Assembly: GCA_016219025.1 (NCBI GenBank)
Contig: JACRCM010000076.1
Coordinates: 1-40,191, forward strand
Source of the DNA: Deltaproteobacteria bacterium
GTDB lineage: Bacteria > Desulfobacterota > GWC2-55-46
Reading direction: 5' to 3'
DNA: 40,191 nucleotides
Position 1 is the first letter of the stretch; each line of letters opens with the position of its first letter. The notes under the pieces are model-generated. The model ran no database searches. It saw nothing but the letters and a program-made list of their open reading frames with translations, and was not told where the DNA came from. Positions 1-40,191 of this stretch are shown here, in pieces. Made by a program: the position numbers and the translations under genes.

Positions 1-178
1 ACAGCATATATCGCCGAAAGCTAATTTCTTGAAAAATAAAGGATTTATTTTTCTCGGCAAGGTATTATCTGCGAGCCTTGGAATTTAACCGGACAGTAGT
101 GATGCGGCATGATTAAACTGTTTGATTGCCGTGGTAATAATCAGAGTTTCCCTAACTAAAAAAACAGAGGTGCTTCGC

Positions 179-436
179 GTGTCTGACATCAAGCATGATA
201 TAAAGACGATGCTGGTAAGGCGGCTCAAGCTCAAGGTGCAGGCCGATGCGATAGCGGACGACGCGCCGCTCTTCGGCGACGGCGGATTGGGACTCGACTC
301 CATCGACGCGCTCGAGCTCGTGGTGGGTCTACAGAAGGAATACGGCGTCGTGATAAACGACAAGGCCGTGGCCGAGCGGGTGCTCGTCTCCGTCAACGCC
401 ATCGCCGAGTTCGTAAGCGCGGCAAAGACCGCCTGA
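179..436 (+). CDS. acyl carrier protein (GTG start)
   Basis: VSDIKHDIKTMLVRRL...GLGLDSIDALELVVGLQKEYGV; DSxxxxEL phosphopantetheine-site context; in-frame GTG at 179, the ORF-track start at 122 is an over-extension. Confidence 0.85.
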   Translation: MSDIKHDIKTMLVRRLKLKVQADAIADDAPLFGDGGLGLDSIDALELVVGLQKEYGVVINDKAVAERVLVSVNAIAEFVSAAKTA

Positions 437-442
437 GGAAAT

Positions 443-853
443 ATGACGGAGAACCCGCTCGATGCCCTGCCGCACGGCTACCCCTTCAGGTTCATCGACA
501 GGGTGCTCTCCATCGGAGGCGGCAAGGGCGCGGCGATAAAGAACGTCACGGCTAACGAGGCGTTCCTGCAGGGGCACTTCAAGGGCAACCCCATCATGCC
601 CGGGGCCGTCATCATAGAGGCGCTGGCGCAGCTTGCGGGCCTCGTAATGAACGAGGGCGGGGAGGCCCAAGGGGCGTATCTCGCGCAGGTGCGGGATATG
701 CGCTTCAGGAGGCCGGTTACACCAGGAGACCGCGTGGAGCTGTTCGCCGAGCTGGACGGGGGCTTTCCGCAGATGTCTATATTCAGGGTCTCGGCCTCGG
801 TGGACGGCGTCGCCGTGGCCGAAGGAGAGGTCGTCATGGCGGCGATGAAGTAG
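443..853 (+). CDS. fabZ: 3-hydroxyacyl-ACP dehydratase, FabZ-like
   Basis: LPHGYPFRFIDRV...AIKNVTANEAFLQGHFKGNPIMPGAVIIEALAQLAG is the FabZ hot-dog signature. Confidence 0.85.
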   Translation: MTENPLDALPHGYPFRFIDRVLSIGGGKGAAIKNVTANEAFLQGHFKGNPIMPGAVIIEALAQLAGLVMNEGGEAQGAYLAQVRDMRFRRPVTPGDRVELFAELDGGFPQMSIFRVSASVDGVAVAEGEVVMAAMK

Positions 854-901
854 CGCCGCGTTTATGCCATTAACCGCCGCACCTAAAAAAGGAGGTTTGA
901 A

Positions 902-1258
902 ATGAAAAGGCTTGTGTGCATGGTTGCCGTTTTCGTGATGCTCGCGCTCTCAACCGCCGTCCGGGCCGAGGACGTATTTTTCGAGATAAAGGCCGACAAG
1001 CCCTCCTACACGCCGTCGTCCATTACGGTAAAAAAAGGCGACCACGTCAAGCTCAAGATTACTTCTACCGACGTCGAGCACGGCATACACCTGGAGGCGT
1101 TCGGCCTGAAAGACACCATCATCCCGGAGAAGTCCTCCGTTGTCCTCGAGTTCACGGCGGACAAGACCGGCACGTTCAGCTTCCCGTGCACCAAGTACTG
1201 CAGTTGGAGGCACCTCGTGGGCGCAAGGCCGCGCCTCGAGATAAAGGTAATAGAGTAA
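902..1258 (+). CDS. exported cupredoxin / cytochrome oxidase subunit II CuA-like protein
   Basis: Signal peptide; DVEHGIHL and FPCTKYCSWRH (H...CxxxCxxxH) pattern; RBS aaaggaggtttgaaATG. Confidence 0.8.
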   Translation: MKRLVCMVAVFVMLALSTAVRAEDVFFEIKADKPSYTPSSITVKKGDHVKLKITSTDVEHGIHLEAFGLKDTIIPEKSSVVLEFTADKTGTFSFPCTKYCSWRHLVGARPRLEIKVIE

Positions 1259-1621
1259 GTGGGCGTATCGACCGGCATTGACATCGTCTCCATCGAAAGG
1301 TTTGCGGGGCGCGCGTCCGACCCGGTCTTTCTTGAGAGGCTCTTGACGGAAGAGGAGCGCGCCGACGTCCTCTCAAAACCCCATGCCGGAGCGCGCCTCG
1401 CCGTCAGGTTCGCGGCCAAGGAGGCCGTGATGAAGGCCATGGGCACGGGCTGGGACAAAGGCGTGGGCTGGCGCGACATCGAGATAGTGTGCGCCGCCGG
1501 AGGACGCGCCAACGTCCGGCTCCACGCGAAGGCGGCCCAGCTAGCCGCGGGCAGGAGGCTCCTGTTGAGCGTATCGGCCACGGACAATATCGCCGCCGGG
1601 TTTGCCATCTTGGAGGATTGA
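1259..1621 (+). CDS. acpS: holo-[acyl-carrier-protein] synthase
   Basis: STGIDIVSIERF...RFAAKEAVMKAMGTG; GTG start abutting the preceding stop. Confidence 0.88.
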   Translation: MGVSTGIDIVSIERFAGRASDPVFLERLLTEEERADVLSKPHAGARLAVRFAAKEAVMKAMGTGWDKGVGWRDIEIVCAAGGRANVRLHAKAAQLAAGRRLLLSVSATDNIAAGFAILED

Positions 1622-1674
1622 TAGAAAGCTAAAAACTTGTTCGAGCTTCGTTCCTCAGCCCTCCCCGCTACACT

Positions 1675-2433
1675 TTAAAATACCCCTGCTATTGACCTTG
1701 CGATGCCTTCCGTAAGCGTCGGCAATGCCTCCTCCATGCTTAAATTCACCTGATTTGCAGTAGAGACGACGCGGGCCTGATATTTTTTTCTGTTTGTGGA
1801 ACCCTTGATAGTCTGCTGGATTTTTGCGCCTTTCCCCTGCTTCAAGTCAGACTGTTCTACTTGTTCAACGGCATCGGATGTCTTTACGGAGATCATCATA
1901 TCGATTACTACCATGTAGCTGACATCCTTGACCAATGCGCCTGAAACAGTCTCTCCAAGATCTGCCGCCAAAGCGCCTATGCCGAACCCGCGCACTGCAC
2001 CCACTATGCTTCCAATCCCAGTTTTGCCATACGAGCCTATCACCGCGCCACTCGCTGCTCCAGCCATTATCGAGGATCCATAACCGCTCATAAGGGCAGC
2101 CCTTGCGGCTGACGGGTCGGTCTTGTCTACATAAAGCATATTGCACTGCAAGATGTAACCGGCACCCTGCGGGTTGGCGGACAACCTGTATCCTTTCGAT
2201 TGAAGTCTTTGGGCGATGGGCGTCGTTATATCGATTTCCTTGCCGGATGTGTTCTTGATATCGACGAATACCGTCCGCTCTCTTTGCTCCTCCATATCCA
2301 AAAAGATCGTGTCCGACATTCGCGTCTCTACTTTAAGGTCTTTCTTTTCCAGAGCCACTTGCATCGCGGCGCAGCCGGAGCATATCAGCAACACGGCAAG
2401 GATTATAAGTTTTTTCAGTTGGCGCGTGAGCAT
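1675..2433 (-). CDS. traT: TraT-family outer membrane lipoprotein
   Basis: MLTRQLKKLIILAVLLICSGCAAMQ lipobox; VETRMSDTIFLDMEEQRERTVFVDIKNTS; glycine-rich TM segment; KYQARVVSTANQVNLSMEEALPTL; start 2433 has a GAAGG SD, ORF-track start 2577 is over-extended. Confidence 0.93.
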   Translation of the reverse strand: MLTRQLKKLIILAVLLICSGCAAMQVALEKKDLKVETRMSDTIFLDMEEQRERTVFVDIKNTSGKEIDITTPIAQRLQSKGYRLSANPQGAGYILQCNMLYVDKTDPSAARAALMSGYGSSIMAGAASGAVIGSYGKTGIGSIVGAVRGFGIGALAADLGETVSGALVKDVSYMVVIDMMISVKTSDAVEQVEQSDLKQGKGAKIQQTIKGSTNRKKYQARVVSTANQVNLSMEEALPTLTEGIARSIAGVF

Positions 2434-2689
2434 AAGACCTTCGTTGGGTTTATTCCTGACGTAAGACCTCCGCATAGTCAGGTTTATACTTGTTCCACAA
2501 TCCTTAAAAACCGGGTGCGCCTCCGAGTGACCGTGTTTTGAAGAAAAAACCACGGCAAAGACACCCCTTCCATCCAAAGCGAAACATCATAGAGGCAGGC
2601 TCGGACAAACTCAGGCCGGCCTCTGGAATAACGCATAAAACAGATGCGTTAGGCACATATTGTCATTAAAAACAGCACTAACGACAACA

Positions 2690-2717
2690 ATTATAGCTTA
2701 TAGGCACTTATTGTCAA
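2690..2717 (-). promoter_or_regulatory. consensus sigma70-type promoter reading toward traT
   Basis: Minus strand TTGACA (2717-2712) - 16 bp - TATAAT (2695-2690); both hexamers perfect. Confidence 0.75.
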
Positions 2718-2732
2718 GTAAAAAGTGCCTAT
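2700..2732. promoter_or_regulatory. operator-like dyad overlapping the promoter -35/spacer
   Basis: ATAGGCACTT-13 nt-AAGTGCCTAT exact 10-bp inverted repeat; half-site AGGCAC(A/T)TATTGTCA at 2651-2665 and 2702-2716. Confidence 0.65.
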
Positions 2733-2780
2733 AGGGATGTTTAATTTCGTTTTCATAAGATTCATCATAAGGAGGTGCAA

Positions 2781-3098
2781 ATGGACGAAAAAAGACTGAT
2801 AGGTCTCAGGATTGAAAGGCTGAGAAAGAGCAGGGGATTGTCCCGGGAAAGCTTCGCTGAGGCGGCCGATATAAGCGTAAATTATCTGGGCCGCATAGAG
2901 AGGGGAACGGAAAATCCTACCCTTGACATGTTCCTTAAGATCGCAAAGGCGCTAAAGGTGGAGACATGGGAGCTTTTAGACTGCAAACATGAGGCGAATC
3001 ATAGGGAATTGAAGGAGCTGTTGACCGAGTTGGTCAAAGAAGCCGACACTGAACGGCTTAGGCTTGCGGTAAAAATCCTGAGGACGATAGTGAGGTAA
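2781..3098 (+). CDS. XRE-family HTH transcriptional regulator
   Basis: IGLRIERLRKSRGLSRESFAEAADISVNYLGRIERGTENPTLDMFLKIAKAL; GGAGGTGCAA-ATG at 2781. Confidence 0.93.
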   Translation: MDEKRLIGLRIERLRKSRGLSRESFAEAADISVNYLGRIERGTENPTLDMFLKIAKALKVETWELLDCKHEANHRELKELLTELVKEADTERLRLAVKILRTIVR

Positions 3099-3102
3099 TG
3101 CG

Positions 3103-3762
3103 TTGTCGTATCTGATAGTAATCCCCGCTTATAACGAAGAGGCGTATCTGCCATTGCTTTTGAAAGACCTGACCACAATCACGCGGGATATCGTGGTCAT
3201 TGACGACGGAAGCGGGGACGGGACGGGCGCTTGCGCGGAGGCCGCCGGGGTCGCGGTCATCACTCAGCCGCACCGGGGCAAGGGCGGGGCGCTGCGCTCC
3301 GGCTTTCATTACGCCCTTGAACATGGCTACGACTGGGTCATCACCATGGACAGCGACGGCCAGCACGACTGGCGAGACGTGCCGAGGTTTCTCAAGGCCA
3401 TGTCCATGAACGGCAAGACGCCCGACGTCATCGTGGGTTCGAGGATGGGCGAGGCCGCGGGCATGCCCTTTGTCAGGCGCGCCACCAACATGTTCATGTC
3501 GAGGCTCCTCTCCACCGTTATCGGCTCGCGCATAGAGGACACGCAGTGCGGGTTCCGCGCCATAAACGCGAAGGTTCTAAGGAGGCTCTCGCTTGAGACC
3601 TCCCACTACGACACGGAAAGCGAACTGCTGATAAAGTCCGGCAAGGCCGGCTGCCGCATCTCGTCCATACCTATCAAGACAATATACAACGGCGCGCCGT
3701 CCAACATAAACAAGTTCACCGACACGGCCAGGTTCATCCGCCTCCTATGGAAGACTCTATAA
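3103..3762 (+). CDS. glycosyltransferase family 2 (polyprenyl/dolichyl-phosphate sugar synthase-like)
   Basis: SYLIVIPAYNEEAYLPLLL...VVIDDGSGDGT...MDSDGQHDWRDVP; TTG start. Confidence 0.9.
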   Translation: MSYLIVIPAYNEEAYLPLLLKDLTTITRDIVVIDDGSGDGTGACAEAAGVAVITQPHRGKGGALRSGFHYALEHGYDWVITMDSDGQHDWRDVPRFLKAMSMNGKTPDVIVGSRMGEAAGMPFVRRATNMFMSRLLSTVIGSRIEDTQCGFRAINAKVLRRLSLETSHYDTESELLIKSGKAGCRISSIPIKTIYNGAPSNINKFTDTARFIRLLWKTL

Positions 3763-4652
3763 ATCAATGCGCCGCGTCAGCTTCGGCGGCCTCGGTGGTG
3801 GAGGCGGGCGGGGGCCGCATGGTGAGCGTGCCTTGCCCGCTGTGCGGCGCCTTGCGCGAACGGCTCATAACCATCCAGAACTCCTACAGGGTCGTCTCCT
3901 GCGCCGCGTGCTCATTCGTCTACGTCAATCCGAGACCCGACGATGCCGCGCTTGCCCGTTTATATCTGCAATACCTGCCCGACAAGATGGCGGACCCGCT
4001 CCTGTGGGACTCCTACATGGCCGGGGTATTTTCAAAGGCCGCAGACGTTATCGTGAAATATAAGCGGGCTGGCCGCCTCCTCGACATCGGGTGCGGATAC
4101 GGTTTTTTTCTATCTGAGATGAAAAGACGCGGTGGGTGGGAACTCTTTGGCATGGACGTGTCCCGCACGGCGCTCTCCTATGCCTCGTCGCAAGGCCACA
4201 ACGCGGCGCAGGGCACGCTCGATACCGTTAGGCACCCTGAGAACTCCTTCGACGTTGTCACCATGTTCTACGTCCTTGAGCACGTGACCGGCCCGGTAGC
4301 CGCGCTCCGCGCCGTGAAACGGATATTAAAGCCCGGCGGGATGCTGCTCCTTCGCGTCCCGCACACCACGCCGATAGTGAAGTTGTTAAAACTCCTCGGC
4401 GTAGCGAACAACCTCTACGACCCGCCGTTTCACCTGAGCGATTTCTCGGCGTCCACAATAAGGCGCGGCCTCGAAGAGGCCGGGTTCATTGGCATACACA
4501 CGTCCATCGGCGGGTTCACCACGCCGCCGGAGACGGGCAAGCGTCTCTTCACCGCGGCCTTTGGCCTCATGGCCGGGGCCGGCTACAGCCTCAGCCTCGG
4601 AAGGTTCGCCATGCCCGGGGTGGCGAAGAATACGATAGCGTTCAAGCCGTAG
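3747..4652 (+). CDS. class I SAM-dependent methyltransferase with N-terminal zinc ribbon
   Basis: CPLC...CAAC pairs; RLLDIGCGYGFFLSEMKRRG motif I; possible alternative start 3819. Confidence 0.88.
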   Translation: MEDSINQCAASASAASVVEAGGGRMVSVPCPLCGALRERLITIQNSYRVVSCAACSFVYVNPRPDDAALARLYLQYLPDKMADPLLWDSYMAGVFSKAADVIVKYKRAGRLLDIGCGYGFFLSEMKRRGGWELFGMDVSRTALSYASSQGHNAAQGTLDTVRHPENSFDVVTMFYVLEHVTGPVAALRAVKRILKPGGMLLLRVPHTTPIVKLLKLLGVANNLYDPPFHLSDFSASTIRRGLEEAGFIGIHTSIGGFTTPPETGKRLFTAAFGLMAGAGYSLSLGRFAMPGVAKNTIAFKP

Positions 4653-4682
4653 AAATCTGTTGATTTTTACGGAAATGATATT

Positions 4683-4799
4683 GAGAGCCCTGAAAAACCC
4701 TGTTTTTGTCATTGCGAGGAGCTACGATTTACTAGGTAGCCCTATTTGTAAATCGCTTCGCTACGCAATGACGGAAAATACCCCTTTTTCAGGGGTCTC
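4683..4799. mobile_element. 117-bp MITE-like element
   Basis: TIRs GAGAGCCCTGAAAAA (4683-4697) / rc GAGACCCCTGAAAAA (4785-4799), 14/15; flanked by ATATT on both sides (4678-4682, 4800-4804); inner GTCATTGCG...CGCAATGAC inverted repeat. Confidence 0.75.
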
Positions 4800-4907
4800 A
4801 TATTATGCTAAGATGGTGCCGGTGTATCGTCGCTGGAGGGGTTGGTTTTTCGCCCGTCTGTCCGGGCTTGCGCACCGATAAGCATAAAAAACCAAAAGGA
4901 GGGGTAT

Positions 4908-5468
4908 ATGCGTAAGACGTTGCTGGGCATATTCGCGGTGTTGTTGGTAATGGCGTTCAGTCAGGCCGTAAGGGCGGAGGACACATACTACGCCAGGTGC
5001 AACCTCAAGGTCATCAAGGGCAATAAGATAACATGGATAAACTATCAGTCAACGACGAATTTTATCCCGGCGGGCGCGAAGCTCAAGGTGACGGTAGGCG
5101 GCGATTCCGCGACCTTCGTCGACGAGAGCGGCACGTCTTATTCCGTGGACCTCGGGGCTTCAGGCGATAAGTTCCTTGAGAAGTTCGTCTCGAAGAACCG
5201 TGTCAACATCGAAAAATTCTCGGATAAGGTCACCGCGGATATACGCAAGGCCATTATCACGAATGGCATGACAAAGGAGGAGGCGTACATCGCCATGGGG
5301 CCTCCGGCGTTCATTGACGGCAAGAACAAGACCGATTCGTCCACCTACGAAGACATACTGAAGGGCAAGCTCTGGGTCTACAAGCGCTCGACCTTCGGCA
5401 AGAACATCGGCATCGAGTTCGACAACAACGGCAAGGTCATCCGCACCGAGGGTATCTGGGGGAAGTAA
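4908..5468 (+). CDS. exported BamE/SmpA-like protein
   Basis: Signal peptide MRKTLLGIFAVLLVMAFSQAVRA; C-terminal GMTKEEAYIAMGPPAFI...LWVYKRSTFGKNIGIEFDNNGKV; start 4908 with AGGAGGGG SD. Confidence 0.7.
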   Translation: MRKTLLGIFAVLLVMAFSQAVRAEDTYYARCNLKVIKGNKITWINYQSTTNFIPAGAKLKVTVGGDSATFVDESGTSYSVDLGASGDKFLEKFVSKNRVNIEKFSDKVTADIRKAIITNGMTKEEAYIAMGPPAFIDGKNKTDSSTYEDILKGKLWVYKRSTFGKNIGIEFDNNGKVIRTEGIWGK

Positions 5469-5490
5469 GAGGTTTTGGATTCAAAAGAAG

Positions 5491-5530
5491 CAGGGGGTGC
5501 CTTTCGATGAGAGGCATCCCCTGTTTTTTT
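5491..5530 (+). terminator. rho-independent terminator
   Basis: caggggGtgcct-ttcgatgag-aggcatcccctg stem (11/12) followed by T7. Confidence 0.85.
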
Positions 5531-5620
5531 GTGCGGAAGGGCTGAGAACGCCCCTTGATTTTCAAATCAGTCCCGCAGGGTGGGCTGGCGTCGTTGCCCG
5601 GCGCGGCGTTCTTTGCCCTC

Positions 5621-7078
5621 CTACTCCACCCCGTAGTCCTTCCAGCGTCCGTTCACGAGGTCTACCACGGCCTTGTCCATGACCATCTTTTCGCCCCACT
5701 CGCGGTCTACCTCAGGCGGTTTTTTCATGGTGGCGTCTATGCCCATCTTCGAGCCAAGGGAGGCGACCGGCGACGAGAAGTCGAGGTAATCTATCGGCGT
5801 GCCTTCGATGACGAGCGTGTCCCTTGCCGGGTCAACCCGCGTGGATATCGCCCATATAACGTCGGCCCAGTCGTGCACGTCTATGTCGTCGTCGACGACG
5901 ATAACGTATTTTACGTACATGAATTGCTTGAGGACGCCCCAGATGCCCATCATCAGGCGTCTTGCGTGGCCGGGGTACTGTTTCTTTATCGAGACGACGG
6001 CTATCCTGTATGAGACGGCCTCCATGGGCAGGGCGAAGTCCACGACCTCCGGGAACTGGAGCTTGAGGGACGGCAGGTAGATGTTGTTCAAGACCGTGCC
6101 GATGACCGCGTCTTCCTTTGGCGGGCGTCCGGTTATCGTGGTGAGGTAGATAGGGTCTTTTCTGTGGGTTATGGCCTTGAGGTGGAATACCGGGAACGGC
6201 TCCTGACTGTTGTAGTAGCCCGTGTGGTCTCCGAACGGGCCTTCGAGCGCTGCGTCGCCGTGGCGTATCTCGCCCTCCAGCACTATTTCGGCTGAGGCCG
6301 GGACTTTGAGCGGCACCGTCCTGCATTCGACGAGCCCTATCGCCTTTTTTCTGAGTATCCCGGCAAAGTGGTATTCGCCCACGTCCTCCGGCACCGGCGT
6401 CACCGCCGCTATGATGGTAGCCGGCTCGCATCCTATGGCCACGGCCACGGGCATGGGCCTGCCGGTCTGCTCCCAGAGCCGCTGGTGTCCGGCCCCGCCC
6501 CTGTGATGGAGCCAGCGCATGATGGCGCGCTGACCTTCGAGGTACTGCATCCTGTATACCCCGACGTTATACGGCCCGCCCGCCGGGGCCTGTGTAACCA
6601 CGAGCGGCCACGTGATGAGGCGCGAGGCGTCCTTCGGCCAGCACTTGATTATCGGGATGGCCGAGAGCGAGGCGTCAGGCCCGGTGAGCACGACATCCTG
6701 ACAGGGGCCGCTCCTTACGGTCTTGGGCCCGAGGTTAAGGGCGGTTGCGAAGAATGGAATCTTCTTTACCGCGTCCCAAAGCCCCTCTAGCGGCTGGGGG
6801 CGTTGCAGGAGCGCGATGAACTTGCCTATCTCGGCAAGCTCCGCCTCCTCCACGCCGAGCCCCATCGCCACCCTCTCTCGCGTGCCGAAGAGGTTGGCGG
6901 CGACCGGCATCCCGTAGCCCTTCACCCGCTCGAAGAGCGCCGCCGGGCCGCCCTTCTTCACGAGCCTCTCCTGTATCTCGGCTATCTCCAGATGAGGGTC
7001 CACCTCCACCCCGACCTTTTTAAGAAGGCCGGCCTTGGAGAGGGCGTCGAGAAATTCTCGAAGGTCGTTATATATCAT
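5621..7078 (-). CDS. ubiD: UbiD-family decarboxylase
   Basis: DLREFLDALSKAGLLKKV...PFGDHTGYYNSQEPFPVFHLKAITHRKDPIYLTTITGRPPKED; 485 aa. Confidence 0.93.
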   Translation of the reverse strand: MIYNDLREFLDALSKAGLLKKVGVEVDPHLEIAEIQERLVKKGGPAALFERVKGYGMPVAANLFGTRERVAMGLGVEEAELAEIGKFIALLQRPQPLEGLWDAVKKIPFFATALNLGPKTVRSGPCQDVVLTGPDASLSAIPIIKCWPKDASRLITWPLVVTQAPAGGPYNVGVYRMQYLEGQRAIMRWLHHRGGAGHQRLWEQTGRPMPVAVAIGCEPATIIAAVTPVPEDVGEYHFAGILRKKAIGLVECRTVPLKVPASAEIVLEGEIRHGDAALEGPFGDHTGYYNSQEPFPVFHLKAITHRKDPIYLTTITGRPPKEDAVIGTVLNNIYLPSLKLQFPEVVDFALPMEAVSYRIAVVSIKKQYPGHARRLMMGIWGVLKQFMYVKYVIVVDDDIDVHDWADVIWAISTRVDPARDTLVIEGTPIDYLDFSSPVASLGSKMGIDATMKKPPEVDREWGEKMVMDKAVVDLVNGRWKDYGVE

Positions 7079-7096
7079 AGAGATACCGTTAAAGGC

Positions 7097-7190
7097 CGTG
7101 ATGCGTGCGCGGGATTTACAGATAGGGCTGCTTTGTAAATCGTAGCTCTATGCGTGAAATGAAAAATCCTTTTACGTATAACGCATCACG
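7097..7190. repeat. dispersed GATTTAC-core repeat, copy B
   Basis: 10-bp inverted repeat cgtgatgcgt/acgcatcacg (7097-7106/7181-7190) bounding a core whose reverse complement (7095-7154) matches 26805-26864 at 58/60. Confidence 0.8.
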
Positions 7191-7199
7191 CGCGCGGCT

Positions 7200-8075
7200 C
7201 TACAGGTGCGCATCCATTATAATCGCGGCGAGCATCAGCGCGCCCGTCCAGACGTTCAGGAGAAAACCCCTCCATGCGCCCTGAGTTCCGGGGTTGAGCC
7301 TGACCTCATATACGACGACGAGGTGCGCTATCAGGGCGGCAACTGCCCCCGCGTAGTATATCATGCCTGCCCCGTGGAATAAACCTGCAACGGCAAGAAG
7401 AACCGCCACCCCCCAGTACAGCGCGGCGAGCGCGGCGTAGACCTTATCGCCGAAGAGTATCGCGGTGGATTTTATGCCTATCCGCAGGTCGTCTTCAATG
7501 TCCATGAGCGCGTAGATGGTGTCATAAGCCGTCGACCAGAGGATATTCGCGCCGAAGATGAGGAGCGGGACTATGCCGACGCTATTATTCACCGCGCTCC
7601 ACGCCATGACCGCGCCCCAGCCGAAGGCCATGCCGAGCACGGCCTGGGGCCAATGGCTCACGCGCTTTACGAACGGGTATGCCACGGCGAGCGCCATGCC
7701 TATGAAGGAAAGGAGTATCGTAAGCCTATTGAGGAAGAGGACGAGGATGAAGGCCAGGGCCGAGAGGCTGAGGAATATGAAGACGGCCTCGGCCGTGGTA
7801 AGTTCACCGCTCGGCAGGGGGCGGCTCCGGGTGCGCTCGACCCTGCCGTCGAACCTCCTGTCCGCTATGTCGTTTATGGCGCAACCGGCGCTTCGCATGA
7901 GGAAGGTGCCGAGGATGAATATCACGAGGAGCCTTAACGGCGGCTTGCCTCCGGAGGCCAGGACAAGCGACCAGAGCGTGGGGCACAGCACGAGGAGCGT
8001 CCCGTACTGCCTCGATATCCGCACGAGGCTGCCCGCGGCAACGAGTTTTCTTATCGTTAGCGCGGTCTGTCTCAT
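7200..8075 (-). CDS. ubiA: 4-hydroxybenzoate polyprenyltransferase, UbiA family
   Basis: RSAGCAINDIADRRFDGRVERTRSRPLPSG NDxxDxxxD motif; polytopic membrane protein. Confidence 0.93.
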   Translation of the reverse strand: MRQTALTIRKLVAAGSLVRISRQYGTLLVLCPTLWSLVLASGGKPPLRLLVIFILGTFLMRSAGCAINDIADRRFDGRVERTRSRPLPSGELTTAEAVFIFLSLSALAFILVLFLNRLTILLSFIGMALAVAYPFVKRVSHWPQAVLGMAFGWGAVMAWSAVNNSVGIVPLLIFGANILWSTAYDTIYALMDIEDDLRIGIKSTAILFGDKVYAALAALYWGVAVLLAVAGLFHGAGMIYYAGAVAALIAHLVVVYEVRLNPGTQGAWRGFLLNVWTGALMLAAIIMDAHL

Positions 8076-8692
8076 CTATCGGCGTCCGCGGACGGTATTA
8101 TTTCCTGGCCGAATACCTCGGTCACCACGGCCTTGATCGCGCCTGGCATCCCGCTTGAGGCGCTTGATAGCACGTACCGCCGCGCCCAGAGCGGGGCGTC
8201 TCCGTCCATGCCGAGGACAATGGCCGCGCCGGGGCACCTGACGAGTCCGGCCTCTATATGCTCCTTGCTAAAGGATATCCGCCTCTGGTTGAGCACCTTA
8301 CCGAGCGGCTCGTCCCCGTACCTGTCGAGGGATTCGAGGAGGGCGCGGTCCACGAGCGAGGCGGGCATCACCGTATAGGCGAAGACGACCCTCCTGCCAT
8401 CGGCCACGAGCCATACCGACCTGTCGAATGCCTCGGCCCCGTGAGTCTCGCCGAGGAATGCGGCGGCGTCCGCGTCGAGAGAGCAAGCGCCCTTTGCGAT
8501 GACCTCGACCTTTACCTGCGCCTCAAGGAGGTGCTCCAGGTCGAGCGTAAGCGAGCCGCCGGAGGAGAGGATGAGCCTCTGATGCGGCCTCAGCCCGGCG
8601 AGCGCCCTGTCTTTGCCGCCCTTGCCGACACTTGTCCAGCCCTTGAGCCGGGTATAGGAGAATATCGCCGACATGATACTAAAAAATATCAT
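8072..8692 (-). CDS. chorismate pyruvate-lyase-like protein (UbiC-like)
   Basis: LLEAQVKVEVIAKG...PLGKVLNQRRISFSKEHIEAG...LWARRYVLSSASSGMPGAIKAVVTEVF; stop overlaps ubiA start; true start possibly an internal Met. Confidence 0.65.
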   Translation of the reverse strand: MIFFSIMSAIFSYTRLKGWTSVGKGGKDRALAGLRPHQRLILSSGGSLTLDLEHLLEAQVKVEVIAKGACSLDADAAAFLGETHGAEAFDRSVWLVADGRRVVFAYTVMPASLVDRALLESLDRYGDEPLGKVLNQRRISFSKEHIEAGLVRCPGAAIVLGMDGDAPLWARRYVLSSASSGMPGAIKAVVTEVFGQEIIPSADADR

Positions 8693-8737
8693 AAGGACGG
8701 GCCGCGGTCAATACCGTGACAGAATTCTCCCCACTGC

Positions 8738-8765
8738 TTGACACGCGCAAAACCGGGGCTATAGT
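8738..8765 (+). promoter_or_regulatory. putative sigma70-type promoter for the cytochrome-porin gene
   Basis: TTGACA (8738-8743) - 16 bp - TATAGT (8760-8765). Confidence 0.5.
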
Positions 8766-8854
8766 TGTTGCAGTTTACCCGCGGCGGATTAGCGGATTAA
8801 ATGTCAAATGGCTGTCTATAAAAAACGCTCTTTTCCCCGATCTCTGCGTCAGGC

Positions 8855-8925
8855 CGAAAATAAAAATGCTCACATGATTTACAAAGTAGCTCTATTTAAC
8901 GTATATGCTGCGCTTTTTATTTTCG
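8855..8925. repeat. dispersed repeat, copy C: inverted repeat enclosing GATTTACAAAGTAGCTCTAT
   Basis: CGAAAATAAAAA (8855-8866) / TTTTTATTTTCG (8914-8925), exact 12 bp; core at 8876-8895. Confidence 0.75.
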
Positions 8926-9075
8926 TCCTTCCTTGACCTCGTGGAAAATAGCTGATTTTTAGAGATAGCCAAATGTGTAACCCGGCGCGGATGGAACCCT
9001 GTAATGCTCAACCTTGACGATACGGCCCGATAGAGACAGGGAGTTGTCCATAACCCACGTCAAAAAGGAGGTCGT

Positions 9076-10326
9076 ATGAGAAAAGGTCTGATATTCATGG
9101 CGGTAGTCGCCTTCGTCCTTGTCGGCGCGCTCTATCAAGCAGGCGAGGCAAACGCGGCGCCGACTTTCGCGCGCCAGACGGGCATGGCGTGCGGGACCTG
9201 CCACTACCAGCACTTCCCGTCGCTCAATGCCTTCGGCAGGGCGTTCAAGTCGGGCGGCTACACGATGATCGGCGGCCAGTCCATGGTCGAGGGCGATATG
9301 CTCTCGCTCCCGGCCGTGCTCAACGCCGCGCTCATCACCAAGATCAGATATCAGAAGAGGAACGGCGACGGCGAATCCGGGTCCGCGGGCGCGCTCAACA
9401 AGGGGCAGCTCCAGTTCCCGGACGAAGGCGCTCTCCTAATCGGAGGCCGCGCCGGCGAACATATCGGTTTTCTGCTCGAAGGCCAGATAACCGACAACAC
9501 CGCGCCGTTTTTCGCCTCCTTCAAGATGCCGGTGGTATACGGCAAGGACGTGCAGTTCTCGTTCATACCGTTTACCACGGATTCGGCGGGCGCGCCTTAC
9601 GGCTTCGAGTTGCTCAACACCGGCGCGGTCAGGATGACCCGTCCGGTGGAGCACAGGACGGAGACCTCGGCGCAGCAGTACATAGGCACGGACGGCGCGG
9701 CCACCGGAGGCGCCTTTGTCGTGTCGAACGGCATGTTTTTCGCCAACTACTCCATCTGGTCTCCGACGCACGGCGCAAACTCCACCGGGCCTGAACTCAA
9801 TTATCTGAGGCTCGCGGCCACCCCTACGTTCGCCGGATGGGACTTCGGCGCGGGTATCCAGTCGTGGAGCGGCACGGCAAAGCAGCCCGGGGCGGGCGCC
9901 ACTCCGACGCGCACAATGGCAAAGGCCATAGCGTTCGACGCGCAGGCGCAGGGCACGGCCGGCCCTGTGCCCCTTGGCGTCTATTTCACCTGGGCCAAGG
10001 CCGCCAAGTCCAAGTCCGGGAAGATAGCGAACATGTATAACGCCAGCGCCAACAGGGCCAAGTCCGCATGGACGCTCGTGGCCGAGGCCGGGGTCATCCC
10101 CAATAAGCTCACCGCCCTGGCCGCTTACAGGGCGGGCAAGAACGGAGACCCGACGGGCATAGGAAAGGACAAGGACAACGCCACGACCATCGGCGCGAAC
10201 TATAACGTGGCGCAGAACGTCGAGGTGCAGCTCAATCATTCATGGTATACCGGCAACGCGAACAAGGGGAATCTCAGGTCTGACGGCAACACGCTGACCA
10301 CGCTCATGCTCTTCGCCGCGTTCTGA
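9076..10326 (+). CDS. monoheme cytochrome c-outer membrane beta-barrel fusion, Cyc2-like
   Basis: Signal peptide then APTFARQTGMACGTCHYQHFPSLNAFGRAFKSGGY (single CxxCH) followed by ~350 aa of porin-like sequence ending in F; AAAGGAGG SD. Confidence 0.75.
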   Translation: MRKGLIFMAVVAFVLVGALYQAGEANAAPTFARQTGMACGTCHYQHFPSLNAFGRAFKSGGYTMIGGQSMVEGDMLSLPAVLNAALITKIRYQKRNGDGESGSAGALNKGQLQFPDEGALLIGGRAGEHIGFLLEGQITDNTAPFFASFKMPVVYGKDVQFSFIPFTTDSAGAPYGFELLNTGAVRMTRPVEHRTETSAQQYIGTDGAATGGAFVVSNGMFFANYSIWSPTHGANSTGPELNYLRLAATPTFAGWDFGAGIQSWSGTAKQPGAGATPTRTMAKAIAFDAQAQGTAGPVPLGVYFTWAKAAKSKSGKIANMYNASANRAKSAWTLVAEAGVIPNKLTALAAYRAGKNGDPTGIGKDKDNATTIGANYNVAQNVEVQLNHSWYTGNANKGNLRSDGNTLTTLMLFAAF

Positions 10327-10341
10327 AGGGCGCGGCTGCTT

Positions 10342-10385
10342 GACGCAAAAAAAAGGAGGGCGGCCCCCTCCCTTTTTTTTGCGTC
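10342..10385 (+). terminator. strong hairpin terminator
   Basis: gacgcaaaaaaaaggaggg-cgg-ccccctcccttttttttgcgtc, near-perfect stem. Confidence 0.85.
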
Positions 10386-10427
10386 CGTTTATGTTAAAAT
10401 TATGAGAACCAACGCGGAGGCATCGCT

Positions 10428-11312
10428 ATGAATCCAGCATCGTCCGTAAAGCGCATGGGTCTTTCGTCTTTGTTTGTCTGGTTCCTCTGTCTCGCCGCCT
10501 TTGGCTGCGCCGGGCCGCTCAAGGTCGATTACAAGGCCGTTACCCAGGCAAAGGCATACGCCCCGGTCTCGTTCGCCATCCATGATTTCACTGACGCGAG
10601 GGGCGAACCGGGAACGCGCGCGATAGGGCGGCTCTCGGCCACGGTCTCTGACATGAACGGCGCCAGGATCGTCCTCGACGAAGACCCGGCGCAACTGGCG
10701 GCCAGGGCGTTCCGGGAGGAGTTCCGCGGCGCGGGTTACGTCGTCGCCGCCGGGGATGCGGCGAAGGACGCCGACTTCGCGCTCGACGGCCGGGTGCGGG
10801 AGTTCCGGCTCGACATCGGCGCAAGGGACGAGATAGCCATATCAATCGAGGCGTCGATTATTGAAAGAGAGACGGGCAGGGTTGTATGGTCGGGCGTGAA
10901 GACCGAGGGGGGGAGCAGGTTCGCAGGGGTGATGGGCAATTCGCGGGATACGATATCCAACTACATCTCGGCCTCGCTCGCCAGGGTGGCGTCAGGCGTG
11001 ATAAACGACGCGGGGCCGCTTATCGAAAACACGCGGCCCGCCTACCGCCCCGCGCCCGCCGCGCCTATGGCGCCGACGGTTGAAGGCGCGGCCCCGGCGG
11101 ATACGGGCAGGATGGTGGTTACGTCAGGGCCGGTTCGCGCGAAGGTCTATATCGGCGGCGTCTATCACGGGATGACACCGCTCAGGCTCGACCTGGCGCC
11201 CGGCATATACGACCTTGCGCTGAGGAGCAAGGGGCATAAGGACGCCTCTGAGAAGGTCTCGGTGCGGACAGGGCAGATGACCGAGGTTGAAATGGGGCTT
11301 GAAAAGGAGTGA
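10428..11312 (+). CDS. YajG-like lipoprotein with C-terminal PEGA domain
   Basis: Lipobox AAFGCAG; C-terminal VTSGPVRAKVYIGGVYHGMTPLRLDLAPGIYDLALRSKGHK. Confidence 0.75.
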   Translation: MNPASSVKRMGLSSLFVWFLCLAAFGCAGPLKVDYKAVTQAKAYAPVSFAIHDFTDARGEPGTRAIGRLSATVSDMNGARIVLDEDPAQLAARAFREEFRGAGYVVAAGDAAKDADFALDGRVREFRLDIGARDEIAISIEASIIERETGRVVWSGVKTEGGSRFAGVMGNSRDTISNYISASLARVASGVINDAGPLIENTRPAYRPAPAAPMAPTVEGAAPADTGRMVVTSGPVRAKVYIGGVYHGMTPLRLDLAPGIYDLALRSKGHKDASEKVSVRTGQMTEVEMGLEKE

Positions 11313-11334
11313 GGCGCCGGGACGCGCTCAATGC

Positions 11335-11790
11335 TCACAGGGGCGGCCGGTTGAATTCGTCCATGACCCTCTTGCCGCACTCCGGGCATATCGAGTGCGT
11401 GAACTCTGCCTTCGAGTGCCTGCTTATGTAGGTCTCTATCCTGTTCCAGTAGCCCTGATCGTCGCGCACCTTCTTGCAGTAGGCGCATATCGGCAGGAGC
11501 CCGGTCAAGGTCTCCACCTTGCCGAGCGCGTCCTTTAGTTCCCCTATCAGCCTCTCTTTTTCCTCTTCGGCCCGGCGTCTCTTCCCGATGAATCTCGCGC
11601 TTATTATGCCGAGGAAGAGCATGAGCATGACCACCATGAGGCGCATGAAGAGTTCGTGGTGCGAACCCGCCGTGATGAGCATGTCGAGGAAGGATATCTC
11701 GTCGGCGCGCGGGTCGATGATGGAATCTATGACCACGAATACGGCCACGGCGATTACGCTGAGGTGTCTTATCTTGTTTTCGTCACGCAT
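11335..11790 (-). CDS. two-TM membrane protein with C-terminal CxxC...CxxC module
   Basis: LLPICAYCKKVRDDQGYWNRIETYISRHSKAEFTHSICPECGKRVMDEF, a module common at the C-terminus of sensory proteins; start MRDENKIR. Confidence 0.7.
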   Translation of the reverse strand: MRDENKIRHLSVIAVAVFVVIDSIIDPRADEISFLDMLITAGSHHELFMRLMVVMLMLFLGIISARFIGKRRRAEEEKERLIGELKDALGKVETLTGLLPICAYCKKVRDDQGYWNRIETYISRHSKAEFTHSICPECGKRVMDEFNRPPL

Positions 11791-11910
11791 GTCTTTATCC
11801 CGCTTCGTTCGCGTGGCGCGAAGGGCGCTAACCCGTCCACCCGGCGCGTCGGCGCGCATACTCTAATTATACCAACTATGCGGAATCCCTGCATTATTTC
11901 GGCTGGCGGT

Positions 11911-14157
11911 CTATGCGTTGAGTTTTGAGAGGTCGGCGGTCCTGAAGTAGAGGTTGCGCACCGATGAGAGGAGCGCAAGGCGGTTTTTGCGGAGTTCCGC
12001 GTCCTCGGCCATTACGAGCACCTTGTTGAAGAAGGCGTCCACCGGTTCTTTGATGGACGCGAGCGCTGCGAATACCGAGGCGTAGTCGTTGCTGCCCGCA
12101 TATCCGGCGATTAGCGGGGCGGCGCCGCGGGCCGCCTCGAAGAGGCCGCGTTCGTATTGGTCTTTGAATAGCTCGGGGTCGGGTTCCGCCGCCGAAGGCT
12201 CGACGCCCTTGAGTATGTTAGAGACGCGTTTGAAGGCGATGACCAGCCCCGGGCACGCCGGGTTCGACTTGAAACCCTCTATGGCCCTGGCCCGCGCCCC
12301 GATATCCACGATATCCACGGTATCGGCCCCGCCTGAACCCGCCGCAAGGGCCGCGTCTATGGAGTCGAAGGCCAACCCCTGTCCGAGGAGCATGTTGCGC
12401 AGGCGCTCCTTGAAAAAGTCCATTACGCCGGCCTTTATCCCGGCCTTGCGTCCGGCAACGAGCGCCTCCATGTCAACGCCCTCCTGCTGTGTCTTGCCCT
12501 TTGACACATCCCGCCCGATGACGCCGTCATGGAGCGATATCGAAATGTCAACGAGGCGCGTGAGGTTCACGCGCAGACCCTTGTCGATGATGATGGCGAT
12601 GATGCCGAGCGCGGAGCGCCGGAGGCCGTAAGGGTCCTGGCCGCCAGTCGGCGTGAGTCCGACCGAGAAGCACCCGACTATGGTGTCGAGCTTGTCCGCG
12701 ATGCTTATGACCGCGCCCGGAATGGACGCCGGAAGCTGCCCGCCTGACGCAGTCGGCAGATAATGCTCGGCAATGGCCGTTGCCACCGCCCCGGTCTCGC
12801 CGCCGCTCCTCGCGTATACGCCCCCCATTATGCCCTGCAACTTTGGGAACTCCCCGACCATGCCGGAGCACAGGTCTGCCTTGGCGAGCATGGCGGCGCG
12901 GCCAAGGACAAACTTGGAGTAGAGGCCGGGGCCGGTCTTTTCAGCTTCATAGGCCGCGGGGTTGAGACTTGGAGTCAGAAAGTCCGCGGCGCGCTCGCCC
13001 GGCTTCATCGCCTCGCAGTAGCGGATATCCGTGCCGATGGCTACGGCAAGGTTGGCGAACCTCTCCACCTTTTCGTACGACGTGCCGAGCTTTGCCTGAA
13101 AGACGACCCCCTTCAACGCCTCCACCCGCTCCGCGATCGGCTTTTTCACGTCCTGCTCGAAGTAGAATTTGGCGTCGTTGAGGCGCGCCCTGAGCACGCG
13201 CTCATTGCCCTTGCGCACGACGGATTCGTCAATGGGCCGCGTGTTGGCGACCGTTATGAAATAGGGCAGGAGGCGGCCCGTGCCGTCGGTGAGGGAAAAA
13301 TACCGCTGGTGCTCGCGCATGGCGTTGACCACCACGCCGGACGGCAGTTTCAGAAATTCGGCGTCGAATCCGCCGCGCACGACCACTGGAAATTCGGTAA
13401 GGAATGTTACCTCGTCTATGAGACCCGGATCATCCACGAGGCATCCGCCCGCGTCCTTGGCCGCCTTCTGGATGCCCTCGGTTATTATGGCCTTGCGCTC
13501 CGCAGGGTCGGCTATGACAAAGGCGGCCCTGAGTCCTTCCACGTATGAAGACGCGCCGTCCACCGGTATCGGCCGCTTGCCTGAGTGGAACCTATGGCCG
13601 AAGGTGACGGAGCCGCTTTTTATGTGCCCCCATTCAAATTCAACGGGTATGCCGCCGTAGACCGCGCAGAGCCAGTGCACGGGACGCGCGAACGAGACCT
13701 CGTGGCTGCCCCACCTCATGGATTTTGCGAAGACCTCCTGCGAGACGGTCTCTCTCAGGATGTCGGGCAGTAGGGCGAGGGTATCCCGGCCCTTTATTTC
13801 CTTTACCGCGTAAGCGTATTCGCCCTTGTCCGATGCGACCGTCTTCATGTCTTTTATCTCCACGCCCTGCGACCTGGCGAAGCCGATGAGCGCGGGTGTA
13901 GGGTTGCCGCTCGCGTCGAAGGCGGCCTTTTTTTGCGGGCCTTTTACCTCCACCGTGGCGTCGCCTTGGCGCTCATCCAAGCCCTCTGCGATAAAGGCGA
14001 GCCTGCGCGGGCCGCCCAAGGGACGGATGGAGGCGCAGTTGAGCCTGTTCGCCTCGAACGTCTTTCGCAGGAACGCCTCAAGGGACGCAAGCGCCTTAGG
14101 TATAAAGGCCGCCGGGAGTTCCTCAGTGCCGATCTCGAATATCAGGTCTTTTGCCAT
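11911..14157 (-). CDS. glyS: glycine--tRNA ligase beta subunit
   Basis: MAKDLIFEIGTEELPAAF...MREHQRYFSLTDGTGRLLPYFITVANT; start 14157. Confidence 0.96.
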   Translation of the reverse strand: MAKDLIFEIGTEELPAAFIPKALASLEAFLRKTFEANRLNCASIRPLGGPRRLAFIAEGLDERQGDATVEVKGPQKKAAFDASGNPTPALIGFARSQGVEIKDMKTVASDKGEYAYAVKEIKGRDTLALLPDILRETVSQEVFAKSMRWGSHEVSFARPVHWLCAVYGGIPVEFEWGHIKSGSVTFGHRFHSGKRPIPVDGASSYVEGLRAAFVIADPAERKAIITEGIQKAAKDAGGCLVDDPGLIDEVTFLTEFPVVVRGGFDAEFLKLPSGVVVNAMREHQRYFSLTDGTGRLLPYFITVANTRPIDESVVRKGNERVLRARLNDAKFYFEQDVKKPIAERVEALKGVVFQAKLGTSYEKVERFANLAVAIGTDIRYCEAMKPGERAADFLTPSLNPAAYEAEKTGPGLYSKFVLGRAAMLAKADLCSGMVGEFPKLQGIMGGVYARSGGETGAVATAIAEHYLPTASGGQLPASIPGAVISIADKLDTIVGCFSVGLTPTGGQDPYGLRRSALGIIAIIIDKGLRVNLTRLVDISISLHDGVIGRDVSKGKTQQEGVDMEALVAGRKAGIKAGVMDFFKERLRNMLLGQGLAFDSIDAALAAGSGGADTVDIVDIGARARAIEGFKSNPACPGLVIAFKRVSNILKGVEPSAAEPDPELFKDQYERGLFEAARGAAPLIAGYAGSNDYASVFAALASIKEPVDAFFNKVLVMAEDAELRKNRLALLSSVRNLYFRTADLSKLNA

Positions 14158-14226
14158 ACCATGTAATCTATCAGAAGAGGGAAAATTTTCAATACCTTTT
14201 TGCGGACTGGGCATCCGCCTTTAATT

Positions 14227-14256
14227 TTGACAGGCCGGCCTTCTTAGTGGTATGCT
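14227..14256 (+). promoter_or_regulatory. putative era promoter
   Basis: TTGACA (14227-14232) - 18 bp - TATGCT (14251-14256); era ATG only 7 nt downstream. Confidence 0.5.
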
Positions 14257-14262
14257 CATCCG

Positions 14263-15144
14263 ATGTTCCGCTCAGGCTTCATAGCCATAGTAGGGCTGCC
14301 CAACGTCGGCAAATCCACTCTCCTGAACGCGCTTATCGGAGAGAAGATTTCCATCGTATCCAAGCGCCCACAGACCACGCGCAACACCGTTACCGGCGTG
14401 GTGAACCGGCCCGGCGCGCAGATGATATTCATCGACACGCCGGGCATCCACGAGGCCAGGGGGCTATTGAACGAGCGCATGGTCAGGGAGGCCCTCTCCG
14501 CGCTCAAATCCGCCGACGCGGTGGTCTACATGGTGGAGCCGTGGAAGGGAGTAACCGGCGAAGACCGCATGATAATAAAGAACCTCGGCAGGCTCTCCTG
14601 CCCGGTGGCGCTGGCGATAAACAAGACGGACGCCGTGGCTAAGGAGAGGATTTTGCCGCTCATAGCCGAGTTTTCCGCCCTCTATCCGTTCAAGGACATC
14701 GTCCCGGTATCCGCCCTTAAAAACGACGGCGTCGATACGCTCGCTGGCGTCATCGAAGGCGTCCTGCCCGAAGGCCCGAGGTATTTCTCGGATGACGCCA
14801 TAACCGACGTGCCTGAGCGGGTAATAGCCGCCGAGATGATAAGGGAGAAGGTCTTTACGTTCGTCTCGCAGGAGGTGCCGTACTCGACGGGCGTCGTGGT
14901 CGAGGGCTTCAAGGAGAAGAAGGGCAGGGGCGTGGTGGTGATACAGGCCGCGATAAACGTCGAGCGCGAGGGACAGAAGGGGATTGTCATCGGCAAGGGC
15001 GGGGCCATGCTCAAGCGCATAGGCACCGCCGCAAGAAAAGACATCGAGGCCCTGCTCGGCGCAAAGGTCTTCCTCGAACTCTTCGTCCGCGTAAACCCCG
15101 GCTGGACGAGGAAGGCCGGGGAGATAAGGGAGTTCGGTCACTGA
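14263..15144 (+). CDS. era: GTPase Era
   Basis: GFIAIVGLPNVGKSTLLNALIGEKISIVSKRPQTTRN; DTPG; NKTD; KH domain. Confidence 0.97.
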   Translation: MFRSGFIAIVGLPNVGKSTLLNALIGEKISIVSKRPQTTRNTVTGVVNRPGAQMIFIDTPGIHEARGLLNERMVREALSALKSADAVVYMVEPWKGVTGEDRMIIKNLGRLSCPVALAINKTDAVAKERILPLIAEFSALYPFKDIVPVSALKNDGVDTLAGVIEGVLPEGPRYFSDDAITDVPERVIAAEMIREKVFTFVSQEVPYSTGVVVEGFKEKKGRGVVVIQAAINVEREGQKGIVIGKGGAMLKRIGTAARKDIEALLGAKVFLELFVRVNPGWTRKAGEIREFGH

Positions 15145-16454
15145 TGAGACCCATAGTCGCCATAGTAGGCCGCCCCAACGCGGGCAAATCCACGCTATTT
15201 AACAGGCTCCTCGGCAGACGCAAGGCCATCGTGGGGGACGAGCCGGGCGTGACGCGGGACCTGAACTTCGCCGACACCGAGGAGTTCGGACGCGCATTCA
15301 CCCTCGTGGACACCGGCGGGTTCGAGCCTAAGAGCACGGACGTCATCCTCACCCAGGTCAAGGCGCAGATGCGTCTTGCCATAGAGGAGTCGGACGTTAT
15401 CGTATTCCTCATGGACGGCAGGGGCGCGCCGGCCGCCGGGGACGCGGAGCTTGTCAGGACGCTGCGCAAATCCGGCAAGTCCGTGGTCTACGCGGTCAAC
15501 AAGATAGACACCCCGGCGAGGAAAGACCTGCTCGCGGATTTCTATTCCCTCGGCGTCTCGCCCCTTCTGGCCGTCTCCGCCGAACACGGCCTCGGACTCG
15601 ACGACCTCGTGGACGCTGTCATCGAAAAGCTGCCCGTTGCCGCGCCGGAGGACGCGGCGCAAGACCGCACGAGGATCGCCATCGTCGGACGCCCCAACGT
15701 GGGCAAGTCCTCGCTCCTTAACATGCTCATAGGCAGGGAGCGGTCCATCGTTAGCCCCATCGCCGGAACCACCCGCGACGCCGTTGACACGCCGTTCGAG
15801 CACGCCGGGAAGGGTTATCTCTTCGTGGATACCGCCGGGATAAGACGCAAATCCAGGGTGGCCGAGGCCGTGGAGTCGTATAGCGTCATGGAGGCGATAC
15901 GCTCGATAGACCGCTCGGACGCCGCCATGCTGGTCATGGACGGCTCGGCAGGACTTACGACGCAGGACGAGAAGATCGCCGGGATTATCGCTGACAAGGG
16001 CAAGAGCTGCGTTATAGTGGTCAACAAATGGGACATCGTCGAGAAGGACGCCAAGACCGCCGACCACGTAAAAGAGAGGATACGCGAGGGCATGCACTTC
16101 CTCTCTTACGCGCCGGTGGTATTCGTCTCGGCGCTGACCGGGCAGAGGGTGGCGAACATCTTCGGGGTCATAGACATGGTGGCGGCCGAGGGACGGACGA
16201 GGATACCGACCTCGCGCCTCAACGAGGCCGTAGCCGAGATAACCGCCAGGCACCCGCCCGGCGCGTGGAGGGGCAAGGAGGTCAAGTTCTACTACGCCAC
16301 GCAGACGAGCGTTTCTCCGCCTACCTTCGTCTTTTTCTCGAACAGGCCGGAGGGCGTGGAGGACGGCTACATGCGGTACCTCGCCTCCAGTCTCAGGGAA
16401 TACGTCGGGCTTCATAACTGCCCCGTCAGGATATTCATCAGAAAGAAGGAGTAG
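15144..16454 (+). CDS. der: ribosome biogenesis GTPase Der
   Basis: Two tandem GTPase domains (GRPNAGKSTLFNRL, GRPNVGKSSLLNML). Confidence 0.97.
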   Translation: MRPIVAIVGRPNAGKSTLFNRLLGRRKAIVGDEPGVTRDLNFADTEEFGRAFTLVDTGGFEPKSTDVILTQVKAQMRLAIEESDVIVFLMDGRGAPAAGDAELVRTLRKSGKSVVYAVNKIDTPARKDLLADFYSLGVSPLLAVSAEHGLGLDDLVDAVIEKLPVAAPEDAAQDRTRIAIVGRPNVGKSSLLNMLIGRERSIVSPIAGTTRDAVDTPFEHAGKGYLFVDTAGIRRKSRVAEAVESYSVMEAIRSIDRSDAAMLVMDGSAGLTTQDEKIAGIIADKGKSCVIVVNKWDIVEKDAKTADHVKERIREGMHFLSYAPVVFVSALTGQRVANIFGVIDMVAAEGRTRIPTSRLNEAVAEITARHPPGAWRGKEVKFYYATQTSVSPPTFVFFSNRPEGVEDGYMRYLASSLREYVGLHNCPVRIFIRKKE

Positions 16455-16455
16455 C

Positions 16456-17295
16456 ATGAAGCGCGTAGCCGGGTTCTTCGGAGGCGTAATAGCCGGGTTC
16501 CGGACGTTTTTCAGGAACGACTGCGTCAACAGGGCCGCGGCCATATCGTTCTACGCGATCTTCTCCATCATGCAGCTCATGCTCCTCCTGACCGCGGGCC
16601 TGGGCTTCGTCCTCGGCAAGAACACCGGGATGCTCGATAAGGTCATAGACTTCGTGAGGCAGACCCTTCCGTATCTGAGCGACAAGCTCATAAGCGACCT
16701 GAAGGGCATCTCGCGGATATGGAAGACGCTCGGATGGGTGAGCATCATCTCACTCTTCTGGAGCGCGCAGTTCGTGCTCGACGGCGTGGCCAACGCGCTC
16801 GTGGCGGTCTTCGACACCGGCAAGAAGTTCGGTTTTTTCAGAAAAAAGATTATAAACATCCTGGTGCTCATCGCCGCGCTCGCCGCGGTGCTCGCCTCGG
16901 TCATGATAGCCGCGCTCGCGGGCATTCTCAGGAGGGTGAACCTCAGCGGCAGTTTCGGGATCAACGTCCACTCATATCAGTTCGAGGGCGCGCTCGTCAA
17001 GGTCTTCCTGCCGGGCGTGGTCATCGCCCTTGCCGTGACCTTTGCCTACCGGATATTTGCCGGGCCGAACCTGAACCTGCGCTACGCCTTTTACGGGAGC
17101 GTCGTATTTACGCTCCTGTGGGAGGCCGCAAAATATCTCTTTGCGGTCTATATCGCAAATTTTCCGACCTACAACACCTTCTACGCCTCGATGGGCGCGC
17201 TTATGATATTCATGATTTGGATATACTTCTCCGTATCCATATTCCTCTACTCCGCAGCCTTCGCAAAGGCGGCCTACGAGAGGCGCGGGGGGTGA
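16456..17295 (+). CDS. YihY/BrkB family inner-membrane protein
   Basis: DCVNRAAAISFYAIFSIMQLMLLL...TYNTFYASMGALMIFMIWIYFSVSIFLYSAAFAKA. Confidence 0.9.
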   Translation: MKRVAGFFGGVIAGFRTFFRNDCVNRAAAISFYAIFSIMQLMLLLTAGLGFVLGKNTGMLDKVIDFVRQTLPYLSDKLISDLKGISRIWKTLGWVSIISLFWSAQFVLDGVANALVAVFDTGKKFGFFRKKIINILVLIAALAAVLASVMIAALAGILRRVNLSGSFGINVHSYQFEGALVKVFLPGVVIALAVTFAYRIFAGPNLNLRYAFYGSVVFTLLWEAAKYLFAVYIANFPTYNTFYASMGALMIFMIWIYFSVSIFLYSAAFAKAAYERRGG

Positions 17296-17566
17296 GGCCG
17301 GGCTTTGACAATCATCATATCGCCGCTCGTTGCCGCGGGTTATGCTTTTAATGCGCCCCGGGCCGATAATTTCATTGTAAAAAATACCGATGTGTGAGAA
17401 AATTCAATTATTTGCGGGTGTAGGCTGCGGGGGCACCCATGACAACGCCAAAAGGACGCTGAAAAACTCGAAATCTGGGCAGGCTGCCCTCTGGCCGCTC
17501 GCCAAAGGCGAGCAATATAAAAGGATAACTTCCTTACCAGCCTGACGCAGTCATCAATCTTCCCAT

Positions 17567-17634
17567 CGAGCTACTTTGTAAATCGAGCTACTTTGTAAAT
17601 CGAGCTACTTTGTAAATCGAGCTACTTTGTAAAC
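17567..17634. repeat. 4 x 17-bp tandem array CGAGCTACTTTGTAAAT
   Basis: Units at 17567, 17584, 17601, 17618 (last ends aaac); reverse-complement cores at 17731-17750 and 17793-17812. Confidence 0.95.
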
Positions 17635-17677
17635 CGCAATGATAAAGACGCAATGGGAACCCAGCCAGATGCGAGGC

Positions 17678-17704
17678 CCCTATTAGCCCTATTAGCCCTA
17701 TTAG
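17678..17704. repeat. 3 x 9-bp tandem repeat CCCTATTAG
   Basis: 17678, 17687, 17696, exact copies. Confidence 0.9.
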
Positions 17705-17849
17705 ATAGAGGAGCGACGAATGAGGCGCACGATTTACAAAGTAGCTCTATCTGCTGTGCGCCGCAGTGAGGAGCAACGAAGACAACGAGCAGGATTTACA
17801 AAGCAGCTCTATTGGACGTTTTTCAGCAGCCTGCCAAAAGGACGTGAAG

Positions 17850-19772
17850 ATGAATCAATTCTATAAGAACATCGCCATGTGGCTCATTATCATCGCCACC
17901 GTGGTGTTGATGTTCAACCTCATAAGCTACAAGCAGCCCGGCAGCGATAAGGTCGTCTTCAGCGACTTTATCCAGGAGGTCGAAAAGGGCGGCGTCTCCG
18001 AGGTGGTGATACAGGGCAACGACCTCTCAGGCAAGCTCAAGGACGGCAGGGCGTTCAAGACCTACGCCCCGTTCTATCCCGACCTCGTGACGAAGCTGCG
18101 CGACAGCGGCGTGAAGATATCCGCCGAGCCGGTCTCCGAGGGCATGTCATGGGGGTCTTTGCTCGCCTCGTGGCTCCCGATGGCGCTCATCATCGGCGTC
18201 TGGATATTCTTCATGCGCCAGATGCAGTCCGGCGGGGGCAAGGCCATGAGCTTCGGCAAGTCCCGCGCCAAGCTATTAACCGAGAACCAGCACAGGGTGA
18301 CCTTCAAGGACGTCGCGGGCATAGACGAGGCGAAGGACGAGGTCGAGGAGATAATCGAATTTCTCAAGGACCCGAAGAAGTTCACGAGGCTCGGCGGCAG
18401 GATACCCAAGGGCGTGCTCCTCGTCGGCTCTCCGGGCACGGGCAAGACGCTCCTGGCAAAGGCCATAGCGGGCGAGGCCGGGGTGCCGTTCTTTTCGATA
18501 TCGGGCTCTGACTTCGTCGAGATGTTCGTGGGCGTGGGCGCCTCGCGCGTGCGCGACCTGTTCGTTCAGGGCAAGCAGAGCGCGCCTTGCATCATATTCC
18601 TCGACGAGATAGACGCCGTGGGCAGGCACAGGGGCGCGGGTCTCGGCGGCGGGCACGACGAGCGCGAGCAGACCTTGAACCAGCTCCTCGTGGAGATGGA
18701 CGGCTTCGAGAGCAACGAGGGCGTCATCATCATCGCGGCCACCAACCGGCCCGACGTGCTCGACCCGGCGCTCCTGCGCCCCGGCAGGTTCGACCGCAAC
18801 GTGATAGTCCCCAAGCCCGACGTGAAGGGCAGGGAGGAGATACTCAAGGTGCACGCCGCGAAGACGCCGCTCTCCGGCGACGTGAACGTGGACGTGATAG
18901 CCAGGGGCACCCCGGGCTTTTCGGGGGCCGACCTCTCGAACCTCGTCAACGAGGCCGCGCTCCTCGCCGCGAGAAGGGGCAAGGACAGGCTCACTATTGT
19001 GGAGTTCGACGACGCCAAGGACAAGCTCCTCATGGGCACCGAGAGGCGCTCCATGATAATTAGCGACAAGGAGAAGCGCAACACCGCGTACCACGAGGCC
19101 GGACATACGCTCGTGGCGAGGCTCATACCGGGCACCGACCCCATACACAAGGTCTCCATCATACCCAGGGGCATGGCGCTCGGCCTCACCATGCAGCTCC
19201 CCATAGACGAGAGGCATACGTATAACAAGGAGTATCTCCTCAACAACATCGCGGTGCTCATGGGCGGCAGGGCCGCCGAGGAGCTGATACTGCACCACAT
19301 GACCACGGGCGCGGGCAACGACATAGAGCGGGCCACTGAACTGGCCAGAAAGATGGTCTGCGAGTGGGGCATGAGCGAAAAGCTGGGCCCGCTTACCTTC
19401 GGCAAGAAGGAAGAGCACATATTCCTCGGGAAAGACATGGGGCAGAGGAGAGACTTCAGCGAGCACACCGCCCTTGAGATAGACGCCGAGATAAAGAAGG
19501 TCGTCATGGACAATTATGAGAGGGCCAAGGGCCTGCTTGAGGAGAGGACCGACGCCCTTCACAGGATAGCAAAAGGTCTGCTTGAAAAGGAAGTCCTCGA
19601 CGCAACGGAAATAGACGGCCTCATCGCGGGCGTAGAGGGCGTGGTCAAGGCCACAACTCAGGAGTCATGGCTCGGTTCCGCGCCGCCGGCAAGCGCGAGG
19701 CAGACGGCGGATGATCTGGCCGCTCCCGCGCCGGGGCACGACGCCCCCGCGCTCGGCGTCCCGGCCAAGTAG
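17850..19772 (+). CDS. ftsH: ATP-dependent zinc metalloprotease FtsH
   Basis: [28 protein letters not shown]; start 17850 with AAAAGGACGTGAAG SD; ORF-track N-term 28 aa are repeat-derived. Confidence 0.97.
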
Positions 19773-19845
19773 AGGGCAAGGCAGTCCCGCGCATAGGCGC
19801 CCGGCGGCCTCTTTTCCGTCCGGCATAATAAAAAATCAAGATACA

Positions 19846-19914
19846 ACCCAGCGCCACTTTTCGCCGCGTAGCTCCGTGCCTGCACTGTTATCGGCGACGA
19901 AAGTGACGCTGGGT
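19846..19914. repeat. 69-nt long-stem inverted repeat
   Basis: acccagcgccacttttcgccg vs rc acccagcgtcactttcgtcgccg, 19 matched positions with a 2-nt bulge, 25-nt loop. Confidence 0.7.
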
Positions 19915-20147
19915 GAGTTGGTTCAGGCATGACCAACGCGCAGGGCGGAGCCGGGATTGCGTTCAATGGGCTTGTGCCCTATATTTATTTTACGGGCGGG
20001 CCGGGGCGGGCCGTGCCCGCCATTTGAATGGGTTGCCGTTCGGCAATAAAACCGCGAGTCGCGTATTTACATGGAACTGTTTTGCAATCCCCCCGCCCGC
20101 GTTGAAATTTGACCTCAGGATAATAACGAAGCATCAGGAGGCGCCCA

Positions 20148-21344
20148 GTGCTGCCGGCCAGACGCATCAACATAACTTCCGTGGAACGGTCGCGCACCGA
20201 GATGACGCGCATAGGCGTGGACCCGGCGGGCATAGGCATCATGACGCCCAAACAGTTCCACTATAACCTCAAGATAGACGGGCTTACCCCGGCGCAGGCC
20301 AACGTCCTTAAGCAGGACATGCTCTCCATAGGCGGCGAGGCGGCGGTGGCAAAGGGCGCGGCCTCGTGCTCCGTCGTCTCGACCGGCGCGCTCGTCTCCG
20401 GCACCGCGAGGCAGTTCGAGATGCTTATTGAAAAGCTGGCCGTCCAATCCTTCGGCCTGCCGGAGGTGGCGTATAGCCTCGGCACGGCCATAGCCAGTCT
20501 CGGCAAGGCGGGCTTCGTGATAAATGGGCGCAAGGGTTTGCTGATGACCGGGGGGCGCACCATCATCATGGGCATATTGAACGTCACCCCGGATTCGTTC
20601 TCCGACGGGGGCGCGTTTTTGGAGAAGGACAAGGCCGTGGAGCAAGGGCTCCGCATGGCGGCGGATGGCGCGGACTGGATAGACGTCGGCGGCGAGTCCA
20701 CGAGGCCCGGGGCCTCGCCCGTGCCGGTTGAAGAGGAATTGCGGAGGGTTGTGCCTGTGGTGGAGGAACTGTGCAAGGCCGGGCTGACGGTATCCATAGA
20801 CACCACGAAGGCCGCGGTTGCGAAGGCCGCGCTCGAGGCCGGGGCCGAGATGGTAAACGACGTAAGCGCCCTCGGCGCGGACATCGGCATGGCCGGGGTG
20901 TGCAGGGGGCACGACGCGCTCGTAGTCCTGATGCACATGCGCGGCGCGCCCGCGACCATGCAGTATGACGCGGAATACGACGACGTCATGGCGGCGGTCT
21001 TCGCGCACCTCGCGGAGAGGATGCAATTCGCGCGGGGCCGCGGCATCGATGAAGAAAAGATCATCATCGACCCGGGCATAGGGTTCGGAAAGACCGCCGC
21101 CGGGAATCTGACGCTCATAAGGAACATAGGCGAGTTCCGTTCGCTCGGCAGGCCGGTGCTCGTAGGCGCGTCGAGGAAGTCGTTCATAGGCAAGCTCACC
21201 GGAACGGATGCGTCCCAGCGCCTGCCCGGTACCATCGCCGCGCACACGGCGGCCATACTCGCCGGGGCCGACATCCTGCGCGTCCATGACGTGGCCGAGG
21301 CCAGCGCCGCGGCAAAGGTTGCGGACGCGATAAGAAACGCCTGA
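20148..21344 (+). CDS. folP: dihydropteroate synthase with N-terminal extension
   Basis: IIMGILNVTPDSFSDGGAFLEKDKAVEQGLRMAADGADWIDVGGESTRPGA. Confidence 0.95.
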   Translation: MLPARRINITSVERSRTEMTRIGVDPAGIGIMTPKQFHYNLKIDGLTPAQANVLKQDMLSIGGEAAVAKGAASCSVVSTGALVSGTARQFEMLIEKLAVQSFGLPEVAYSLGTAIASLGKAGFVINGRKGLLMTGGRTIIMGILNVTPDSFSDGGAFLEKDKAVEQGLRMAADGADWIDVGGESTRPGASPVPVEEELRRVVPVVEELCKAGLTVSIDTTKAAVAKAALEAGAEMVNDVSALGADIGMAGVCRGHDALVVLMHMRGAPATMQYDAEYDDVMAAVFAHLAERMQFARGRGIDEEKIIIDPGIGFGKTAAGNLTLIRNIGEFRSLGRPVLVGASRKSFIGKLTGTDASQRLPGTIAAHTAAILAGADILRVHDVAEASAAAKVADAIRNA

Positions 21345-21443
21345 TGGCCGATGTTAAAGGCCTGGCGCTGTGGCTATCGGACTGATCTACTAACGTGGTG
21401 GACGGTATTCCGTAAAACGGACGGGCAGCTGGAAGGTTCCTAT

Positions 21444-22565
21444 ATGAAATCGAGACCGGCCATTGACCCGCTGCAACGCGAGGCGGGAAAATTTGAATAT
21501 ATGCTCCGTAAGAATATCGAATGGCTGCGCGGGGGGGCAGGAATGCTTGCGGTGCCGTGCAAGACCGCAGTTGCGCGCAAGGCGCTTAGATTCGCGTGGG
21601 AGAGATCATCTGGCGTCGAATCAGCGGCGATATATAGATTCGGCGCGGCGCGGCATTTCGGAGTTTCCGTCGACGCCTGCGCGCTTATCGTCCGCTTTGT
21701 CCCTGATGGGCGGAGCAAGGAATGCCGCGATTACGAATCTCTTGCCGGCGATGGCTTCCCCCCGGCGCGCGTTTTTGGATTGAGAGACGGGCGGTTGGCG
21801 GCAGATGTCCCGCTTTATGAGAAACGGCGCGTTTTTTCCACGGCGGATGCAGGCGGCTGGCGTTCAGGGATTAAGCATGATTGTAGCAGCGTCTTTGAAT
21901 TGCACAAGGAAGGAGACCGATACGTCAATGGCCTCGGCGAGGCTGCCGACCTTGAAGATGATCTTGTTTTTCCGCTTTTAAAGAGTTCGGATTTGGCGTG
22001 CTGCAAAAAGCCTCATAGGTATCTGCTCGTGCCGCAACGGACAATTGCCGAAAATCTTAAATGTTTGGAGAGTTACGCGCCCAAGGTCTGGACATACCTT
22101 ATGACGCACTCATCGCTTATAGATAAGAGGGCGAGTTCCGTTTACAGGGGGAGACCTCGTTTTTCAATCTTCGGCGTGGGCGCATATTGTTTCGCGCCAT
22201 GGAAGGTGGGGATTTCGGGTTTTTATAAGAAGCTGGAGTTTGTCAAGGTGCCGCCGTTTGAGAACCGTCCGGTCATGCTGGACGATACGTGCTATTTCTT
22301 CGCATGTCAATCCGAGGGAGAATGCGATGCGCTGCATGATATCGTGTCATCGACTCCCGCAAGGGAATATTGGCCGTCATTGATCTCTTGGGACTCGAAA
22401 CGCCCTATTACGGCCGCGCTATTGAATTCTCTGGATTTATACGCCGTCGCGCGGGCGATAGGAAGAGATTGCGAAGCCGTGCGCGCCCTTGCCGGACGCA
22501 ATTGCGCGCCGCGCAGGATGGGCGCGCAAGGGCCGTCTCTTTTTCCCAAGGAAGCGGCGGTTTAA
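21444..22565 (+). pseudogene. C-terminal part of a DNA methyltransferase (target-recognition half), catalytic N-terminus absent
   Basis: MLAVPCKTAVARKALRFAWE...HFGVSVDACALIV...WRSGIKHDCSSVFEL...DLVFPLLKSSDL...FSIFGVGAYCFAPWKVGISGFYKK...VMLDDTCYFF; no SAM motif or NPPY/W anywhere in the ORF. Confidence 0.6.
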
Positions 22566-22723
22566 TTAAACGGCAATCTCCGACGAGAAAGGGTTGGTGG
22601 GAGCTTAAAAAATAAATCTATTTTAACGCGGCGCCGTATCCTTGTTCAATTTTCTTTTGGGAAATCAAAGAGTTCGGCCTTGCAAACTAAATCTATTCTA
22701 AATCAATTTTCCAAATATATTCC

Positions 22724-23515
22724 ATGTTCGACATCCTACTCCGTCTGCATAACATAGTCGAGGTCATCGACATCATCATCGTGGCGGTGGTCATCTACTG
22801 GCTCATGCTGATGTTCAAAGGGTCCAAGGCCGAGAGGATGCTCTGGGGGCTTGGCGTCATAATCATCGTCTATTTCGTCTCGCAGAGGGTGGAACTGCTC
22901 ACGCTCCACTGGATACTCTCGAACTTCTTAGGCTCCATCATCATCTTCATCATAGTCGTATTCCAGCAGGACATCCGGCGCGCCCTCGTGCAGATGGGCA
23001 AGCCGTTCAGCACGGCTGACATAAAGGTCGCGGGCGAGTATCTCGACGAGATAACCAAGGCCGTCTCCTCCATGTCGAGGAAGAGGACGGGGGCGCTCAT
23101 CGCGCTTGAGCGCTCGATGGACCTCGGGGATTATCTGGAGATAGGCGTGGAGGTCGACTCGCGCGTAACCAAGGAACTCCTCCTCTCCATCTTCGATACC
23201 GCCTCCCCGCTCCACGACGGCGCGGCGGTGGTGAGAAAAGGGAGGATATTCAAGGCGGGGTGCATCCTGCCGCTCACCGAGCGCGAGGTGAGAAAGTCCA
23301 TGGGCACCAGGCACAGGGCCGCCATCGGGCTCGCGGAAGAGACGGACGCGGTGATAATCGTCGTCTCCGAGGAGACGGGAGAAATAACATTCGTAGCGGA
23401 GGACGCGGTCAACGAGAGGATCGAGCCGGCCTGGCTCCTCGGCGAATTGAAGAGGCTATTCCCGGCGGTGGCCGCCGGATTCAGGCAGTATCTTCCGTGG
23501 AGGTTCGGCCAGTGA
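22724..23515 (+). CDS. cdaA: diadenylate cyclase CdaA
   Basis: Three N-terminal TM segments; LHDGAAVV and GTRHRAAIG catalytic motifs. Confidence 0.95.
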   Translation: MFDILLRLHNIVEVIDIIIVAVVIYWLMLMFKGSKAERMLWGLGVIIIVYFVSQRVELLTLHWILSNFLGSIIIFIIVVFQQDIRRALVQMGKPFSTADIKVAGEYLDEITKAVSSMSRKRTGALIALERSMDLGDYLEIGVEVDSRVTKELLLSIFDTASPLHDGAAVVRKGRIFKAGCILPLTEREVRKSMGTRHRAAIGLAEETDAVIIVVSEETGEITFVAEDAVNERIEPAWLLGELKRLFPAVAAGFRQYLPWRFGQ

Positions 23516-23569
23516 GGGGTTCCGAGATGAGAGGTCTCCATATCGGCGTTTTTCCGGGCGGGGGATAGG

Positions 23570-24217
23570 ATGCGCGGCTTTCTCCTTAAGAACCTGCGGC
23601 TCAAGCTGATTTCGCTTGCCTTTGCGTTTGCGTTGTGGTTTTTTGTTGCGGGGCAATCCTCGACCGAGCTTGGCATAATGGCGCCGCTTGGGTACAAGGG
23701 CATCCCCAAGGACATGGTGATGACGAGCGCCCCATTCGGCGAGGTGGAGGTCAGGGTCACGGGCCCCAGGTTTCTCGTCAACAACCTTGAGTCGTCCCGG
23801 ATAATCGCGGAACTGGACTTGAGCGGCGCCAAGGAGGGTACCAACAACTACAGGGTGCCCTCCAAGGACGTCTCCGTCCCCATGGGCGTCAGGGTATCGC
23901 GCGTCGTGCCCGGGGTGGTCGAGGTGCACATGGAGCGTCTCGTAGAGGTGGAACTTCCGGTAAGGGTCAGGTTCCACGGCAAGGCCGCCCCTGGGTTCAG
24001 GATAACCGGGGTGGCGGTGTCGCCGAGGACGGTCACGGCGAGCGTGCTCGCAAAGGACGCGCCCGGGCTTGCCGGCGTTTACACGAAGCCCGTTGACGTA
24101 AGCGGACTCGATGAGTCCGCGAGCGTGAGCGCTGCGCTCGACGCGCCGGAGCCGGAGTTCATGAATATCAGCGCGTATAACGTCACGGTGAGGATCACCG
24201 GGACAAGCGAGAGGTAG
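23570..24217 (+). CDS. cdaR: YbbR-domain protein CdaR
   Basis: [19 protein letters not shown]; YbbR-like repeats; between cdaA and glmM. Confidence 0.85.
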
Positions 24218-24219
24218 CG

Positions 24220-25578
24220 ATGCATTCAAAAAAGAGGCTCTTCGGCACCGACGGGGTCCGCGGCATAGCCAACATAAAGCCGATGACCGCCGAGATGGCG
24301 CTCCAGCTCGGCAGGGCCATCGCCTATATATCCCGGAAAGAGGCCAGACGCCACAGGATAGTCATAGGCAAGGACACGAGGCTCTCCGGCTACATGCTCG
24401 AGGGCGCGATGATGGCCGGCATCTGCTCGATGGGCGTTGACGCGCTCATGGTCGGGCCGCTGCCGACTCCGGGCATAGCGTTCATCACGTCGAGCATGAG
24501 GGCGGACGCGGGCGTGGTCATCTCCGCCTCGCACAACCCGTATCAGGACAACGGCATAAAGTTCTTCTCGCGCGACGGATTGAAGCTCCCGGATGAGACG
24601 GAGCTTGAGATTGAGAGGTTCATCCTGGAGAACCACGACCCCTCGCACAGGCCCACCGCGAGCGAGGTGGGCAAGGCGTACAGGGTCGACGACGCCATAG
24701 GCAGATACGTCGTATTCGCAAAGAACGCCTTCCCCAAGGAGCTTACCCTCGACGGGTTGAAGATAGCCGTTGACTGCGCCAACGGCGCGGCGTATAAGGT
24801 GGCACCGGCGGTCTTCTACGAGCTTGGAGCCGAGGTCATCCCGATTGGCGTGGCCCCGAACGGCGAGAATATCAATAAAGAGTGCGGGGCGCTCCACCCG
24901 GAGAACGTCGCAAAGGCCGTGGTCGAGCGCGGTGCGGACATCGGCTTCGCCATCGACGGCGACGGCGACCGGTGCATCATGGTGGATGAGAAGGGCATGA
25001 TACTCGACGGCGACTACATACTCGCCATATCCGCCCTTGGCCGGCTCAAGGAGGGGGCGCTCGACAAAAAGACGCTCGTGGCCACCATAATGAGCAACTC
25101 CGGCCTCGAAGAGGCGATAACCGGCGCGGGCGGGAAGATGATACGGACGGCGGTCGGCGACAGATACGTGGTCGAGGAAATGTTGAAGGGCGGGTACAAC
25201 CTCGGCGGAGAGCAGTCAGGCCACGTGATATTCCTCGACCATACCACGACCGGAGACGGCACGATAACGGCCCTGCAGATACTCAAAAGGATGGTCTCGG
25301 AAGGCGCTAAACTCTCGGAGTTGGCCTCCGTCATGCGGACCTACCCGCAGGTTCTGGTGAACGTCAAGGTGAAGCAGAAGAAGGATATCGCGCAGATGCC
25401 TGAGGTCTACGGGCTGCTAAAGACCGTGGAAAAGCGGCTCAAGCGCAGAGGCAGGGCCTTTATCAGGTATTCCGGCACCGAGCCCCTCGCAAGGATAACC
25501 ATAGAAGGCGAACGCGAGGACGAGATCCGCGCATGGGCGGACGAGCTGGCGGCGCTTCTGAAAAAGGAAGTGGGGTAA
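24220..25578 (+). CDS. glmM: phosphoglucosamine mutase
   Basis: [13 protein letters not shown]...[19 protein letters not shown]...[15 protein letters not shown]. Confidence 0.96.
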
Positions 25579-25648
25579 AGACCGTGATGCGTTTGAGGAA
25601 GCGGTCAGCTTTCTAACGCATCCCAGCCTTATAAAGGAGTCTTATAGC

Positions 25649-26365
25649 ATGCCCAGACTTTCAGTCAACGTGGATCACGTGGCGACGATACGCAAGGCGC
25701 GCGGCGCGAGCGAGCCTGACCCGGTGACCGCGGCGCTCATGGCCGAGCTCGCCGGGGCCGACGGCATAACCGTGCATCTGCGCGAGGACAGGCGCCACAT
25801 TCAGGACAGGGACGTATATCTCCTGAAAAACACCCTGAAGACGCGGCTCAACCTTGAGATGGCCGCCACCAAGGAGATGCTCTCCATCGCGCTTGAGATA
25901 AAGCCCGACATGGTGACGCTCGTGCCGGAGAAACGGCAGGAGTTGACCACGGAGGGCGGCCTGGACGTGAAGACCCAGCTTGAGCCGCTCAAAAAATTCG
26001 TAGCTTCCCTGAAAGACGGCGGCATCTCGGTCAACCTTTTCATAGACCCAAGCCCGGATGCGGTAAAGGCCGCTCACCGGATAGGGCCTGACGGAGTGGA
26101 GATACATACTGGCAGGTATGCGGATGTGCCTTTGACCGAGCGCGACTCCGAGTTGAAAAGGATATACGATTCCGTCACGCTCTCAAAGAGGGTCGGACTC
26201 AAGACTCATGCGGGCCACGGCCTCGACTACCACAATATAGGCGGCGTCGCGGCGATGAAGGAGATAGAGGAGTTTGCCATAGGCTTTGGCATCATCGCAA
26301 GGAGCGTCTACTCCGGCATAGGCGCGGCGGTGGCCGAGATGAAGAGGCTGATAGAGGGAAGATAG
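25649..26365 (+). CDS. pdxJ: pyridoxine 5'-phosphate synthase
   Basis: MPRLSVNVDHVATIRKARGASEPDPVTAALMAELAGADGITVHLREDRRHIQDRD. Confidence 0.97.
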   Translation: MPRLSVNVDHVATIRKARGASEPDPVTAALMAELAGADGITVHLREDRRHIQDRDVYLLKNTLKTRLNLEMAATKEMLSIALEIKPDMVTLVPEKRQELTTEGGLDVKTQLEPLKKFVASLKDGGISVNLFIDPSPDAVKAAHRIGPDGVEIHTGRYADVPLTERDSELKRIYDSVTLSKRVGLKTHAGHGLDYHNIGGVAAMKEIEEFAIGFGIIARSVYSGIGAAVAEMKRLIEGR

Positions 26366-26398
26366 GAGGTGGGAGGTGGGAGGTGGGGAGTGGGAGGT
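26365..26398 (+). repeat. G-rich ~7-bp tandem repeat (GGGAGGT), G-quadruplex-capable
   Basis: GGGAGGTGGGAGGTGGGGAGTGGG; four GGAGGT motifs. Confidence 0.85.
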
Positions 26399-26433
26399 AG
26401 CGCTGACTTTCCCGCTTCCCACCCGCCGTCATT

Positions 26434-26778
26434 ATGATACACGGCATCGGCATAGACATAGTCGACGCGTAGAAGTTCAGGGCCGTCATGGAGCGGCGCG
26501 GGAGCGGCTTTTGCGAGAGGCTCTTTACGCCCGGCGAGACCGCCTACTGCATGAGGCAGAGGCGTCCGCACGAGCACTTCGCGGCCCGCTTCGCGGCAAA
26601 GGCGAGCCTTGTGAAGGCCCTGGGCAGGGGCCTCGCGTTCAAAAGGATAGAGGTGTTGCGTGGAGAGGGTGGACAGCCTGAGATAAAGGCGGCAGACTTG
26701 GGTGAGGGGTTCAGGCTCGCCGTATCCATTTCGCATGACGGCGGCTACAGCATAGCGCAGGTCATAGTGGAGAAGTGA
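26434..26778 (+). pseudogene. acpS: second holo-ACP synthase, interrupted by in-frame TAG at codon 13
   Basis: MIHGIGIDIVDA-TAG(26470-26472)-KFRAVMERRGSGFCERLFTPGE...HFAARFAAKASLVKALGRG; frame otherwise open to 26778. Confidence 0.88.
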
Positions 26779-26796
26779 AATGGGAAAAATCCTTTT

Positions 26797-26864
26797 ACGC
26801 ATCACGCATAGAGCTGCGATTTACAAAGTAGCCCTATCTGTAAATCCCGCGCACGCATCACGGC
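26797..26864. repeat. dispersed GATTTAC-core repeat, copy E
   Basis: 26805-26864 is 58/60 identical to the reverse complement of 7095-7154; direct acgcatcacg at 26797-26806 and 26853-26862. Confidence 0.85.
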
Positions 26865-26868
26865 ATCT

Positions 26869-28431
26869 ATGAAACTCGCCACCTCAGATACGATTAAAGA
26901 GATAGACCGGGCCGCCGTGGAGGACTACGGCATGGCAGGGTTGCAGCTCATGGAAAACGCCGGACGCGGCGTTGCAGACCTCGTGCTCCGCGAACTTGGC
27001 GCCGGCGGCAAGAAAGGCCGCGTTGCCGTTATAGCGGGCAAGGGCAACAACGGCGGTGACGGCTACGTGGCGGCGCGCCATCTGAGGAACGCGGGCATCG
27101 ACGTAATCGTCTTCTCGCTTGCGAGGCCGAAGGGGCTTAAAGGCGATGCGGCTGTAAACGCATCAGTATGGGGCCGGATGGGAGGCGCAACCGCGGGGAT
27201 ATCGACTAATGCCGACATCGCCAGACACGCATCCGCCATCAGGCACGCTACGGTCATAGTCGACGCGATCTTCGGCACCGGGCTTTCTACCGCGGTAAAG
27301 GGCGTTCATGCCGGCGTTATAGAATTCATCAATTCGCTCGGCAAGAGGGTCGTATCCGTTGACGTTCCCTCCGGCATAGACGCCGCAACCGGCGCTGCGC
27401 TCGGCGTTGCAATCAAGGCCGGCCTCACCGTCACGATGGCTATGCCTAAACTCGGACTCTATCTCTATCCGGGGCGCGCATGCGCGGGCAGGATAGAGGT
27501 CGTTGACATCGGCTGCCCCTCGGCGCTTATCAACGGAGACGATATTCGATACAACCTAATCACCGGCGCGGACGTGAGCGGAGTTCTGAGGCCGCGCAAG
27601 ATTGATTCGCACAAGGGGAGTTACGGACACCTCCTCGTGCTTGCAGGCTCTCCGGGCAAGACGGGCGCGGCGTACATGGCGGCGACCGGCGCGATGAGGG
27701 CCGGTGCCGGGCTGGCGACCATCGGTCTGCCTGAGAGTCTTGAGCCGATAATGGAGGCGAAGACGACTGAGGTTATGACGCTCGGCCTGCCGGAGACCGC
27801 GGCCCATGCGCTCGGAGGCGTCTCGTTCGAGGCCGTTTGCAAGGCGATGAATGGCAAGGCGGCAATCGTCATAGGCCCCGGGCTCGGCGCAACGGACGAT
27901 ATTGCGGGATTGATGGAGCGCATCCTGAAGGCATCGAAGCTGCCGATGGTTATCGACGCCGACGGGTTGAACGCGCTTGCCGGGCGGCTTGACCTCCTGC
28001 GCAAGACGCGCGCGCCCATAGTGCTTACCCCGCACCCCGGGGAGTTGGCGAGGCTCCTTGACATGAAGACCGCTGACGTTCAATCCGGCAGGATAGGCGC
28101 GGCCTCCGCGCTTGCCGCAAAGACCGGCGCGGCGGTAGTCCTCAAGGGCGCGGCAACGGTGATAGCGAGTCCTGACGGCGCGGTCTGGATAAACCCGACC
28201 GGCAACGCCGGGCTTGCCACGGCAGGCGCCGGAGACGTGCTTGCGGGCATGATAGGCGGCCTCATCGCGCAGGGGTGCGAGACAATGGACGCGGCCATAG
28301 CCGGGGTCTATATCCACGGTCTGGCCGCGGACGAGATAAAGGCCGCGAACGGCGAGGCCGGGATGATGGCGATGGATTTATTACCGGTAATCCCGCGCGT
28401 TATGAACTCCCTCATCGTTGCCGCGTTATGA
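26869..28431 (+). CDS. nnr: bifunctional NAD(P)H-hydrate epimerase/dehydratase
   Basis: AGKGNNGGDGYVAARHL; VLTPHPGELARLL; GNAGLATAGAGDVLAGMIGGLIAQG. Confidence 0.96.
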   Translation: MKLATSDTIKEIDRAAVEDYGMAGLQLMENAGRGVADLVLRELGAGGKKGRVAVIAGKGNNGGDGYVAARHLRNAGIDVIVFSLARPKGLKGDAAVNASVWGRMGGATAGISTNADIARHASAIRHATVIVDAIFGTGLSTAVKGVHAGVIEFINSLGKRVVSVDVPSGIDAATGAALGVAIKAGLTVTMAMPKLGLYLYPGRACAGRIEVVDIGCPSALINGDDIRYNLITGADVSGVLRPRKIDSHKGSYGHLLVLAGSPGKTGAAYMAATGAMRAGAGLATIGLPESLEPIMEAKTTEVMTLGLPETAAHALGGVSFEAVCKAMNGKAAIVIGPGLGATDDIAGLMERILKASKLPMVIDADGLNALAGRLDLLRKTRAPIVLTPHPGELARLLDMKTADVQSGRIGAASALAAKTGAAVVLKGAATVIASPDGAVWINPTGNAGLATAGAGDVLAGMIGGLIAQGCETMDAAIAGVYIHGLAADEIKAANGEAGMMAMDLLPVIPRVMNSLIVAAL

Positions 28432-28850
28432 AGAGGGTCTACGTTACAAACTCGCCTGAAGAGACCGAGGGGATAGCGGCGGCGTTGACGAGGGGGTTGA
28501 AACCCGGCGCCTGCATCGGCCTTATCGGAGAGCTTGGCGCCGGTAAGACCTGCTTCGTAAAGGGCGTTGCAAAGGCGCTCGGCGTGGCGGGTTACGTGAA
28601 GAGTCCGTCTTTCAACATAATAAACATCTACGAGGCCTTACCTGTCCCGCTCTATCACATAGACCTCTACAGGCTCTCAGGCCCGGACGAACTCCGCGAA
28701 GCAGGGCTTGAAGATTATATTTACGGAGAGGGGTTTTCCGTTATAGAATGGGCGGAAAAGGCGCCGGGGCTTCTGGCCGACTGTTCCCTGGTGGTCAGGA
28801 TTTCATATAAGGGCGAGACCGGGAGGGAGTTGGAGGTGGAGGGCGGATGA
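28428..28850 (+). CDS. tsaE: tRNA t6A biosynthesis ATPase TsaE
   Basis: GLIGELGAGKTCFVKGVAKALG...VKSPSFNIINIYE...HIDLYRLSGPDE; ATG at 28428 overlaps nnr stop. Confidence 0.95.
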   Translation: MKRVYVTNSPEETEGIAAALTRGLKPGACIGLIGELGAGKTCFVKGVAKALGVAGYVKSPSFNIINIYEALPVPLYHIDLYRLSGPDELREAGLEDYIYGEGFSVIEWAEKAPGLLADCSLVVRISYKGETGRELEVEGG

Positions 28851-29071
28851 GCCGAAAGACTCTGGAAAAGATACTTGGCGGCGTATCGGATAAGAATATC
28901 CGGTTTGATGAATCGCGGAATATCCTTCTGGGATTTAAGTTTGCAGAAAGGGTCAAAGGGGGCCATCATATTTTTAACAGATTCGATGTGCAGGAAATTG
29001 TCAATTTGCAGCCTCTTAAAGATGGAAAGGCAAAGGCGTATCAGGTAAAGCAGGTCAGGGATTTACTATGA
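28847..29071 (+). CDS. hicA: HicA-family toxin
   Basis: MSRKTLEKILGGVSDKNIRFDE...FAERVKGGHHIFNRFDVQEIVNLQPLKDGKAKAYQVKQVRDLL; ATGA overlap with tsaE. Confidence 0.82.
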   Translation: MSRKTLEKILGGVSDKNIRFDESRNILLGFKFAERVKGGHHIFNRFDVQEIVNLQPLKDGKAKAYQVKQVRDLL

Positions 29072-29100
29072 AGTATAAGCTCAATAGAGAGGAGTAATTA

Positions 29101-29309
29101 TGTACAGGTACGAGATAATCATATACTGGAGCGATGAAGACGGCGCTTATGTGGCCGAGGTGCCGGAACTCCCCGGGTGCATGGCCGACGGCGCTACGTA
29201 CGAAGATGCGTTGCGCAACACGGAGACAGCGATAGCAGAATGGATTGATACGGCAAGGGGCATGGGCAGGGATATACCCGCCCCGAAAGGCAGACTCCTG
29301 TATGCATGA
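29101..29309 (+). CDS. hicB: HicB-family antitoxin
   Basis: YRYEIIIYWSDEDGAYVAEVPELPGCMADGATYEDALRNTETAIAEWIDTA. Confidence 0.92.
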
Positions 29310-29389
29310 TGCCGACGCAATCGGCATGAACAAGAGGCGGCCGGGGGCTAAGGCCGCACAATAAACGGCGAACAGGCCGCGCCTGTTCG
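29309..29389 (+). other. three consecutive short hairpins
   Basis: atgccga-cgcaa-tcggcat (29309-29327); gcggcc-9 nt-ggccgc (29337-29357); cgaacaggc-cgc-gcctgttcg (29369-29389). Confidence 0.6.
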
Positions 29390-29404
29390 AGAGGAGGCTT
29401 ACGA

Positions 29405-29887
29405 ATGAGTGGACATGAAGGCTGCGGCCCGGGTTGCGAGGGACATGAGGCAACTGAGCTGGATTTTGTATTCTACGAGATCGAGATGTTCAGGACGGCG
29501 TACGAGGCGTGGCAGCAGTATAGCGAAGACGGGTTCCTGAACAACAGCTTCCTTGAGGTCTTCCTGCTGCACTTCAGGGCGCTGCACGAGTTTTTGCACT
29601 CCGACGGCGAACTGCCCGAAGGCGCGTTGGAGGCGCAGGAGTTTTTCGATACCGAGGAGGAGTATGAGGGTTTTCTGAAAGACAGATGCGGGGACGAAGA
29701 CCTTGCTTATCTCGTGAGACAGGACGCCCGCGCGCACAAGAGGCTTGCCCCCTTGACCCTCAGCCGCTTGGAGGACATGGAGGAGTGGGACATCCACAAG
29801 ATTCACGACGCCATGAACAAGTCGATAGAGGCGTTCATACAGACCGTGCCTGACCTTTGCGCGGATCAGGAAGAGCCTGCCCCGTAG
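29405..29887 (+). CDS. conserved-looking hypothetical protein, Cys/His-rich N-terminus, acidic helical body
   Basis: MSGHEGCGPGCEGHEATELDFVFYEIEMF...; GAGGAGGC SD. Confidence 0.8.
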   Translation: MSGHEGCGPGCEGHEATELDFVFYEIEMFRTAYEAWQQYSEDGFLNNSFLEVFLLHFRALHEFLHSDGELPEGALEAQEFFDTEEEYEGFLKDRCGDEDLAYLVRQDARAHKRLAPLTLSRLEDMEEWDIHKIHDAMNKSIEAFIQTVPDLCADQEEPAP

Positions 29888-29978
29888 TTGCCGATTCATC
29901 GGCGTATCTGTCTTTTTGCACGCGCCGGGATCTGCAAATCCCGGCTCTGTACCGCTCCAAAGCGAGGTTGACGGCCAG

Positions 29979-31388
29979 ATGGTTGACGAAAAGATGAGAG
30001 AGTTCGACGTGGTTGTCATAGGCGGCGGCCCCGGCGGGTACGTGGCCGCGATAAGGGGCGCGCAGCTTGGGGCTAAGGTTGCGCTTATCGAGAGAGACAA
30101 AATAGGCGGGACGTGCCTTAACCGGGGCTGCATCCCGACAAAGGCGCTCTACTACTCGGCAAAGGCGCTCAATAGCGCGCGCCGCGCCGGGGAATTCGGC
30201 GTCAACGTGAGCGGCGTATCCTTCGACCTTGCAAAGGCCGTTACGAGAAAGGGAGATATCGTCCGCCAGCTTGCCGGCGGCGTGGAGCAGCTATTAAAAG
30301 GCAACAAGGTCGAGGTGATACGTGGCTCCGGGGTTGTCGAGGCTGCAGGCAGGGTGGCGGTTACAACCACAGCCGGGGCTGAGGTCATAGCCGCCACAAA
30401 GGCCGTAATTATCGCCACGGGCTCGGAGCCTGCAATGATACCGGCCTTTAATATCGACGGGAAGAACGTCCTTACCTCCACAGAGATGCTGGAGCTTAAA
30501 GAAGTCCCCAGGAGCCTCCTCGTAATCGGCGGCGGGGTCATGGGCTGCGAGTTTGCGACGCTCTTCGCGGCCTTCGGCTCAAGCGTCACGATAGTCGAAC
30601 TCCTGCCGGCGATACTTGCAACCGAGGACAAGATGGTCTCGCGGGTGATAGGCAAGCGGTTCAAGGAGACTGGCGTCAACTGCCTCACAGAGGTCTCGGT
30701 CGAGTCTGTCGAGGCATCGGAGGCGGGCGTCAAGACGCGCCTCAAGGACGGCAGGGAGTTTTTGACGGAGAAGGTATTGGTCTCCATCGGCAGGAGTTTC
30801 AATTCCAAAGGGCTCGGTCTTGAGAAGAACGGCGTCAAGATGAACAGGACTGCCATCGCGGTCAACGACGGCATGGAGACGAACGTCAAGGGCGTCTATG
30901 CCATCGGCGACGTGACCGGGAAGATGCTCCTCGCGCACGTGGCCTCGGCGCAGGGCATCGTGGCCGTGTCGAACGGTCTCGGCAAGGCGGCAACCATGGA
31001 TTATTCGGCGATACCCGGCGGCATATTCACCGACCCGGAAATCGCCTCGGTCGGCCTGCGCGAGAAGGACGCGGCGGAAAAGGGCATAGCCGTCTCAGTC
31101 GGCAGGTTCCCTTACGCGGCATCAGGCAAGGCGCTCGGCATGGGCGAGACGGACGGGTTCGTGCAGATAGTCGCTGACCCCGGCGCCGGCAAGGTGCTCG
31201 GCTGCTCGATAGTAGGCGCTCATGCCACGGACCTGCTCGGCGAGGTGACGCTCGCGGTAAAGGCGGGCGTGACGGCGAAAGAAATAGCCGAAACAGTTCA
31301 CGCTCACCCGACGCTCCCGGAGCTTGTCATGGAGGCCGCCGAGGACGTGCACGGCATGGCCATACACAAGGTCGGGAGGAAGAGATAG
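29979..31388 (+). CDS. lpdA: dihydrolipoyl dehydrogenase
   Basis: [57 protein letters not shown]. Confidence 0.95.
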
Positions 31389-31390
31389 CG

Positions 31391-32626
31391 ATGTCCCTCA
31401 TCGTCCAGAAATACGGCGGCACCTCGGTCGGGAACGTCGAGCGCATAAAGAACGTCGCAAGGCGCGTGGCAAGGACGTTCAGCCAGGGCAACCGCGTCGT
31501 CGTGGTGCTCTCGGCCATGTCCGGCGAGACGAACAGGCTCGTGGCGTTCACGCAGGAGTGCAGCGAGTTTCCTATAAGCAGGGAGTATGATGCCGTCATA
31601 TCGACAGGCGAACAGGTGACAATCGGACTCCTCGCGCTTGTCCTTAAAGAGATGGGCTATCAGGCAAAGAGTTTCCTCGGGCATCAGGTGCCGATAATAA
31701 CCGATTCGAGTTTCGGTTCCGCCCGCATAGAGGATATCAAGCCGGGCAACCTCATGGCCGAACTCGACAGGGGCGTCATAGCGGTCGTGGCCGGGTTTCA
31801 GGGCGTGGACGCGGACGGGAGCATCACGACGCTCGGACGCGGCGGCTCGGACACCACGGCCGTGGCGCTCGCGGCGGCCCTGAAGGCCGACGTGTGCGAG
31901 ATATACACGGACGTGGAGGGCGTCTACACGACCGACCCGAACATCTGCTCGGACGCGCGCAAGCTGGAACGGGTATCTTACGACGAGATGCTTGAGATGG
32001 CCTCGCTCGGCGCGAAGGTGCTCCAGACGCGCTCGGTCGAGTTTGCAAGAAAATACGGCGTGCCGGTGATGGTCAGGAGTTCATTCAACGACGCTACAGG
32101 CACGCTCGTGTGCAAGGAGGACAAGGAGATGGAGAAGGTAGTCGTATCAGGCGTGACGTATAATAAGGACGAGGCCAAGATCTCGGTCTTGCGGGTGCCG
32201 GACAGGCCCGGCATCGCGGCCCTGCTCTTCCGCCCGCTCACCGAGGCTGGTATAAACGTGGACATGATAGTCCAGAACATCAGCCACGACAGCCAGACCG
32301 ACCTGACGTTTACCGTCACGAAGACGGAGTTCAAGCACGCCATGAAACTCGTCAAGGAGACCGCCGGCAAGATAGAGGCCGAGGACGTTATCGGAGACCC
32401 GAACATCGCAAAGGTCTCGATAGTGGGCGCGGGCATGAGGAGTCACGCCGGGGTCGCCTCGCGGATGTTCGACGTGATGGCGCGGGAAGGCATAAACATC
32501 CAGATGATATCCACCTCCGAGATAAAGATATCGTGCGTGGTCGACGTGAAATACACCGAGCTCGCCGTGCGCGTCCTGCACGAGGCGTTCGGACTGGGCA
32601 AGACCGACGTGGCGGAGGAGAAGTGA
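31391..32626 (+). CDS. lysC: aspartate kinase
   Basis: [17 protein letters not shown]...[41 protein letters not shown] domains. Confidence 0.97.
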
Positions 32627-32631
32627 CCATT

Positions 32632-32964
32632 ATGCCGGCATTTGTCTTGAAGACGCTTAAATTCCTGAATCCCGGCGAGCAGGAGGCCGTTCGTTTATTC
32701 GAGGGCATGGTTAAAGAGGCGCTCTTGGACAATCTGATGATGCTTGAGGTATTCGGCTCAAAGGTGCGCGGCGATTTCGGCGCGGAATCGGATATCGATG
32801 TTTTTGTGTTGGTGAGAACCTTCGTCCCTGATATTATGACCGCTGTCGCCGCTATCTCATCGGATATAAGCGTCAATCGGGGGGTTCTTATCTCGCCCGT
32901 GGTGTTTAGCAATAATGAGTATGAGAAAAATATAAGATCAAATACATTTTTTTTCAGGAGTTGA
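32632..32964 (+). CDS. MNT-type nucleotidyltransferase domain protein (cassette 1)
   Basis: MLEVFGSKVRGDFGAESDIDVFVLV (GSx10DxD). Confidence 0.8.
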   Translation: MPAFVLKTLKFLNPGEQEAVRLFEGMVKEALLDNLMMLEVFGSKVRGDFGAESDIDVFVLVRTFVPDIMTAVAAISSDISVNRGVLISPVVFSNNEYEKNIRSNTFFFRS

Positions 32965-33044
32965 AGGGTTGCGGGGTTCTCCTTTATGAAAGGGAATAAT
33001 GCCGAACTCGAAGGTTATAAGGCGCAAGGGGAGGAGCGAGGGCG

Positions 33045-33461
33045 TTGAAGGAAAAGAGATTTTTCAAGACGAACGTCCTATCCGATGAGCAACGGGCCGC
33101 CGTTGTCAAGACCGTGAAGGAGAGGCTTTTTGAAGACCTGCGTGTCTCATTCGCTTATATTCACGGTTCCTTTGCCGAGGGGGTGCCGTTCCGGGACGTG
33201 GACGTTGCGGCGTATCTGAAACCGGAGGGCGACGCGTTGGGCTTTGAGGCGGATACGTCCTATGAACTCGGCGAGAGGGCGGGTCTTCCGGTGGACGTAA
33301 AGGCGATAAACTCCGCGCCGCCGACCGTCAGGATGGCGGTTCTGCGAAAGGGGATCCTGCTCTTCGCAAGGGACGAGGCCGCGCTTGCGGACTTCGTGGA
33401 AGACGCCGGGAGGCGCTATGCGGAGTACGCCCATTTCAGGGACATCTATCTCGGGACATGA
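33045..33461 (+). CDS. mntA: MntA-like nucleotidyltransferase antitoxin (cassette 2)
   Basis: FAYIHGSFAEGVPFRDVDVAAYL; TTG start; immediately upstream of HepT. Confidence 0.8.
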   Translation: MKEKRFFKTNVLSDEQRAAVVKTVKERLFEDLRVSFAYIHGSFAEGVPFRDVDVAAYLKPEGDALGFEADTSYELGERAGLPVDVKAINSAPPTVRMAVLRKGILLFARDEAALADFVEDAGRRYAEYAHFRDIYLGT

Positions 33462-33464
33462 GCC

Positions 33465-33893
33465 ATGACGGAGATCGACAGAGACCGCGTCGCAAGGGCA
33501 AAGGCGGACATGCTCGACGCGCTGGGACAGATGGAGTCCATCCTCGGCGAGGGCAGGCAGAGCTATTTGTCCGATCCCAAAAGCCGGGCCGCGCTGAAGT
33601 ATCTGCTCATCGAGACGGTCGAGGCCGTTGCCGACGTTTGTCAGCATCTCCTTGCGCGCACAAAGGGGCTGCCGTGCGAGGGCTACGTCGACTGCGCCGC
33701 CAAGGCCGGCAAGGCGGGCATCATATCGCCGGAACTCTCGAACAGGTTGAGAAGGCTCGCCGACCTGGGGAACAGCCTCATCCATAGATATTGGATAATC
33801 GACGACGAGCGGCTTTTCAATGAGACGCTCGAGGGCAAGGGCGATATAAGGAAGTTTTTGGATGAGATAGATGGGCTTTTGAGGAGCGGTTGA
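33465..33893 (+). CDS. hepT: HepT-like (DUF86) HEPN toxin
   Basis: ALKYLLIETVEAVADVCQHLLA...RRLADLGNSLIHRYWIIDDERL. Confidence 0.85.
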   Translation: MTEIDRDRVARAKADMLDALGQMESILGEGRQSYLSDPKSRAALKYLLIETVEAVADVCQHLLARTKGLPCEGYVDCAAKAGKAGIISPELSNRLRRLADLGNSLIHRYWIIDDERLFNETLEGKGDIRKFLDEIDGLLRSG

Positions 33894-34111
33894 CGGAAGA
33901 CCGGGTATCGGCGGCGTTGGAGGGATATAGGGCGCCGCGGGAATTGGCAGTATTTGCAAGTTCAGTATGGCAGACTGGGCACCGCGCGCGTAACCCAACC
34001 TGCAGGTAGATGACGCATTGTCCACGGCAACGGGCACAGTGGGATGTAGGCGCGCCGAATTTGAGCAAAAGGGCGCTCATGGCGGCAAAATTTAACATGC
34101 CCGGTTGAAAT

Positions 34112-34450
34112 ATGCCTGACAAAAAACTCGGCCCCAAGGACATAGAAGGCATCCTCCATGAGCTCAAGGACGGGCTTGCCGGGCTCTATGGCGACCGGCT
34201 CGTATCGGTGATACTCTACGGCTCTTATGCCCGCGGCGAGGCCACGGAGGACTCGGACATAGACGTCGCCGTCGTGCTCAAGGGCGAGGTCGCGCCGGGC
34301 GCTGAGATAGACAGGATGGTCGACCTGCTTACGGAGTTGGATATGAAATATGGCAGCCTCACCGCTGTGTGCCCGGTGTCGGCGGATGACATGGGAGACG
34401 CGGATTATCCGTTCTTTTTGAACGTCCGCAGGGAAGGGCTGAGCCTGTGA
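34112..34450 (+). CDS. MNT-type nucleotidyltransferase (cassette 3)
   Basis: VSVILYGSYARGEATEDSDIDVAVVLKG. Confidence 0.88.
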   Translation: MPDKKLGPKDIEGILHELKDGLAGLYGDRLVSVILYGSYARGEATEDSDIDVAVVLKGEVAPGAEIDRMVDLLTELDMKYGSLTAVCPVSADDMGDADYPFFLNVRREGLSL

Positions 34451-34830
34451 AGGGCGTAGAGTTATACATGGCCCGCGCAAAGAAATTCGCAAGGCCGGCC
34501 AGGCTCCTTATCGATGATGAAGATTTCGACTCCGCGGTCCCGCGGACTTATTATGCCATGTTTTCGGCGGTGCAAGCCCTGCTTTTAACGCGAGGTCTTA
34601 CCTTTTCAAGCCATAAGGCGGTGATATCCGCCTTCAGCGGGGAGTTTGTCAAGACCGGTATCTTTAAAAAGGAATCCGGCAAGGCCGTGAGGCGTGCCTT
34701 TGAGAAGAGGCAGATCAGCGATTATATGCCCCACTTTGCCATAACCGGGCCGGAGGCCGCCGAGATGCTGGAAGAGGGCGAGGCGTTCATCCGCGCGGTC
34801 GAGGAATATCTGGGCAGGCAGGGATCATAA
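34447..34830 (+). CDS. HEPN-domain protein (cassette 3)
   Basis: [42 protein letters not shown]...[13 protein letters not shown]6H motif [12 protein letters not shown] overlap with upstream MNT. Confidence 0.88.
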
Positions 34831-36401
34831 TGATCAAACTCTACGACACCACGCTGCGCGACGGCACTCAGGCCGAGGACATCGCGTTCTCGGTCGAGGA
34901 CAAGACGCGCATAGCGCACCGGCTCGACGACATGGGCATCCATTACATCGAGGGCGGCTGGCCCGGGTCGAACCCGCGCGACATCGAATTCTTCGAGGCC
35001 ATGCGCGGCAGGAGGCTCGTCAACTCGACGCTCGTGAGCTTCGGCTCGACGAGGAGGGGCGGCGTCCGGGCGTCCAATGACGCGAACGTGAAGGCGCTCC
35101 TTTCGTCCGGCGCGCCCGGGGTGACCATATTCGGCAAGTGCTGGAAGCTCCACGTGGAGAAGGCGCTTCGCGTCTCGCTCGACGAAAACCTCGACATGAT
35201 AGGCGACACCGTGGCGTATCTCAAGAGGCGCGTGGGCGAGGTCTTCTTCGACGCGGAGCACTTCTTCGACGGCTACAAGGACGACCCGGAATACGCGATG
35301 GCGGCCATACGCGCCGCCGGGGACGCGGGCGCGGACTATCTGGTGCTGTGCGACACAAACGGAGGCACCATGCCGTTCGAGGTGTCGAGGATAGTCAGGG
35401 ACGTTGCCCGCAGCGTGGGCGCGCCGCTCGGCATCCACGCGCATAACGACTCCGAGAGCGCGGTTGCCAATACGCTCATGGCCGTAGAGGCTGGCGCGAC
35501 GATGGCGCAAGGCACGATAAACGGCTTCGGCGAGAGGTGCGGCAACGCCAACCTCTGCTCGATAATACCGGCGTTGCAGTTGAAGATGAAGCGGCGGTGC
35601 ATAACGGACGCGCGTCTTAGAAAACTCCTCGACACGTCGCGCTTCGTCTACGAGCTGGCGAACCTGCCGCACGCGAAGCATCAGCCGTACGTCGGCGACA
35701 GCGCCTTCGCGCACAAGGGCGGCATCCACGTGAGCGCGGTCGTAAGGAGCGCTCGGACATACGAGCACATCAGGCCGGAACTCGTCGGCAACAGACAGCG
35801 CGTGCTCGTATCAGACCTCTCCGGCAGGTCTAATCTGCTCTTCAAGGCCAGGGAGTACGGGGTTGACCTTGAGGGCAGATCCGGCGTGGTGCAGGAGGTG
35901 CTCCATCAGCTCAAGGCGCTTGAGCATCAGGGCTTCCAGTACGAGGGCGCCGAGGCGTCGTTCGAGCTCCTCATGCAGAAGGCGCTGCGGAAGAAGGAGA
36001 GGTACTTCAAGCTCATCGGCTTTACGGTCATCGACGAGAAGACGCGGGAGGACGAGCCTCCGAGGTCCGAGGCCGCGATAAGGCTTGAGGTCAAAGGCGA
36101 GGTCGAGCATACGGCGGCCTCCGGCAACGGCCCGGTCAACGCCCTCGACGCGGCGCTCAGGAAGGCGCTCTACAGGTTCTATCCGGCGCTCAAGTCGGTG
36201 GAACTACTCGACTTCAAGGTGAGGGTCGTGGCCGGCGTTCAGGGCACGTCCGCCAAGGTGCGCGTGCTCGTGGAGTCTGGCGACGGCAAAGACAAGTGGG
36301 GCACGGTCGGCGTTTCCGACAACGTCATCGAGGCGTCGTGGCAGGCGCTCGTGGATAGTTTGGAATACAAGCTCTTCAAGGATAAGAAGAAAAGGCCGTG
36401 A
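34830..36401 (+). CDS. cimA: (R)-citramalate synthase
   Basis: [50 protein letters not shown]; HxHND. Confidence 0.95.
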
Positions 36402-36446
36402 CCGTGGACCGTGGCGAACGGCAGGCTGGACAACGGACTGATCCGC

Positions 36447-36815
36447 ATGGAACGTGAAAAGAGATTCGGGGCATACATCGCGCTTTCGCTGATTATGGCC
36501 GCCTTTTTTCTACTGAGGGGCGCGTCCGTCTCCGGCACGCAGGCCCCGCCTTTCATCCAACGCCCATCCCCGGCGCAGCCTGCCGCCGCATTCCCCGGCT
36601 TTCCCATAGACATAAACATGGCCACGGCCGATGACCTCAGACTCCTGCCGGGCATAGGCGAGAAGACCGCGATGAGGATACTGGATAAGAGGGCCGAACT
36701 CGGCGGCTTCAGGTCGATTGAGGATTTGACAGGAGTTGAAAGGATTGGTAGAGTCAAATTAGACCGGATACGCAAATACATAAAAGTCGGGGCCCCGGCC
36801 TCCGCAAAGGGATAG
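36447..36815 (+). CDS. ComEA-like helix-hairpin-helix protein
   Basis: IDINMATADDLRLLPGIGEKTAMRILDKRAELGGFRSIEDLTGVERIGRVKLDRIRKYI; N-terminal TM. Confidence 0.88.
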   Translation: MEREKRFGAYIALSLIMAAFFLLRGASVSGTQAPPFIQRPSPAQPAAAFPGFPIDINMATADDLRLLPGIGEKTAMRILDKRAELGGFRSIEDLTGVERIGRVKLDRIRKYIKVGAPASAKG

Positions 36816-36852
36816 TCCAGCCCAAATGGGCTTTTACGGTTACCGGTTAGCC

Positions 36853-36886
36853 GTTATCAGTTATCCGTTCACTGATAACTGATAAC
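36853..36886. repeat. perfect 13-bp stem hairpin GTTATCAGTTATC
   Basis: gttatcagttatc (36853-36865), 8-nt loop, gataactgataac (36874-36886). Confidence 0.8.
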
Positions 36887-36987
36887 CGGTAACGATAACC
36901 TGTTCGCGCTGACGGCAGCTTGAGTTTTTTTAGCAATCTGCTAAGGGCATCATTAAATAATTCGTGTCCCATCGGCAAGGAGTTCAG

Positions 36988-37359
36988 ATGTCCGACGACA
37001 TCATAGACAGACTCAGGACCAAGGAAGACGAGTTCGAGGCGCTTGTAAACGAGGCCAGGGCCAAGGCCGCCGCCATAAAGGACGAGGCGCTCAGGAACGC
37101 GAAGGCGCTCAGGAACCAAAGGCTGCGCGAAATAGAAGACGCCGCCGCCACCCGGTTGAAGGCCGAGGCCGAGGAGGCCGACGGCGAGATAAACAGGATC
37201 GGGGAAGAGGCGCTGGCCAAGGCCGCGCTCATACGCGCCAGGGGCATCGAGAAGATGGGGCTTGCCGCGGACGAGGTCATTGCGCGGGTTACGGAGGGCA
37301 TCCGTGATAAGGGAGATGCGAAGGATTCAGATAATCGGGCCGAAAGGGCAGCTGGATGA
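36988..37359 (+). CDS. V-type ATPase peripheral stalk subunit (H/G-like coiled coil)
   Basis: Ala/Glu/Lys coiled coil MSDDIIDRLRTKEDEFEALVNEARAKAAAIKDEAL; directly before subunit I. Confidence 0.7.
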   Translation: MSDDIIDRLRTKEDEFEALVNEARAKAAAIKDEALRNAKALRNQRLREIEDAAATRLKAEAEEADGEINRIGEEALAKAALIRARGIEKMGLAADEVIARVTEGIRDKGDAKDSDNRAERAAG

Positions 37360-39193
37360 GTGCATAAAGACCCTTCACGCCACCTCCGTAGTCCACATCG
37401 AGGCCGCTCGTCCGGACGCATGGACGGACGCCGGGGCGGATGTCTTTTTAAAGAGGCTCCCGATAGAGAAGGACAAGCTCATCGAGAAGGAGTCCCTTGA
37501 GCGCGCCAAGGAGAGGCTCCGCAACCTGATATTCCTCCTCAATGCCCCGGAGCATTGGAAGGCCGAGCGCGTCACGGCGGCGGAGTTGAGAGGGCGCATC
37601 GATGCGCTAGCCTCGGTGGAGGAACGCGTCAAGGAGGCGCGCGCGTCCATGGAGGGCCTCCTCGAAGAACTCTCCGCCATAAACAAGTACGAAAAGCTGA
37701 TACTCGGCTTCGCCCCGGTAGTCTCCACGCTCGGAGGACTCAAGAACTTCGAGATCGCCGGACTCACTATAGAGCGCCAGCGCGCCGGGGTGCTGGAGCT
37801 TCTGGCCTCCGAGATAAACAAGATAACGGAAGGCGGCTTTGAGCTGCGCACCGTTGACATAGACGAGGCCGCCATCGGGGTCGTCATCGCCTACCCCAAG
37901 AGGTTCGACGCTAAGATACGCTGCCTCCTCTCAGGCAAGTCCATAAACGAGATAAGGCTGCCGGACGCCTACGCGGAGTTGACGCTCCTCAACGCGCTCA
38001 AACTCATGCGGGTCAGGAAGGCGGAACTTCCGGGGCTTATTGACGGCTGCGAGACCGCGCTTGAGGCCGCCTCGAACGAAGGGTATGGCGTGATAAAAGG
38101 CGCGCTCGCGGCCATAGACGACGCCATAGACGAGATAGGCGCCCTCGATTACGCCGGCCAGACGCGCTTTACCTTCGTCATAGAGGGCTGGGCGCCTGCA
38201 ACGGATATCGCCGTCCTGAAGGACGGGTTCAGGCGGACGTTCGGCGGGACGGTGCTCGTAAGGGACATCTCGATAGGGAAGGCCGATTTCAACCGCGTCC
38301 CGGTCTGCATAGACAACCCCGGATACATCAGGCCATTCGAGGTGTTCCTCGGGGCGCTGCCGCCGCCAAAATACGGCTCCGTCGATCCGACGCCCTACGT
38401 CGCGCTGTTTTTCCCGATATTCTTCGGCATCATGGTCGGCGACGCCGGATACGGCGCGGTGATACTGCTCATCGGCCTCTATCTGAGGCGGCGCTTCGCG
38501 CATAAGGAAAAACCCCGCGCCATAGCCTCGGTGCTGGCGATATCCAGCGTATCGGCGGCGTTTTTCGGCGTGCTCTTCGGCGAGTTCTTCGGGGACCTCG
38601 GCATGAGGCTCGGGGTCATGCGCCCGATACTCATCCATCGGGCCGAGGCGTTGAAGACCATGATGGCGATAACCCTCGGCATCGGCGCGGGCCATGTAAT
38701 GCTCGGCGTGATAATCGGCGCGGCCAACCACTTCAGGCATCACAAGATCGCCCACGCCTGCGCGAAGCTCTCGTATCTCTCGGCCATAGTATCGTTCCTC
38801 ACGGTGGTCTGCGGGATAATGAAGGTCCTGCCCAGAGGGACCATCGCGCCCGGCGCCGCCGCGTTCGTGGTCTCGATGATCGCGCTTACCGCGCTGGAGG
38901 GCGCGCTCGGGCCTATCGAGATGGTCAAGGCCGTGGGCAACATCCTCTCCTACGTCCGCATCATGGCCGTGGGCACGGCCTCGGTCGTCATGGCGAACGT
39001 CGCAAACAAGATCGGCGGCCTCTCGGATAGCATAATCATCGGCATCATCGTGGCCGGGGCCATCCACGCCCTCAACATCATACTTTCAATGGTAAGCCCG
39101 GTCATACAGTCCATGAGGCTCCAGTACGTGGAGTTCTTCAGCAAGTTCTTCGAGGCGGGCGGCGTCAAGTACGAGCCGTTCAAAAAGAGATGA
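37304..39193 (+). CDS. V-type ATP synthase subunit I
   Basis: EMRRIQIIGPKGQLDECIKTLHATSVVHIE...PTPYVALFFPIFFGIMVGDAGYGAVILL; GTG start at 37304. Confidence 0.93.
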   Translation: MIREMRRIQIIGPKGQLDECIKTLHATSVVHIEAARPDAWTDAGADVFLKRLPIEKDKLIEKESLERAKERLRNLIFLLNAPEHWKAERVTAAELRGRIDALASVEERVKEARASMEGLLEELSAINKYEKLILGFAPVVSTLGGLKNFEIAGLTIERQRAGVLELLASEINKITEGGFELRTVDIDEAAIGVVIAYPKRFDAKIRCLLSGKSINEIRLPDAYAELTLLNALKLMRVRKAELPGLIDGCETALEAASNEGYGVIKGALAAIDDAIDEIGALDYAGQTRFTFVIEGWAPATDIAVLKDGFRRTFGGTVLVRDISIGKADFNRVPVCIDNPGYIRPFEVFLGALPPPKYGSVDPTPYVALFFPIFFGIMVGDAGYGAVILLIGLYLRRRFAHKEKPRAIASVLAISSVSAAFFGVLFGEFFGDLGMRLGVMRPILIHRAEALKTMMAITLGIGAGHVMLGVIIGAANHFRHHKIAHACAKLSYLSAIVSFLTVVCGIMKVLPRGTIAPGAAAFVVSMIALTALEGALGPIEMVKAVGNILSYVRIMAVGTASVVMANVANKIGGLSDSIIIGIIVAGAIHALNIILSMVSPVIQSMRLQYVEFFSKFFEAGGVKYEPFKKR

Positions 39194-39232
39194 CACCGTC
39201 GTTTAACCGGCAACCGTTTAAAGGAGGCTTAA

Positions 39233-39442
39233 ATGGAAAAGGCAATCATAGCGCTCGCGGCGGCTATCGCCATAGCGATACCCGCCATCGCCACCGCGTG
39301 GGCGCAGAGCAAGATCGGCAGCGCCGGGGCCGGCGCGCTCGCGGAGAAGCCGGAACTCTCAGGCACCGTCATCATACTGGTGGCCATACCTGAGACGATA
39401 GTCCTCCTCGGACTCGTCGTGGCGTATCTGATAATAAGCTGA
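39233..39442 (+). CDS. V-type ATP synthase subunit K (proteolipid)
   Basis: Two-TM hairpin with AIPETIVLLGLVV carrying the ion-binding Glu; AAAGGAGG SD. Confidence 0.9.
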   Translation: MEKAIIALAAAIAIAIPAIATAWAQSKIGSAGAGALAEKPELSGTVIILVAIPETIVLLGLVVAYLIIS

Positions 39443-39452
39443 GGCCGCTCCA

Positions 39453-40055
39453 ATGAACAACAACCACGCCAATGACGTCCTGTTGAAGGCGCTTGAGGAA
39501 GACGCGCGCGCGGAGGCTATACGCCTCGTCAAGGCCGCCGAGGACGAAGCCGCCGCGGCAATGCGGCAGGCGGCGTCCGAGGCCGGCTCGCTTGAGGCCG
39601 CCCGCATGGAGGAGACAGGCAAGACCGGGGCGAGGGAGCGCGGGGCCCGGCGGGCAGCCGCGCATCTTCGCGCCAGGGCGCTCGCGCTTGAGGCCCGGCG
39701 CGAGATGGTGGAGGCGGTCTTAGCGGAGGCGCTCAAGCGCGCTGAGGCCCTTCCACGCCCGGAGTATGCGCGCATCCTCAACGCGCTTTTTAAGGAACTC
39801 CGCGACGAGTGGACGTCCGAAGACGCGCCGGTCGCGCGGCTTCACCCGGACGACATGGGCCTTGTCGCCGGAATGAAGATGGGAACGGGAGCGGATATCG
39901 AGCTTGTGCCCGACCCGGAGGTAAGGCTCGGCGTGGTCTTTCATTCGAAGGACGGCAGGGTAAGATATGAAAACACCATCCCGTCGAGGATCAGGAAGGC
40001 GCGGGAGGGTCTGATGCCGTTTATCGACAAGGCACTCTTTCCCGAAGGGACATAG
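39453..40055 (+). CDS. V-type ATP synthase subunit E
   Basis: N-terminal coiled coil then NALFKELRDEW...DIELVPDPEVRLGVVFHSKDGRVRYENTIPSRIRK. Confidence 0.85.
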   Translation: MNNNHANDVLLKALEEDARAEAIRLVKAAEDEAAAAMRQAASEAGSLEAARMEETGKTGARERGARRAAAHLRARALALEARREMVEAVLAEALKRAEALPRPEYARILNALFKELRDEWTSEDAPVARLHPDDMGLVAGMKMGTGADIELVPDPEVRLGVVFHSKDGRVRYENTIPSRIRKAREGLMPFIDKALFPEGT

Positions 40056-40191
40056 GCGAGGCGCGCGGATATAAAGAAGAGGACTTCGACTCGGCGGCCG
40101 TACTTTTCCGAAGGGATATAGGCGAGGCGCGCGGATATAAAGAAGAGGACTTCGACTCGGCGGCCGTACTTTTCCGAAGGACATAGGCGAG
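40042..40191. repeat. 66-bp tandem repeat, ~2.3 copies, truncated by window end
   Basis: ccgaaggg(a/g)ataggcgaggcgcgcggatataaagaagaggacttcgactcggcggccgtacttt at 40042, 40108, 40174 (third with 1-nt deletion). Confidence 0.93.

Follow-up and report, generated by a model that had tools for sequence, protein, structure and literature searches.

A 374-bp insert in the 5' untranslated leader of ftsH is best read as an IS5-type MITE that entered with a YTAR-like 4-bp target duplication, later underwent conversion of one end, and is read through from the old promoter; we put the probability of this reading at roughly 87%. A separate, lineage-specific repeat of 17 to 20 bp, which appears to be mobile, would have inserted several times inside this MITE, often in hairpin loops, and one of these insertions would have grown into a variable tandem array. 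The window, by which we mean the whole 40,191-nt stretch of DNA analyzed, belongs to a metagenome assembly of 2.18 Mb in 170 contigs that is 87% complete and represents one isolate of the species.

The insert lies between ftsH and an upstream gene that we take to encode a YihY-like membrane protein (Table 1). The original prediction had placed 12-bp direct repeats around about 374 bp here, and both copies of GCCAAAAGGACG are present at exactly those positions, 100% identical and at a spacing of 386. As it also held, the right copy carries the Shine-Dalgarno sequence AAAGGA 5' of the ftsH start codon (ATG at 17850), and the interior contains arrays and inverted cores: 4.1 copies of a 17-bp unit, 3 copies of a 9-bp unit, and two cores at 17731-17750 and 17793-17812. 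The right terminal repeat is perfect; the left is intact over its inner 9 of 16 positions and altered over the outer 7, which are occupied by the AAGGACG of the left 12-bp repeat. The only long open reading frame in the insert extends the ftsH frame upstream, to a GTG at 17766, and the FtsH encoded in the window is 80 to 89% identical to those of the family.

Table 1. Features of the ftsH leader and its insert (window coordinates)
Feature	Coordinates	Strand	Remarks
Conserved promoter-like block of ftsH (ATTGTAA ... TGTGAGAAAAT)	17373..17405	+	Equal motif spacing in about 20 family members
Left 12-bp repeat	17447..17458	+	G, then CCAA (4-bp duplication in the family's register), then AAGGACG
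Left terminal repeat AAGGACGCTGAAAAAC	17452..17467	+	3 mismatches versus consensus CAGGYTGCTGAAAAAC; outer heptamer altered
Probable MITE insert, 374 bp, noncoding	17459..17832	+	76 BLAST matches in own genome; site empty in relatives
Four tandem 17-bp dispersed-repeat units (minus-strand sequence GATTTACAAAGTAGCTC)	17565..17633	-	
3 x 9-bp CCCTATTAG array	17678..17704	+	Expansion of CCCCTATTAAATAGGGG hairpin; unexpanded in L002
Single dispersed-repeat unit in the loop of GGCGCAC/GTGCGCC	17731..17750	+	Empty form GGCGCACTTTGTTGTGCGCC in L194 and L086
Single dispersed-repeat unit near the right end	17793..17812	+	Empty counterparts ACGAAGCAGATGGNCGTTTTTC in L192, L194, and L195
Right terminal repeat, perfect CAGGCTGCTGAAAAAC	17818..17833	-	
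Right 12-bp repeat with Shine-Dalgarno sequence AAAGGA	17833..17844	+	Ungapped alignment to the congener's single copy
ftsH, 640 aa	17850..19772	+	Product matches FtsH across the family

We compared this leader with those of the congener (G001) and of other family members with a readable ftsH start. Relatives' leaders nearly always contain T-A/T-TTGTAA followed by TGTGACAGAAT or a near variant, with a single ribosome-binding site (RBS). The distance from this promoter-like block to the ATG is 72 to 104 nt in 20 of the 21 genomes measured and 183 nt in the 21st (G011), owing to an insertion of its own. In the window it is 477 nt, so the native promoter-like block does stand far upstream, as had been claimed; subtracting 386 leaves 91 nt, within the usual range and with the RBS unchanged, as had been expected from removal of the insert. 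The insert is absent from the ftsH site in the congener and about 20 other relatives, each with one RBS: the yihY-ftsH region there holds a single copy of the sequence, and a relative with two copies and no insert was looked for and not found. Congener DNA homology resumes at 17836, within the right copy of the 12-bp repeat, and the congener's AACGAAAAAGGGATGTGCAGATG aligns without gaps to AACGCCAAAAGGACGTGAAGATG of the window when the latter is joined across one repeat copy. Judged by these alignments, the segment is an insertion absent from the relatives' site. The ftsH leader of G011 (L028) carries an unrelated insertion of about 100 bp, likewise between the promoter-like block and the RBS.

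With BLAST matches at 76 places in its own 2.18-Mb genome, the insert belongs to a family of noncoding elements 80 to 490 bp long, whose internal array varies from 0 to 5 units between copies. The consensus of the 16-nt ends, CAGGYTGCTGAAAAAC, occurs at 48 sites in that genome with at most 2 mismatches, versus 1 for a reversed control, and exact ends are present in 22 of 30 family genomes (control matches, 0). Among clean family copies, the target duplication is exactly 4 bp in 20 and 5 bp in one, and never longer; the 4-bp duplications seen are TTAG, CTAA, CTAG, TTAA, and ATAG, and the flanking tetramer is YTAR at 97 of 185 ends. A second ftsH paralogue with one in-frame TGA lies at G000:C31:8020-9635 (L024), and a copy of the ftsH-leader MITE starts directly after its CTAA stop.

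IS5 elements are known for YTAR target duplications (PMC10359306). On a viral contig (L327, positions 124 to 1443), the same 16-nt ends, each flanked by CTAG, bound a 1.3-kb segment that encodes an intact 377-aa transposase; this protein has DUF772 and DDE_Tnp_1 domains and scores 291 bits with NF033581 (IS5 family; cutoff, 140). These ends, the IS5 transposase, and the YTAR duplications therefore mark the insert as a MITE with IS5-type ends. The insert and its family show the features of an IS5-type MITE: terminal inverted repeats shared by many copies, the family's 4-bp YTAR duplication, a noncoding body of less than about 600 bp, and ends in common with an autonomous IS5 element, here that of the viral contig and not one of the own genome. 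IS701 is another family with 4-bp duplications (PMC2266710) and seems a less likely source of the MITE ends than IS5, because the L327 transposase scores as IS5. An IS1182 origin was considered and rejected; the ends of that element here are GAGGCTGTGTCGCAA or TGAGACCCCTGAAAAA. The terminal inverted repeat of a separate small element at 4683-4795 had been proposed to share end sequences with the insert: only CTGAAAAA(C) is common to both, and the families differ. The ends of that element, TGAGA.CCCTGAAAAA, match an IS1182-type end in L121/L122. A literature search for the end sequence of the MITE returned nothing relevant.

No IS5 transposase bounded by MITE ends was found in the family's genomes. 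Matches to DDE_Tnp_1 came from five genomes only, were mostly fragments, and were in no case bounded by MITE ends; the own genome, at 87% completeness, yielded no partner transposase and only fragments of other DDE elements. Because no bounded partner was found in the family, we infer mobilization in trans.

We propose that a nonautonomous IS5-type MITE transposed into the ftsH 5' untranslated leader, downstream of the conserved promoter and upstream of the RBS, with an IS5-family transposase probably acting in trans, cutting the YTAR-like site CCAA, and leaving a 4-bp duplication. The outer 7 nt of the left end would then have been overwritten with the bases following the target, most likely through short-tract conversion or template switching between two similar junctions, giving rise to the 12-bp repeat. 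The repeat can be parsed as G-CCAA-AAGGACG, in which CCAA falls exactly at the expected 4-bp duplication if both ends are 16 nt long. The outer heptamer of the left end, CAGGYTG, is replaced by AAGGACG, the same bases that follow the target on the right. Since the two junctions were already similar beforehand (GCCAA.AGG..G(C)TGAA), we favor conversion or a template switch after insertion. Several points count against this explanation: CCAA is one base off YTAR, all three left-end mismatches match the target sequence, the assembly is fragmented and comes from one isolate, and no IS5 transposase with these ends turned up in the family.

The 12-bp repeat had been taken for the target duplication itself, which the family's 4-bp YTAR rule does not support. 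A genuine duplication of 11 to 12 bp, made in a one-off aberrant insertion with the left end truncated to CTGAAAAAC, would account for a perfect repeat directly adjoining the element at either border. We consider it unlikely: among the clean copies, 20 carry YTAR duplications of 4 bp, a single one reaches 5 bp, and none exceeds that, and CCAA is placed exactly where a 16-nt end would put its 4-bp duplication. From these comparisons, the 12-bp duplication is best regarded as a by-product, not as the element's signature. It is very improbable that the whole structure is an assembly artifact joining repeats: the metagenome assembly is fragmented and several contigs end within MITE copies, but the insert is located midcontig, both flanks are the yihY-ftsH locus conserved in relatives, and its interior is unlike that of every other MITE copy.

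With a converted IS5-type MITE in its leader, ftsH probably still uses the old promoter for transcription, and its leader would be some 386 nt longer. With the insert, the leader RNA has a predicted fold of -160 kcal/mol (z -4.9), a closed structure on the paired ends, and the predicted pairing over the RBS and ATG is close to that of the joined-flank leader without the insert. Likeliest on this model is that the insert folds on itself and the RBS stays exposed, with translation little changed. A functional regulatory leader kept for control of ftsH, whether riboswitch- or thermosensor-like or a promoter carrier, would also fit the strong predicted structure, the position between promoter and RBS, and the related element that the congener has upstream of the same ftsH promoter. 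This reading is nevertheless improbable: the insert is absent from relatives, the same element occupies dozens of unrelated places, its fold strength is expected from inverted repeats, and a consensus scan found no sigma-70-like promoter in the region, insert included. As a MITE insertion, the event is ordinary, and its site is a usually important gene; it suggests that an ftsH leader can accommodate some 390 additional bases, provided that they fold on themselves and leave the RBS intact.

Of greater interest than the MITE insertion, and more deserving of pursuit, is the dispersed 20-bp repeat. Both the 17-bp array unit and the inverted cores represent a single sequence, GATTTACAAAGTAGCTCTAT; allowing up to 3 mismatches, the window contains 10 matches to it, versus 0 in 100 shuffles. 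Neither this repeat nor the MITE family with its IS5-type ends figured in the original prediction. A 15-nt core (T or C at one position) has 166 exact occurrences in the own genome and 0 in the congener; elsewhere it occurs 3 times in G037, from another family of the order, and once each in two other genomes, one of these single matches in an unrelated context, and it is found in none of the remaining genomes (48 searched). Over the full 20 bp, with 3 or fewer mismatches allowed, the loci examined contain 163 distinct sites. The copies fall into about 46 host-context groups and avoid open frames, with 40% in a frame of at least 300 nt versus 87% of random positions. Viral contigs contained no exact 20-mer. 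Other 16-mer matches across genome contigs were set aside as mostly chance single matches in unrelated phyla; one true relative, L292 (JACRCI010000010.1, Deltaproteobacteria bacterium NC_groundwater_1642), also has the 20-bp repeat, at low copy number and with one self-nested copy among them.

Elsewhere in the window, copies at 7113-7151 and 26808-26846 are each nested in their own inverted copy, one at 8876-8895 lies in the loop of a hairpin repeat, and the 4683-4795 element contains a diverged 20-bp repeat set, likewise, within its own inverted copy. In L214 (994-1034), a tRNA-Leu gene is adjoined at its CCA end, with no gap, by two tandem 20-bp units.

Thirty-eight of 125 blocks have an empty counterpart in the own genome or in relatives, and two filled/empty pairs (L206 versus L147 and L002 versus L148) match exactly for 18 bases to either side. 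Compared with L194, the loop GGCGCAC-TTTGTT-GTGCGCC of L008 is longer by exactly GATTTACAAAGTAGCTCTA, and these 19 nt also interrupt an inverted unit in L231 (AGCTAC^TTTGTAGATC). Nesting reaches three levels in L150 and L008. A strict ungapped flank-stem score gives only a modest hairpin preference (16% versus 6% at a score of 5 or more). An ensemble test is clearer: 33% of independent contexts have the junction within a predicted hairpin loop, compared with 12% for control positions (permutation p below 0.001), and a rank test of these data is weaker (p 0.08). As modeled, loop siting is a preference and not a strict rule, most contexts lying outside predicted loops. A Y1/HUH transposase was rejected as the mover of the repeat, with 0 matches in the own genome (G000; 87% complete, 13% missing) and 3 in the congener.

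If small repeats turn over between species, the congener's MITE should hold one of its own, and we ran this prediction. The congener MITE copy near ftsH holds CACGCCAAGTGGCGTG, a palindrome present at 12 places in G001 (L306-L311 and G001:C72:1448 among them) and absent from the own genome (G000); among the copies read, it occupies at least 3 host contexts.

One possible account, which we offer tentatively, is that GATTTACAAAGTAGCTCTAT is an independent minimal mobile repeat of this lineage only, making clean insertions of about 19 nt without duplication at the 5' edges of loops, the center of its own inverted copy included, and so producing three-level nests. Its enzyme would not be a recognizable Y1, and congeners may have their own repeats, such as CACGCCAAGTGGCGTG. 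The repeat looks like a recent high-copy burst of a sequence of about 20 bp, with clean filled/empty pairs within one genome, and these pairs make the movement of very small bacterial repeats directly testable.

Among known systems, IS5-family insertion sequences and their MITEs resemble the insert's family in the 16-nt ends, which are those of the IS5-transposase element, and in the CTAG duplication, matching the published 4-bp YTAR (PMC10359306). They differ in that the insert's family is noncoding, without a transposase partner found in the family, and in the 12-bp repeat and altered left end of the ftsH copy. BrickBuilt of Porphyromonas gingivalis (PMC4596501) shares IS5-like ends, a minisatellite (with 23-nt units), an intergenic location, and long predicted stem-loops; its sequence is unrelated, and its 23-nt unit is described within its MITE, whereas the tandem unit of the ftsH insert is also dispersed genome-wide outside the MITE and in other hairpins. 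By analogy, BrickBuilt is the nearest known kind for the insert as a whole. The 20-bp repeat is like REP/REPIN sequences with their RAYT (Y1) transposase in being short, mostly noncoding, hairpin-associated, and high in copy number. REPINs need RAYT (PMC3116915), and a search for a Y1 (RAYT) transposase gave 0 matches in the own genome, 13% of which is missing. By the look of its sequence, the 20-bp unit is also unlike a REP palindrome. The small dispersed repeats (SDR) of cyanobacteria are reportedly the subject of Elhai et al. 2008. As described at second hand in PMC2884548 and PMC3116915, they have units of about 20 bp, dispersed and tandem, that are probably mobile; they belong to another phylum and have another sequence. 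The repeat studied here shares with them a length of about 20 bp with many dispersed copies, and filled and empty sites that imply mobility.
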